From NCBI RefSeq assembly GCF_000234665.1, contig NC_018335.1, positions 1,288,954-1,352,953 on the forward strand: 64,000 bases of DNA, written 5' to 3'. Shown here piece by piece: positions 1-64,000 of this stretch. The notes beneath the pieces are model-generated. The model saw only the letters and a list, made by a program, of their open reading frames with translations, did not search any database and was not told the origin of the DNA. The stretch is from Leishmania mexicana MHOM/GT/2001/U1103 (Eukaryota > Euglenozoa > Kinetoplastea > Trypanosomatida > Trypanosomatidae). The position numbers and the translations under genes were made by a program. Position 1 is the first letter of the stretch. Each line of letters begins with the position of its first letter.

Positions 1-1233
1 GGCAAGGCAAACATTGAGACGACTGGCTCGAGCGTCGCTAAGCCACGGCTCGGCCTCTCGAACTCAAGTGTCTCAACGGCCGCCAGCGAAGTGAAGAAGC
101 GCAAGTCCGCCAGGCACAAGAGTAACACGAGCCGCCTGCAAGACAAGGCTGTGGGGCCCGTCAGCGGCAGCGCATCGCGTCGCCCTGTCCCAGGGAACGC
201 GTCGGACGTAGTGGCTTACCGTGCGGGGTTCGCCTCGGTGGTGAACTCTTTGAAGTCAACGGTGTCACAGTCGCTCTCTCATGTGCTGGGTCAGCAGCAA
301 CGGCACCGCTTGCTGTCCCCAGAGTCAGACGGAGTCCACACTGCCGAACCGCACCTGCACGGTGTTGGTGCAGGCCCGAGCGCACCTGATTCCACCCGTA
401 ACCGAAACGTCGACGCAACCGGCCCACAGCCACGCAAGGAGCGGCGATGTAAACCGTTGGCTGCCTCAACACATGCTCTCCAGGGTAGTGATCAGCGCCA
501 TCGCCAGCAGTCGCAGCCTCGACTGGACGGACCACTGCACCCTGACGGCGGTGCCTCTCAGCGAGCCACGGCTACCTTGATGGCTTTATCAGCGCTTCGC
601 AACGTCTCCGGGCCGCCGCCGGCCAAGTCCGCCGGCGACGCGAACAAGAGCAGCTACGTCCACCACACACGCTCGCACACCAACAACAACGGAGGCGAGA
701 CCGTGATCCCGGTGGTTGGTGGGGACGGCAACGACACCAACACATGCGTTACAAGTCGCGCTCGACGTCCTATAGTTGCGTGCGCGGTGCACGGCAACAA
801 CCGCGATAGTGACGAGCTGATGGCGACCCGCCGAGTGCAGAAGAAGAATGCCGTCGCGACACACGGCCGAACTGGCAACGGCGCTGTGGGTTCCATTGGC
901 TGCACAGATAGCTCCACGACGTCTTCCTATCAAGCAACCAGCATTATGTATGGCGCGCCGTACCACCCCTTTGCGAGGGCCTCAAAGGTGGACGGTGATG
1001 TGTGCGGGGCCCAGCAGCGGCAGACCCTACAGAGGCTCAAGAAGAAGATTGCCGACCACCGCGGCAGCGGCATCGCAAACACAACCAGCAGCATTGGCTC
1101 CCGTCACTCGCTGACGCCTGCGCGGCAGATACAGCACCAGCCGCAGCTCGCGAAGGAGGATGGTGGCAGCGGCGACGGCAAAACGCCCCAGTTTAATGCC
1201 GCCACAGCTGCATCCCCCGATACTGGCATCTGA
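1..1233 (+). CDS. 3' part of an unknown, mostly disordered protein (5' end outside the window)
   Basis: The frame is open from the first base of the window to a TGA at 1231-1233. It begins without an ATG: position 91 is a GTG inside the frame, not a start. The gene therefore begins upstream, and only its last 410 codons or so are seen. The visible protein is rich in Ser, Thr, Gly, Arg, Gln and His, with short polar repeats and basic clusters, such as KKRKSARHK near the left edge and LKKKIADHR near the end. I see no folded domain, membrane segment or zinc motif. It looks like a long disordered tail, common in trypanosomatid regulatory or cytoskeletal proteins. The missing N-terminal part may carry the domain that defines it. 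Function unknown. The coding call rests on frame length and GC-rich codon use. Confidence 0.8.
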   Translation, partial: GKANIETTGSSVAKPRLGLSNSSVSTAASEVKKRKSARHKSNTSRLQDKAVGPVSGSASRRPVPGNASDVVAYRAGFASVVNSLKSTVSQSLSHVLGQQQRHRLLSPESDGVHTAEPHLHGVGAGPSAPDSTRNRNVDATGPQPRKERRCKPLAASTHALQGSDQRHRQQSQPRLDGPLHPDGGASQRATATLMALSALRNVSGPPPAKSAGDANKSSYVHHTRSHTNNNGGETVIPVVGGDGNDTNTCVTSRARRPIVACAVHGNNRDSDELMATRRVQKKNAVATHGRTGNGAVGSIGCTDSSTTSSYQATSIMYGAPYHPFARASKVDGDVCGAQQRQTLQRLKKKIADHRGSGIANTTSSIGSRHSLTPARQIQHQPQLAKEDGGSGDGKTPQFNAATAASPDTGI

Positions 1234-3047
1234 CCAGCTTTGTGCCGTAAATCCAATGCACAGTAGTGCACGGGCTTCTTTTTTCTGCTTTCTGTTGTCC
1301 TGTTGTTGTCCTCCGATGCACAGGATGCCACATCCTCCCTTGCTCTCTCACGTCATTCGGGGGGGGCAGGGGGTTGGGGGAGGGAGCGGCACGTGGGTGT
1401 GTTGGCTGGCTCGCTCCTCCCACTTCGCTCTGTTTTCGCTGTTCTGCGTTGTATGATTTCGTCGCTTCTCGTTCTCGTTCCTTCCTTGTCGTACGTTTGT
1501 GTGCGCATGCGTTGCGCGCGCTCTCCTGTTGTTGAGGGGGCCGGATGGAGGGTGGGAGGGGCGCGTACGAGTGCGCACACCGCACAAGGCAACGCCGCCG
1601 CTACCACAGTCTATCTTGTGCGCTACTTTTCCATTTCGTCTCCGTCTCTTCCCGAGCCTCTTGAGTGTTCCTTTCGCTGTCACCTTCCTGCCGCGCTGTC
1701 GCCGGAGCTGACGTGGGTGAGATAGAGAGAGGCTGAGAAGGCGCATGCTTTACTTCTCTCCTCACCCCGCACCACGGACACACGCACGCACACCCACCCA
1801 CCCACACTGTATCAGGCGGTACAGTAACACTTTGTTTGTTTCTTCCTTTTTTCGGTGGTGTCGATGGTAGTGGTGGTAGGGGGTGGAACAGACGAAACAA
1901 CTCCGCCCCCACCCCCTACCCTCTCCAAGGGCAAAGGTGCGGGTATTGTGTGATGGAGCTGGTGCGAATCCCACGGGGCTGTCGTCGTTCTTAGGTCTCT
2001 TTTTTACTCGTTGTTCACGTCTGTTGTGCAAAGATTTTGACCTCCCTCTCTCCCTCTCTCCCTCTCTCCCCCTTGTTCTCCATCCTCAAAGACGTCACGG
2101 CTGAGATGGCGCAGAGAGCTTCTTAATAACTAGACGAGCGAGCGACTTCGAACGCACAACATGGATGAAGCAGCAGCAGGAAGGCGTCCATCAACGCCGT
2201 GCGCATGGAACACTCGAGAAGACATACGGTCGCAACAGCTCACGAGGAAGCTCCGCGACAAGCACAGCACGCGCGAAGTGCTCATCTCGCCCTTTATCCC
2301 TACCTTCTGCGGGCGTGCTGATGTAGGCTCTTTGCAGTTCTTCTTTTGGCTCAGCCGCTCTCTGTCCCCTTATCTTCACCAGACACATGTACGTGTGAAG
2401 GGCGTTTCCCATGTATGACACGTCTTTGATGATATATATTCCTAGGCCGTTGCTTATGGGTGTGCGGGAGGGGGGTGGGTGGGTGGTGGCGGGCGGAGAC
2501 GTGGTTTGAATGGAGGAGACGGGGAAGAGGTATCCCGTTGCAGTCGAAGGGCTAGTCAAGGGGAGACGCCATTTCTTTGCAGTGTGCGAGAGGCATCCGA
2601 CACTTCAATGCCAACGCGACTTGCAGATTTGTGCGCGTAGGCTCACGCACCGCTCCTTCTTTTTCTTCGACACTCCTCACCCACCACTGCTGCCGTCTCT
2701 CTCTCCTTCTCTGCGAAAGGGCCCCCTCCTCATTCTGTGCGTGGATGACTATCCTGCTGTGCCTCTCGCTTTGATGCCCTCCTCTCCCCTCTTTCTCGTG
2801 TCTTTCCCTTTTCCCGCCCACCATCCCCCCCCTCACCCTACGCCCACAGATGCCGACATCGCACCGAAGAGAACCGTAGACTCAGAAAAGCAAAGCAGAT
2901 GTCGCTCAACATGCTTTTATTCTCTTCGTTTTCTTTTTTGTTGCTTCGCTTCATTTGAAGGTCGCTGCTGCAGCTCTTTGTCTCTCTGCTCTTTTCCTCG
3001 GTCTTAATAGGTTTCACGACTTTACTGATGTACTCATCCCGCCCCCC

Positions 3048-3113
3048 GCCTGCCCGCCGCCTGCCCGCCGCCTGCCCGCCGCCTGCCCGCCGCCTGCCCG
3101 CCGCCTGCCCGCC
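3048..3113. repeat. Six perfect copies of an 11-nt GC-rich tandem repeat
   Basis: The unit GCCTGCCCGCC is repeated six times without a mismatch (3048-3058, 3059-3069, 3070-3080, 3081-3091, 3092-3102, 3103-3113) and is followed by a partial unit. It lies in the 3'UTR/intergenic region after the first gene. It is a minisatellite and copy number is likely to vary between strains. Confidence 0.95.
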
Positions 3114-3766
3114 GCCGTGTGCGTGTCTTTGTCGATTTTCTGTGCTTACTTCAAGGATCTCCGCCTCTTGTTCCCTTTCTTCCTTTTGAACTTTGCATTC
3201 GTACGCGAGGCTCCTTTTTTTTCTGCGCGTATACATGTGTACACCTGTACGTCTGTAGGTGCTCGTGCGTCAGTGCGTGTGTCTGTACGCTACGAGCATG
3301 TCTGTGGGTGCGCTAAGCTGTATGTAGATACCCTCTCTCTTGTCTGGCTGTCGATGTCGTCCTTTCTTTCTGCTTTCTTACCATGACTGCCTTCGTGAAG
3401 CTGTTCGTGGTTGTGGACGTGCGCGCTTGAGTGGCGCTTGGTATCTCTGACTGTGCATTTTTGGAAGCTGGTGCTGCAGTCCGTAACGGAACGACAAACA
3501 ACGCAAGAATACGTGAGCACAGGTGTGAAAGAAGGCGGCGCGTGCTGAGGCGACGATGATCGACAACACCCATAGAAGTATCTCTCCTGCGAACGCTGGG
3601 GGGGGGGCGCTGCTTCCTCTGCGTGAGCCACTGCATCGTCGTCCCATCTCTCTGCCTGCTGCTCCTGGGGTGCACAGACAACTGTCCCCAGGTGTAGGCT
3701 ACCCTGGAATCAAGTCGATCAGCACTGTAGGCGCCTGAGTGCGTGCAGCGGGCCTCCTCGACAGTG

Positions 3767-3861
3767 CTTTCCTCTTATTCTGTCTTCATCCTGCCTCCTC
3801 CTCCTCCTGCAAAAAAACAAACACCCCCCTCCCCCCACACCCACCCACATACCCACACAAG
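3767..3861 (+). promoter_or_regulatory. Predicted trans-splice acceptor for the GlcN6P deaminase mRNA
   Basis: A pyrimidine tract at 3767-3809 is followed by an AC-rich stretch whose first AG is at 3860-3861. No ATG lies between this AG and the ATG at 3989, giving a 5'UTR of about 127 nt before the spliced leader is added. The mechanism is established for kinetoplastids; this site is inferred. Confidence 0.45.
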
Positions 3862-3988
3862 CCCACAAGCACACGCGCTTCAGGTTTTCGTCTACGATTG
3901 CCACTTGCCACTACGCTGAACCTCTTGTCCCCTCCTTTGACTGGTAGCCAGTACCCCCCCCCCCCCATTGTACATACTTGTATCGACC

Positions 3989-4828
3989 ATGCGGATCGTC
4001 ATCTCCGAGACGGCGGACAAGGTGGCGGACTACACGTCTAATTACGTGATCAAGTCCATCAACGATTTCAAGCCAACGGTAGACCGGCCGTTTGTGCTTG
4101 GGCTGCCGACGGGCGAGACGCCGATGCGCACGTACCAGAAACTGATCGTTGCGTACCGCGAGGGCCGCGTGTCGTTCAAGAACGTGATCACGTTCAACAT
4201 GGACGAGTATGTGGGGCTGCCAGCGGACCACCCGGAGAGTTACCACTACTTCATGAAGCACAACTTCTTCGACTACGTAGACATCCCCGAGCAGAACCGG
4301 CACATCCTGAACGGAAACGCGCCGGATCTGATCGAGGAGTGCCGTCAGTACGAGGAGAAGATCCGGGCTGTTGGCGGCATCCACCTGTTCCTCGCCGGGA
4401 TCGGGACGGACGGACACCTTGCGTTCAACGAGCCCGGGAGCAGCCTGTACAGCCGCACGCGCGTCAAGAGCCTGAACGCGGAGACGAGGGAGAGCAACGC
4501 GCGGTTCTTTGACAACGACGTGTCGCGTGTGCCGACGATGGCGCTAACGGTTGGGCTGCGCACAATCATGGAGGCCAAGGTTGTGCTGATGATTGCCACT
4601 GGTGCCGGCAAGGCTCTCGCGGTCGCGCGGTGCGTGGAGGGCGGGATCACACACATGTGCACTGCAACGATGCTCCAGATGCACCCCGCCGCGGTGCTGT
4701 GCCTGGACGAGGACGCGACGCTGGAGCTGAAGGTGCGGACGACGCGCTACTTCAAGTTGCTGCTGAACACGGAGAAAGCGCTGGAGGAGCGCCAGAGCAA
4801 CATGAATCGTACCTATTCGAAGCTGTAG
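3989..4828 (+). CDS. Glucosamine-6-phosphate deaminase (isomerase), glycosomal
   Basis: Converts glucosamine-6-phosphate to fructose-6-phosphate and ammonia, letting the cell feed amino sugars into glycolysis. The 279-residue protein aligns with E. coli NagB almost without gaps, so residue numbers coincide. D72 lies in MDEY, and D141, H143 and E148 lie in GIGTDGHLAFNEPG. The phosphate-contact residues R172 and K208 are also present. The allosteric-site residues known from NagB (S151, S152, R158, K160) are conserved. One oddity is GLPTGETP at 38-45, where NagB has GGTP. The protein ends in SKL, a type 1 peroxisomal signal, predicting import into the glycosome, where the sugar-phosphate enzymes of kinetoplastids reside. 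The start is the first ATG after the predicted splice site; an upstream TTG at 3968 in the same frame is not a start. Family call is very secure; location is strongly suggested by SKL. Confidence 0.96.
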   Translation: MRIVISETADKVADYTSNYVIKSINDFKPTVDRPFVLGLPTGETPMRTYQKLIVAYREGRVSFKNVITFNMDEYVGLPADHPESYHYFMKHNFFDYVDIPEQNRHILNGNAPDLIEECRQYEEKIRAVGGIHLFLAGIGTDGHLAFNEPGSSLYSRTRVKSLNAETRESNARFFDNDVSRVPTMALTVGLRTIMEAKVVLMIATGAGKALAVARCVEGGITHMCTATMLQMHPAAVLCLDEDATLELKVRTTRYFKLLLNTEKALEERQSNMNRTYSKL

Positions 4829-6534
4829 GCTTTTGTGTTACGCCCACGTGTAAGCATGCCCATCGTCTCCGCTGCCGGGCCGCGTGCCCGGAGGGTGCAG
4901 CAGCGCGTCTCCTCCATTGTGGCAAACTACACGCAGACAACTTCGCTGCCCTCCGTCTTCGTCCCCTCCCCGCTGTCCTGTTCCCTTACATGTTTCACTT
5001 TCGCTTTCTTTCTTATTTTTTTCTTTGGCTCGTGTTTCCTTGGCTGATGGACCCTGCGCGTGTGTGTGTGTGTGGTGTGCGTGTTTATTGAACTGTGATT
5101 CACCGCACCCATGCACAACATTGCTAACCCACCTGCCTCGCCGGCGCGCTTCTCCTTTCTCGCACCCTCCACCACACACACACACACACACACACACACG
5201 CGCAGGGAAGGGCAGGCAGGGCGTGTGCAGATCATGGAGGGTTCGGGAGGGGGGGCATCACTGATATTCCAAGGGTAGGCGCGTGCGTGGGTGTGGTTGA
5301 AATGGGTGATGGTGGCTCAGCGTGGAAAAGACACGAGAAATATGTGTTCGCCTGTCTGCCCTTTTTCCGCCGACACATTTCTTTTACAAACACGTGCCAG
5401 TGCCCAGCGCTGCATGCCCACATGCACAGAGAGCGAGATGGGAGGGCTCAGATTGCTGTGCCAGGTGCTGCTGTTTTCGGAGAGTGCGCTGGGGCCTGCG
5501 CACAACTTTCTGCTTCCCCGCACCCGCGAGCGCACCCCCTCCCCTCATCTCCGTGCCGCCATGGCTGCCGGCGAGACCCCACACCCGCTCTGCTATTCAG
5601 CGTGCGGTGGCCGTAGCTGTGCGTGTATGCGCGTGCGGCTGCATGTGGGCTGCAAAACGGAAAAGTCACTCGTTGCAGACTGCAGTTGAAGTGGCCTCAC
5701 CTCTCAGCACGAGGTTCATGGGAGGCGGTACCGATGGGCCCTTCTTACACGTGAGAATGGTCCTGCTTTCGTGGTCGCTACCGCTGCAGCGCTGGTGCAG
5801 TCGCGTAATGCTACCATACGCTGCCCGGTGCGCAGGAGGGGTCTGCTCTGGGGGTCAGTGGCGGTCGTGCGCGTGTGTGGGCGTTTGCATGTGCTGTACT
5901 GCATGCACGTACGCGATGCCTTGGAAAGAGGCCGCCACGCCGCGTCCGAATCTGCTGGACGCGCTAACACGCGGCGCTCTTTGCCGTGCAATGAACTGCT
6001 GTCTCCACTGCTCCTCCCCAAATTTCCTGCGTTGCCTCCCTCTCCTCCCCGTCTCCTGTGTTTCACGTCATCGGCGTGCTTCATCACGCGCACCCCCCAC
6101 ACCTTCACATGCGACATCGCCGCCACACCAATGCATTCGTGTGTGGCACAACCTTTGGTGTCTGCTTTCTCCATCTGACTCGCCTCGCCCCCTCCCCCGG
6201 CGCCATCCGTGTGCGTATGCGCGTCTCCATGTGCATCTGTTGGGTCGCCAGTTCTCTGTGCGTTTAGACCTGTCATCAGCGTAATATACCCCCCTCCCTC
6301 CCACACCTTTTCCTTCTCCTTGTAGTGATTTCGCGTGTATCCTGCCGCGAATTACGTTGGCGAAGTACTCCGTTGCTCCTAACTAGCCCTCGGCCCGCCC
6401 GCCTCTCACTCTCTCAGCTGCGCTGTGGTTCCGTGACTGTGTTCGAGCACCTTTAGACAGACACACATACACACACACACACACAAGCGGCCGACACGCA
6501 CCTCCTTGCACCCTACTCCATACACGCTGAAAAG
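4829..6534. other. Intergenic region between GlcN6P deaminase and CCT alpha
   Basis: About 1.7 kb with no supported gene. It holds (CA)n at about 5173-5200, (GT)n near 5060-5080, CT-rich tracts and a (CA)n just before the CCT start (6464-6485). A 320-codon open frame at 5322-6284 begins without ATG and is Cys/Arg/His/Pro-rich, with a 196-codon frame on the opposite strand; I treat both as chance. Confidence 0.7.
6289..6325 (+). promoter_or_regulatory. Predicted trans-splice acceptor for the CCT alpha mRNA
   Basis: An almost pure pyrimidine tract runs from 6289 to 6320 and is followed at once by TGTAG, with the AG at 6324-6325. The next tract and AG (6416-6417) could be an alternative site. 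The first ATG downstream is the CCT start at 6535. Confidence 0.5.
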
Positions 6535-8175
6535 ATGCAGCCGAAGCAGAAGGCAGCCCTTGGCATCAACGGCACCCGTACCAGCGGCATCGCCGTTCGT
6601 CGCGAGAACGTGACTGCCGCGTTGGCCGTGGCAAATGTCGTGAAGTCGTCGCTGGGCCCCATCGGTCTGGACAAGATGCTGGTGGACGACGTCGGTGATG
6701 TGTTGGTGACGAACGACGGTGCGACGATCCTGAAAAGTCTCGACGTGGAGCACCCAGCCGCGCGCCTACTGGTTGATCTGGCCCAGCTCCAGGACAAGGA
6801 GATTGGCGACGGAACCACCTCTGTCGTGATTCTTGCTGCGGAGCTGCTGAAGCGGGCCCAGGAGCTCGTTTCGCAGGGCATCCACGCGACGAGCATCATT
6901 GCCGGCTATAAGCTTGCCATGCGTGAGGCACTGCGCTACCTGAACGACAATCTCGGCTGTGCCGTGGACAGTCTCGGCAAGGATGTGCTGCTGAACGTCG
7001 CGCGCACCTCCATGTCGAGCAAGATTCTCAACAACGACGCGGATCTGTTCGCGAAGATCGTAGTGGATGCTATCATGTCTGTCAAGACGGTTAACGACTT
7101 TGGTGATGTCATCTACCCTCGTAAGGCGGTGTCGATCCTGCTGCAGCACGGCAGGAGCCTGCACGAGTCACGGCTGGTGCAGGGCTTCGCGATGAACCTC
7201 TCTCGCGCCGCACAGGGCATGCCGACCTCGGTGAAGGATGCTAAGATTGCCCTCATCGACTTTGACCTGCGCGCTGTCAAGATGAAGCTTGGCATCAACA
7301 TCACCATCACGGACCCCTCCAAGGCCGAGGCGATCCGCCAGCGTGAGCTCGACATCACGAAGGAGCGCATTCAGAAGATGATCGCGGCCGGCGCCAACGT
7401 CATCATGACGACGTGGGGCATCGAGGATAGCATGATGAAGTACATGGTGGACAACAACGTGCTTGGCGTGCGCCGTGTCAAGAAGGATGACATCCGCCGC
7501 ATCGCCAAGACTACCGGCGCGCAGGTGGTGCACACCATGTCCGACCTCGAGGGCGAGGAGGTTTTCGACCCCAAGTGGCTCGGTCGGTCGGAGAAGGTGT
7601 ACGAGGAGCGCATTGGTGACGATGACTGCATCATTATTGCCGGCACCTCAAATGCCGTGTGTGCCACCATCGTGTGCCGCGGCGCGAACTACTTCATGCT
7701 AGAGGAGATGGAGCGCGCGCTGAACGACGCACTGTGGGCTGTGGCGCGCACGTGTGACGCCAGCTGCGTCGTTGCAGGCGGCGGCTCAGTGGAGGCGGCG
7801 GTGTCGGTGTACCTGGAAAACTTTGCCCGCACACTGAGCTCACGCGAGCAGCTGGCGGTGGCCGAGTACGCCGAGGCGCTGCTCATCATTCCGAAGGTGC
7901 TGGCGCTGAATGCTGCCCTCGACGCCACGGACCTCGTCGCGAAGCTTCGCGTCGAGCACACGCAGGCACAGAGCAGCGGTCAGCAGACGGAGGCGCGCTT
8001 TACCGGACTGGATCTGCACAACGGCACGCTACGCAACAACATCAAGGCGGGTGTGCTGGAGCCAAAGCCTAGCAAGGTCAAGTCCCTGCAGTTCGCGACG
8101 GAGGCGGCTGTGACAGTGCTGCGTATCGACGACTGCGTTCGCCTCAACCCTGATGAGGAGGACCAGCAGCGCTGA
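6535..8175 (+). CDS. T-complex protein 1 subunit alpha (CCT1) of the cytosolic chaperonin
   Basis: Subunit of the eight-membered cytosolic chaperonin ring that folds actin, tubulin and other proteins in an ATP-dependent cycle. At 546 residues it has the normal family length. Group II chaperonin signatures are in order: VKSSLGPIGLDKMLVDD near residue 37, NDGATIL at 60-66, GDGTTSVV at 91-98 (nucleotide site, D92), the apical region in the middle, the predicted catalytic Asp D398 in MERALNDAL, and an AGGGSVE loop near residue 416. The string VEHPAARLLVDLAQLQDKE resembles the alpha subunit more than the other seven paralogues, which is why I assign CCT1. The C-terminus is acidic and polar (NPDEEDQQR). 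The ATG at 6535 is the first after the splice signal. Expression in this organism is expected to be controlled after transcription. Confidence 0.95.
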   Translation: MQPKQKAALGINGTRTSGIAVRRENVTAALAVANVVKSSLGPIGLDKMLVDDVGDVLVTNDGATILKSLDVEHPAARLLVDLAQLQDKEIGDGTTSVVILAAELLKRAQELVSQGIHATSIIAGYKLAMREALRYLNDNLGCAVDSLGKDVLLNVARTSMSSKILNNDADLFAKIVVDAIMSVKTVNDFGDVIYPRKAVSILLQHGRSLHESRLVQGFAMNLSRAAQGMPTSVKDAKIALIDFDLRAVKMKLGINITITDPSKAEAIRQRELDITKERIQKMIAAGANVIMTTWGIEDSMMKYMVDNNVLGVRRVKKDDIRRIAKTTGAQVVHTMSDLEGEEVFDPKWLGRSEKVYEERIGDDDCIIIAGTSNAVCATIVCRGANYFMLEEMERALNDALWAVARTCDASCVVAGGGSVEAAVSVYLENFARTLSSREQLAVAEYAEALLIIPKVLALNAALDATDLVAKLRVEHTQAQSSGQQTEARFTGLDLHNGTLRNNIKAGVLEPKPSKVKSLQFATEAAVTVLRIDDCVRLNPDEEDQQR

Positions 8176-9546
8176 GGGCTGCTTTTCCTACCGATTATGA
8201 GAGTCGGACGAGGTGTAGCGAGCAGCAGCAGACGCCGGATACCAAGGCGAGGCACGGGGGTTGAGAGCGCGTCCACATAGATTGTCGCTCGCCAAGTAAG
8301 AACGAGGAAGTCGATCCAAAGGCTGCCGTGCGCATAGGTATGCCTATGCGCACGCGTCGACGTCTCTCTCTCACACTCTCTGCGTGTGCTCCGTACTCTT
8401 GTTGCTTTCCAGCGCACGTGTCTGCGGTTCTGTCCTCTGCTTGCGTGCCCGTGTCGTTCCGCTCTTTGCTACATCGTTACGCCGTCTCCTTGTGTGTCGA
8501 GTCGCTGCACGCGTCCCTCTCTTCCTGTCAGCCTCCTCTTCCTCCCCGCCTGCACATCTGCCTCTGCTTCGCACCGGGCGTGTACTCGCGCGCGTGTGCG
8601 CGTGCGCAGGCGCTTCGCCAAGGCGCGGACCCTGTAACAAGGCAGTGGATGCCGTGTTGTTTGAAGGACTGGGTTATGCGGACGGAAGCGGGCAGAGGAG
8701 GCGGCAGAGAAGAGCGGCCGGGACAACGAGTGGAGGACGGCTATTTCTAAACCGTACCGCACAGATAGAGCTAGGGAGAGGATGGGGAGGGGGAGGAGGA
8801 GGTGAAGTGGGAGGCGTCTCCGTGTGCTCGTCGCGTTTTTGTTTTCCCGTTTCTGACATGTTTTCGGCGTTTCCTTTACTGTGTCCGTCTCCAGTGTCCC
8901 TCCCCGTCGCGTTGTCTGAGCGTGTCTGTCTGCCGACTCCCTTCCAGTACCGCAACCGACTCGGACTGTAAGAAGGATGCGGCGAGAGGTGCGCAAGGAT
9001 GCACACATCCGCATGCATCTATCGGAGCACGAACTCTGACGGCGGGTGGCAGAGACTCGTCGTAGGTGCTCGCTCGATTTACGCCTATGCAGATTGGAGA
9101 GGAGAGGTCGAACGCAGGAAAAGGAGTGGGAGAGGGGGCGTGTGGCGTGTGGCGCAGAAGGGGAGGGCCGAGGTGCAGTTCACCGTTTCCGGCGTCCACA
9201 TGCCCGAACACGCAAGGCAGCGGGCAACGCGAGCGCACACGTGAGAGAAAGCGACGATCAGATGTGCGTGCGTGCCTTCACCTGCGGGGAGGCTTATTTT
9301 TTTTCTTTCCCGCGCCGTGTGGACGATCTTGAGCTCGGCGGATGGAGAGGGACGTGAAAGGGGAACTACAGTTTTGGCGCTCGTGCTCGCGTGCGTGTGT
9401 GCCCTCCTTCCTGTTGCGATGCTGTCGCAAATCGTCGATGGACCACCGTGTAGCTCGCTCGAACCGGCCCTCCTCTTTCCGTTCCGTGGTCGTGCAGGGT
9501 GGTCTCCGGTGGTGCGTGTGGGTTAAGTAATTAGCAGAGGGGGAGA

Positions 9547-9569
9547 GTGAGTGAGTGAGTGAGTGAGTG
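9547..9569. repeat. GTGA tetranucleotide microsatellite
   Basis: About six uninterrupted GTGA/GAGT units follow a short GA-rich stretch. The repeat lies in noncoding sequence after CCT alpha. Confidence 0.85.
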
Positions 9570-10094
9570 AAGGGGCGAAAAGGCGAAAGCAGCCACCCAC
9601 CTTAAAAAAAAGAATACCGTGTGCCCATGCATCCCCCATCCACCTTCACACAAGCGTATGCATGTGTGTGTGTGTACAGGTGCCCCTTCAGGTGACTGGT
9701 TGGCGGGCAGGTCTTCACACGTGCGCGCCACTGAGATAGGAAGCGAACAAAGCGAAACAAAACGCAGAAGCACGCAAGTGCGCGGGTGGGCACTCCGACA
9801 GAGAATGAAGCCGCGAAAGCTAAGAAAATCGCACACAAACGTGAGGCATGCGTGGCACTCTCACCGATCTCTCTTCTGCTCCACTCCCTCTGTCGCACTC
9901 TGCATAGATCCTGCGGAGGAGGAGCGGCACGAATTGGTGCTCTTGCGCACGTCGGCACTCCCCCCTCCACATCTGGCTATGGCTCTCATGCTTCTGTGTG
10001 CGGGCGTGTTGTGCAATGATGCAGCGTCCTCTGACGCGTCTGACGTATCTGCCTCGTTGCCGCTGGATTACCACATGGAGGCCGAAGCGGTGAC

Positions 10095-10221
10095 GCATGA
10101 TGCTGTTGTGCGTGTGTGCATGTGTTTCCTCCTCCAACGCCTTTTCAACTCCCTTCAGCCCTCTCCTCTCGCGCCTTGCTCACTTCGTATACACATGCGC
10201 ACACACGCAACAGCATCATGC
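10095..10221. repeat. 30-nt imperfect inverted repeat at the edge of the assembly gap
   Basis: Arm 10095-10124 and arm 10192-10221 are reverse complements at 27 of 30 positions, with about 67 nt between them. The right arm ends five bases before the N run at 10226. The arms could form a strong hairpin, which could help explain a sequencing gap, or they could be a read artefact. Confidence 0.75.
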
Positions 10222-10225
10222 AAGA

Positions 10226-10325
10226 NNNNNNNNNNNNNNNNNNNNNNNNNNNNNNNNNNNNNNNNNNNNNNNNNNNNNNNNNNNNNNNNNNNNNNNNNNN
10301 NNNNNNNNNNNNNNNNNNNNNNNNN
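10226..10325. other. Assembly gap (100 N)
   Basis: Exactly 100 N, a conventional placeholder for a gap of unknown size. The sequence to its right is cloning vector, so the true contents between 10225 and 11005 are unknown. Confidence 0.98.
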
Positions 10326-10435
10326 GAAGAAAGGCCCACCCGTGAAGGTGAGCCAGTGAGTTGATTGCAGTCCAGTTACGCTGGAGTCTGAGGCTCGTCC
10401 TGAATGATATCAAGCTTGAATTCGTTGACGACGTC
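10326..10435. other. Cloning-vector left arm (contamination)
   Basis: This stretch is unlike the surrounding DNA. It carries a polylinker-like cluster of restriction sites: GATATC, AAGCTT, GAATTC and GACGTC. It also contains CAGTCCAGTTACGCTGGAG at about 10369, which I recognise from memory as the left sequencing-primer site of pSMART-type plasmids. It stops exactly where a copy of 45461 onward starts (10436). It is not part of the genome. Confidence 0.9.
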
Positions 10436-10940
10436 CTCCTGTCTGTTGCGTCTCTCCTGATCTTCGCCGGCTTAGTGTCACACTCTTCTCTTCACCTTTC
10501 GTTCCTTCTTCTCCCCTTTTAACCCGCTATCGACACCAACGAGCACGGACAGGCTCCGGTCGTGTCATCACAGGCGTGATCCGGCGGGCAGAGGGTGCGA
10601 GTGGGCCGTATCAGCATATCTCACCGTCAACATTCATGCACTCCGAGCCGTCGATCCCCTTTTTGATCACCACCCCGCCCCCGCCCCGCACATACCCGTA
10701 TATAGCGTAAACGGAAGGCAGTAGAGCGTACTCCCGCAGGCCATTGCGTACTCTCTCTCTCTTTGGCGTCTCCGCTTCTGCTTCAAGGAACTTGGTTTGA
10801 CTTTCTTGACGTTTTGCCTCACGCACTCCGGCACACCCGACCACGCAGCCGGGACCAGCGATGCTGCGGCACCTGCGCATGGCCCCAGCCACCAAGAGGC
10901 CGCCCAGGTTGGAGGGGCAGCTTTTTGGTATGATCCAGGA
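10436..10940 (+). repeat. Misplaced 505-bp cloned copy of 45461-45965
   Basis: Bases 10436-10940 match 45461-45965 over the same length (505 bases) with no difference that I can see on reading. The copy contains the lipase leader region and the first 26 codons of the lipase gene, starting at the ATG at 10861. Both ends pass directly into vector sequence, so this is a plasmid insert placed here by the assembler, not a genomic duplication. Confidence 0.93.
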
Positions 10941-10986
10941 TGTCGTCGACGAATTCTCTAGATATCGCTCAATACTGACCATTTAA
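10861..10986 (+). pseudogene. Artefactual chimeric ORF: lipase start fused to vector
   Basis: An ATG at 10861 opens a 41-codon frame. It begins like the lipase at 45886 (MLRHLRMAPATKRPPRLE) and leaves the gene after 10940 into vector-encoded residues, ending at TAA 10984-10986. It should not be annotated as a gene or as a second lipase copy. Confidence 0.9.
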
Positions 10987-11001
10987 ATCATACCTGACCA
11001 A
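10941..11001. other. Cloning-vector right arm (contamination)
   Basis: The stretch contains GTCGAC, GAATTC, TCTAGA and GATATC sites and the string ACTGACCATTTAAATCATAC. I recognise the latter from memory as the reverse complement of the right primer site of pSMART-type plasmids. It ends at the three N at 11002-11004. It mirrors the polylinker of the left arm. Confidence 0.9.
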
Positions 11002-11004
11002 NNN
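11002..11004. other. Three undetermined bases joining vector to genomic sequence
   Basis: Three N separate the vector arm from sequence that again looks like trypanosomatid spacer. The join is unlikely to be real. Confidence 0.95.
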
Positions 11005-13115
11005 TTTTTACGCAGCGACTCGCTTTGTCGTGTTTCGTGTGCTGCGCACTTTGTCCAACGATCAACGAGTATAGCAGAGATTACTCGATACGGAAAATGT
11101 GCGTTGTCGTGCTCCTTACAAAACTGTTTGCCTTCTTCGCATAGATCTCTCACGCCTTTTTCTTCTTCACATATCGCATCTCCTCTTTGCCAGGTCTGTG
11201 TATGTGTGTGTGTGTGCCGTATCCCGCGCACCATTTCTGCGCTTCTCTGCCCTTCCGCCTCATCTCGACGCACATCTGTGGGTGAGCAAGCGACGAGAGA
11301 ACGAAAACACCAACACGAAACACACCGGGCGACGCATAACCGACCGCGCAGAGCCGGGCGCAAGGATCTGATCCATCAACACCTCCGTGGGCTTCTCGCT
11401 CGTTATGTGGGCCGCACGAGCAGATCTCACGGAGCCAGCTGACGGGAGGGTCGGGAAAGCGGGTATTGCGCCACACGACAAAAGAAGACGGAAGAAACTG
11501 CAGCGGCAAGCAGCCGCCCCTCCTAAGTGGCATGCATGCGGAGGTGATCCAGGCAGAGCCGATACACTATGGTGAAGGCCGTGCCTTGGCCATGAGGATG
11601 CCGACGACGAATCCTCGCGCGCTCTCCTCCGTGCCCCCTTCCTTTGCCTCCTGCCAAGGCCGGCAGGTGAGTGCGCGCCAGTGCATGCGGAGAGGGACCC
11701 CTTTCTTCGGTTGCGTCTGTCTGCTCATCTCCTGCATCGTTGTACGCTCTTCTCGGGACACCACGGTGCGACGAGATGCGGCAGGGGGAGGGCGATCGGG
11801 TTGTGCTCTCTCGTCGCAGTGGAGGCGGTGGCGTTGCGCTGCCTGGCGGTGCTACTTCCGGCGTCGATTTCCGTAGACACGGAGGGCCCCGCAACCTTGT
11901 GGTCTCTTGTCTGCCGTTGTACTTCGACCGCCCGTGCCTTGAGAGTCAGCCCCGCCCGCTCGACCGTCTGCATGCCTCCACCTGGCGGTGCCGGGGGCTG
12001 GAGGGGCACGCGGCTCGGCGCTGTCGCCCTTATACAAGCACAACCTACACGCGTATCGGTGTTCCTGAGTAGGACGCACTGTGCTCCTGACGGTGCGGGC
12101 CTCGGTGCCACTCTCGGTTCTTCCATCTCCCACTTCCCCCCCTCTCTCTGTCTCTCTCACCCGAAAAGGAAAGGGACGTGCTCACTGCACAGCTTGTAGG
12201 GGAGGTGTTATGAGTGTGCGAGTACAAAGTGAAGGAGTGTGTCTTTGTAGTGCAATCACCGAAGAACATCCCCCCCTCATCTCTCCCCCATCACTTCCTC
12301 TCTGCAGTGTGCGTGAGCGTGTGCTTCCATCACCTTCCACTGGCACGTGTGTGTTGTTCGCCGTTGCTTTGGTGGCCTCTCTCTTCATCCGGCATTGGCA
12401 GGCTTGTCAGTATCAGCGACCGCACGCCTACGCGAGCGGCTTTGTATACGCAATATCGAATTGTCTCCGTAGAGGCCTCTGGGACTGTTGACACACATAC
12501 ACACACACTTACTTGCACGCACAGATTTCTCCTCTCTCCGCCAAGAGAAGGAACAGCGAAGGACCAGAGCGCAGAGAACGTGTCTTTGCGATTAAGGAGG
12601 GACGCACACCCCGCGCAAGCGATCGTGGCCCCACGCAACTGACTCCCTCCCCTCAAAAAAAAAACAGACGAGAAGCGAGGCGGAAAGGCGCACGCAAACG
12701 ATTTGCATAACGGCTGGAAGGGAGCGACAGAAAATAGGAGTTCAACGAAGCAGGCCGCTGCCCCCTCCCCCTCCCCCTCCCCGAAAAGGCAGACACGGGC
12801 CCGGTGCGAGGCGATTGGCACATATACATTGGCGTTAGAAGTGAGCAAGCGGTGACGTACCACCTTTCTTGCTCTGCGTCTCTGTCGGTGCGCGTGCGTG
12901 CGTGTGTGTCTGATTCCTGCTGTCCCGTATCTCTCACTTGTACGTACTTGCTCTTTTGCTCTTGCATGCATGCATGTAGGTGTGTGTATGTGTGTGTGTG
13001 TCGTCCTCCCCTCCCGCTGCAGTGGCCGCTGTGTCTCACGACTCTCTTGTTCATTTTGTTGTTGTTTTCGGTTTCTTCGTCTATTGCTCACTGCCTTTGG
13101 TTTCTCTCTTTTTTT
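11005..13115. other. Intergenic region between the vector block and the second gap
   Basis: No supported gene. The middle part (about 11390-12110) is more complex and GC-rich than the flanking CT/GT-rich spacer and might be a degenerate retroposon. The rest holds (GT)n near 11199-11214, C/T runs around 12765-12785 and GT-rich stretches. A 172-codon frame at 11681-12199 has no recognisable domain. Confidence 0.6.
11860..12110 (+). repeat. Possible degenerate SIDER-type retroposon remnant
   Basis: This segment of a 3'UTR is GC-rich and non-simple, including CGGTGCCGGGGGCTGGAGG near 11983. It resembles, from memory, the SIDER retroposons scattered in Leishmania 3'UTRs that affect mRNA stability or translation. 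I see no target-site duplication or clear A-rich tail. This is a guess that a SIDER profile search would settle. Confidence 0.25.
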
Positions 13116-13215
13116 NNNNNNNNNNNNNNNNNNNNNNNNNNNNNNNNNNNNNNNNNNNNNNNNNNNNNNNNNNNNNNNNNNNNNNNNNNNNNNNNNNNNN
13201 NNNNNNNNNNNNNNN
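13116..13215. other. Assembly gap (100 N)
   Basis: Exactly 100 N, flanked by a poly-T tract on the left and a CTCTCCCC repeat on the right. Simple sequence probably broke the assembly. I see no duplicated flanks here. Confidence 0.98.
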
Positions 13216-14008
13216 CTCTCCCCTCTCCCCTCCACCTCTCAACAAACATACTAATAACATATATATATATATATACACACACACGAAACGACTGCACTCT
13301 CTTCTTTGGTTTTCATCAGATCTCTCTCTCTCTCCTGTTGTTTTTATTTTGCCTTTTCACGTGTGTGCGTTGAATCTCGACGTACTTTTCTTCGTCTTTT
13401 CTTTCTTCGCGGCCAAACCCCCCTTCCCTCCTCTCCTCTTCGACGTCTCTGTTTCCGTTCTACTCCCCCGTTCTCCCTCTCTGCGGTAGCGATCCTGGTC
13501 TTCCTGTGCTTTTTTTTCACTGTTTTGTACGTTGCTTCTGTATCGTGGTGTGGCGTGTGCGCGTGTGCGCTGGACCCCGCACCCCTCCTCGATTTCTATG
13601 GTTCTTGTTGTGCTGCTCCCTCTCGCGCGCACAGACACGGACACTCGCACCCCGATCCACATCTTTGTCATTCGTGCAAGTAGCACGTGTGTGACGCGCC
13701 CTGGCGTTGCACCCACTCTCTCCGAAGGTCTGCGCTGCTTTGTCTGCGCCTCTGCGTGCGTGCGTCTGTTCCCTCTCTTTGGTTACCCCTCTCTTCTCTT
13801 CCGATTCACCAGTCGACTGCCCGCTAGGTGCTCGTCGCGCCGCCCCCTCTCTTCTGATTTTGTGCTCGCTTTCTGTTTCGTTGCGTCTTTGGCTTCGCTG
13901 TATTTTGTTCCTGCATTCTTCGTCCCTCGTGTGGTGCCCGTCTCTCACTCTCCCTCACCTCTGCTCGCCTGTTTTGATCGACACTAGCGCTCAGCGGCGA
14001 GGTACACC
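13216..14008. other. Leader and intergenic region before the 815-codon gene
   Basis: Very CT-rich spacer with a TA microsatellite (about 13258-13274) and several long pyrimidine tracts. No gene seen. Confidence 0.7.
13767..13812 (+). promoter_or_regulatory. Predicted trans-splice acceptor for the 815-codon gene
   Basis: A strong pyrimidine tract (about 13767-13805) ends in CACCAG with the AG at 13811-13812. A second candidate AG at 13986-13987, after another CT-rich stretch, would leave a leader of only about 21 nt. I see no ATG between either site and the start at 14009. Confidence 0.4.
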
Positions 14009-16456
14009 ATGACGGACATCGCTGCGGTTGCACCCGCTGTGGCGGAGGACAAATACACGTTTCTGGTCCCCTACGTGAAGATCAGCGCGCCTGACCTGGT
14101 GGAGAGCGTCGGCACGCAAACGCACGGAAAGACGGATGCGGCCATCACCCACATCACCAGCGCAGAGGACTCGCGCAGCCCGAGCACGCCGGAGAGCGAC
14201 TCTTTCGAGATCACTACCGCGGCTGCCACCCCCCTTTCTCCAACGGCGACCGTGTCGCGCTGGTCTTCTGTCCAGAAAACGCTAGAAGCCTGCATGGACC
14301 CAGTGTTTCTCGCTGGCTCGGCTGACATGGACCATAAGATCACCGAGGAGGTTCTCCCTCTGATGGACGCGGCTATGTCAGTGCGTGTGTCTGCCTTCGC
14401 TAGCCTCTCCTGCCTGCAGCCTTTCTTCACCGGACGGACTCGCAGCGAGCGCATCCACACGGTGCTGAGCGCCGTTCGCGCCTCCAACAAGCTGATGCTG
14501 CGCGACGACCTCCCTGTGCCGACCCCCAGCGTCTGCATGCTCTCAGTGGACGAGGCTGAAGCGGCCGGGCTGCGCGTTGGCCTTTGCAGTCACGCTGACG
14601 GCAGCTCTCGCAACGCGCGGACGCTGGAGCGCCGGCAGCCCACGCCTGAGTGCGAGGACTCTCCTCGCTCGCTGACCCTTTTTCGACGGCAGGCAACCTC
14701 ACCGCTCCCTGCCGACAGCGCGCACGCAGCATGGGAGGCAAACCCCCCTCACGAAGGTGTGAGTGTGCCCTGCCCAGGTGACGCCAACGCTCACAGCAGG
14801 GCCTTGTCAGTCGCTCCTGCATTCCCTGTCGCGGTGACCGAGAAGCCGGCTGGCATCGGCGTTCCCGCGCCATGCAGAACGCTGCAGTGCCCGCCCGTCG
14901 TAGGCGAAGGGCCGTTCTGCCCAGGTAACCGTGACTGTGCCACTGACAACCAAGAGAAGATCCACATTCCTACGCTGCGTGCATGCGTGCCAGTGCCGAA
15001 GCCGCCACCCACCATTGACATCCTCCTCACAGACGCTGCTGGCAAGTTTCATGTGGCGACTGCGAGCAGCAGCGCGAAAGAGGCAACCTCTGTGCCCACG
15101 ATGAGCTCGGCCTTGCCGGCGCCCGACACGCCCTCCTCCGCCACCGCCACTGCAAACACCACGAACTGCTCGCACTTCAGCGTGACAGCGGCGCCGCTCA
15201 TGCCAAAGAGCGTACTGAACGCGACCAGCGGTGTCACTCCCGTTGCCGCACCGCGTCAGCCGGCAAACTATGCCCGCCCCCGCCGCCAGCCGACTGCCTG
15301 CGAGCATGCTGGGTCTCGCCCCGTGCTCATCAGCGAGGCCCTGAGGAAGGACGTACCGACGGGCTCGAGCACCGGCTGTACGCACGCCACACTGGACCTG
15401 AGCGCGGGCTCCTCATGGGGGACAAGGCACGGTGCGGCAGGGGCGTGGAGGAGGGGCTTGATGGCGACCGCCCCGCCCATGCCCGTGGACGAGTTTCCCT
15501 CGACCTTTCTCCGCAAGGAGGGGTGCTGCATGCCTGCAGAGCGTCCACCGATGGCGCTCGGGGCTGAGATGCCGCAGGCCCCGCGAGCCATTGACGTTTC
15601 TCCGAAGACGGCCAATACTTTACCGCTTGCTGGGCTTCGCCCGCGGCGCCCGCTGATGGTGGCCATCCCTTCTGACAGCGTCCCTGGCAGCAGTTTCGAC
15701 GGCTGCGGGTCGAAATGCTCATCGCCGGCGGCGGCGCAGCTGTCGCTATGCCCTCTGTCCCAGTCGCGCCGTCATCGTCATGACCCATACAGCCCGACAG
15801 GCTTCGTCCTGTGCGCAGAGAACAGCTGCGCCCTCTCCTTGTCCCAGACGAACATCTCCGCTGCCCGTGTCTTGACATCGTCCGCGTCGCCGATGCCTGC
15901 CTCCTCTGCCTGTAACTCGAGCGCCGCCGGAGGGATGATCGGCTTCTGGTTCGCGGACCCGCTGATCAAAGCGGCTGCACGGCTGCAGGAGCGCCGCTGC
16001 CTTCTGCGAGCTGATACCACTCGTACCCTGTCATCAGAGCTCGCGAGCGCGTCGTGCTCCGTTGCGCATCTGAGTCCTGCGTGCGAGAGCGGCGATGATG
16101 TCGAGGAGGCTCCATGTAGATCGTTGCCATCTTGCGAGGCACTTCTCGCTGCCCCACTCGTTGAACCAACAGCAGCTACAACCGTCGCGTTTCTGAACTC
16201 CATAGACGCGGATACAGTCTCGCCTGCCAATACCGCTGCAGGCGCCGTCGCCCCCAAGTCGTACGCCGAGGCTCTGCGTGTGAGCGCGAAGGCGCTTCCA
16301 CCAGCTCTCGTCGTCGCTGCAAAACCGGTAGAGAAGAGAGAGAAGTTGCCCAAGGCGAAGAGCCGCGCCCCTCCCCGCTCTGCGGCGGCCTCCAGCAGCC
16401 ACGCGAAGAACACCACTGCCACCGCCAAGGCAAAGCGGGCATCTCTGTCTGCGTAA
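14009..16456 (+). CDS. Unknown, largely disordered 815-residue protein
   Basis: An ATG-initiated frame ends in TAA at 16454-16456. The protein is rich in Ala, Ser, Pro and Thr. The most structured-looking block is near the N-terminus: KYTFLVPYVKISAPDLVE at about 13-30, and a Leu/Val-rich stretch at about 110-170 that includes ITEEVLPLMDAAMSVRVSAF. A second short conserved-looking block, WFADPLIKAAARLQERRC, is near residue 650. The last 80 residues are Lys/Ala/Ser-rich and basic. I see no enzyme motif, signal peptide, TM segment or zinc ligands. Its length and codon use support a real gene, and antisense frames are shadows. I do not recognise the family; it is probably specific to trypanosomatids and could act as a scaffold or nucleic-acid-binding protein, but nothing seen proves that. 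Confidence 0.85.
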   Translation: MTDIAAVAPAVAEDKYTFLVPYVKISAPDLVESVGTQTHGKTDAAITHITSAEDSRSPSTPESDSFEITTAAATPLSPTATVSRWSSVQKTLEACMDPVFLAGSADMDHKITEEVLPLMDAAMSVRVSAFASLSCLQPFFTGRTRSERIHTVLSAVRASNKLMLRDDLPVPTPSVCMLSVDEAEAAGLRVGLCSHADGSSRNARTLERRQPTPECEDSPRSLTLFRRQATSPLPADSAHAAWEANPPHEGVSVPCPGDANAHSRALSVAPAFPVAVTEKPAGIGVPAPCRTLQCPPVVGEGPFCPGNRDCATDNQEKIHIPTLRACVPVPKPPPTIDILLTDAAGKFHVATASSSAKEATSVPTMSSALPAPDTPSSATATANTTNCSHFSVTAAPLMPKSVLNATSGVTPVAAPRQPANYARPRRQPTACEHAGSRPVLISEALRKDVPTGSSTGCTHATLDLSAGSSWGTRHGAAGAWRRGLMATAPPMPVDEFPSTFLRKEGCCMPAERPPMALGAEMPQAPRAIDVSPKTANTLPLAGLRPRRPLMVAIPSDSVPGSSFDGCGSKCSSPAAAQLSLCPLSQSRRHRHDPYSPTGFVLCAENSCALSLSQTNISAARVLTSSASPMPASSACNSSAAGGMIGFWFADPLIKAAARLQERRCLLRADTTRTLSSELASASCSVAHLSPACESGDDVEEAPCRSLPSCEALLAAPLVEPTAATTVAFLNSIDADTVSPANTAAGAVAPKSYAEALRVSAKALPPALVVAAKPVEKREKLPKAKSRAPPRSAAASSSHAKNTTATAKAKRASLSA

Positions 16457-17627
16457 GAAAGGCATGTGCCCAATGCCGGCGGACGGCGAAAGGGCAGCAG
16501 ATAAGACTACGTAGGCACGAGTAGTCACGTGCGCACCCCCAATGTATCTTTTCCAAAGCTGCGCAGCACGCGCCACATTACGAAGGTATACAAGCACGCA
16601 GTCTGATAAACTCTGTGGACGAAGCACGCTTCATGTCTCTCGCTGTCTCTCTCTCTTTGTGTGTATGTGTGCCTGACCCTCTTCGTTTTTCAGATGCTTT
16701 TCTCTGTCCTGCCCAGGTGCCGCGACTTCGAGAGGCATCTGCGAAGACGAACACGACTTCACGCGCGCGATATCGTGGCTCTCAGCGAGCAGCGAGGATA
16801 GAGGAGGCGGAGAGAAGTACATGAATACGCACATGATTTCGGTGACGCGTGGTTATGCAAGAGAGAGGGAGAGGGAGACAGAGAAAACTGTAGGTAGTGC
16901 GCGAAGGAGAAAAGCAAAGCAAGGTGCAACGCAGACGACCGCGAGGTTGTGAGCGCCACGCACGCTGTACTATCCCCACCCCCGATTGCACACGCAAGGA
17001 CAACAAACATACCCGCCTCTGCCTATCGCTTTTGGTGTTCTTGTGCATAGAAGTATATACGTATGTCTATATGTGTGTTGGTGTACTTGGTCTTCACGTA
17101 GAGGTGCGGAGGACTGAGAAACACGCAGAAGAGGACGGAGCGAGAGAGACGATGCACACACACACCTGCATGCGAGGGAAAGAAACAGCGGTAAGGCGGA
17201 AGCAAGACCCACTCCAACGCAAACACCGTGTCGAATGGTTGACGGCTCAATGCAGAAGGTGGGAGAGAAGGCAGGACACATAGATGACGCGGGAGAACTC
17301 TGTTGAATAGGGGAGATGTGACATTGGCGTACAATGGTGTGGCCAAGCCAAGCCAATCGTGCACACACACGTATATATATATATATAAATATGTTTATGT
17401 ATATATGTGTGTGTGTATGTGTGCCGCAGAGGCACCCACTCAATGAGCGAACCACCTCACAACTTTTTTCCAGACAGGGAAGAGGGGTAGGCGCTGCGCG
17501 CACGTTCCGTACGTGTCACCTTTCCGCCTATGCGTTCTCTCTCATTCTCCCCCACTTTCCAGGGTCTCGTGTTTTTTTGTTTTTTCTTTGCTCGTTCTGT
17601 GATGCCGCGCGTACTCGGCGTCGCTTC

Positions 17628-17673
17628 TCTCCCTCCCTCCCTCCCTCCCTCCCTCCCTCTCTCTCTCTCTCTC
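17628..17673. repeat. (CTCC)n-(CT)n microsatellite
   Basis: An uninterrupted run of CTCC tetranucleotides passes into CT dinucleotides. It lies in the 3'UTR of the 815-codon gene or the leader of the next gene. Confidence 0.9.
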
Positions 17674-18521
17674 CGCGTGTCCTTCTGTGTGCTCTCTTTT
17701 CCCTTTGTGGCGGGCCGGTATGGCAGGCGGTGACTTTTTCCCACGCATACAAATGTGTGCGCATTTGTATTGCAGGTGTCGGAGACGGTTCAACCACATC
17801 AAAACACGGACACACACACACACCCACACACACACAGTGCTCGCTGTTTTCTCTGTCAGTGTGTCGCGCGCCGAGTTTCATGCTCTCATCCATACTTTTG
17901 TGGATGCGACCAAGCGCACCTTTTCCCACCATCCCTGCGTATCCCACCTGCATGTGATCGCAGGCACCGGCTTGAACGGAGATGGGGACGATATGAATAA
18001 AGGAAGCCAAAGCTAAGTGAGCGACACTTCCGTTCGCGATGTGGCCGAGAATGGCCGTCAGCGTGCTGCCATGCGCCATTGTCTGTGGACGAATCTCGGC
18101 GGCGGGACCTCGCGTCGCCACATGTAGGCGCAGCTGGCAAGGCGGTACCCCCTCTCCCCCCGCGCCCTGCCACTGCCCTCCTCCTCTCCTCCTCCCCTCT
18201 CCCTCGCTCACCGCCCCGTCCACGCGTCCCTCGCCGAGGGCTTCTTTGTATTTCTTGCTCTGTTCCTTCGTGGCTTCTCATTGCCGCCTGGCTCCATGTA
18301 CAGAGGGAAAACAACGAGGCGGTTGCAGCGGTACGCCAAAGGAATCACGGCGGTGACCCAGACGCATATCCTTGCCAACGAGAAAAGAGCGAAGGCTAAG
18401 TAATGGGACGTATCTGGTGCCTCTCCGAGATTGCCACCCTATTCCTTTGTCGCGGTAACCTTACTCACCTGACTCGTCTTTCACTTACGTGAGCGCCAAA
18501 TAAATCCACACGCAAACACGT

Positions 18522-18539
18522 ACATCTCTCTTTCTCTAG
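18522..18539 (+). promoter_or_regulatory. Predicted trans-splice acceptor close to the start of the two-TM protein gene
   Basis: A short pyrimidine tract ends in TCTCTAG, with the AG at 18538-18539, only 12 nt before the ATG at 18552. This would give a very short 5'UTR; an upstream site is possible. Confidence 0.4.
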
Positions 18540-18551
18540 GCCTGCGTCGCC

Positions 18552-19274
18552 ATGAGCTCCTCCGCCTCAACGACGCCGGCGAGCCACCAGGGTGGTGGCG
18601 GCGGTGGTATCCGCGACATCGGCACCGTCACGTCCGGCATGGCGATCATGAACTTTGACCAGAAGACAAAACCGTACACACGCAACGATTTCGTGCAGTT
18701 TCTGATGAACTACCAGGAGAACCTCAACGAGGAGGAACTTCGACTTGTGGAGAAGGGCATTGTGGGCACTTTTATTGGCATGCCAGCGTTCTTTGGTGCT
18801 GGGTACTTCTTAAGCGGTCGGTTTGGCTGGCATCGCGTGGTGCGTGTCATGGCGCCGCTGAACGAGGGCGGACGCTCGAGTTGGCTCGCCACCCGCCTCC
18901 CAAAGATCGGTCGAACTGCCTTCGGGTTGACGGCGGCCACCATCCCGTACATGGCGGTGCAACAGTGGTTCGTCTCGCGCGTCCTGGAGTTGGATGAGCG
19001 GGAGAGCAACTTATCCTTCCACGTGCGGCGTCTGATGCTGTCGCAGCGGTCCGGCATGATGTTCAAGCGCACCGCCACCCGCGAAGTGACAAAAGAGGAG
19101 CAGCAGCGTCTCCTCCGCGAGGCCGAGGCGCACGTGAATGAGAATCGCAGTGGCCAGCGTGTGAGCCAGGGTCTTGGCACCGGCCCCGTGGATGTGAATC
19201 TGCAGCTGGGCCAGCAGGTGCTGACACCGGTGGCGCAGACAGGCTACAAGCCGATGCCTACACAGCAGCGGTAG
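18552..19274 (+). CDS. Conserved small protein with two predicted membrane helices
   Basis: 240 residues, ATG at 18552, TAG at 19272-19274. The N-terminus is Ser/Gly-rich (a run of Gly at 14-19). Residues 40-70 are charged and look helical (YTRNDFVQFLMNYQENLNEEELRL). Two hydrophobic stretches follow, about 70-88 (GIVGTFIGMPAFFGAGYFL) and about 121-141 (RTAFGLTAATIPYMAVQQW), separated by a basic loop. Residues 175-200 form a charged helix and the tail is Gln-rich. This layout fits a two-pass membrane protein of an organelle, for example the mitochondrial inner membrane, but no targeting motif proves it. No catalytic motif seen. I do not recognise the family. The ordered amino-acid pattern and absence of simple repeats make it a confident coding gene. 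Confidence 0.88.
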   Translation: MSSSASTTPASHQGGGGGGIRDIGTVTSGMAIMNFDQKTKPYTRNDFVQFLMNYQENLNEEELRLVEKGIVGTFIGMPAFFGAGYFLSGRFGWHRVVRVMAPLNEGGRSSWLATRLPKIGRTAFGLTAATIPYMAVQQWFVSRVLELDERESNLSFHVRRLMLSQRSGMMFKRTATREVTKEEQQRLLREAEAHVNENRSGQRVSQGLGTGPVDVNLQLGQQVLTPVAQTGYKPMPTQQR

Positions 19275-20790
19275 TGCCTAGCTCAGCCTGCGCGTGGGCT
19301 CTTGTGGACAAGGGCCACCTAAGGGCACCGTGTAGCTGCGACACGGCAAGCCCCTGCCTCCATCTCTTTCACATTCTGCAGGGGCTTCTGCTGTCGATCC
19401 GTCTTCCCTATTCCAGGTGGTTGACGTCGTGCCGATCTCGCTCCTCCTTTTGTGCCTTCTCTTGGTTTTGATTGGGCCATGTGTGTGGGTTCGTGCTCTG
19501 GCACGCGACACGTGTGTGTGTGCTTATGTCTTCGTGGCGGTCCACGTGTGCCTCGTTGTGGCTCTTCGCAGGATTTGGAGTGCGTCTGTCCTGCCGTGTC
19601 GTTGGCGCCGACAAGACGGATGACACGCTCGTGCGTTTCTCTCTTTGTGTGTTGCGCGGACGCCTCTTCTTCTGTGGTTCGCCTCTCCCAGACTCACACG
19701 ATGGAGGACGCCGCAATACCTGCACGCTCTCCTCTCCCGGCATTGCTGGGGGAGCTGGCGCTGACGAGTTTTCTCGTTCTTTTTTTTCTTTTCTGACGAC
19801 CTCGCTCGTGCTCGTGACGACTTGTCTCCACTTTCTTTTCCATCTCGGTGACAGAGAGCGAGCGAGCGCCCGCGCCACCGCCACACACGCACATATGCGC
19901 CGGCGCTCTCTCTCTTGCTCTCTCGCCTTTCACGCGTATCGCGTTTCACAGCAACTTGTAACGCGAGAAGATGACCGCAGCAACAAACAGCTTGTGATGG
20001 CGTGGGAGAGGACGGAATATGGATGCGTGCACACGCAAGCAAACATATAGGAGTGCGTCTGCTGTCGCTGCATCTCTCTTACTCCCTCTTTCCTGCTTTT
20101 CCGGCTCAATCCACTCCCCCTCCCCCGGCTTGATGTACGGTGGCTGTAGCGTTCTTTAGGGTGTGGGCACTGAGGCCTCCCTTTCTCCTGTGCTTCTGCA
20201 AGGCTTGCGTCAGACATGGTCGACATTGGCCAGGCTGTGCTGTTGTGGACCTCTGCAGAGGTGAACGCATCCACCGTAGTATCTCACGCTTCTTGTGCGA
20301 GTCGTTTCGCTCCTTTCTCACCCCCACACCCCTCCCTTGCCGTCTCTTGCTGTTTCCATTGCTTTTTGCCCCTAACCGCTACCCGCACCGCTGCTGCTAG
20401 GTCATCCGCTTCACGTTGTGTATATCCTCTCTTTTATCTTCTCGGCTCAACAGCTTCTTGTGAGCCTTATCGCCGCACCTTCTCCCTCGCTCAGACATCA
20501 CATCGTCTACTGCCTGCTGGTGTGTGTGTGTGTGCCAGGGAATCGGTCGAAGAGGCACCGAAAACGGTGTTGTTGCTGCCAAAACGCCACCCTTCCTCCC
20601 CCTCTTCAAAAAAGGACGACAACGAGAGACGCACATGTGGTGTGTGTGGCGACATTGCTGCTGTGTTGTTCCATAGAATTTGTACAGCGTAGGCACATTT
20701 TCCCTTTTTCGAAGTTACACACACACACACACACACACCAGCAGCACCCGCAACGATTCGTCAACTCAGCGACTTCCGCTGCCGACAGAC
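19275..20790. other. Intergenic region
   Basis: No supported gene in about 1.5 kb. It has T/C-rich tracts throughout and (CA)n at about 20718-20739 shortly before the DnaJ start. Frames of 150-190 codons here are Cys/Arg/Ser-rich and domain-free. Confidence 0.7.
20698..20714 (+). promoter_or_regulatory. Predicted trans-splice acceptor for the DnaJ mRNA
   Basis: A T/C tract at about 20698-20710 is followed by GAAG with AG at 20713-20714. The next ATG is the DnaJ start at 20791. An alternative acceptor is AG 20452-20453. Confidence 0.4.
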
Positions 20791-21999
20791 ATGCGGATGA
20801 CGGTCACGCACTCGCGTCGTGCTGCTGTGCGGTGCACATGCATACTTGCGCTTCTGCTTGTATGCGTAGCACTGAGCTCGCGCGCATTTTTCGACTTTGG
20901 CGGCGGTGGTCGTGCCGGCGCGCCGCCCGCAGAGGTGCACCATGCTCCGGAGGTGGACTACTACAAGGTGCTGCAGCTGGAGGATAAGCGCGAGGAAGCG
21001 ACCGAGAAGGACATCCGTCAGCAATTTCGCCGCCTTTCTCGTCTTTACCACCCCGACGTGGCGAAGACGGAGGAGGACAAGGCGAAGTACAGTCAAGTTA
21101 ACCGTGCGTACGAGGTGCTGTCCGACAAGCGGAAGCGCAAGGTGTACGACATGCGTGGGGAGCGGGGCTTGGAGCAGCTCGAACACATAGACCGCTCCAA
21201 GGGCACTCCTGGTGGTGGTATGAACCCCCTCGCCCAACTCTTCGGCATGCGGGTGGACGATGGCCTGCGAGGGTCCGACATGGAGCTGGAAGCAAAGGTG
21301 GACCTCGCCAAGTTGTTCACTGGCGGGCAGGAGACTCTCCGGGTCAACAAGCACAAGGTATGCCATGCCTGCAAAGGCAGTGGTGCGGATATCACGGGGG
21401 GCATTGTGCAGTGCCAGCAGTGTGGCGGCAACGGTGTGCTGCGCCAGCGTATCCAGTTTGCCCCTGGCATGATCCAGGAGTTGCGCCAGAAGTGCCCCAG
21501 CTGTGGCGGAGCAGGTCGGCGGCCGAAGCGGGTGTGTCCCGTGTGTCGGGGCAACAAGGTCTTGTTCGGCAGCAGCACAGTGACACTGGAGCTGGAGCCT
21601 GGCATGGAGGAGGGCCACGTGCTGAAGTTCGAGATGGAGGCGGAGGAGTCGCCGGACCGTCTGCCGGGAGATCTTCTCGTACACGTGCAAACCCTCCCGC
21701 ACCCCGTCTTCTCACGCCGCCGCAACCAGCTAGACTTGGACACGTCTCTGACACTGACTCTTCGGGAGGCCCTCGTGGGGTTTGACCGCAACATCACACA
21801 CCTTGACGGAGTGGAGCAGGTCGGGGTGCAGCGGCGCGACACCGTGTCACCCTATGGCACCGTTCTTCGGCTCCCGGGAAAGGGAATGCCAAAGATGAAT
21901 GTCGCCTCCGAGCGGGGTGACCTCTACGTCAGGCTGCAGTACGACATGCCCGCGCAGCTCACAGAGGAACAGAGGAAGCTGGTGGAGATGCTGCTGTGA
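20791..21999 (+). CDS. Type I DnaJ/Hsp40 co-chaperone with a secretory signal (ERdj3/Scj1-like)
   Basis: Stimulates Hsp70 ATPase activity and holds unfolded clients; the N-terminus places it in the ER lumen. The 402-residue protein starts with a basic stretch and a hydrophobic core (about 15-30: CTCILALLLVCVALSS), a signal peptide or anchor. The J domain is at about 55-122, with the HPD motif at 87-89. Four zinc-binding repeats follow: CHACKGSG 191-198, CQQCGGNG 208-215, CPSCGGAG 235-242 and CPVCRGNK 249-256. The last ends in Lys rather than Gly. Between the J domain and zinc region there is only a short Gly-rich linker (GTPGGGMNPLAQLFG). The C-terminal client-binding domain runs to about residue 400. 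There is no KDEL/HDEL-type retention signal at the end (VEMLL). The ATG at 20791 is chosen because the upstream frame to 20680 begins with TTG and encodes (CA)n repeats. Confidence 0.94.
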   Translation: MRMTVTHSRRAAVRCTCILALLLVCVALSSRAFFDFGGGGRAGAPPAEVHHAPEVDYYKVLQLEDKREEATEKDIRQQFRRLSRLYHPDVAKTEEDKAKYSQVNRAYEVLSDKRKRKVYDMRGERGLEQLEHIDRSKGTPGGGMNPLAQLFGMRVDDGLRGSDMELEAKVDLAKLFTGGQETLRVNKHKVCHACKGSGADITGGIVQCQQCGGNGVLRQRIQFAPGMIQELRQKCPSCGGAGRRPKRVCPVCRGNKVLFGSSTVTLELEPGMEEGHVLKFEMEAEESPDRLPGDLLVHVQTLPHPVFSRRRNQLDLDTSLTLTLREALVGFDRNITHLDGVEQVGVQRRDTVSPYGTVLRLPGKGMPKMNVASERGDLYVRLQYDMPAQLTEEQRKLVEMLL

Positions 22000-24428
<2,429 letters not shown>

Positions 24429-26602
24429 GTTGATAGGAAATGTGTGTGCGCTTGTGCGAGTGCGGGAGGCGGGGGTGCAGGGCGGCGCTGGCGGATGTGA
24501 ACACGCAGACCTACCCATACAAACACACGTCGTTGCGCTCCTTTCGCACCATCGACTTCGCCTTTCACCACGACCACCTACCAACTCCATTGTTCTCCAA
24601 AGAGCACACACGCACACACTCAAATGCGTAGTGATGTGTATCGAGTTGGGGTGGTGGAGAAAAAGGGCGCCTTACACGGACAACTTCTTCCAGGGATATG
24701 CATCCTCGTAGGGCACTGAGCCAGCGGCACACACTCGAGATTTTCTTGTCGTTTGGAGAGGGGCGGAGTGCGATGCCCAGGGAGTGGACGCGCCCCGTCG
24801 CCCTCTGTCTGCCGTGTGTCTCTGAGTCCCCTCTCTCCCTTACCACCAAAAGTTTTGGCTTCCTCCCGGGGGGTTTCCTTTGTCTGACTTCCTTTACGTT
24901 TTCCGTTTGATTTGATTTTTTACTGTTCCTTTTCTCTCTGTGTGTCTGTCTGTGTGTGTGTGCGCGCACGTTGGCGAGCAAGTCTTCGCTCACCAAGAAC
25001 AGAGAAGGGAAGCATCCAGTCAACCTGAGTACGAAGAAGCACCTTACTAATGAAAGAAGTCTGGTGAGGAGGGACGAAGCCGCTAGAGAACTAGTTGAGG
25101 CAATATGAGAGCAGAGCGCAACGCACTCTGGCTGTCTCCCTTGATCCCGGTTCTCTGGATTCAATGGGCGTCTGCCCCCCTCCGTTCTTGCACCGTCACT
25201 CCCTCACTCTCTGCTGCCTTGTGTGGTATTTGGTCGTTTGACCTCCTTTTCTGTCTGTCTGGGTGTCTGCAGCGCAGCGGTCTGGGTGCTGCAACGTCGA
25301 GATGTTTGTATGCACGCCCAACTCTTTCCTTCTGTCTGCGTGGACGTTTCTCAAGATAGAGCGAGTGGGTTAAAAGGGATAATGACAGAGAGACAGCGAG
25401 CGTGAAGGTAGGGGGGGGGAGAGGGATGTTGACCCGATATAACGAGTGCTTTGAGGTATATCTGCAGGAGTGGGCGGGCGAGGTGGAAAGCATAATGCGA
25501 CGCAACTGTAGTGTGCTCTATTGCAAGCACGAGTGTGAAGGGAGAGGGAGAACGGGGTGCGGTGCTCAACCACTGCCACCTCGATCAGCCCTCCTCCGCT
25601 TCATGGTGGGGATGACTTTGACCCATGAGTGAGCAGTGAAACGAAGGAGTGGGGCGCCGAGAAGGTGCCGGGCGTTTCGGATCTTGTGCAAGAGCGGAAA
25701 GGGTACAGCGCTCGTCAGAGTCGTCCGCGTGGTTCTTGAGTGGATCTCCCAGCGTATGTGTGTGTTTGCGCGTAGGGAGCGGGATCCTCTCTTTGCTCTC
25801 GTCGTGTGCTGTGCACAGGACGAAACACTGCTCTGGCGCACGCACTCGCGCGTACGGCGCTTGCCCCCCCCCCGACCTCCACTCCGCCGTCGATCCTTGT
25901 ACCGCCCACACCTGAAGCACAAACTCGACGCACCAACCCCTCGCCCTCTCTCTCCTTGCCCTTCCACCACACGTGCGTCATGCCAGCAGGCGTCACTGTA
26001 CCTACAGTTTTGAAGCAACACTATCTAAAAGCAAGGAGAACATAACGGAAAGCAAAGGAGTGCGCAGTTATGTGTGCTTCCGCGCCACAGCGCTCTTGGC
26101 TGAGGCAAAGCAGCGCCACCGCAGCCCTGCGTGGGAGGGGCTGTATCAAACGACTTGTTCTCCACCCCGCATCAACGTATGAACCACGTGCGTACATGCG
26201 ACTCGCCTCGATGTGGTTGATCAGTTGCCCGTATAGAGTGGAGGCAGCGCTGAGTGGCGGTTTCTGCGGATTTCCTGGAGAGCCTCCCCTCCCCCCCACT
26301 CTCCCACCCACCCACCCACCCGCGGGAGATGAACAATGGGCGCAACAGTCACAATGCACATGACCATTCTGATACACACTCTCCCATTTTCCTTCTTCGA
26401 CACCCCAATCAATCGCCATACACGCTCTCGAAGCACCTCTACCCCCTCCCCCACGTACGACGCCCTCGTACCCACGCGCATATCTTCCTGCACTACAGTG
26501 AGCTGCCTTTTCCTCCCTCTCTTATCCTTCCTCATACGATTCACCGATTGTTACGAGGCAGCACAGAAGTAAGGCTCGCACCTCCCCTCTCGCTCCAAAA
26601 CC

Positions 26603-26635
<33 letters not shown>

Positions 26636-27390
26636 CGGGATCCTCCTGCATTTCGCACATACTCAAACACTGCAAGCAGGGACCGTGAGGTCAGAAGGAA
26701 ACGACGTAGAGAGAAACTCGGTAACACGACCGCACACAGACGCACGCACACGCACACACACTCTCGCAAGCTTTAAGGCCAAGCGCGAGCGCGCACACCG
26801 ATCAAGTAGGAGACACGCACGCACCGAAAGGGAGTTGACGGTCGCCTTTTCTTTTTTTTTCGCTTCTCTGCCGCTTTATCTCATCGCGTGAGGCTATCGG
26901 GAGCCCCTTGCTCACGTGTGCGTCTGTGAGCGACCGCCCCCTGCGCTACCCTGCCCCTGCACTGTCGCTTCCTCTCGCGCGCTCTGGTCTACGGCTCCGC
27001 CCCGCATAAGCTTGTTTTCTTTTCCGGTGTATGACGCCGTCTCTGTGACTGTGAGTGATTAGGCGCGTATCTGCCTCTGTCGTGTGTTTCTGTGTACAGA
27101 GCTGGCCATCCCCCTCTTCCCTTCACCGCCTCTCCGTCGCGCATACGCACGCACACACGTGGCAGCCCCACGAACAACAGCGTTGCTCACTGGCTTGGTT
27201 CTCTCTCTCTTCGTCTCTTCGTCTGGCCATTTGACAGCTTAGATTCACACCCCACACCCCCTCCCTTCTCCCCATCACCTTTTTAGATCCTTCACCACCA
27301 TCTCCCCTTTCCTCTCCCTCTCTCCTCAAACCCTCTCTGTACATACGTGTACACACCCACCCCACACACATCCACCCACCCACCCACGCC

Positions 27391-27412
27391 ACATATATAT
27401 ATATATATATAT
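27391..27412. repeat. (TA)n microsatellite
   Basis: About eleven AT/TA dinucleotides in a row, preceded by a CA- and CCCA-rich stretch, upstream of the cyclin gene. Confidence 0.9.
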
Positions 27413-27800
27413 ACGTATGTGCTAGAGTTCGCCATTTCAGCTTATCTCCCGTCTTCTCTTTGTTTGTTTGTTGTTTGTTTGCGTCGTGTTGTCTCTTGCC
27501 GTTTTTATTTTTTTCCTCATTTTTTTTTTGGTACTTTACACACCGCACGTTAGATCCCCCCTCCCCCCTCTCCTGTGCACGTCGTCGCCCTTCACACATT
27601 CTCCAGCACGCACGCGCTGACACCAGGCTTCGCTTTTTCGTTTTGCTTTTTCTTCGCCATTTTGTGCGTGCGTGCGTGTGCAGCTTTCCAAGCAGAAGAT
27701 CCACTGGAGGGGGTGCATATTGGGAGCCGCGCGCTTGATTCGAGGAGTCAACAAAAGGCGCTCGAGTTATCCGTCTGACGTTGGATCACCGGCGTTGCCC

Positions 27801-27857
27801 TCGTCTCATCCCACCCACCTCCTCTTCCTCTCCACGGTTTATTTGTGCCCGATACAG
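27801..27857 (+). promoter_or_regulatory. Predicted trans-splice acceptor for the cyclin mRNA
   Basis: A pyrimidine-rich tract at about 27801-27834 is followed by the first AG in GATACAG (27856-27857). No ATG lies between this point and the cyclin ATG at 28040. Confidence 0.45.
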
Positions 27858-28039
27858 TACTTGATACACACGCAGCGTGACATAGACAGAGGAGACGGCA
27901 GCCCCCTTTTCGCCCGACGCCTCACGTCTCGACACCGGTTCTTGTATCCCCGCTTTGCCTTTGCTGACAGTCAACGGGTTTCCGTTTCGCCATTGGCTCT
28001 CTTGCCTGCTCCTGTGCGCGCGTGCGTGTGTGAGACATC

Positions 28040-29341
28040 ATGGCCGCCCTTCGTGAGGTGTCCAACCTCGCCAGCAACCTTGGCGCCGACATCAAGCAGC
28101 GTCAACAGACCAGCCGCATCGACCCCAACAACAATGGCTTCTCCGGCGCCTCGTTCCTGAATCAGGACAGCCTCCACCGTGGCTCACAGCAGGAGCAGTC
28201 ACTTTCTCAGCGCTTGACGGCGGCAAGCAGCTTCTCTGCGGTGACGTCGCACTCCATGCAGAGCTTGGTGGTGCGAAGGGGCGAGGGCGAGTCGCACATC
28301 CACGCCCGACGCACAAACACAGCTGCGCCTCAGCGAACCGGTCGCGCCTTGTCCGGCTCATGCGGAGACGTCCGTCATGCACATGAGCCGACGTACTGCA
28401 CGGATTTGATCGGCGACATCACGGACATGTTCGTGGAACGAGAGCGGCAGGCGGTGGCGCGCTTCAACGAAGGAAACGCGAGCAACGAGCCGACTGCGAA
28501 CACGAGTGCCCTGTACGCCTACTACGCGTCTCCGGAGTACCTGCAGCACCAGCCCGAAATCAACGAGAAAATGCGTATGATCCTCGTAGATTGGCTGATC
28601 GATGTGCACCTCAAGTTCAAGCTGCACGCAGAGACCATGTATCTTGCCGTCAACCTTATCGACCGCTATCTTTCCTGCGCCAACAACAAGGTAGACCGAA
28701 CCACGTTCGTACCACGCGCGCAGCTGCAGCTCGTCGGCGTCTGCGCGATGCTTCTGGCGGCCAAGTACGAGGAGATCTGGCCACCAGAGGTGAAGGAGTG
28801 CGTGCACATCAGTGCCAACACGTACACTCGCGAGGAGATTATCCAGATGGAGCGCGCCATCTGCACCGCGCTGTCGTTCCGGCTGACCGTTCCGACGCCC
28901 TTCCCGTTCGCGTCGCGCGCGTGGACGGTGCTGGAGGGAGACGACTTCCTCGGCATTGGCACGGACGAGGAGCAGCGTCGCCAGTACTTCGTGATTGTGC
29001 GCCACGCCACAAGCTTCTTCATGGAGCATGCACTACTGGACTACAAGTGCCTTCAGTTCACCCCGTCGCAGATTGCGCATGCGTCGGTGTTTCTGGCGTT
29101 GCTGATGCTGCGCACAAAGCTGGAGCTGCCCAAGACGCCCACCTTTCCTGTGTGGACGGATGCGCTGCGGCACTACACAAAGTCGGAGGTTCAGGAGTTC
29201 CGCGGCTGCGCGGAGGTCATTCTAGATTATGTGAATTACGTCCCCACAACCAAGTACCAGGCGGTGCGCCGCAAGTACAACAGCAGCCGCTACATGGAAA
29301 TCTCCAAAATGCTGATGCCTAACGAGCTGCCAACGCTGTGA
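28040..29341 (+). CDS. CYC6: B-type mitotic cyclin (CYC6-like)
   Basis: Regulatory subunit for a cdc2-related kinase (CRK), expected to drive G2/M progression. 433 residues. About 175 N-terminal residues are Ser/Gln/Arg-rich and probably disordered. The cyclin N box follows, with the B-type signature from R179 in MRMILVDWLIDVHLKF (from residue 178), then AETMYLAVNLIDRYLS, and later LLAAKYEEIWPPEVKE. The second cyclin fold occupies about 290-420. Mitotic cyclins usually carry a destruction box near the N-terminus; I find no perfect RxxLxxxxN, only loose RxxL-like strings such as RTGRALSG, so APC-driven degradation is not demonstrated. The name CYC6 rests on family resemblance and remembered gene order next to dihydrolipoamide dehydrogenase. 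The ATG at 28040 is the first in the predicted mRNA. Confidence 0.9.
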   Translation: MAALREVSNLASNLGADIKQRQQTSRIDPNNNGFSGASFLNQDSLHRGSQQEQSLSQRLTAASSFSAVTSHSMQSLVVRRGEGESHIHARRTNTAAPQRTGRALSGSCGDVRHAHEPTYCTDLIGDITDMFVERERQAVARFNEGNASNEPTANTSALYAYYASPEYLQHQPEINEKMRMILVDWLIDVHLKFKLHAETMYLAVNLIDRYLSCANNKVDRTTFVPRAQLQLVGVCAMLLAAKYEEIWPPEVKECVHISANTYTREEIIQMERAICTALSFRLTVPTPFPFASRAWTVLEGDDFLGIGTDEEQRRQYFVIVRHATSFFMEHALLDYKCLQFTPSQIAHASVFLALLMLRTKLELPKTPTFPVWTDALRHYTKSEVQEFRGCAEVILDYVNYVPTTKYQAVRRKYNSSRYMEISKMLMPNELPTL

Positions 29342-29726
29342 GGAAGCGGAGGCAGCACGGCTGGGGTGCACGGACGCGGGCTTGGCGATCTCGCTGCGTC
29401 TGTGCGTGTACGGCAGTGAATGCTGTGCGCATGTTCACCCCACCCCCGACCCTCTCTGCTCATTCGGGGTGGGTAGCAATGCGAAGGCTGTTGCGGTTAG
29501 ATTACGTTAGATTTTCGCCGTTCCTGTAGCGGTGCTCTCCTTTTCAAATCCTTTTTGTGTGTGTGTGCGCGCATGCACTCGTTCGAACGCCCGCAAGACA
29601 CCCTTCACATTCATCAGCGAGCAACGATGTGTAGGCTGTCGTGGCTTTAACTTGCGTGTGTGCTTGTCTGTTCGGGCTTCTTCTTTTGGCCGCAGCGCCC
29701 CGTAGTGCGCCTCCTCCTCCCTCCGT

Positions 29727-29746
29727 ACTCGGCGCAGGCGCCGAGT
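29727..29746. other. 20-nt hairpin-forming palindrome in the cyclin 3'UTR
   Basis: ACTCGGCGC and GCGCCGAGT form a 9-bp perfect GC-rich stem separated by only two bases. It may be a structured element in the transcript; no function is shown. Confidence 0.6.
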
Positions 29747-31351
29747 TGTTTTCTCTGTCGCGGCTGATTTTCCTCGACCTTTCTCCCTCTTTCGATTTTT
29801 ATGTCCTTGGCGCGTAACACAGGGCTGCGTAGAGCACATGGACACACCTCCGATGGAAGCGCGCTTGCGCATGTGCGTTCCCGGCGACGAAAACCAGACG
29901 CATGCCACACAAACAACGCACCTTACCCTCCCCTCCCTCCCCATCATCAGCCACATGTATATCGTGAGCGTTTTGTGTGTCTCTCTCTCGCTCGTTGTAC
30001 GGTTCTTTGATTCTTAGGCCGCTGTTTTCTGTGGCCGATGCATGCACCAACACGCGACACTCTGTGATGAGTACACGCGCAGACGCGCCCCCACTCACGT
30101 GGGCTCGTCACCTTTTTCTTTCGTTTCCTTTGTCTATATTTCTCCCCACCCTCCTGTTGAGGCGTGTAGATGACCAGAGATGATATATGAGCGTGCACGT
30201 CCCTTTCGCGTTGCTCCTGAATGCCCATGCACGCAAAAGACCAGTCCGGGACACACATACACCCACGGAATGCCACGCCCACAGATGGCATCGATCGCAG
30301 CGGGTTGCTCTTCTCGATGTATGTGGCTGAGATGGGTCCGCAGGCGAGCTGCGCCCACGTCCCCGTGTGCGTGCCGGTGCGTGTGAGGGAGAACGGCATC
30401 CAACGACTCTTTTTTGTTTTGTACTCGATGACTCTTAGCTCAGAAACCGCCCTGTCTTTCTCAACGAAAAAAAAAGTAAAAGAAGAAAGGAAAGTTCCAC
30501 CCATCAACGCAGCGAACCCATCAAGCACGCCCGTTACGACGCCAGATGCTCCAGCGGTGCGAGGGCGCGTGCATCGGTGCGCGATGGCAGGGAGATGCTG
30601 TGTTGGTGCAGCGTTGCACGCAGCGCGTTTTTTTCTGTGCGTGCTCTCCGTCTCCTGCTCCACAGTGGCGGTTGCTTGGAGGGAAACCTCTCTTGCTCTC
30701 TCGCTGGCTTCTGAGGATCGCTTGAAGCGCTCGAGGGGGCTATGAGGTGCCGTTTGTTTCTCCCTTACTTGGGGAGAGAGAGACAGTGAGAGAGGGGCGA
30801 CGGCGCAGCGACGCGTCTGGCACGCAGCTCAAGTGTGTGCACACTCCTTGTCTCGCTTCGTGTCGACTCCTCTCTTTTTCGGGGCATGCTGATGCGCGTT
30901 GACGCGTGTTGCCTGAGGGCCGCTCCGCTCATATCCATCCGGGCTCATGTGTACCACCACCACCACGACCCTTTTTCCCCTTTCCCTTTCCCTTCGCACC
31001 CCTCTACACGTACCGCTTCTGTCTGGCGTGCCCTCGCACTACACTGCATTGCTCCCTCTCTCTCGTGTCCTTCTCCTCTGGCGCTCTCACTCTCTTTCCC
31101 GTTCTCCTGCTGCCATCGCAACGCACAGAGCACGAAAAACAACGGTGTCAACAGAAGGGAGAGGAAGCCGTCGGACCCAACCGAGGCATCAGCGCCTTTT
31201 TATAATTTCGCACTGCTCAGCAGTGGTGCGTATTGACTCTCCTCTACCTCTACTTCTCACGCACACACGTACACCCACACACACACACACACACACTCCG
31301 ACGTTCGACGGCGCATCCAGGGGCTCTGCCGGATTCTTTGCTCGGCCCTGT

Positions 31352-31391
31352 CGCCTTCCCTCTCTCTCGTGCGCGCGCTCGAACGGTGGAG
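31352..31391 (+). promoter_or_regulatory. Predicted trans-splice acceptor for the 114-codon gene
   Basis: Pyrimidine tract at 31352-31369, first AG at 31390-31391, about 49 nt before the ATG at 31440. Confidence 0.4.
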
Positions 31392-31439
31392 CGTATTCTA
31401 CATTGACGTAGGCAGAGAAAACAAAGGGAAAAGAAAAAA

Positions 31440-31784
31440 ATGGGGTTTCGCATGCTGCAAGACTTTATGCGCGTGCAGCGCTGGGAGCGCTCGATCCGGA
31501 GGCGCGAGGATCACTCAGAGGGCATTGTTGTGCGCAGCATTCGTATGATCCCGTGGTCTGGGGTGGCCATGTTCTTCTTCATTATGGTTTTCTTCGGTTT
31601 CGACCTTGGTGCCGGCATCAAGCAGACAGCGCAGCAGATCAAGGACAAGAAGAAGGATGCGCAGACGACGCTGGAGGTGCAGAAGATCCAGGCGCGCCAG
31701 TGGTCGGTGGAGCAAGTGAAGAACTTTAGGGAGGGCGAGATGCCGCAGCCTTCGTGGGAGAAGGGCGGTCCACGGGCGAGGTGA
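31440..31784 (+). CDS. Small single-pass membrane protein, probably mitochondrial
   Basis: 114 residues, ATG at 31440 directly after a run of A, TGA at 31782-31784. The first 35 residues are strongly basic (MRVQRWERSIRRRE region). One hydrophobic helix spans about 38-57 (PWSGVAMFFFIMVFFGFDLG). The rest is a charged, helical, coiled-coil-like stretch (KQTAQQIKDKKKDAQTTL at about 61-78) and a Pro/Gly tail. The layout of a basic head, one TM helix and a helical tail is typical of small accessory subunits of mitochondrial membrane complexes; this is inference. No family name is offered. The next gene begins about 870 nt downstream on the same strand. The sharp change from simple-sequence spacer to ordered amino-acid sequence supports coding. 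Confidence 0.82.
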   Translation: MGFRMLQDFMRVQRWERSIRRREDHSEGIVVRSIRMIPWSGVAMFFFIMVFFGFDLGAGIKQTAQQIKDKKKDAQTTLEVQKIQARQWSVEQVKNFREGEMPQPSWEKGGPRAR

Positions 31785-32657
31785 CGTGGAAGAGGCGGCG
31801 TCGCGGCGGAGGTTAAATAGAAGAACAGATGGAGGGTGGCACCATGTGCGGATCACGTTGTCGGCGCTGCCTGCTCCCCCTTCTTTCTTCCCCGGCAAAG
31901 CGGTATTCGCTCCGTTGTGTGCTGCCACTGCGCTCCTCCCACTCTGTCTGCCGCACCCCACCCCCATCTTTCTTTTCTTTCCCGTCTGCAGGGCGGCCGT
32001 GGGAGGGGACAGGGGTGGACTGGAGATGGAAAGGGAGAGGAGGAGGGCGATCCAGGCACGCAGCACCCCACCCTAGACAAGGAGCGACAAACTCCATGGA
32101 GGCACTCGTTGGACACACGCGCACATTCACAAGTCTGTCCCTGGCTGAGCAGTCGCGCACACACACGCCCACCAGCGTGCTGGTGGTGACAGTGGCATGC
32201 TTCGGTGCCGAGTGCTTTCCATTGCTGTCTGGATATGCACGGTGTTGCGGCTGTTGCCTGTCTCTCGCAGCACTTTACAGAGAGAAACTCTTTGTTGTCT
32301 CCACTGTTGATATATTGAGCTGCCTCGGTCGTGTGCAGCGCGGAGGGGCCTTTGCGCCCCCTCCTCGCCTTCCCAAGGCACATGATGCACCGCGGTGCCA
32401 GACGCAGGCGCTCATCGCGGTAGAGCGATGGGGCTTCTACGGTTTTGTGATATGTTTCTTTTCCTTCATGCTCCTGCCCCCCCTCTTGTGCTCTTCGCGC
32501 TGTGCTCGCATCGTCTTTTCTCAAGGACTGCGTCGTCTGCCTCGTCGCGTGCCACACCCTCGTCTGCAAGCCCTTATCTTTCCTTGGTGGTTCACCACCC
32601 CCTCGCTGGTGCTCAGGTGCGTCAGCAGCGCCACAGTTTCCCGCCCCCTCCCCAGAC
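31785..32657. other. Intergenic region before the 1112-codon gene
   Basis: About 870 bases with no supported gene. It is moderately complex with CT-rich blocks. Frames in all phases are short of domains; a 296-codon frame at 31829-32719 overlaps the next gene's start in another frame. Confidence 0.65.
32454..32525 (+). promoter_or_regulatory. Predicted trans-splice acceptor for the 1112-codon gene
   Basis: T/C-rich sequence from 32454 to about 32521 ends in TTTTCTCAAG, with AG at 32524-32525. No ATG occurs between it and the start at 32658. Confidence 0.4.
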
Positions 32658-35600
32658 ATGCTCAACAAGGTCATCCAGGACATATATCACCTTCGGCGCG
32701 TGCACGCCGTGCTACCTGACGCGGTGCTCGGCGACACTCTCAAAAACAAGCTCCTGCGCCTTTCACTGCAGCCCTCCCTGCAGGAGCTCAAGCATCGAGC
32801 CCAGCAGGCGTACACCAGTGCCCATGAAGGCAATCAACCATCTTCTCTGTCCTCGGGCAGCCGATGGGGCCACGGCGGCGGCACGCTGAGCTACTCCCCC
32901 TACACCATCAACCCATCCGCCCTGTGCAACCTCTTAGACAGCCTAGCATACTTCCACTTGGGCAGCAGTGCCGTCGCGAAGGAGGCGGTGCAGCTCGTGC
33001 AGCTCAGCGCGCCGTCCATGTCGGTCCCACAACTATGCACCACACTGGCTGCGTGCTGTGCGCTTGGAGCGCAGACCGACATCACGGCGACGGCGCTGCC
33101 ACTGCTGAGTACGGCATTGAACTCGTACACCGGGCCGTCATCCTTGGGGGATGAGGGGGCGGCGGCGGCGGCGTCAGCGGCCGGCTCGTATAAGGCCAAT
33201 GAGGCACCGCTTCTCTTCTCGCAAGGTAACATCGTTCTGCTGCTGATGGAGGCGCTGCAGCGAGCTGGGGTTGAGGATGTGCAGGTGTGGCACCTGCTCG
33301 CGGAGCATTGCCTCCGCTACCTCGACTCCTTCGACGGTAGGCAGCTCTGCAACGTCATCGAGGGCCTTTGTGCCGAGGGCATCGACGACTACCCAGACTT
33401 CTTTGTAGCCGCAGAGCGGCACATCACGTCGCAGCCGTCTAATTACTTGTCACCGGATCAGTTGCAGAGAGTGGTGCGCTGCTACAAAGACTTGCATCAA
33501 CCAGTGGTGTCGCTGCTCGCGTTGGTCAATGCGACACCGCTTCACGGCGAGGATGTTGAGCGATCCATCAGTGCAGCAGCTGCTGTCGTGGCTTTCTCCA
33601 GCAGCAGCGACCTCGACGGCTGTGGCAAAGGTAGCCGAGGTGCGGCGGACGCCTCACAGACGACTCGCGGAGCGACGCTGCATCCTTCCTTAGAGGCCTT
33701 CGAGGGGGCCGCCATCACCGCGGTGGCGTCCGCGGATGCTCAAGGGGTTTTGGACCTCCTCCAAAAGTGCGAGCAGCGACGCGTCATGACGGCACGCGCC
33801 ATGGATGCCATACTCGAGCGTCTCCTCGGCTTGTACTACCCCGAGCTGCGGAGCGGCGCAGCCAGCGCGGCGGCAGCCAAGAGTACCGAGGGCGCATCCA
33901 CTACTGTGAGCGCCACCGACGCTGCCGCTCCGCCACCGCAGCGCCTCCACGCTCCACTGGAGCTGCACCACCTCTCCCAGGCCCTTGTGGCCGCTTTTGA
34001 GTTCAATGATGCCGCGCTTTTTGCTCAGCAGCTGCCGACGGCAGCGAGCCCTGGTGAGGGGGAGAAGACTCCCACGGTGCCCGCCAAACCGGCGGCAGTG
34101 ACGGCGTTGCTCGACGCCCTGGCCGGGGAACTGACGCGCTGGTACCATCACCGTGTGCTGCAGCTGGTGCGGTATGCGTTGCGGCTGCTGCCCGCTCCAT
34201 CGCAGCCTCACACTTTCTACCGCGCCGTGGTTGATCACCTCCGTCGCTCCAATGACCTCTCGTCACATGAAGGGCCGCCGCAGCTTCGCAGTTTGATCGA
34301 TGCGCTTCTTGCCTTGCGCGCCTACGGCGGAGAGGCGATACTCGTGCAGTACATGCCAGCCATCACTGTCGCCGTGCAGAACACGCCTCGCAGCACCCAG
34401 CTTGAGCTCACGGCTCTGCTGGCCAACTTGCCATGCGCCAAGGAGGAACTCATACCCGGGGTCTACCGACAGTGGGGATCCCAGAAGCGCTGGCTTCGCA
34501 CCATCACCGAGGAGGAGGTGGGGTGGGCACTGCAGATCATGTCGCGCAGCGGCGGCCTTCGGGACTCGCAGATCCTACACGCTGTGTTGGAGTACGTGCA
34601 GGCTCAGCGCGCACAACTACCGCCGCAGCGCGTGGTTGAGTACCTGCATCAGCTGGCTCGACTAGGCGTGCGAGACCTGGAGTTCTTTACACAGACCGCG
34701 GAAAAACTGATGCGGCGTGCGGTTGAGTCTTCCCCGTCCGTGGCTCTCGCAGCACGCGGCGGCGCAGCACAGCCGGTGCGCGCCTCGTCGTCAACTTCTC
34801 AGATGATGGTACGACATCAGCAGTGGCAGGTAACAACGGTGCACGATCTCTGTCTCCTCCTCTTCACCTTCACGTTTGTGCTGCGCGACTCGATTCGCGT
34901 CACGCAGCAGATTATTTCGCGCCTCAAGATGTGCGCCTCCTCTGCCGCGCCGCGCGACATCTCGCTAGCGCTGTACAGCTTTGTAAAGCTGCGCGTCGCG
35001 CACAACGACGAGGTCACTGGGCAACTGTGCGAGCGGGCCTGTGCCACTCTTGCAGAGTTCCGCGCCGCTGAGCTGGCGAGCATGTGGAGCTCACTGCGCT
35101 GCCTTCGCCATCCACACCGCAAACTGCGCCAGCAAACGCTCGACCTGCTGGGCGCCAGCAATGCCGCTGTTTGCCCTAAATGGCGCTTTGCGGACAACGA
35201 CTGCGTCTCCCTGGGCTCAGCTCTGCTCCTGACCGAGGCTCTGCCGTTCACTGCTGATCAGCCGCTTGTGCCGCCTCAAGCTCACGAAGACAGCACCGCT
35301 GCGGGCGGCGCTGATGACGGTGAAACCGCTGCTCTTCCTGGATCTTCTGCCACAGCGGGGAGAGGGGTGGGGGCGGCGGTGCTGCTTCCCCCAGTGTTCG
35401 AGCGCCACTTTGTGGAGGTGTGCCAGCGTCTCTTACCGGCTGCGACGGGTCAGCGGCTGTACCTCATTCTCTGCAGCCTCAGTGCGTGCCAGACATCGCT
35501 GAACGTGCCAGTCGAGCTGTGGGAGAAAACGCTGACGACAGTGGACACGCACGCCGAGTCGCTCTCTACAGGAACTCTTGGTGAGCTCGTTGGCACGGCG

Positions 35601-35996
35601 CAGCTGGAGGTGCTGGCCGCGTTGCGGCGCCTGCGCGCTTGCGTGGCGGATCCGGTGGCCCTTGCCACGCTGGAGGTGGCGCAGGAAACCATGTCCCGAC
35701 CTTCTGCAGTGAAGAAAGGAAATGCTGGTGCCGCCGGCTCTGGGAGGTGGGTAACGCCATACTGCCCGCCGAGGCTGTGGTCGACGTTGCGGCCGCAGTG
35801 GCGAGAGCTGACGTGTAGCGCCGCAGTGCTGGCGCGTCCAGAACTAATGGAGGTTGTGGTAGATATCAAGGGTGGGGGCGACTACCCAGAAGTCGCTGCG
35901 GAGGCTAAGGCAGGGCGGCGGTCTGCTGCGGCTTCAGCGAAGAAGCCTACTGTGCGCAAGGGGCGTCCCGTTAAGGCCGCAGCTCACCTGGTATGA
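32658..35996 (+). CDS. Large helical-repeat protein, possibly mitochondrial
   Basis: 1112 residues from the ATG at 32658. The frame runs open further upstream to 32502, but that codon is GTG and the region is the leader. The N-terminus (MLNKVIQDIYHLRRVHAVLP) is amphipathic and basic, so a mitochondrial presequence is possible. Most of the protein is Leu/Ala-rich paired helices of roughly 33-38 residues, for example LCNLLDSLAYFHLG, LCNVIEGLCAEGIDDYP, LRSLIDALLALRAYGG, VVEYLHQLARLGVRDLEFF and ISLALYSFVKLRVAHNDE. Low-complexity Ala/Ser/Thr inserts occur at about 165-180, 360-390, 440-470 and 880-920. The last 35 residues are basic. This helical-repeat pattern resembles the PPR/OPR-like RNA-binding solenoids that kinetoplastids use in mitochondrial RNA processing and ribosomes; no RAP domain is obvious. 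The family call is tentative, the gene call is firm. Confidence 0.86.
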   Translation: MLNKVIQDIYHLRRVHAVLPDAVLGDTLKNKLLRLSLQPSLQELKHRAQQAYTSAHEGNQPSSLSSGSRWGHGGGTLSYSPYTINPSALCNLLDSLAYFHLGSSAVAKEAVQLVQLSAPSMSVPQLCTTLAACCALGAQTDITATALPLLSTALNSYTGPSSLGDEGAAAAASAAGSYKANEAPLLFSQGNIVLLLMEALQRAGVEDVQVWHLLAEHCLRYLDSFDGRQLCNVIEGLCAEGIDDYPDFFVAAERHITSQPSNYLSPDQLQRVVRCYKDLHQPVVSLLALVNATPLHGEDVERSISAAAAVVAFSSSSDLDGCGKGSRGAADASQTTRGATLHPSLEAFEGAAITAVASADAQGVLDLLQKCEQRRVMTARAMDAILERLLGLYYPELRSGAASAAAAKSTEGASTTVSATDAAAPPPQRLHAPLELHHLSQALVAAFEFNDAALFAQQLPTAASPGEGEKTPTVPAKPAAVTALLDALAGELTRWYHHRVLQLVRYALRLLPAPSQPHTFYRAVVDHLRRSNDLSSHEGPPQLRSLIDALLALRAYGGEAILVQYMPAITVAVQNTPRSTQLELTALLANLPCAKEELIPGVYRQWGSQKRWLRTITEEEVGWALQIMSRSGGLRDSQILHAVLEYVQAQRAQLPPQRVVEYLHQLARLGVRDLEFFTQTAEKLMRRAVESSPSVALAARGGAAQPVRASSSTSQMMVRHQQWQVTTVHDLCLLLFTFTFVLRDSIRVTQQIISRLKMCASSAAPRDISLALYSFVKLRVAHNDEVTGQLCERACATLAEFRAAELASMWSSLRCLRHPHRKLRQQTLDLLGASNAAVCPKWRFADNDCVSLGSALLLTEALPFTADQPLVPPQAHEDSTAAGGADDGETAALPGSSATAGRGVGAAVLLPPVFERHFVEVCQRLLPAATGQRLYLILCSLSACQTSLNVPVELWEKTLTTVDTHAESLSTGTLGELVGTAQLEVLAALRRLRACVADPVALATLEVAQETMSRPSAVKKGNAGAAGSGRWVTPYCPPRLWSTLRPQWRELTCSAAVLARPELMEVVVDIKGGGDYPEVAAEAKAGRRSAAASAKKPTVRKGRPVKAAAHLV

Positions 35997-38985
35997 CGTA
36001 TGAGAATGACCACCTGCTCAGGGTTTAAACCGTCCCGCTCGCTCGCTCGTCCTATTCACCGCGTCCCCCCCTTCGCACACACCCCCACTGCGCCGGATGC
36101 GGAGCCTGGGCTCATTGCGTTGATCCCTCGAGACGCGCTCCCCTCGTTTTCTCCATCCGTGATCACAGACATATCTTTTTCCCTTTTCCCCCTCATGTGC
36201 TCGACTCTGTTGCAATGTGTGCACATGTGCTTGTGTGTGGCCACCTGCGCAACACCTTCGCTGCCACCCACTTCTCTTCACTGCACTCGTCTCGCTTTGT
36301 CGTAGACTCTTTAACCGGTGATGAACCCCCTTCCCCCGCCCCGCGCGCGCAGCTGGGTAAGCAACCAGAACACAAGGAAAAGGTAGTAAAGAAGGCCTTT
36401 CAGCACTCGAGTGCAGCTGTAGGGCGTAGGGGAGGTGGACATGCGTAGTCGCACCTCCACGCTTAGGGTCTCTCTGAAGGTTTCTGCAGGGTCTATGCGC
36501 GTGCAAACCCTCACCTGTGCATGCGAGAGGTACCCTACCGTGGAGAGAGAGGAGGGGCTGAGGGAGTGAATGCCCTGCCCAGCTCCTGCGTGGCTTCTGC
36601 CTTCGATTTCCTTTTAGCTCATCCGTCGCGCGTGCGTGTGTGTGTCTGCGTGTCTGCCGTGAGTCCCTTAGCACCTCGCACATCACAGTTGTGAACATTA
36701 TGCTCTGCATCTTTATCCTTCGCTCTTTTTTCGTTTGCCCGTCGGTCCTCGTTGCGTCTCTCCTCTCCTTCTTGGCCACTCCAACTCCCGCCGCCGCAAC
36801 TTTCGACGTTCTGGCGACTGCCGCGGATGCCGCGTCATCGCCCACCGCACATTCCGCCTCTTGTTTCATTCCTTTCGCTACACTCGGGTCCTGAACACCT
36901 GGACAAGGGATGCGCACACCGGAGGAAAAGACGCACACGCGCATCCAAACACGTGGACCACAGGTGACGGAGATTTCAGAAGAAGGGACATCATGGGAAC
37001 CACCCAGCGAACGAGCCAACGACCCACACCGTGACTGTAACGAAAAGGTTGGGTGGGTGCTTGGTGATGCGCTAGTGGTGTTGTCTGGTGGTATCGTGGC
37101 TAACCAAGGTACCCTGCTCGCAACGTTGTGCCTCTTTGGGGTGGTGGTGGTGGTGATGGAAGGAACTAGAGAAGAGGATGTCGGTGGGGCAAGGCGGGGC
37201 GGCAGTTTAGCTGCTACTAGAGAGATGCTCAGCCACGTTGTTTTCGACCCGACGTGGCCTGACGTGCGTGCGTAGATATGCTTCTGTATGCAGCAGAGAG
37301 GTGGGGAGAGACATGTCGGTGTCGCCTTCCTTTCTTCTTGCAGCTTCGAGTCTGCCATCTCATCTATTAAGGGTTCAACACTGAGAGGGATGTCTGTGTG
37401 CGGGTGCGTGTGTGTGTGTCTGTGTGGTCTGGTCAGAGGGGGCGTGTCCGGACGCGCTCTTCCGCCATCTGCGCGCTCCACACACACACATACCGTTGCA
37501 CAGACCTCTGCCCCCTCTCGCCTTTCTTCCATAGTGTTTGCCTGAGTCATGTGAGAGAGAGCGAGTGAGCGGCGAAGCGCAAAGGAGCACCAAAACTTGT
37601 TTTAGTGCGTGCGTGTGTATGCCTCGCGGTCCTTATGACAGCGTCTTGCTCATCCCCCTTCCCCCCTCTCCCATGTACACAGCCTCATGCTCGACTACGA
37701 GAATGGCGCGCGGGCGCGTTGGGCAAGCCCAGAAGACCAGTGGACGAAACAATAACTCTGTCGAATGGGCCGAGCCGTGTCTTCCGTCGCTCTCTCTCTC
37801 ATGTACACCGCAGGTAAACGCAAGCGCACGCTTGCGTGGTGCCCTCAGTGAGGCAAGCACGAGGGGGGGGCACGTTGCTCCTCCTCGCATGTACATACAT
37901 TTGTTCTTGCGTGTGCCTCCTTGCATTCCGCCGTAGCCCTCGCGTTCGCGTGTCTCCGTCGACTTGGCTGCAGTTCTCCCTGTGCATGTGGAAGGCGCAG
38001 TGATACTGGGCAGCGCGTGGGCACGTCTCGGCGGCTGCACAAGCACCTCCCCCTCCCCTTCCCCATCTATTGCCGAAGTGCGCAATGTTTTCTACCGTCT
38101 CTGTGCACCTCCTCTCCGCCTCTTGGTGCATCTTTGAATTCTGTCGCTGTTCTTTTTGTGTGTGTTTCCTTGGAACCGGCATGGGTGCTAACGACTCGCC
38201 CTTACATGCGCGCACGGCGGGCGGCGCCACTTGAGATCACCTACACCATCTATAGAAGCTCCTCATCACACACACGCACACACACAGCGAAAAAGGAGGT
38301 CAGCAAAGGCGTCTTCAAGCTCGAAAGAGGGAGCAGCAGACGCACGCGTCGTTCCACCACCTCCGCGACGCACGCGATGCATACGTGCGAGCGTCTTTAG
38401 TGAGTGCATTGTCTGTCTTTTTGGCGAGCGTTCGGCTAGTCTCTTCCTCTCGTGTGTTTGACCCGCGTTCGGGGTGCATGCAACCGTGTATGTATGCTTG
38501 TGCGTGTACGTGCTTGTATGTGGGGCCACATCACACCTGTGCCTGTGTATGCTTCTCGTTCCTCGTGGTTTTATCGGCGTTGTGTGGTGCTCTCTGCGTA
38601 GAGTCGATTTCTCTCCTTTTCCCTCGTTCTCTGAGGGTGGCACGCCATCACGCCACCCGTACGCACCGGTCTACGGGCACACACGCACATACACGCACAC
38701 ATCCATCAGCAGGCGCCCACGCTCGTTCGGCTGCACTTTTGGTCTTCTCTCTTTCATTTTGCGTTGTTTCGTCGCTTCCTTCAGCGTTCACAGTGTTACC
38801 TCAGACAGTATCGTTCTCCTTTCTTTTTCCTCATCTTACTCCTCTTGGGGCCCTCCTCCTCCACCCTTCCCCTCCTTCGTCCATTGAGCCCGTCTGTCTT
38901 GAGACATCACTGCACGACCTTCCCCTCCTGCAATGAGCGCGCGCACACGCACATATATGTATATCGACGGTCTACGCAGCACCAG

Positions 38986-39077
38986 CATCCTCCTCCTCCT
39001 CCTTGCGCGCGCGCGCGTGTGTGTGTCCCCGTCTTCCACGCTTACACACTCTCTGCGCGCGTCTCTCCATACTGCAG
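38986..39077 (+). promoter_or_regulatory. Predicted trans-splice acceptor for the B-box/MATH gene
   Basis: A pyrimidine-rich region from 38986 ends in CATACTGCAG with AG at 39076-39077. An earlier AG at 38887-38888 would leave upstream ATGs (for example 38934) in the leader, so I prefer the later site, which gives a leader of about 104 nt including the (CA)n. Confidence 0.4.
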
Positions 39078-39116
39078 CGCTGTGTGGCAACTGGTGCCTG
39101 TGCGTACACAGGCGCG

Positions 39117-39119
39117 CAC

Positions 39120-39155
<36 letters not shown>
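39117..39155. repeat. (CA)n microsatellite in the predicted 5'UTR
   Basis: An almost pure CA run lies about 25 nt before the ATG at 39181. If transcribed it lies inside the leader of the B-box/MATH mRNA. Confidence 0.85.
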
Positions 39156-39157
<2 letters not shown>

Positions 39158-39180
39158 GCATCGTCGCCTATACGTGAACC

Positions 39181-42100
39181 ATGACGACGACCTCGCCCAC
39201 ATCGTTCCAGCGGACGTACTTGCGCATTGTAGTGTACTGCGACGATTCGCAGGAGCCGCACACCTTACCGGATGTGCGTGTGCCGCGGAGCATCGGCGAG
39301 GTGCAGCGACTCGTGGAGGACCGTGTAGGACAGCGCGCAAAGGTACTTTCCTACTGGAATTACACACACAGTCGCTACGAGCTCCTGAAGGATGTGCGCG
39401 AACTACTGCAGACAGGCGGGCATCTGCTTTCGCAGCGGTTACACACCTCAGAGAATGAGGCCACGGAGACGGCAGAGGCGGATGGGACGACGAACACGGA
39501 CGGCGGAGCCACCTCCGCCAGCGAGCTGGACGCCAACCATTCAAAGCTCTGCATCTATCGCTGCCAGCTGTGGATGGAGGCAACACTGATTCAGCTGGAG
39601 CCGCTGGATAAACGGCGCGACAAGATCGAGTACGATGAGCTGTGCAGTCACGTTGCTTGCTGGCTGGGCAACAAGCATGTCAGCTTCGAAGTGCAGGATG
39701 CGATGCGCATTCGTTGCCCTTTCCTGACTCGCATGTTTGACGAGACGCGAAGCAGACGGCTGTCAGCCAATCAGGACAAGGTGCAGCTGCTCTACTACAG
39801 TAACAACGCGTGGGGCGTGCGCGACGTGCTGCAGTATGGATTCCTGCTCAGCAACGGCGTCCCTCAGTCGCTGGAAGCCATGCTGCAGTCCTGCGGCGAC
39901 TCGGACGTGTCAAGCGGTACTGAGTCGCGGTCGAGCAATCCTGTGCCACATGTCGGGGATAGTGCTTCGGCGAGGACCTCTCCGTCGTCCGCGCCGCTAA
40001 CCGCGGCGAACACGCGACGCATGCCTTTTGTTTTCACCTCCTCGATGCTTGGCGCGCATGTAAAGTATTTGCCACCCAACACCGCGTCTCAGAAGGTGCT
40101 GCTGTGCGAAGTTGCACCTGGCCGCCGTTTCATGACTGACCAAGGCCTCACTGGCGAGAGCCCCGACAAGCAGGCCTACCCCACCCCTCCTGTGAAGCCA
40201 CCACGCGACTACGACAGTATCTGCTACATGCGGGCGCACAAGCAGAAGTCCAGCCTGCGCACCGAGGGCGCCGTTGAAATCGCCGCAGAAGACCTCTCCC
40301 TTGTGCAGGTGCAGGTGCAGCACAGCTACCAGGCACTGCCCCGCTATCTACTGACGGTGGTCCCCTCCGCCGCCACCCCGTCGTCACAGCAGCCCCGCAA
40401 GAGCAGGCGGTATGCCATAACCAGCCCGGTCCGGGCACCAGGGATGACAGCACATTCCGCGGCAGCGAGGGAGGACGAGAAGAGGATGAACCGTGCGGGA
40501 AGGGTCCCACCGCCGCTGCCGTCCCCATCGTCCCCATCGTCCCCATCGTCCCCGTCTTCCCCGTCCAAGACCTACAACATGAAGGAGTGGTTCAAGTCCA
40601 GCCCGAGGCGGGGCCCAGTGTCGGGGGACAAGGGCGCGAATGCGAAGCGGGCCACCTCCCCGCATAGCACCAGCGGTGTCTTCAGGGGAGTGCGCTACGC
40701 AGACAGCACAGCACCCCGTCAACGAGCTGCCTCAGCCACCACGCCGGGCCGCTGTGAGTCTTCCAAACAGCACCGTGCCGCGCGGGGAACCCGGGTCGAG
40801 TGCGACGAGGACAACACCGTGTATCACGGCGGTGACGGACTGATTGAGCCCTGGACGCTAGACTCCATGCCTGCAAGAGGCACATGGACTGCAGGGAGCA
40901 GTGGCCTGGTGACAAGCTCGCCGTGGACGTCAGAGGTGTACTCAGCCGGCAACGGCGGCCTTCGCAGCGCTTCGCCCAGCAAATGTGTCTCTTGCGACGG
41001 TGTTCGTGCCACTTCGGCACCCCGCGCACCACCGACGTGGCACCTGTCGCCACTTAGTCCATCCGCCGCCCAAGTCTCGCCGAGCATGAATTCGGCGTGG
41101 GCGACTGGCGGCATGGTGCTGCCTCCGTCGCTCCAGGACGCCTACAATGCGCACTCGAGTCGCGACGGGCTGCTCTACGAAAGCCTGCCCTGTGGTCACA
41201 GCGCCACGAGCCACGACGCAGCATATCGGCTAGTACCTGCTGCCGCGGGCAGAAGCGCTGGTAGGAGAGCCGCAAGCGCTGGCGCGCCACTGGCAGCTGT
41301 CCATTATGGCGCCCCCTCACGTCCTCCCCTTCTACCGCACGAGGGCGCGTGCGTTGGCGGCGCGATGGGCGGCGGGGGCATCGTTGGCCCGACGCTGAAG
41401 ACAGTGCCGCCCGCCTCGTCCACAGTCCCATTTTCACAGCGGCAGGCGCCACCGGCAGTCTTGGATCAGTTTACCTGCAACGTTCATCCCCGCCAGCTCA
41501 AGTCGCTCTACTGCATAGCGTGCGAGGAGCTGACGTGCCCGTACTGCGCCAGCGTTGGGGCGCATCGTTCTCACGTGGTGGTGGAGGCAGCGAAACGAGC
41601 AACAGCTGTGTGTGCTAAGGCGGAGGCACTGCAGGAGGCTCTGCGCCACTGGCTGTCCCAGTGCAAGCAAACGGAGGAGCAGCTGAGGGCAGAGCAGGCC
41701 CGCTACGCTGCGCGGCAGCAGCGAGATCTGCGCTTCGTCCAGCAACAGTTCTCGACACTCAATCAGGCGCTTCAGCAGGCGGAGTGCTCCATGACGCAGA
41801 CGGTGCAGGAGGCGCAGCGCAGGCTGCCCCTCGCCGAGGCTGCCGCCGTGGTCACCAAGTACACGCAAGCGCTCGCCGCTCTAGACGTGGCGTTGCGTCG
41901 TTATTACAACACAGTAGCTGCCAGCGGTAGTGGGCCGTGCACAGAGCGCGCTTGCGATCCCACGAGCAGCTTGCTTGAGTTGTTGCACTTCCTTCGCACG
42001 ACCCCGTCGTTGATTCGCCGCGTGCGACGCAGTTTTGGTCGGCGCCAGGACGAGGAGAAGCGTCTGCGTGACGCCATCGCGGACTGCGAGGCTCAGGTGC

Positions 42101-43134
42101 AGACGAATGAGACATGCTTTCAACAGGTTAACTGGGCAGGCCTGCGTCGGCTGCTTGCGAGCATCGGCAACGTCCGCACCAATATACTCAACGTAGCAGA
42201 GCCGCAGCTGTCTACCTCGGTGGGGCCATTTCACAGTAGCAGGGCCGCGTCTCCGTCACTGTACGAGGCCACCGCCCTCTTTATGCCTGGTGCAGCGCAA
42301 AGCCGGCCAAACTCTGCCAAGGTGCGAGCGCACACTCAGACGCCGATGGTACTCTCGTCACCGCACCCTGACCCCGGCAGCGACGTATCGCAGCGGCTGT
42401 TGGACAGTCTACCTCTCGGTACCCTTATGCAAAGCGAAAACGGTGCCGCCACATCGCCGCCGACGCGGCAGAATCTCGGCCTGCACCGCTGTCTGAGGGA
42501 CCTCCAGAGAGGCTACATTTGGGTCATCCAGAGTGCCAGGTCTTACTTCGCACCTGGGCAACGGAGGACAGTCTGCTCCACACCATTCCGCCTGCTCGAT
42601 GTATCGTGGGAGCTGCGCGTTGCCCCGCTCCCGCGAGCGCGTTGCCCCGACGGCAGCGCGTCCTCCACGCCGATGGTGGAGGCGGGGATCAGCGGCGGCG
42701 TGATGGACACCGCAGCTTCTAGGTTGACACCACCCAGTGTGATGGAGGGTGGCGGCAGGGGGCTCAGCGGTGGCCAGGCGCACACCTCACGCCTTCTCAC
42801 GCGCTCCACGCAGGAGCACCACTACACGTTCGCGGCAGAGGACGTCGACGACACCGTCGTAACGGCCGCGCCCTCGTCCGACGAGGGAGAGGAGGAGTGG
42901 CTTGGCCTCTTTCTCTTTCCCTTGCAACACCGTCTGCGCGTAGACTTCCGCGTTATCGCCTTCTCCGAGGTGGCATGGGCGGAGTGGCAGGTGACGGGGT
43001 GGACGGTGCAATTTGCCGGGAAGGGATGGGGCCTCTACCCCTTCCTGCAACGCAGAGAGCTGATGCGGACCGACAAGCTGGTGCGCGATAACATGGTGAA
43101 GATTTGCATAGCCCCCATTAGCGACCTGTATTAG
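39181..43134 (+). CDS. B-box / coiled-coil / MATH protein (TRIM37-like, no RING seen)
   Basis: 1317 residues. A perfect B-box type 2 zinc site lies at 766-798: C766, H769, C778, C781, C786, C789, H795, H798. It is followed by a helical coiled-coil region (about 800-910) rich in Gln, Glu and Ala. The C-terminus (about 1108-1312) matches a MATH/TRAF-like domain: GYIWVIQSARSYF, CSTPFRLLDVSWELRVAP, then after a Ser/Gly insert of about 75 residues LGLFLFPL, FRVIAFSEV and a GWGLYPFLQRREL segment near the end. In animals B-box, coiled coil and MATH together are characteristic of TRIM37, a ubiquitin ligase with an N-terminal RING. Here I find no RING cysteines. The N-terminal 100 residues (RIVVYCDDSQEPHTLPDV, later LLQTGGHLL) may be a ubiquitin-like or doublecortin-like fold, with low confidence. 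Residues about 390-760 are disordered, including an SSP repeat near 450. Likely role: scaffold or adaptor, perhaps peroxisome or centrosome related as for TRIM37, but this is inference. Confidence 0.9.
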   Translation: MTTTSPTSFQRTYLRIVVYCDDSQEPHTLPDVRVPRSIGEVQRLVEDRVGQRAKVLSYWNYTHSRYELLKDVRELLQTGGHLLSQRLHTSENEATETAEADGTTNTDGGATSASELDANHSKLCIYRCQLWMEATLIQLEPLDKRRDKIEYDELCSHVACWLGNKHVSFEVQDAMRIRCPFLTRMFDETRSRRLSANQDKVQLLYYSNNAWGVRDVLQYGFLLSNGVPQSLEAMLQSCGDSDVSSGTESRSSNPVPHVGDSASARTSPSSAPLTAANTRRMPFVFTSSMLGAHVKYLPPNTASQKVLLCEVAPGRRFMTDQGLTGESPDKQAYPTPPVKPPRDYDSICYMRAHKQKSSLRTEGAVEIAAEDLSLVQVQVQHSYQALPRYLLTVVPSAATPSSQQPRKSRRYAITSPVRAPGMTAHSAAAREDEKRMNRAGRVPPPLPSPSSPSSPSSPSSPSKTYNMKEWFKSSPRRGPVSGDKGANAKRATSPHSTSGVFRGVRYADSTAPRQRAASATTPGRCESSKQHRAARGTRVECDEDNTVYHGGDGLIEPWTLDSMPARGTWTAGSSGLVTSSPWTSEVYSAGNGGLRSASPSKCVSCDGVRATSAPRAPPTWHLSPLSPSAAQVSPSMNSAWATGGMVLPPSLQDAYNAHSSRDGLLYESLPCGHSATSHDAAYRLVPAAAGRSAGRRAASAGAPLAAVHYGAPSRPPLLPHEGACVGGAMGGGGIVGPTLKTVPPASSTVPFSQRQAPPAVLDQFTCNVHPRQLKSLYCIACEELTCPYCASVGAHRSHVVVEAAKRATAVCAKAEALQEALRHWLSQCKQTEEQLRAEQARYAARQQRDLRFVQQQFSTLNQALQQAECSMTQTVQEAQRRLPLAEAAAVVTKYTQALAALDVALRRYYNTVAASGSGPCTERACDPTSSLLELLHFLRTTPSLIRRVRRSFGRRQDEEKRLRDAIADCEAQVQTNETCFQQVNWAGLRRLLASIGNVRTNILNVAEPQLSTSVGPFHSSRAASPSLYEATALFMPGAAQSRPNSAKVRAHTQTPMVLSSPHPDPGSDVSQRLLDSLPLGTLMQSENGAATSPPTRQNLGLHRCLRDLQRGYIWVIQSARSYFAPGQRRTVCSTPFRLLDVSWELRVAPLPRARCPDGSASSTPMVEAGISGGVMDTAASRLTPPSVMEGGGRGLSGGQAHTSRLLTRSTQEHHYTFAAEDVDDTVVTAAPSSDEGEEEWLGLFLFPLQHRLRVDFRVIAFSEVAWAEWQVTGWTVQFAGKGWGLYPFLQRRELMRTDKLVRDNMVKICIAPISDLY
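40525..40566 (+). repeat. In-frame tandem repeat encoding (SSP)n
   Basis: A nine-base unit CCATCGTCC or CCGTCTTCC is repeated about five times and encodes a Ser-Ser-Pro tract within the B-box/MATH protein. It keeps frame, so copy-number change would be tolerated. Confidence 0.85.
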
Positions 43135-44228
43135 AGCTGCGTGAAGCTGGGAGACGGGAGGGGGAGGGAGGGGATGGAGCGGGGCAGAGTTGTGTGCTCA
43201 TCACGCTTCGACAGCGCTTCTCCCATATCGCTCCCACTCTTTGCTCCTCTCTCCATCTCTTCTCTGTCCCTCCTATGTCTGTGCGCTTGTGTGCATGTCG
43301 GTGCCCCTTCGCGGCTCGCGTGTGCGAAGATCGTTGACTGTGCATTTTCCATAGTAACATTTTTTTTTTCAAATTTTGCTTTCGCCTATCGACACGTGCT
43401 CCTCCCTTCCCCCCTTTCTCATCCACACCTTTCTCTTGCGTCGTCGTCGTTGTTCCTCTCGTGTCTCGCTCTTTGCCCTCTCTCCTCGAACTGCGCGACG
43501 AGCTGATGGCCAACACATCTTCGCCTGCTTTCGTTTCGTTGCTTAGCTGGCGGCGTAATGCTACCCAAGAAATGCGTCACCTTTATCGAAAGGATAGTCC
43601 GGACTCACTGCAGGTGTGTTTACACGTGCACATAGGGGGTGGGTGGGGCGGGACGGGGACGGGGGGGGATGGTTTGTGGCGTCGCTCATCATGACATCTT
43701 GAGGGCAGCAATGGGACAGACATGGGGGGAAGGCGGGAACGACTGCGTGTATGTACATGTAGGCGATTGCTTTTTTTTTTCGGGCCTCATTTTCTCTTGT
43801 GCCCTTCCCTACGCTGCACCAACGTATGTGCGCGCTTGCATTTTGCTCATCAAACGCCTCTCTCCCCATTCTCTCTTCGCCTCTCTTTCGCCCTCACTGC
43901 AGCTCAGTGTTGTGAGCACGTGAGGACTCCAGTGGCCATGCCTTGGGGGGGGTGCCGCTGCTGCTTCTCTCCCTGTTACCGCTCCCTTTCCTCGAACCGC
44001 ACTCGCTGGTACTTCGACGTGCGATGCAGCAAACTCTCTCCCCCCTCGCGCTCCCCTTTCTGTTCCGGCCACCCCTCGATTTCCTTGGTTTGCAGCACGC
44101 AGGTGCGCACACCCGCATCACCTGCGTGCTGAGACATCTCCCTCCCTCGTCTTCTATCCATCCTGGCCACCTCCTCCCTCACCTCTGGCCGCGTCACGGC
44201 GTGCCGCCGTTACAAAATCGTCGACACG
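43135..44228. other. 3'UTR/intergenic region after the B-box/MATH gene
   Basis: About 1.1 kb with no supported gene; T runs at about 43359-43370 and 43771-43780, G runs at about 43650-43670. Confidence 0.65.
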
Positions 44229-44639
44229 CGTTCACAGCCGCTGAGGGCGTGCTTTCCAAGATATCAGGGGCGTGAAAAGCGGTCCATTGTGCTCCACATT
44301 TGACTTGCATTTTTTTTTGTGTAAACGTCTGCTGTTGTTTCCTCCATCCTTTGAGTTGTCAGCGGGGCTATTCATTTGGTTGCATAGACACGGAGGGTTC
44401 AACCTCCCCTCCCCTCCCCTCCTCTCTCATTCACGAGTAGTAGCATCGGTCGTAGTTGTACCCGGCGGGCGGTGACTGACATATCGGCGTTGGGCTGCGG
44501 ACCGTGCCACACTCCCCCCTCCCCCAACAACGACAACTGCCATCACCACGGCCTCAGCACCGCCACTCTTCTCATTTTTTTGTTCAAATTTTGTTTTCTT
44601 CTATCGTGCCTCTGCGTGCGAAACGTCCTCTTGCACTCA
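44229..44639. repeat. Left copy of a 411-bp duplication flanking an assembly gap
   Basis: Matches 44740-45150 at the same length. The visible differences are three: T/C at 44255 vs 44766, C/N at 44256 vs 44767, and T/A at 44314 vs 44825. It ends exactly at the N run. This is most likely one locus assembled twice from overlapping contig ends. Confidence 0.95.
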
Positions 44640-44739
44640 NNNNNNNNNNNNNNNNNNNNNNNNNNNNNNNNNNNNNNNNNNNNNNNNNNNNNNNNNNNNN
44701 NNNNNNNNNNNNNNNNNNNNNNNNNNNNNNNNNNNNNNN
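44640..44739. other. Assembly gap (100 N), probably false
   Basis: Exactly 100 N between two copies of the same 411 bases. If the copies are one locus, the gap does not exist. Confidence 0.97.
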
Positions 44740-45150
44740 CGTTCACAGCCGCTGAGGGCGTGCTTCNCAAGATATCAGGGGCGTGAAAAGCGGTCCATTG
44801 TGCTCCACATTTGACTTGCATTTTATTTTGTGTAAACGTCTGCTGTTGTTTCCTCCATCCTTTGAGTTGTCAGCGGGGCTATTCATTTGGTTGCATAGAC
44901 ACGGAGGGTTCAACCTCCCCTCCCCTCCCCTCCTCTCTCATTCACGAGTAGTAGCATCGGTCGTAGTTGTACCCGGCGGGCGGTGACTGACATATCGGCG
45001 TTGGGCTGCGGACCGTGCCACACTCCCCCCTCCCCCAACAACGACAACTGCCATCACCACGGCCTCAGCACCGCCACTCTTCTCATTTTTTTGTTCAAAT
45101 TTTGTTTTCTTCTATCGTGCCTCTGCGTGCGAAACGTCCTCTTGCACTCA
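44740..45150. repeat. Right copy of the 411-bp duplication
   Basis: Begins at the first base after the gap and ends at 45150. After this the sequence continues uniquely towards the lipase gene. It carries an ambiguous N at 44767 close to the contig end, as expected of low-quality read ends. Confidence 0.95.
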
Positions 45151-45885
45151 CACTGGGCGCACTCACGGATACGCCGCTCTCTTTCATTTTCCTGTCCCTT
45201 CCCTCCCCTCCTTTGAGCACCTTTGCGGGTACCTCTGACAGCGTTGTTCTTTGCTCGTCCGCCTCTCTTCTTCCCCCCTACACAAACACACGCACGCACG
45301 CACAAATTTGAGGTTTGTAGTGGCAAAAAGTGAGAAGTGCTGCTGCGGACTGCGTTGTGTGTTGTTGACATCATTGCTACCCCTTTCTGTGCATGTATGT
45401 GTGTGTGCGTGTGCTTGGTGCGCGTCTTGCTGCGCTGCTGCCTCCCGTGGATCGCCTTCTCTCCTGTCTGTTGCGTCTCTCCTGATCTTCGCCGGCTTAG
45501 TGTCACACTCTTCTCTTCACCTTTCGTTCCTTCTTCTCCCCTTTTAACCCGCTATCGACACCAACGAGCACGGACAGGCTCCGGTCGTGTCATCACAGGC
45601 GTGATCCGGCGGGCAGAGGGTGCGAGTGGGCCGTATCAGCATATCTCACCGTCAACATTCATGCACTCCGAGCCGTCGATCCCCTTTTTGATCACCACCC
45701 CGCCCCCGCCCCGCACATACCCGTATATAGCGTAAACGGAAGGCAGTAGAGCGTACTCCCGCAGGCCATTGCGTACTCTCTCTCTCTTTGGCGTCTCCGC
45801 TTCTGCTTCAAGGAACTTGGTTTGACTTTCTTGACGTTTTGCCTCACGCACTCCGGCACACCCGACCACGCAGCCGGGACCAGCG
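45151..45885. other. Intergenic/leader region of the lipase gene
   Basis: No other gene. The part from 45461 is the source of the vector-cloned copy at 10436-10940. Contains two pyrimidine tracts (about 45508-45546 and 45775-45810). Confidence 0.75.
45775..45812 (+). promoter_or_regulatory. Predicted trans-splice acceptor for the lipase mRNA
   Basis: A CT-rich tract ends in TTCTGCTTCAAG, with AG at 45811-45812. The first ATG after it is the lipase start at 45886. The earlier AG at 45567-45568 would leave an upstream ATG at 45661. Confidence 0.45.
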
Positions 45886-48315
45886 ATGCTGCGGCACCTG
45901 CGCATGGCCCCAGCCACCAAGAGGCCGCCCAGGTTGGAGGGGCAGCTTTTTGGTATGATCCAGGAGTGGTGTCGGCCTCTCTACCGCTACCGCATTCCGC
46001 ACACCTCGACACCTCGTGACCGCGTGTGCACATGCGCCTACCCGCTCTACACCCTACGCTCCTCTCGACGCTCCCCGTATGACGAGCCAACCGTGTACAC
46101 GTCGGCACACGAGGCCATTCATGTGACTGGTGCTGGCGCGCCATCCACCAGCGATGCTCCCGCACTCTCTTGGAGGTTGTCTGGGTGCTCCTCGCCTGTC
46201 TACACGTCGGCCCCGGCCACCGCGAAAGGCTGCGCCGCTGCCTCGTCTTTCCTTTCGTCGTTCGGACGGCTTCCATCCCTGCGTGCCCGCTGGGCTGTGC
46301 GGCGGCGAGGATCACGCCAGGCTGCTGTCCCCCCGACCACCCCTTTAGCACCACCCCCGCAGTCGTCCGAGGCGTGCTACCGGTGCAACATATGTGATGG
46401 TCTGCAAGGCCACGCAGAGGCGAGCGACGGCGCGCTGACAACTTCTAGCGGATCCACTGGCACTGGTGCCGCATCGACAGAGCATGCAACCACCACAGCT
46501 ACCACGTCGTCAGCCGAGTGGAATGAAGAGGATGAAGGCGAAGGGACCACCGGCGTCGCTGCGGCCTCGCCTGACAGCAGCGTGGACGAGCGCTACGGTT
46601 ACACCATCTCCACTGACATCGCCAACACTGCCATGGAGGGCGCCGAAGTGGCGGAGCTCCGGCACCTGGACCCGTTCCACGTCGAGGTCTTCGGAGGACC
46701 GTCGTGGTCGGCGCTGACGAAGCGAATCGCGCGGGAGGTGCAGGCACAGTTCACCCGATGCGGCCTGCGCAAGCGAGACGTCTCGCGGTACGCCGCCCAG
46801 GCAGCCCTTAACAGTGAGATGAGTCGCCAGACGTACAAGTTGTGGGTGCGCCAAGGGTCGCGCCACATTCGTGAAAGGCAGCTGCAGTCGACCACGTCTG
46901 CCACTGCCATTGGCTCCTCTTCGCCGAAGTCCCAGCTCTCCGTTGCACCATCCGAGCAGGCGATAATCAAAGGCAAGCTGGACACGCTCCACACAGCCTG
47001 CTACCTCGCCCGCTACGCGATGGCCGCCTACGGGCTGCCCTTTGAGCTCAACTACTTTTCCAGCTTGCGTGAGCTGTCGAAGCTCATGGCAGAGCCTCAC
47101 CGGCGCTACGTCTGCGCCAACTCTGAGGAGCAGCTCGAGTCAATGCGCCGCATGCTGCAGGGCGAGGAGCCGAACGCGTTGCTTGAGTGTGTGGCAAGTC
47201 GCTACTCCCTTCGCGTAGGTCAATCTTGCTGGGCCCTCTTCCTGGACCACGCTACGAACCGAGTCGTGCTCACCTTCCGCGGCTCGCTGACGCCGGCAGA
47301 CATCGTGGTGGATGTGACAGAGGGCTATGCCAACGTCGTGCTGGAGCGCGTTCCTATGGATGGGGCAACGACGGCCACCGGCATCGACCCATCGCCGCAA
47401 CTGTGCACAGCAATTCCGCTGGGCTTCTACGAGTCCGTCATCGAGGCGGGTGCTCAGCTGCTCCCTCTCCTGCGTACCATCCACAGCCAATACAGCACCT
47501 ACCAGCTTTGCATCACCGGACACTCTCTGGGCGGTATCCAGGCCTCTCTCTTTCACCTTCTGTACTGCGGGCCGTGGCGCGCGGTGCTGCACTCGTCAAC
47601 GACGCTGATGCGCCGCGCAAAGACGCTCATGTGCCCCTCTTCGCTGCCTTCGGCGCCGCCTCCTGCCTCTGCAGCCATCGCGTCCGCTGACACAGCGACG
47701 GCCACGGCCAGCGCTGCCGCGCATGTGCCTTTTACCAAGACAGTGACTTGCACATTTGGTGCCGCCCCGGTCGTGGAGCGGCGTGTCGCTCCACTGCTGA
47801 ATGTGTGGCTGCACCAGGAGGAGCAGCGCTCTGGAAGTCGTCTTCTGGCCTTCAGCAATGGCATGGACGTATGTTCCCGGCTACAGTTGCGGTCGCTTCA
47901 GGACGCCTTTCTGCAGCAATACGCGCGGCCGACGGAGGAGAGTCTGTCTAGCGACGACAGGGCTGCCGTCTATGACACCGGAGCTGCGGTCGCAGGGGTG
48001 TCCGACCAATCCGTACCCCTGCTCGCCATTCCTGGCTCGTTGTACAACATGACATCCGGGACGCGCCGCCGCCATCTCCTTGCCGTTCCCCTTACCGCCA
48101 CCGCGGTGCGTGAGCAGGTGGTCCTCATTCCTGAAGCGGTCTTGCATCACTACCCCTCGCTCTATCTGCGCAACCTTAACGAGCTGCTGCGTCGGTATAG
48201 GACCAAGTGGCAGTCCATCTGCGACGATGCTACGACGACGCCGACCGCAACTGCCACCGCGGCAGCTGTAGCACTGTCAAGGGACAACCCCTCACGCGAG
48301 ATCCGTGGGGGGTGA
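45886..48315 (+). CDS. Class 3 (diacylglycerol-type) lipase
   Basis: Predicted serine hydrolase that cleaves acylglycerols. 809 residues. The first 320 or so are variable and low-complexity. The lipase_3 fold runs from about 360 to 770. Its oxyanion-side strand is VVLTFRGSLTPADIVVDV near 460. The nucleophile elbow is GHSLGG at 545-550, with S547. The candidate catalytic Asp is D661 in SNGMDVCSRL. The candidate His is H755 in HHYPSLYLRN, at the position where DAG lipases have DHxPxxY. A low-complexity Ala/Thr/Ser insert (about 585-615) separates the elbow from the next strand CTFGAAPVV, as in DAG lipases with a regulatory loop. No transmembrane bundle like that of animal DAGL-alpha is obvious. 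The ATG at 45886 is the first after the splice signal. The triad is assigned by motif, not by alignment. The first 26 codons recur in the vector insert at 10861. Confidence 0.92.
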   Translation: MLRHLRMAPATKRPPRLEGQLFGMIQEWCRPLYRYRIPHTSTPRDRVCTCAYPLYTLRSSRRSPYDEPTVYTSAHEAIHVTGAGAPSTSDAPALSWRLSGCSSPVYTSAPATAKGCAAASSFLSSFGRLPSLRARWAVRRRGSRQAAVPPTTPLAPPPQSSEACYRCNICDGLQGHAEASDGALTTSSGSTGTGAASTEHATTTATTSSAEWNEEDEGEGTTGVAAASPDSSVDERYGYTISTDIANTAMEGAEVAELRHLDPFHVEVFGGPSWSALTKRIAREVQAQFTRCGLRKRDVSRYAAQAALNSEMSRQTYKLWVRQGSRHIRERQLQSTTSATAIGSSSPKSQLSVAPSEQAIIKGKLDTLHTACYLARYAMAAYGLPFELNYFSSLRELSKLMAEPHRRYVCANSEEQLESMRRMLQGEEPNALLECVASRYSLRVGQSCWALFLDHATNRVVLTFRGSLTPADIVVDVTEGYANVVLERVPMDGATTATGIDPSPQLCTAIPLGFYESVIEAGAQLLPLLRTIHSQYSTYQLCITGHSLGGIQASLFHLLYCGPWRAVLHSSTTLMRRAKTLMCPSSLPSAPPPASAAIASADTATATASAAAHVPFTKTVTCTFGAAPVVERRVAPLLNVWLHQEEQRSGSRLLAFSNGMDVCSRLQLRSLQDAFLQQYARPTEESLSSDDRAAVYDTGAAVAGVSDQSVPLLAIPGSLYNMTSGTRRRHLLAVPLTATAVREQVVLIPEAVLHHYPSLYLRNLNELLRRYRTKWQSICDDATTTPTATATAAAVALSRDNPSREIRGG

Positions 48316-49593
48316 TGGTGTGTATGCGCGCTGAGGGGAGAGGGCTGGCCGGTCCCAGGAGCACACAGGCCCACACCCTCACCTCCTCGATTTCCTTTGC
48401 AGCTTTGCTGCCGCCGTGCGTTGTCGCCGTCTCTCCCCCCACCACTTCTCTCTGCGGGTGTGTTTGGCCCTCGTCTTCTCTTCATCGTATTGTCCACCCC
48501 GTTTTCGTTTTCCTGTGTCCTCTTTCCCCCGTCACCTTCTCCGTTGTCCTCGCCCTACCCGTGTCTGTTTCTGTGTGCGCGCGCACGTGTGTGTGTGTGT
48601 GCCTCGTGCTCACTGCCGCCTCCACCGCCTTCTGTTTATCGTTGTGCATATATTCTCTCGCCCCCCCTCTGACTCTCGCACTCTCCCTCCCCCACCATCT
48701 CGGGTCTTTCACCACCACAGCAACGCAGTTCAGACACCCTGCGAAGCAGAGTGAAAGAGCAGGGTGGTGTATGTGTGTGTGTCGGAGAGAGGGGTGGTGT
48801 GGGTTGCGATACGAAGTTGTGAGCGTCGGGCAGACACGTGCCCTCCTCCCCGAGCGGGACGTGAGCGTGCGCTAGTAAGGGAGTGGTGAGACGGTAGACA
48901 CGGGGGCACGCAGCGACGAGGTGCTGTGCCATCGCAGCAACAAGCCCTCTCCATCCTCCTCCTTTTGCTGTGCGTCTTTTGAACTCGTCCGGTGCGCCTT
49001 TCCGGCAGCCTCGCCCGACGTCGGTGCGGTCCATGTCGCTCTCCTGCCTGCTCATCATCCCCCCACCCTTCACCGTACTCTTTGTACCTCCCTTTCCCTC
49101 TCTATCTCGCGCGCACACACGTGCTGAACCCCTGCCTCGCTCCGCATTGTTTCTCTTTTGCGGTTGTCGGCCCCTCGATCACGATATCTTGCATGTGTGT
49201 GTGTGTCTGTCGAGTGACCCTCCTCTCCCCCCCCCTGCATGCAGCAGCTGCCCTCCTCTCGCTGTCATCCTTTCAGTGCGCTACACTGCCGCGGTGTCTT
49301 TAACACATGCTGTGACTTCCCTTTTCCTCGTCTATCCAGGGACACAGGTCATAGAGCTCTTTCTCATCTCCTGTAGTTTGCTGCAATCAGAGATCGCACG
49401 GAGTCCCTGCCGTCGTGGTGGACGAGGCCGACGCCGGTGCCTTGAACCGGAGCCCACCGTTGGCATTGGTATTGGTGGCCCCCTCCCTGCAGCAGCTCAA
49501 TCGCCGCCATCCGCGTCATCGCCCTCGTCAAAGACGCGGCACCAGTGTGCCCTTCCACGAGCGTGTTCCTTTAGATCCCTCGCCACGGCAGGT
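48316..49593. other. Intergenic and leader region before the CLC gene
   Basis: About 1.3 kb with no separate gene supported. T/C-rich around 48420-48720. From 48970 the frame of the CLC gene is open, with an in-frame ATG at 49033, but a predicted splice acceptor at 49338-49339 would remove that part. Confidence 0.65.
49317..49339 (+). promoter_or_regulatory. Predicted trans-splice acceptor for the CLC gene (decides the start)
   Basis: The tract TTCCCTTTTCCTCG is followed by TCTATCCAG, with AG at 49338-49339. I find no ATG from here to 49594, which supports 49594 over the upstream in-frame ATG at 49033. Confidence 0.5.
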
Positions 49594-52248
49594 ATGAGCG
49601 CAGCGTACGGCGATGCAGGCGCTAGCGGGACGTTCGACACCCCATCTGCTACCCTCCGCAGGCCGGAGGCGGACGCAGCGACGGCCGCCTGGTTCCACGA
49701 GCTTGTAAAAGAGGTGGAGGAGGTCGGGGACGCCGAGGTGAATCGCGCTCGAGCGCCTCTGTTTGAGAAGGCGCACCGCCCGCACGTGTTCACAGCAGAG
49801 GAGCGACGACGCATGGATTGCTACGAGAGCATCGATTACGCTGAGGGCCAGTCCCTCGTTCACCGCGTCAGTGCCACTCGCCAAAGCAGCACGGAGGCGA
49901 AGGGGTGTCTGCGCCTGCTGATGTTCGTCTTGATCGGCCTCGCCGTTGGTGGTTGGTCCCTCTTGGTGTTTCAGACGCTCGACTACCTTGCAGAGGTGAA
50001 GCTGGATGCCGTGCAGGGGGTGGTGCGCAGCCGCAACAGCACTTACCCGCCCTTCAATGCGTCCAGATTCTACATGTCGGCGCTGCTCAACTCTGGTCAA
50101 GAGAGCGGCGACGTCGGAAAGACTGCGATAGTGCTACGCACGCTATCGTGGTCAGCGCTGCTGCACGGGGGCGTGCTGTACACGATGTGGGGCGTGCTGA
50201 TGGCGCTTCTGTCGTCTCTCTGCTGCCTAGTCATGCCAAGCGCCGCTGGCAGCGGTATACCGGATGTGATGGCGTACCTCAACGGCGTCATGTTCCCGCG
50301 CATCTTCAACATTCGAAACCTGGTGGTCAAGACGCTCTCGTGCATCCTCGCGGTGAGTGCCGGTTTGCCGGTGGGGACGGAGGGGCCTATGATCCACATG
50401 GGCTCGCTCATTGGAGCCGGGCTCCCCACCGGCCGCAGCCGCTCTCTGGGGTGCAGCGCCACCTCCGTCTTCGACCTATTTCGCAATCCGCGCGATCAGC
50501 GTGACTTCATCTCCGCCGGCGCCGCCTGTGGCTTGACGAGCGCCTTTTCTAGCCCGCTGGGCGGGATGCTGTTCGTCCTGGAGGAGATGGCGACTCATTT
50601 CCCTGCCCGTCTCGCGTGGCTTGTCTTCCTCTCCTGTCTCTCGTGCATGTGGATCATCCAGACATGCAACTCCTTTTTATCTGGCTGGCACCTTGTCAAC
50701 CGGTCCGCCATGGCGCTCGGTGATCTGCGCGAGGCGTCCATCGCGATGTTCTACATCGACACCGTGCCAGAGAACACGGTCTCCTTGTACACGTACACGT
50801 TCATCCCTACCGTGATGGTGGCGGTGTTGTCTGGCCCCTTGGCAGTGGCTTACACGGTCAGCAGCATCCGCTTCTCCCGCTGGCGCTCGCGCTGCCTCTT
50901 CCCCACGACGCTGTACCGTGTGCTGGAGCCGTGCGTGTTCGCATTTCTTTTCTCCACGGCCTGCTACGTGTTGCCCCTCTTCACACCGTGCGTGCCGACC
51001 CCACCGCACGTGCGGGAGAAGAAAGAGGCCCTACACGTGGAGCTCTTCACCGCATTCTGCGCACAGCCGGAAACAACCCATCACCCGCTCGCCACCCTCA
51101 CGATGACCAGTCCTTACAACCTACTGCGCCTCCTGTTCTCGCGCCGCTCGGCGGGGCTCTTCCCGGTATGGTCGCTCCTCCTGCACCTCGCGATTTACGT
51201 GGTCGGTTCCAGCTACGCTGGTGGCATGTTCATCTCCTGCGGCACGGTCATCCCGTCGCTGCTCATCGGCGCGGTCGAGGGGCGCCTCATCGGCGTTCTT
51301 TTTCAGCGCCCGGTGTGGGCAGATGAGGGCGTGGTCGCCCTTATCGGGGCCGCCGCATACTTTGCCGGCATCTCCCGCCTCACCTTCGCCCTTGTCGTCG
51401 TCATGATGGAGTTGACGGCGGATGTGTCGCACATCACATGCCTCATGCTAGGTATCCTGCTCGCCAAGGGCATCGCGGACAAGTGCTGCCATTCCTTTTA
51501 CCACGCCTCGCTGGAGGTGAAGGCGGTCCCCTTCCTCGAGGCACAGACGAGCATGCACCTACTCGACACATACACGGCTCGCGACATCATGACAAGCCCG
51601 GTTACCATGCTGGAGACGATGGACACCGTTCTGCACGTGGTCGAGGCGCTGACCATGACACGGCACAACGCCTTCCCTGTCGTGCAAGTCGGTGAGGCGG
51701 ACCAAGCCTATGAGGGCATGATCACGCGCGCGCAGCTTCAGCTGCTGCTCTGGGTCGTGTACCTGCGCGAGATGGGTGATGCCTCCGAAGTACCCCTCGA
51801 CGAGGAAGGTGATGACGATGGCGAGGCAGACGTCCGCGACGGCGCGACTGATGCGCGGAGCGGGATGGCGTCGGAGCAGGTCGACGCCGAGGACTTCATT
51901 CAATACCACGTCACGGCAGCGGAGCTGAAGCGCGTGCACGAGTTTCTTTTCTGGAACCGCCTGCCGAGCGTTCCCATGATGGAGCACCTGCCGCTGTCTG
52001 CCATCCGCTCATACATCGACCTTCGCCCGTACGTGGACAACAGTGCACCGTACGTGCAACAAGGCGTGTGCGTCTCGAGGGCGTACTACACCTTTCGCCA
52101 TCTGGGACTGCGCCACCTGCCGGTGCTTGATCGGACACAGCGGGTGGTCGGGATACTGACCAGGGTGAGCTTTGTGGGCGATCGACTCATGGAGAAGGTC
52201 GGCGCACAACCCGCTGAGGACTTCGTCGACACCGAATGGAGAGGGTGA
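49594..52248 (+). CDS. CLC-family chloride channel/transporter, probably a Cl-/H+ exchanger (ClC-6/7-like)
   Basis: Multi-pass membrane protein of 884 residues that moves chloride, probably in endosomal, lysosomal or acidocalcisomal membranes. The anion-site motif GSGIPD is at 219-224, with S220, the residue associated with chloride selectivity. The gating glutamate is E263 in GTEGPMIH; most relatives have GKEGP, so the Lys is replaced by Thr. LFVLEEM contains E331, which by alignment matches the proton glutamate of exchangers. The GAAAYFAG helix starts near residue 586. Two cytosolic CBS domains follow: DIMTSP at 665-670 with NAFPVV, and FRHLGLRHLPVLD about 835-850. They are separated by an acidic insert (about 730-770). 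The TEGPMIHMGSLIGAG and FISAGAACGLTSAF strings resemble ClC-6/7. The N-terminal 105 residues are cytosolic. The start is the first ATG after the predicted splice site. Confidence 0.94.
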   Translation: MSAAYGDAGASGTFDTPSATLRRPEADAATAAWFHELVKEVEEVGDAEVNRARAPLFEKAHRPHVFTAEERRRMDCYESIDYAEGQSLVHRVSATRQSSTEAKGCLRLLMFVLIGLAVGGWSLLVFQTLDYLAEVKLDAVQGVVRSRNSTYPPFNASRFYMSALLNSGQESGDVGKTAIVLRTLSWSALLHGGVLYTMWGVLMALLSSLCCLVMPSAAGSGIPDVMAYLNGVMFPRIFNIRNLVVKTLSCILAVSAGLPVGTEGPMIHMGSLIGAGLPTGRSRSLGCSATSVFDLFRNPRDQRDFISAGAACGLTSAFSSPLGGMLFVLEEMATHFPARLAWLVFLSCLSCMWIIQTCNSFLSGWHLVNRSAMALGDLREASIAMFYIDTVPENTVSLYTYTFIPTVMVAVLSGPLAVAYTVSSIRFSRWRSRCLFPTTLYRVLEPCVFAFLFSTACYVLPLFTPCVPTPPHVREKKEALHVELFTAFCAQPETTHHPLATLTMTSPYNLLRLLFSRRSAGLFPVWSLLLHLAIYVVGSSYAGGMFISCGTVIPSLLIGAVEGRLIGVLFQRPVWADEGVVALIGAAAYFAGISRLTFALVVVMMELTADVSHITCLMLGILLAKGIADKCCHSFYHASLEVKAVPFLEAQTSMHLLDTYTARDIMTSPVTMLETMDTVLHVVEALTMTRHNAFPVVQVGEADQAYEGMITRAQLQLLLWVVYLREMGDASEVPLDEEGDDDGEADVRDGATDARSGMASEQVDAEDFIQYHVTAAELKRVHEFLFWNRLPSVPMMEHLPLSAIRSYIDLRPYVDNSAPYVQQGVCVSRAYYTFRHLGLRHLPVLDRTQRVVGILTRVSFVGDRLMEKVGAQPAEDFVDTEWRG

Positions 52249-53044
52249 TAAAGGGCAACGAACAGACCAAGTAGCAGCAGGGCCGCGGTCCCCTCGAGTG
52301 TCGCTGTAGCTGTTTCTCTGCGCCTACGTCTTCTGCGCTGCTCTCAAGAGGACACGGGGAAAGCCTTACCGGCGTCATTCCTCGCGTGTGTGTGTGCGTG
52401 TATGCTTCTGCTGCCTGCTGTATGCACTAGAACCTCCTGCTCCTTTATGGAGGCGGTACGACACCGCCAACGCCTGCGCGCACTCGGAGCTCATGTGCAC
52501 GGTGCGTGCGCTGAGAATTTCCAGCCTGGAACGCTGAGAGAAGGGGCACAGAGAATAAAAGAGGGGGTGAGGGGTGGTGGTGGTTGGCTATTGAAGGCAC
52601 CAGAGCAAGCGAAGCTTACCCTCTCTCCTCTCTAGCATTCTCCACAGTAGACTTGATACGGGTGCCGCTAACGGCGCCGTGTCTCTTCTCCTCGTGGCCA
52701 CTGCGTGAGCTTGTGTGCACGGGGGTGGTGTGGGCCTACGCGAGCAAACTCGCCGCTGCGCCATCGTATGCCCGCCTCTCCCTTCTGACGTGCGCTGCGC
52801 CTCTTCCCGCCCCTCCACTTCCCTCTCCGTCACTGCTGGCTGGATCGCCCTCCCGTCTCCTTCGCTGGCCTTGCCTTGTGTGGCGGCGAATATGTGCACA
52901 GAGCCAAAGGCGCACGCAAACGCGTGAGGACGCTGAGTTCGTTCACAGACGCTGTGGGCGAGTAGGACACGCGCGCTGACATCGCCATCCACCTCACCCC
53001 CTCCTCTTTTTATTTCTCGTCCTGCTCCTCCTAGCCTCGCAGCG
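52249..53044. other. Intergenic region
   Basis: About 800 bases; no gene. Contains CT-rich tracts ending in AG at 52634-52635 and 53033-53034. Confidence 0.7.
52997..53034 (+). promoter_or_regulatory. Predicted trans-splice acceptor close to the TruD/PUS7 start
   Basis: A long pyrimidine tract ends in CTCCTCCTAG, with AG at 53033-53034, leaving only about 10 nt before the ATG at 53045. The alternative AG at 52634-52635 would include an upstream ATG near 52767. Confidence 0.4.
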
Positions 53045-55864
53045 ATGCTACGTGCATGTGGAATCACGGCATTCCTGTCACCCTTGTCTCCCCTCGCATC
53101 CCCGTCCACACCTTCCGCGGATGGTCCTCTACTGAGTGCTGCGGCGACAGACCGCGTCACGACACCAGTGTGGTGTGCCACCGGCGACCTCAAGAACGTA
53201 CCAGAGGACTTTGTGGTGGTGGAGGTGGACCCGACAGGGCAGCGCACCGATACCGACGACTACAACTTTCTGTCTGCCAGCACATCAAACCCATCATCCT
53301 CCGTTACAGGCGTTCCGGTGGATGATCGAGCCGAAGCGGCCACCGTTTCCGGGCCCGATGCTGCGCTCGGGTTGCTGCCGCCCGTGTTGCCCCCGCAAGT
53401 CAAGAGTCTGGGTGCATGCTCCCGCTCTGTGCAAGCGCTGCGAAGCACACTGACTGCGCACGCCCCAGAACTGCAGCGCTGCTTCGGGACTGTCGCAGAG
53501 GTGGCGACGCGTGCGTCATCTGCGTTCACTCAGGCGGCACTCTCCCTGCTCCTTCGAGACATCCGCGCCGCTGCTCAGGGCAGCTCAACGGCGCCGCGTG
53601 ATGCGGCGTCGACTGCGTCTTGTGCGGCGGAGGCGAGTCTGCCGTGGTGGAGGGCGGCGGCGCACACGCTCGGCCATTTCACGGACAAGCGGGAACGGCA
53701 GCTGATGCACTTGATGGTGCGTTGGTGCTTTCCCCACCTCCGCGCTTGCGCCAATGCACCGCCGTCGCCGCGTGCCGCTGACGGCATCTCGCCAGGTGAC
53801 AACGCCTCTGTGATTTCATGCTCCCTGGACCTGCATTATGTGCTGTTTTGCGCGGCGCTTGGTTGTGAGGCAGCGCTGTGCATCGCAAGGTGGTCCGTAG
53901 GGGCACAGGCAGAACGCCAGGGGCGGAGCTTGAGTGATGAGGACCGCGCAGAGCTGCGCAAGCTCTTCAACAGCGACGACAGCGAAGCTTGGCCTGGTTT
54001 GGGGGCGCGCACGGGTGCTGCAGCAAAGGAGCTGTGCTGCACCTCTTTCGACTCGCTGACTGAAGCAATGCGGCGGCAGCCACCAGGTGCATCGGCAATG
54101 TGTACCGCTGCGGAGTCGATGCCGCTGGTTTCCGAGAAGGATGTGCGGCGACAGGTGCACGAGCTGCTTCGCCGCTTCTATCCGTTTGTGCATTGTCAAG
54201 TACGCGGGGGACGCGCCACCCTACGCTTTCGCACTCGCCCCGACGGCGGCAACGAGACGCTAACGAGCGATGCAGCTGTGCGCTCGATACGCAGCGCCGG
54301 CACTGGAGTCGGGGCTCGGCGCACCCGCGCCGAGATGGAGGGCCAGTCAGGGGACGCGTCGCCCCTGTCGACTGCACCGGTGTCCAACAGCGCTGCTCCA
54401 GCGTATGTACACATCGTTGTGAGAAAGCGCAACTTGGACACGGCGGAGATGCGCCAGCTGCTGGGCGAGTACTTTGGCGTGAAGGACAGCGCCGTTTGCG
54501 TGGCAGGCATGAAGGACAAAAAGGCGATCTCGGTGCAGCGGTGCTCTGTCCCTGTGGCCGCCACAGACGAAGCGCAGAGTCGCGTACGCGCGCTCTTGAC
54601 GAGCGCCGCAGCTGTCCAGCCTGTCACGCTGCGCTGGCCGGCAGACCCGCAGCAGAGCTATGCTGTGCTCCTTCGTGCGAGTGCCTCTAGTGTGCCAGTG
54701 CATCTCGGGGAGCTTTCTGGAAACTGGTTCTCGCTACGTGTTCGCGACGTGCGCTGGGCTGGCGAAGCAGATCGCAGGATGTGGCGGTCGCCGGCCACGG
54801 CGTGCGAGAACGCGCAGCAGCAGCAGCAGGAGGAGGAGGAAGAGGGGGAGCTCCGAGCATTTCTCCAGCGCCGCTTCGTGCGATGTGCAGAGGCGGGCTT
54901 CATCAACTACTTTGGCCAACAGCGCTTTAGTGAGACGGTGGAGCGCGTCGATGACCACACTGGCGTTCACCTCTTCGCCGCTCGCTGGGTAGCGGCAGTC
55001 CGCAGCCTGTTTCGCGCGTGCCCCGGGGTTTACAACGCGTTCCCCGACAAGATGGAGTCGCGCTTCGTGCCTAGCAACTCGCGCGACGCACAGGTGATGA
55101 CGCACGCTCTACGGCAGACGTATCGCATGTACTTCTCCGACTGCCCGCTCAGCAGTGCCGACGTGCAGAACGAGAGTGAGGTGTGGACGCGCTTGTGCGA
55201 GAAGGCCATCACGGAGGGCGTACCATTCTACCTCAGATCCCTGTGGGTGCACGCCGGCCAGAGCGTTTTCTTCAACCTCGCCGCCTCCTACGTGGCCTCC
55301 AGGGGCGTGGCAAGAACCGAAATGACAGCGGCAGCACCGCCCTCGGGCGGCAGCGGTGGCCCCCAGGCCGCTTCTTCAGCGTCGTGCACGAGCAGTGGCA
55401 GCAGCACAGCCGAGCAGCCACTCGCGCCGCTCTCCTGTGACGTTCTTGCGAGCGCGCAGCTGCCGCTCGGTGGCTACCACGTGGATCGAGCTGCGCCGGA
55501 CAGCACCCATCTCAGCGGCCCCGCGTCGACCGTGCTGTGGGCGCAGTGGAAGGACGCCGCCATCCAGCACGCCTTGCGGGAGCTGCGATGGACCTCGGCG
55601 CAAGGGTTTGAGCAGCGTCGCGTGGCTGGGGTGCCGGTGCCCGGCTCGTGGCGCGCAGTTGTTGCACGTCCCACCGATGCCTCCCTCGTGTGGGGAACAG
55701 AGGCGAGGCCCGAGGCGCGACGGCGCATCTGCAGCGATGGTTGCGGCGATGCTAGCGCGGACGCAGTGTACCGCTCTACAATCCAGCTTTCCTTTGGGTT
55801 GCCCTCGTCGTGCTACGCCACTGTCTTTCTGCGAGAGGTGCTGGGGTGCGACAAGTGGTGGTGA
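53045..55864 (+). CDS. TruD/PUS7-family pseudouridine synthase
   Basis: Converts specific uridines in RNA (tRNA, and in yeast/human PUS7 also mRNA and snRNA) to pseudouridine. 939 residues. The catalytic Asp is D491 in the TruD signature GMKDKKAISVQ (488-498). Other family blocks are NVPEDFVVVEVD near 52, PAYVHIVVRKRNLDTAEM near 455 (the family's FxLxKxNxDT strand), GNWFSLRVRDV near 560, FINYFGQQRF at 619-628 and an LPLGGYHVD-like strand near 810. The protein is long for the family: extra Ala/Ser-rich inserts at about 75-110, 175-200, 400-450 and 755-790, and a Gln/Glu run near 590-600, all probably surface loops. No targeting signal is clear; the hydrophobic Ser/Pro start (MLRACGITAFLSPLSP) could be the family's N-terminal strand. 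Key catalytic residue present, so activity is expected. Confidence 0.94.
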   Translation: MLRACGITAFLSPLSPLASPSTPSADGPLLSAAATDRVTTPVWCATGDLKNVPEDFVVVEVDPTGQRTDTDDYNFLSASTSNPSSSVTGVPVDDRAEAATVSGPDAALGLLPPVLPPQVKSLGACSRSVQALRSTLTAHAPELQRCFGTVAEVATRASSAFTQAALSLLLRDIRAAAQGSSTAPRDAASTASCAAEASLPWWRAAAHTLGHFTDKRERQLMHLMVRWCFPHLRACANAPPSPRAADGISPGDNASVISCSLDLHYVLFCAALGCEAALCIARWSVGAQAERQGRSLSDEDRAELRKLFNSDDSEAWPGLGARTGAAAKELCCTSFDSLTEAMRRQPPGASAMCTAAESMPLVSEKDVRRQVHELLRRFYPFVHCQVRGGRATLRFRTRPDGGNETLTSDAAVRSIRSAGTGVGARRTRAEMEGQSGDASPLSTAPVSNSAAPAYVHIVVRKRNLDTAEMRQLLGEYFGVKDSAVCVAGMKDKKAISVQRCSVPVAATDEAQSRVRALLTSAAAVQPVTLRWPADPQQSYAVLLRASASSVPVHLGELSGNWFSLRVRDVRWAGEADRRMWRSPATACENAQQQQQEEEEEGELRAFLQRRFVRCAEAGFINYFGQQRFSETVERVDDHTGVHLFAARWVAAVRSLFRACPGVYNAFPDKMESRFVPSNSRDAQVMTHALRQTYRMYFSDCPLSSADVQNESEVWTRLCEKAITEGVPFYLRSLWVHAGQSVFFNLAASYVASRGVARTEMTAAAPPSGGSGGPQAASSASCTSSGSSTAEQPLAPLSCDVLASAQLPLGGYHVDRAAPDSTHLSGPASTVLWAQWKDAAIQHALRELRWTSAQGFEQRRVAGVPVPGSWRAVVARPTDASLVWGTEARPEARRRICSDGCGDASADAVYRSTIQLSFGLPSSCYATVFLREVLGCDKWW

Positions 55865-57138
55865 TTACCGTACTCCTGGCCCCCCTACGAATATCACAGG
55901 TAGACACACATAAAAGCACACAACGCAAGCATGTGTACATGCACACCAGTCTGCGAAGAGAGTAGGCACGGACCGCAACCACGACACTGTGGATGCCAAC
56001 CCTTTGCCCAAGCATTGTCGCATGACATGGGCTAGGGAACGCGCGTGCTGATGCTCAGCGACGTGCGTCGCTCTTGCTCTCCCCCTCTCTTGAACCATGC
56101 TCTCGTCTTCATTTTCTCCGCTGTCGCCCTAGGGCCTGCCGTCAGCGCTGCCGGGTGGTGCTGGGGCAGATGTGCGGGTGAGCGGCGAATGGGGTGGGTG
56201 AGTGATGGGAGGTCCCTTTCTGCCATCATGCGACGAGACTCTCCCTCTGCGGTGCTTTGCACGTCCGTCTACTGTCTTTCACCTGATCCGGGTTTCTCGT
56301 TTCTCGCGCCGGCGCCGTTCTCTCTATCCCCACTCGCGCACACATGCGCCCATGCACGTGGATGTAGATCAAACCCCTTGCCGGTGCCGCACACAGAGGA
56401 CTGGGCCGGCGTGTCCAGCTCATCGCAGGTTGTGTCTGTTTTTTTTTTCGCCTTGTGTCGCTGCCCACGCCAAATCGCCCGTCCCCCGCCCTCCGTCCTC
56501 CGCAACACAAAAAGAAAAAGAAAACGGTGACGAGACACTGCTGGTCTCGCGTGCGTTGCCCTTGTTCAAGCTGTGAGAGCGAGTCGCCCGCGCTTCACAC
56601 GTCGCGGCGGCGAACCTGCCGTTTTCCGCTGCTTCTCTCGCCATCACCCTCTTGCCCTCTCGCCCTCTGCTAGCGAGGAGGAGAGGGAAGGGGTGAGAGG
56701 GGTCTCTTCGTGGGATGCGCGCCGCGGCGCTGAACCACGTCTGAAGGACGAAGCCTCTCCTTTTTTTCTCAGGACTTCATCATATGCGCCAACCCGCTTG
56801 TGCGCGTGCCGACGGTGCCCTCGCTAATCTTGTCTGTGTCTGTTCTGGCGCCTTTGAGGTGTGCGCCTCCGTACGACCTGCATCCTGCGGCGTGCATCTT
56901 CTCTTCCCTTGACGCACATACGTGGCAGCGCAGGTGTGATCCGTGAGAAGGGGACGAACAAGTCATTCGCTTCGCACGCTCCTCCTCTTCCACAAGAGCA
57001 TCGAGCACCACTTCACGCGCGCCCACTCGCACACACAGGTACCTTTGTGGTGTCATACCCTCTCCACCCCGTCTCGCTCTCTTTCTCTTACCCTCCCGAC
57101 ACACACACACACACCGCGAGGTAGCAGAGACGGGAGGG
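55865..57138. other. Intergenic region
   Basis: About 1.3 kb with no supported gene. Contains an A-rich stretch at about 56508-56527, T run near 56439 and a CT-rich leader with (CA)n at 57100-57115. Confidence 0.7.
57056..57120 (+). promoter_or_regulatory. Predicted trans-splice acceptor for the MYND gene
   Basis: A strong pyrimidine tract (57056-57098) and a short (CA)n lead to the first AG at 57119-57120, 18 nt before the ATG at 57139. Confidence 0.5.
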
Positions 57139-58941
57139 ATGGACGTCGGACGCGAGGGCCACTCGGGCCTGTACACCATGCACTTCTCCACGGTGTTCCC
57201 GGCGGAGAAGGCAGCACAGGAGAAGACGAACAGCACGGCAACAAACTCGTCCTCCTCGTCCCCGCCACCAGCACCGATGTCCTCGGATGGCGGCAAGCCC
57301 AGCGCGAGCGGCAGTCCGTGCTGCTCTCTCTCCCAGTTCAGCCAGTGGCACATGCTGATCCGCGTGGACGTGGAAAACGAGATGTTCTTTGTGAAAGGCG
57401 ACGCCAAGGTGTTCTCGCCAACACCGTCGCTGACCAGCGGGATGGCACGCGGCATTAACCGCGACGGCACACCCGCGCAGAGCTCGACGTCGCCGGACGG
57501 CATCCCGATTGTACCGGTGCATCAGAAGGATCGGCGGTGCAGTGTTGCCATCGGGAGCTACTACCGTCAAGCCGAGGGCCTCGATACTGCGGCCACAATG
57601 CCGTCTTCGTCTATGCTTGGCTTGGAAGTGCGGATGCCGCGACTCGAGGCGGCCGTCCTGGGACTTGCGGAGCCGGAGATGCTGACGGACGTTGTGCTGA
57701 ACTGCTCAGGACACAAGTCGTGCGGGTGGTACATGGGTGCCGTAACGGTGACGGCGGAAGGCAAGGCGGTAGAGACGCCGCAGACGATTCGGTTTCTCCT
57801 GAAACCCTTCTATGGCCACCGATGCGCGCAATGCCTCGACCCCGTCTACGCCATCGGCTACACATGCGAGCACTGCCAGGTGCCGCACTACTGCTCCCGG
57901 GATTGCATGAATGCGCACATGAAGCGGCACCATAAGCTCTTGTGTCCGCTGCTGTATGACAAGTACCGCTGCCAGTCTGGTGAGGTGGTGACGGAGGTGC
58001 CGGATGGGTCGGCGCTCGTGGCGTGGTGGCGCTGCCTCGAACACGGCACCTTCAGCGTGTTGGTGGACCCCAACAACTCCCTCGGCTACGCGATTGAGCT
58101 CACGCTGAACGTGCTCAAGTCGGCGCGGCAGGAAGGCCTGCAGTATCGTCTGGTGTCTTCCACGACCCTGACGTCGTCGCCGCCGCACGAGGAGGTGGCG
58201 CGATTTGCCTGTGTGCTGCTGCGCGAGGTGAACCGCAGCGCCATCCTCGAGGGCTGCGCGCCGCTCGCGGCGGCTTGCCTCGACTACCTCTACGTCTTCA
58301 GCCCGACCGCCGACTTCGCCATCCAGGCGCATATACTCTTCTTCACCACCTTCCACTGCGAGGACCTCGACGTGCCGATCGACACCTTCGAGGAGTATGT
58401 CTCCTACGCCCGTCCCCTGCACGCGCTGGCGTCACTGCAGATCAACTACGCTCTCAAGAGCACGATCCCGGCAGAGTTCTGGCGCCGCGTAAAGGTCGCG
58501 AAGGACTCGATCGCCTCGTTGCTGGCGGTGACCAACGTCGTGCCCAGCGGCGGGGTGGAGGGGCTGAAGGAGATCATTACGGCGCAACAGCGCGACGCGC
58601 TCATGATGCTGTCGCGCATCTTTGTGATGATGGCAGCGCGCGCCCCGGAGAGTGAGTGCCAGCGCTGGCTGGAGCAGGCAGAGCGCTGCCTGAGTCAGTG
58701 CCAGGATGGGCTGGCGGTGCCCAACTCCTTCGAGATGGATGCCATGATATGCTTCCGCCGCGCCGCCCTCTTGCTCCTATTTAAAACTGACGCGAAGACG
58801 GAGGAGGCCAAGACGCAGCGAAAGAAAGGCGAGTCGTTCCTAAAGCTGCGCCAGAAGCCCGCGGCTGATACAGCGAGCATGCAGCAGCAGAATGGCGTGG
58901 AGGAGGGCGAGCAGGCCAAGGTGGATGTCAAGAAGGTTTAG
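57139..58941 (+). CDS. MYND zinc-finger protein with a helical C-terminal region
   Basis: 600 residues. A full MYND zinc finger is at 229-269: C229, C232, C243, C246, C252, C256, H264 (or H260/H265) and C269, within a CxxC...CxxC...YCxxxC pattern. The N-terminal 220 residues contain a Ser/Thr/Ala-rich segment (about 30-60) and possible beta strands (MLIRVDVENEMFFVKGDAKVF near 72, TVTAEGKAVETPQTIRFLLK near 200). After the finger, about 300-560 is helical and Leu/Ala-rich, resembling the TPR-like C-terminal half of SMYD proteins. I find no SET-domain motifs (no NHxxxPN-type string), so methyltransferase activity is not predicted. The tail is Lys/Glu/Gln-rich. MYND fingers bind proline-rich partners, so an adaptor role is plausible; specific function unknown. 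Confidence 0.9.
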   Translation: MDVGREGHSGLYTMHFSTVFPAEKAAQEKTNSTATNSSSSSPPPAPMSSDGGKPSASGSPCCSLSQFSQWHMLIRVDVENEMFFVKGDAKVFSPTPSLTSGMARGINRDGTPAQSSTSPDGIPIVPVHQKDRRCSVAIGSYYRQAEGLDTAATMPSSSMLGLEVRMPRLEAAVLGLAEPEMLTDVVLNCSGHKSCGWYMGAVTVTAEGKAVETPQTIRFLLKPFYGHRCAQCLDPVYAIGYTCEHCQVPHYCSRDCMNAHMKRHHKLLCPLLYDKYRCQSGEVVTEVPDGSALVAWWRCLEHGTFSVLVDPNNSLGYAIELTLNVLKSARQEGLQYRLVSSTTLTSSPPHEEVARFACVLLREVNRSAILEGCAPLAAACLDYLYVFSPTADFAIQAHILFFTTFHCEDLDVPIDTFEEYVSYARPLHALASLQINYALKSTIPAEFWRRVKVAKDSIASLLAVTNVVPSGGVEGLKEIITAQQRDALMMLSRIFVMMAARAPESECQRWLEQAERCLSQCQDGLAVPNSFEMDAMICFRRAALLLLFKTDAKTEEAKTQRKKGESFLKLRQKPAADTASMQQQNGVEEGEQAKVDVKKV

Positions 58942-61617
58942 GCAGACAGAGGGATAGAGAAAGGCGTGTGTGTGTGTGGGGGGGGAAGCAGACAGCGGAA
59001 GAGCATGGGCCTGCACATGCGGGGTGTGCAGGAGATGAGAAGGTGGGATGGGATATGGATGATGAGGGAGCTTGAACAGCCCCTTCTCGAGGCGCCTTTG
59101 CGTGCACGGGGAGCTTTGGCGACCGATCTCGTCCCCCCACGAATCCTCTTCCCCACATCGCCCTCCGTCGCTTCTCGGTCTTCATCTTGAACCTCCTCCT
59201 TCCGCTGTTTCTCCTACTCTCCCCGGCGGACCAGGTGGGTTCTGTGCACCGGCGTTGTCCCCTCCCCCCTTCCTGAGGAAGAGGTCCTGGACAGGCGTGG
59301 AGAGGGTGGAGGATGCCAAACAGTCGCGTGTTCTCTCCTGCCCTTCATCCTTTGATGTGATTTTGTTTTGTGTACTCGCGTCCGCGTTGTGGTGGTCGGT
59401 GGCGTTGGTGGTGTCGCTCGTGAGCTGGCGGACGCGCGGCTGTGTATGGGTGTGCGTAGCTCGAGGGCTGGAGAGGAAGGGGAGGGGGGAGGCTGGCACA
59501 TTGCAGCGCGCGCACATCTGTGTCTCTCGCTGGATGGGAAAGATGTGAGAAAGGGAGCAGAGAGCGAAGCACCCGAACCGGGACTGGGCAGGGGTTGCTT
59601 GCACGCTCGTTCACGAAAGGTGGCATGGCACACAGGCGCAGATGGGCACTGGGACGCGTCGACGCACACACAGGCACCCTTGCAGGACCCATTTTTCGTC
59701 GAGCTCTGTAGTGGGACACAAGGCGCGTCTACCACGTAAGGACTGCGTGCACGCGTGCGAGTCTCATGTGCCCGTTCTGTGTCTGCCTCATCGATTCCTT
59801 CGTGCTTTGTCTTCTCCCATCAGAGGGGCCTAGGCGTGTTGCTGGCGGGGGCTTCCGGCTGACTCGGGGATAGCCCTCGCCATGCGCGTAAGATGGATAG
59901 CAGAGAGGCGGTGCGCCAGCCGTTTTGTCTTCACCGCAGGATCTCCTCGTCTCTCCTGCCGTCTCTCTCAATTTGTCGGCCGCGTCTCCGCACTTCTTCC
60001 GCCTCCCTCTCATCTTCTTTCGCCTTTGGGCCGTTGCTGGCGTGTTTCCCTCCGCCCCCCTTCCCCCGACTGCTTGCTTTGTGTCGCCTCGCCTCTGTTC
60101 TACTCTTGCCGCCCGTGTTGTCGACGATGCGGCTGATTCTTGCTCTGGGATTTGTTGTCTAGCTAAGTGCCACCTTTTAACCAGCAATGAAGAAAGACCC
60201 TACGCAGGGCGGTCGTGCCCCCCCCCCCCCCGCCTCCTCCTCTTCCACCTTCTCCCGCGTTGCCCTTCAGTGCGCGTGTGCGTGCTCGTCTCTGCGTCAC
60301 TCTGTCTTCTCTCCTCTCTCTCCCTTTCTTTCTAAAGAGGCCAAAGAAGGAAAACCAACCAGCCGAGAAGCACCACGCGCGAAGAGCAACAGCGCCCACG
60401 ACGGCAGCTGCGGAATGGCGCTGGCTCACATGCGGCGGCCATCCCTCCCTCTCACCACTCTTCGAGTGATGGCGGGGCCGAGCAAGAAGGAGTGGCTGCG
60501 CGGATGCGTAGCCTTTTCGTGTCTTGACCACTCGCGCGCCTCGCGCTCCTGATCGTGTACGTCTTTTCATGTGCGACGGCAACGTGGAACTCGTCTGCCT
60601 CGCAAGAGGTTTCTTCACTACTGTACTTACTGAGTCCCGTTCCCGGAGTATGCGCAAGCGGAGCGTGGGTGGGACCGGTGGCGAGTGGGTGGAAAACGGA
60701 ATTCATCGCATTATTGGCCTAGCAGCGGCTTCTGCAGCCCTGCTGACGTCCCTCGCCCACACACACACACACACACACACGGGGGCACACAAGACGAGGC
60801 ACACACACACACACACACACCCACCCACCCACCCACACGTGATTGCAAGCGCCTCTCCTCCCTCCCTCTGCGATGTGATCTCCCTCAAGGGGTATGTGTT
60901 GGACTGCGCTACACGAGGAAATAGGCTACCGATTTGTTCCCCTCCCGCCCCACCGCCACGCCTGGTGGTCCTCAGCGTCGTCTCGCCACTGCCGTTCTCG
61001 TTGTTTGAAGCTGTTTTGACTCGCCTACGCTTCCTTGCAACGAGGCACAAGCACACAGACGCATAGACGCCTGTATGCGTGCATACGGCAGTGGTGGCTT
61101 GTCTTGCACCGTGAATACAGACGTCTGCCAACGGTCCTCTGCCCCCGCGACCTCTTCTGGTTCAACCCCCCTTCCCCTTCCACACGTTCTTTCTCTTCGG
61201 TAGTCCCGTCAACGAGCCTCTGTTGGCCGCCTCGCAAACATATTTTCCTTATCGTTGTGCTCAGCAGATTTTCATTCGCGCTTTTCCCCTTTTTTCTTCG
61301 AATTATTCGTCGGTCAGCCCCCCCCCCCATCTCAGACGGCAAGAGCTGGCGCTAAGCACCGGTGTATGTCGAGTGCAGGCGCTTACTCTCGTTGTGCTTT
61401 GATACACCACGGCATGCGCTTCGACCTCCATCGTCGTTGGCGGTCTTTGTTCTTCATGTTACCCACTCATATTCCTGCTTTGGCCCTTCTTCCCATCCCT
61501 GCCGGTGTCTTCAAGTTAGCCACACTACATCCAAGCCCCCGCTTCAATTTCGACCAGGTTGAGGTCGGAAAGCCAGCAGGATGGATGGCTTAGCACGGTC
61601 ATGCGCACCACACAAAG

Positions 61618-61620
<3 letters not shown>

Positions 61621-61677
<57 letters not shown>
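61621..61677. repeat. Long perfect (CA)n microsatellite
   Basis: 57 bases of uninterrupted CA (28 units and one base), the longest dinucleotide run in the window, about 420 bases upstream of the last gene. Confidence 0.97.
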
Positions 61678-61678
<1 letters not shown>

Positions 61679-61914
61679 GTCTCCTACGGACCACTTTGAA
61701 TGACACGGCTCGGCCTGAACGGCACGATTGCACACGCCCTCCCGTACGGGATTCATGTGGGCCTGAGTATTGCTGCAGGTGACAAACGCCATTGCCCCCT
61801 CCTCTGCACACTTTCCCTTTCTCTTCTCCTGCCCTCTTCTCTCTTGCGCTGCCGAAGGAAGGCATGCGCTGACATCCACCACAGTAGGCCAGCCTCACAC
61901 TGTAAGCCTCTCCG

Positions 61915-61936
61915 CTTATCGCTTTTCCTTCTCGAG
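61915..61936 (+). promoter_or_regulatory. Predicted trans-splice acceptor for the last gene
   Basis: CTTATCGCTTTTCCTTCTCGAG, a pyrimidine-rich stretch with AG at 61935-61936. No ATG lies between this and 62101. A T-rich tract (62049-62077) sits between the AG and the start codon, so an acceptor at 62031-62032 is also possible. Confidence 0.35.
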
Positions 61937-62100
61937 CGCTTTTCGGCGGCATCGTGCCATTGCTTCCACGAGCGCTTCTCCGGTTGCTGTACGCCTTCGG
62001 CCACGTTGCTTGCCGTCTGCTTCGCCGTGCAGATCTCCTGCGTGCTTGCTTTCTCTTTTCATTTTTCTTTTTTTTTTGTGTACTCCCGGCGCCACTCTCC

Positions 62101-63909
62101 ATGGCGTTTTCGCTACGCTCGCGTGCGGCGGCGGCGGTGCTGCAGCTGATTTTCACGATACTCATCGGCTGCGTCCTGTGTTCCGGTTCCGCGACGGTGG
62201 AGGGGCACAACGACCGCCTGCCGCAGCCCAGCTGGAGCCGCACCTGCACCTCCCCGTACGAGGTATGCTCCACCATCGAGGTGTACCAGTATTGGGAGGA
62301 GAAGAAGAATCGCTTGAGTTTCACTGTGGATGCAATGATGAAAGACCCGAACGCGAAGAACGTGCTCACCGTGTGGATGTTGATGGATGACCCCAATGTC
62401 AACGTGGCGAAGGACATCTTCCGTGAGAACATAAACGTTGTCATTGTGCGCCCGCGCGGCTCAAAGCAAACGCCATCGTTCATGACGTGCCCGAATACCT
62501 CGAACCCCTACAACAAGCAGTGCTGGATGTCAGAGGCCTGCGCGGCGGAGCTAGCGGCGGCAGCGAGCAGCAAGAGCAACCCTCTTAACATGTCGCACTA
62601 CTCGGCGAACCAGGTAGCGCACGATCTCGACTGGGCGCTGCGCACCCTCGGCGATGGCCGACCCAATGTGGTCTTGGGCCAGGGCCTGAGCAGCATGTTG
62701 GTTCTTCGTCTCCTGCAGTATCACCAAGACACCAAGGCAGCAGTGGTACTGTTAGACTACGTGCACCCGCTCATGTTCGACGTTTACAATTACTTTGGCG
62801 GCGGCAGCATGGTCGCTGCCCTGCAGCACGTCCTTACCATGTGTGATGACCAGGCAGCTTGTGTGGGACGACTGGGCGCAGCGGAGGGGTCGTGGAACCG
62901 TTTGTTGACGGTCATACATATGGCGAAAGAGGGCAAGCTCTCGTGCGCATCGCGTCTAAAGTGGGGGCCCCGCAAAGGCGGCAACGCCGCCTTTGCCGAT
63001 AAGCTGCACGAGAAGCTGGCCCTCATGCTGCGGTACCCCGTCTACCCCTTCCTCGCCAGCAAGCCCGGTCTGTTGAACTTGATCCCGTCGCTGCTTTACA
63101 GGGTGCAGCGCTGCAACAAGAAGGACGTCGAAGCGCTCAACAAGCTCCACGACTACTTGAGTGCCGCGAAGAACTATGAATGCCCTGAAAGTGTTGCCTT
63201 GCATATGCACTGGCTCGTAAACGAATTCCTCCAGGCGGCGCCGCCGAGCAGCCTCCGCTCGTTTCGCAGCAGTGCGGCGGCGAAGCATCTGATCCTACCT
63301 CCCTTCCATTCATTGTCCGCTTTTCACGATGCCGTCAAGAAGTTCCCGCGCATCTCACGCAGCGCTGAGTCGAAGAAGCTGCCGGTCAACGCCACGCAGT
63401 CGATCCTTCTGCTCACCGCCGACGCCGACGCGCTGCTGCCCGAAGGTGCAGCCAGTCAGGTCGCCCTTTCCTTCCGCCAACTTGGAGACTCGGTGCAGCT
63501 GCGTCAGCTTCGCGGTATCGTGAACCATCCGTGCGCTGTGCTGACGCCGTGTCTGGTGAACAATTTGAAGATGTTCAGGGATCACGGGGTGTGGGCGGAT
63601 GAGGATCAGTGCACGCTTGACGTCGCCCACAAGATCGACTTCATCAACGGTGCAACCGACATCTACTACGGCACAGGCGACGCCTGGGACTTTGACAAGC
63701 CAAATTCCGACGAAACAAACGGCGGTCGTGATGATGACGAGGGCGGCTTCCACTTTAAGTGGCGTTTCATTGCTCGCGCACTGCTCGCGCTGCTGCTGCT
63801 TGGCGGCATTGGTGCCGCCGGCTACTTTGCTTTCACCTATCTTAAGACGAACGGCCCCTTCCACTACAGCCGCGTCAGCGACAACTTTTACGAAAACCTG
63901 CACCAATAG
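62101..63909 (+). CDS. Type I membrane TAP-like alpha/beta hydrolase, probably catalytically dead
   Basis: 602 residues. N-terminal signal peptide (about 1-31, basic start then VLQLIFTILIGCVLCSGSA), a lumenal domain, one TM helix near 556-581 (ARALLALLLLGGIGAAGYF) and a tail of about 20 residues. The lumenal domain has the layout of tripeptidyl-aminopeptidase-type (S33) hydrolases: VVIVRPRGSKQTPSFMTCP (family: D-RG-G-S----C), DLDWALRTLG before the elbow, a DADALLP strand with D443 at the acid position, and VNHPC with H476 at the His position. At the nucleophile elbow the sequence is LGQGLSS (192-198), so the family's Ser is Gly (G195); S197 is two residues off. Potential N-glycosylation sites include NTS, NMS and NAT. 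The tail has YSRV and YENL, both fitting the YxxPhi endosomal sorting motif. The ATG at 62101 is chosen because the upstream codon at 61954 is GTG. Confidence 0.88.
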   Translation: MAFSLRSRAAAAVLQLIFTILIGCVLCSGSATVEGHNDRLPQPSWSRTCTSPYEVCSTIEVYQYWEEKKNRLSFTVDAMMKDPNAKNVLTVWMLMDDPNVNVAKDIFRENINVVIVRPRGSKQTPSFMTCPNTSNPYNKQCWMSEACAAELAAAASSKSNPLNMSHYSANQVAHDLDWALRTLGDGRPNVVLGQGLSSMLVLRLLQYHQDTKAAVVLLDYVHPLMFDVYNYFGGGSMVAALQHVLTMCDDQAACVGRLGAAEGSWNRLLTVIHMAKEGKLSCASRLKWGPRKGGNAAFADKLHEKLALMLRYPVYPFLASKPGLLNLIPSLLYRVQRCNKKDVEALNKLHDYLSAAKNYECPESVALHMHWLVNEFLQAAPPSSLRSFRSSAAAKHLILPPFHSLSAFHDAVKKFPRISRSAESKKLPVNATQSILLLTADADALLPEGAASQVALSFRQLGDSVQLRQLRGIVNHPCAVLTPCLVNNLKMFRDHGVWADEDQCTLDVAHKIDFINGATDIYYGTGDAWDFDKPNSDETNGGRDDDEGGFHFKWRFIARALLALLLLGGIGAAGYFAFTYLKTNGPFHYSRVSDNFYENLHQ

Positions 63910-64000
63910 AGCTGATAATCGAGGACGCCTTGCGCTCTCTGTGTGTGTGTGCAGAGGCGTTGTGCGCACCTCTTTTCCCTGTGCTTGTGCTTTTTCTTTT
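63910..64000. other. Start of the 3'UTR of the last gene
   Basis: 91 bases after the TAG at 63907-63909, with a GT run and a T/C-rich end; nothing else seen before the window edge. Confidence 0.7.

Follow-up and report, generated by a model that had tools for sequence, protein, structure and literature searches.

What is the 676-base block that lies between a 100-N scaffold gap and a short run of N in a chromosome-sized contig of Leishmania mexicana, and how did it come to stand there? The block belongs to a window of 64,000 nucleotides (G000:C31:1288954-1352953), which is the whole stretch of DNA analyzed here and forms part of an assembly of 32,032,822 bases in 545 contigs. Positions given without a contig name are those of the window. 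From the letters alone, the original prediction had placed two pieces of cloning vector at 10326-10435 and 10941-11001, between a 100-N gap and NNN, and these coordinates are exact to the base. It is practically certain that the block combines cloning-vector residue with a displaced copy of parasite DNA, that is, an artefact of an ordinary and well understood kind and not biology. How the two came together and were left inside the chromosome can be stated with less assurance.

The block has three parts, and its vector arms total 171 bases. The left arm (10326-10435, forward strand) follows immediately after the 100-N gap (10226-10325) and comprises a phage T3 terminator region, the SL1 primer site and restriction sites for EcoRV (10406), HindIII (10412) and EcoRI (10418); its terminal bases are GTTGACGACGTC. 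The clone insert occupies 10436-10940 (forward strand), although its last base, an A at 10940, can be assigned either to the insert or to the vector. The right arm (10941-11001, forward strand) carries sites for SalI (10945), EcoRI (10951), XbaI (10957), EcoRV (10961) and SwaI (10981), and it ends with the SR2 primer site and AA, directly before the NNN (11002-11004). These restriction sites had been described as standing in mirror order around the insert, which is correct for EcoRI and EcoRV but not for HindIII on the left and XbaI on the right, as these are different sites.

That 10326-10435 and 10941-11001 are arms from a cloning vector of the pSMART type is well supported by both primer sites. 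The SL1 site (CAGTCCAGTTACGCTGGAGTC, 10368-10388) and the SR2 site (10974-10999, reverse strand) are both complete, each occurs a single time in the window, and the two are oriented toward one another with the insert between them. Three papers print both primers: in one they were used on pSMART-HC Kan clones and are stated to flank the insert (PMC4432818), in another they were applied to a pSMART LC KAN library (PMC3561415), and in the third they appear in the primer table of a study using pSMART-LCAmp (PMC6137916). The recognition of pSMART-type primer sites in the original prediction was thus sound, both being present in full as printed in papers that use this vector. Across the literature searched, 10 papers contain the SL1 string and 5 the SR2 string. 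Vectors of this type have transcription terminators outside the left and right primer sites. On the left side, the T3 terminator region is present, the first 44 bases of the block (10326-10369) matching it at 95.5%; the best phage matches to the same bases come from two Klebsiella phages (97.7%), and the matching DNA is located inside or adjoining the phage ligase gene. On the right side, the window copy stops at SR2 and AA before the NNN, i.e., ahead of the position of the right terminator, which is absent there. In sister copies found elsewhere in the assembly, the right arm is followed by a hairpin, AAAAGCCTCCGACCGGAGGCTTTT, which we take to be the tonB terminator. The kanamycin marker is also absent from the window copy, where only arm fragments are present. 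In an unplaced contig (C102, L023), the right arm and the sequence that follows it span 999 bases up to the contig end, and 792 of them (79% of the query) match plasmid DNA annotated as APH(3′)-Ia at 96.6%, as expected of a Kan vector. Small contigs of this kind, with long vector runs past the right arm, stand as contigs of the assembly in their own right. The vector is probably a Kan version of pSMART; this identity is drawn from the primer strings in the papers, the similarity to the T3 terminator region and the marker carried by the sister copy rather than from a full vector record.

The arrangement resembles pSMART (Lucigen CloneSmart) in the facing SL1 and SR2 sites, the T3 terminator upstream of SL1, the sites for EcoRI and EcoRV that adjoin the cloning point and, in the sister copies, the kanamycin-marker match beyond the right arm. 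It differs in that no more than 171 bases of the arms stand here; GTTGACGACGTC and GATGTCGTCGAC at the cloning point may belong to the stock vector or to an added adaptor. Among plasmid records, the right arm had no match and the left arm only three short ones (28-30% of the query), and an exact search of genome_contigs (bacteria and archaea) and viral_contigs with a 52-base left-arm string found nothing. Some part of the block was matched by 7 of 5426 E. coli genomes, the best match being 43 bases in a BL21(DE3) record. A natural RNA feature was also considered and rejected, as the window contains no Rfam match at the gathering threshold and no tRNA or tmRNA.

The insert had been taken for foreign DNA, and this part of the original prediction has to be abandoned. 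All 505 bases are identical (505/505) to window positions 45461-45965 (forward strand), from which they are displaced by 35,025 bases. The downstream site spans the beginning of a conserved class 3 lipase gene, an ORF of 809 codons at 45886-48315, and takes in its initial codons and the region upstream of them. A class 3 lipase domain is present in 13 of the 13 relatives listed for this ORF; the best relative in the protein search, from L. tarentolae, reaches 82%, and an identical protein was not found in that search. The lipase frame indicates which of the two copies is in its proper place. At 45461-45965 it continues, directly beyond the end point of the copy, with WCRPLYRYR, a motif kept in 5/5 aligned relatives (Leishmania and Porcisia), whereas in the block it turns into vector, reading ...QDVVDEFSRYRSILTI in vector-coded residues and then a stop. 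The block is therefore the displaced copy and the downstream site the authentic one, the insert being DNA of this very chromosome in a wrong place. The displaced lipase start, fused to vector-coded residues, gives rise to a spurious ORF of 41 codons (10861-10986, forward strand). As had been anticipated for ORFs through the block, 10611-10982 (reverse strand) and 9658-10359 (forward strand) are spurious as well, so that such frames cross it on both strands, the last of them crossing the N gap and entering the vector. When the ORF at 10861-10986 was used as a protein query, no candidate sharing three words was returned, and there was no sign that this ORF was ever annotated.

The same vector is found well beyond the window. 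Exact strings of the arms occur in the 32.03-Mb genome at 9 places (left arm) and at 45 places (right arm), against 0 occurrences of the reversed control patterns, which shows that the recurrence is not due to chance. The plasmid sequence problem is assembly-wide, and the window block is one of at least 45 places. Together with the SL1 and SR2 sites, this recurrence bears out the claim that cloning-vector sequence has remained in the assembly. The right arm is found nine times on chromosome-sized contigs (C5, C18, three times on C20, C24, C30, C31, and C33), and the other 36 places are on 33 small contigs. L. mexicana is given 34 chromosomes in one paper (PMC9495971), and in another its chromosomes 8 and 20 correspond to L. 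major 8+29 and 20+36 (PMC4612428). The contigs numbered up to 34 for which the size was seen (C5, C8, C18, C20, C24, C30, C31, C33, and C34) measure 0.45-3.34 Mb each, C8 being of 1.67 Mb and C20 of 3.34 Mb; C35 and C36 are of 4.1 and 7.5 kb, respectively. On the insert side of the right-arm core, 17 bases, ATGTCGTCGACGAATTC, are common to 45/45 places, and the bases beyond them vary from one place to another (N in two of the 45). A 100-N gap adjoins every one of the nine chromosomal copies. Seven of them have vector up to the very edge of the gap; in C24 the gap precedes the arm by one base, and the window copy meets its gap with the left arm. Regarding the nine left arms, five start no more than 3 bases from where the window copy begins, three (C222, C277, and C517) begin exactly at the first base of SL1, and the one in C179 starts inside the arm, at a contig end. 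The bases before SL1 in C222 look as though the left arm had been read again, and poorly, so the start at SL1 in this contig may not be a clean terminus.

Two of the chromosomal copies deserve a separate comment. At C20:1239367-1240608 (L015), the 313 bases that adjoin the vector arm have an exact repeat on the other side of the neighboring 100-N gap (C20:1240296-1240608); since this repeat begins at the first base past the gap, the unclipped vector likely prevented the true join. For the 580-base piece beside the vector in C30, no second full copy was found in the 40 that were scored out of 413 candidates; the other matches among these 40 are of 73-89% and cover part of its first 250 bases, so only a dispersed repeat was found among them.

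The right arm does not end in the same way at all of its places. In 38 of the 45 the vector continues past SR2 (in C503, through a run of N), while in the other seven (the window, C175, C478, C312, C222, C517, and C24) it stops with an A after the SR2 terminus and gives way to other DNA. N is present at the join in four of these seven, and C222, C517 and C24 are joined without it. The base after SR2 is A in 7/7 terminating copies; among the 38 continuing copies it is T in 30 and A in 8. An A in this position fits the untemplated A of a PCR product, but it is suggestive only, because vector variants with A at the same base exist. Seven contigs carry both arms, and the inserts of four were tested; an identical second copy of each of these four was found on one of the large contigs (C31, C21, C28, and C8). 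Two of the seven places ending in SR2 and A have been traced on both sides. These are C175 (L003), a small contig joining pieces of C21 and C14 at the SR2 terminus, and C478 (L005), another small contig, joining pieces of C28 and C27 at the same terminus. In the window block, both joined pieces (45461-45965 and 11005 onward) come from one contig.

The reading that we favor, with a probability of roughly 0.8, is that 10326-11001 represents an unclipped short library clone, carried by a hybrid molecule that was ligated to genomic DNA at about 11005. According to this reading, a piece of a small-insert clone terminating in SR2, such as a PCR product bearing an extra A, would have been ligated into the library vector together with a genomic fragment. 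Trimming would have removed the outer vector from the read but not the inner arms; the consensus of contig 11005-13115 would then have extended from its left end into the hybrid, and scaffolding would have placed this false contig end against the 100-N gap. At the NNN (11002-11004), the SR2 terminus would meet, in what is likely a chimeric join, sequence whose proper place is likely here. The arms, their repeated occurrence in the assembly, the identity of the insert to 45461-45965 and the breakpoint shared at SR2 are direct observations, from which we infer these hybrid-clone steps. In C175 and C478, unrelated genomic pieces are joined at a fixed vector terminus, as hybrid clones would be expected to show. 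An amplicon from SL1 to SR2 alone would be insufficient for the window block, because its left arm begins 42 bases upstream of SL1, and another left terminus is needed. In a broader form, the library may have been seeded with SR2-ended amplicons of earlier small-insert clones, religated to genomic DNA, each SR2 terminus with its A being a false two-locus join; we lean, with some reserve, toward this extension.

The main rival to the hybrid clone is a plain abutment, in which an ordinary small-insert clone, read through both arms, would have formed a small contig of its own and been put in the gap during scaffolding or abutted to 11005 with NNN, with no hybrid molecule involved. A block of 676 bases is indeed within reach of one or two capillary reads, and the 38 of 45 vector copies that run into further vector require no hybrid, but in the seven others the vector ends at SR2 and A before other DNA. 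The NNN resembles an abutment, as N is found at four of these seven joins; however, the other three (C222, C517, and C24) have none, and it is precisely at the SR2 terminus that C175 and C478 each combine segments of two large contigs. In addition, a read primed by a given primer does not show the site of that primer, and the block contains the whole SR2 site, which an SR2-primed read would not show. Plain abutment is consequently held to be improbable, although it deserves serious consideration.

Much less can be said for a plasmid truly integrated in the chromosome of the strain, for example in a laboratory transfectant, with duplication of the 505-base target. The vector does lie inside a chromosome-sized contig and adjoins parasite DNA, but the right arm is present at 45 places with differing neighbors (36 of them on small contigs), all nine chromosomal copies touch assembly gaps, and the window holds only arm fragments; integration was rejected on these grounds and its probability is negligible. 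Equally negligible is a true duplication of the 505 bases in the parasite, with only the arms being artefactual, for which the 96-98% copies of the nearby segment at about 11580-12183 on the same contig might speak, against a 505/505 identity whose ends fall on the vector junctions and exact second copies in 3/3 other two-armed contigs tested.

Returning to the hybrid clone as the preferred origin, its implications are mainly practical. The block introduces vector into a chromosome assembly and, with the 505 bases that take in the first lipase codons, a false duplication; this is a matter of curation and could mislead work on copy number, repeats, UTRs and gene models. VecScreen and UniVec are intended to catch vector contamination of genome assemblies. 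The present case is like such contamination in that unclipped vector lies at contig ends and beside gaps; it differs in that the piece brings with it a displaced 505-base parasite copy, likely from a hybrid clone, and for this reason masking the arms alone would leave the false duplication in place. The SR2-terminus places likely mark false joins, and masking the vector alone would not mend these either. If the seeding of the library with SR2-ended amplicons is true, the SR2 terminus followed by A would allow concealed mis-joins to be diagnosed in assemblies built from libraries of this kind. In the literature searched on Leishmania genomes, pSMART and vector contamination, no report of these vector copies was found, nor was a 32-base left-arm string. 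A transcriptome paper on L. mexicana from 2015 already advises caution over 41 novel transcripts in gap or misassembled regions (PMC4599935).

With regard to the surroundings of the block, no other full-length match was found for 11005-13115 and no other match was reported for 8226-10225. Therefore, by sequence comparison, these two segments are likely the true flanks, and the true sequence likely resumes at 11005. The window contains another 100-N gap at 44640-44739, on whose two sides 44229-44639 and 44740-45150 agree in 408 of 411 bases; of the three mismatching positions, one is an N. As these contig ends overlap, a join likely failed at this gap and left a false duplication of 411 bases. 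The segment at about 11580-12183 includes stretches with copies of 96-98% on the same contig, at C31:1384225, 1394582 and 1397597, and looks like a recent dispersed repeat.
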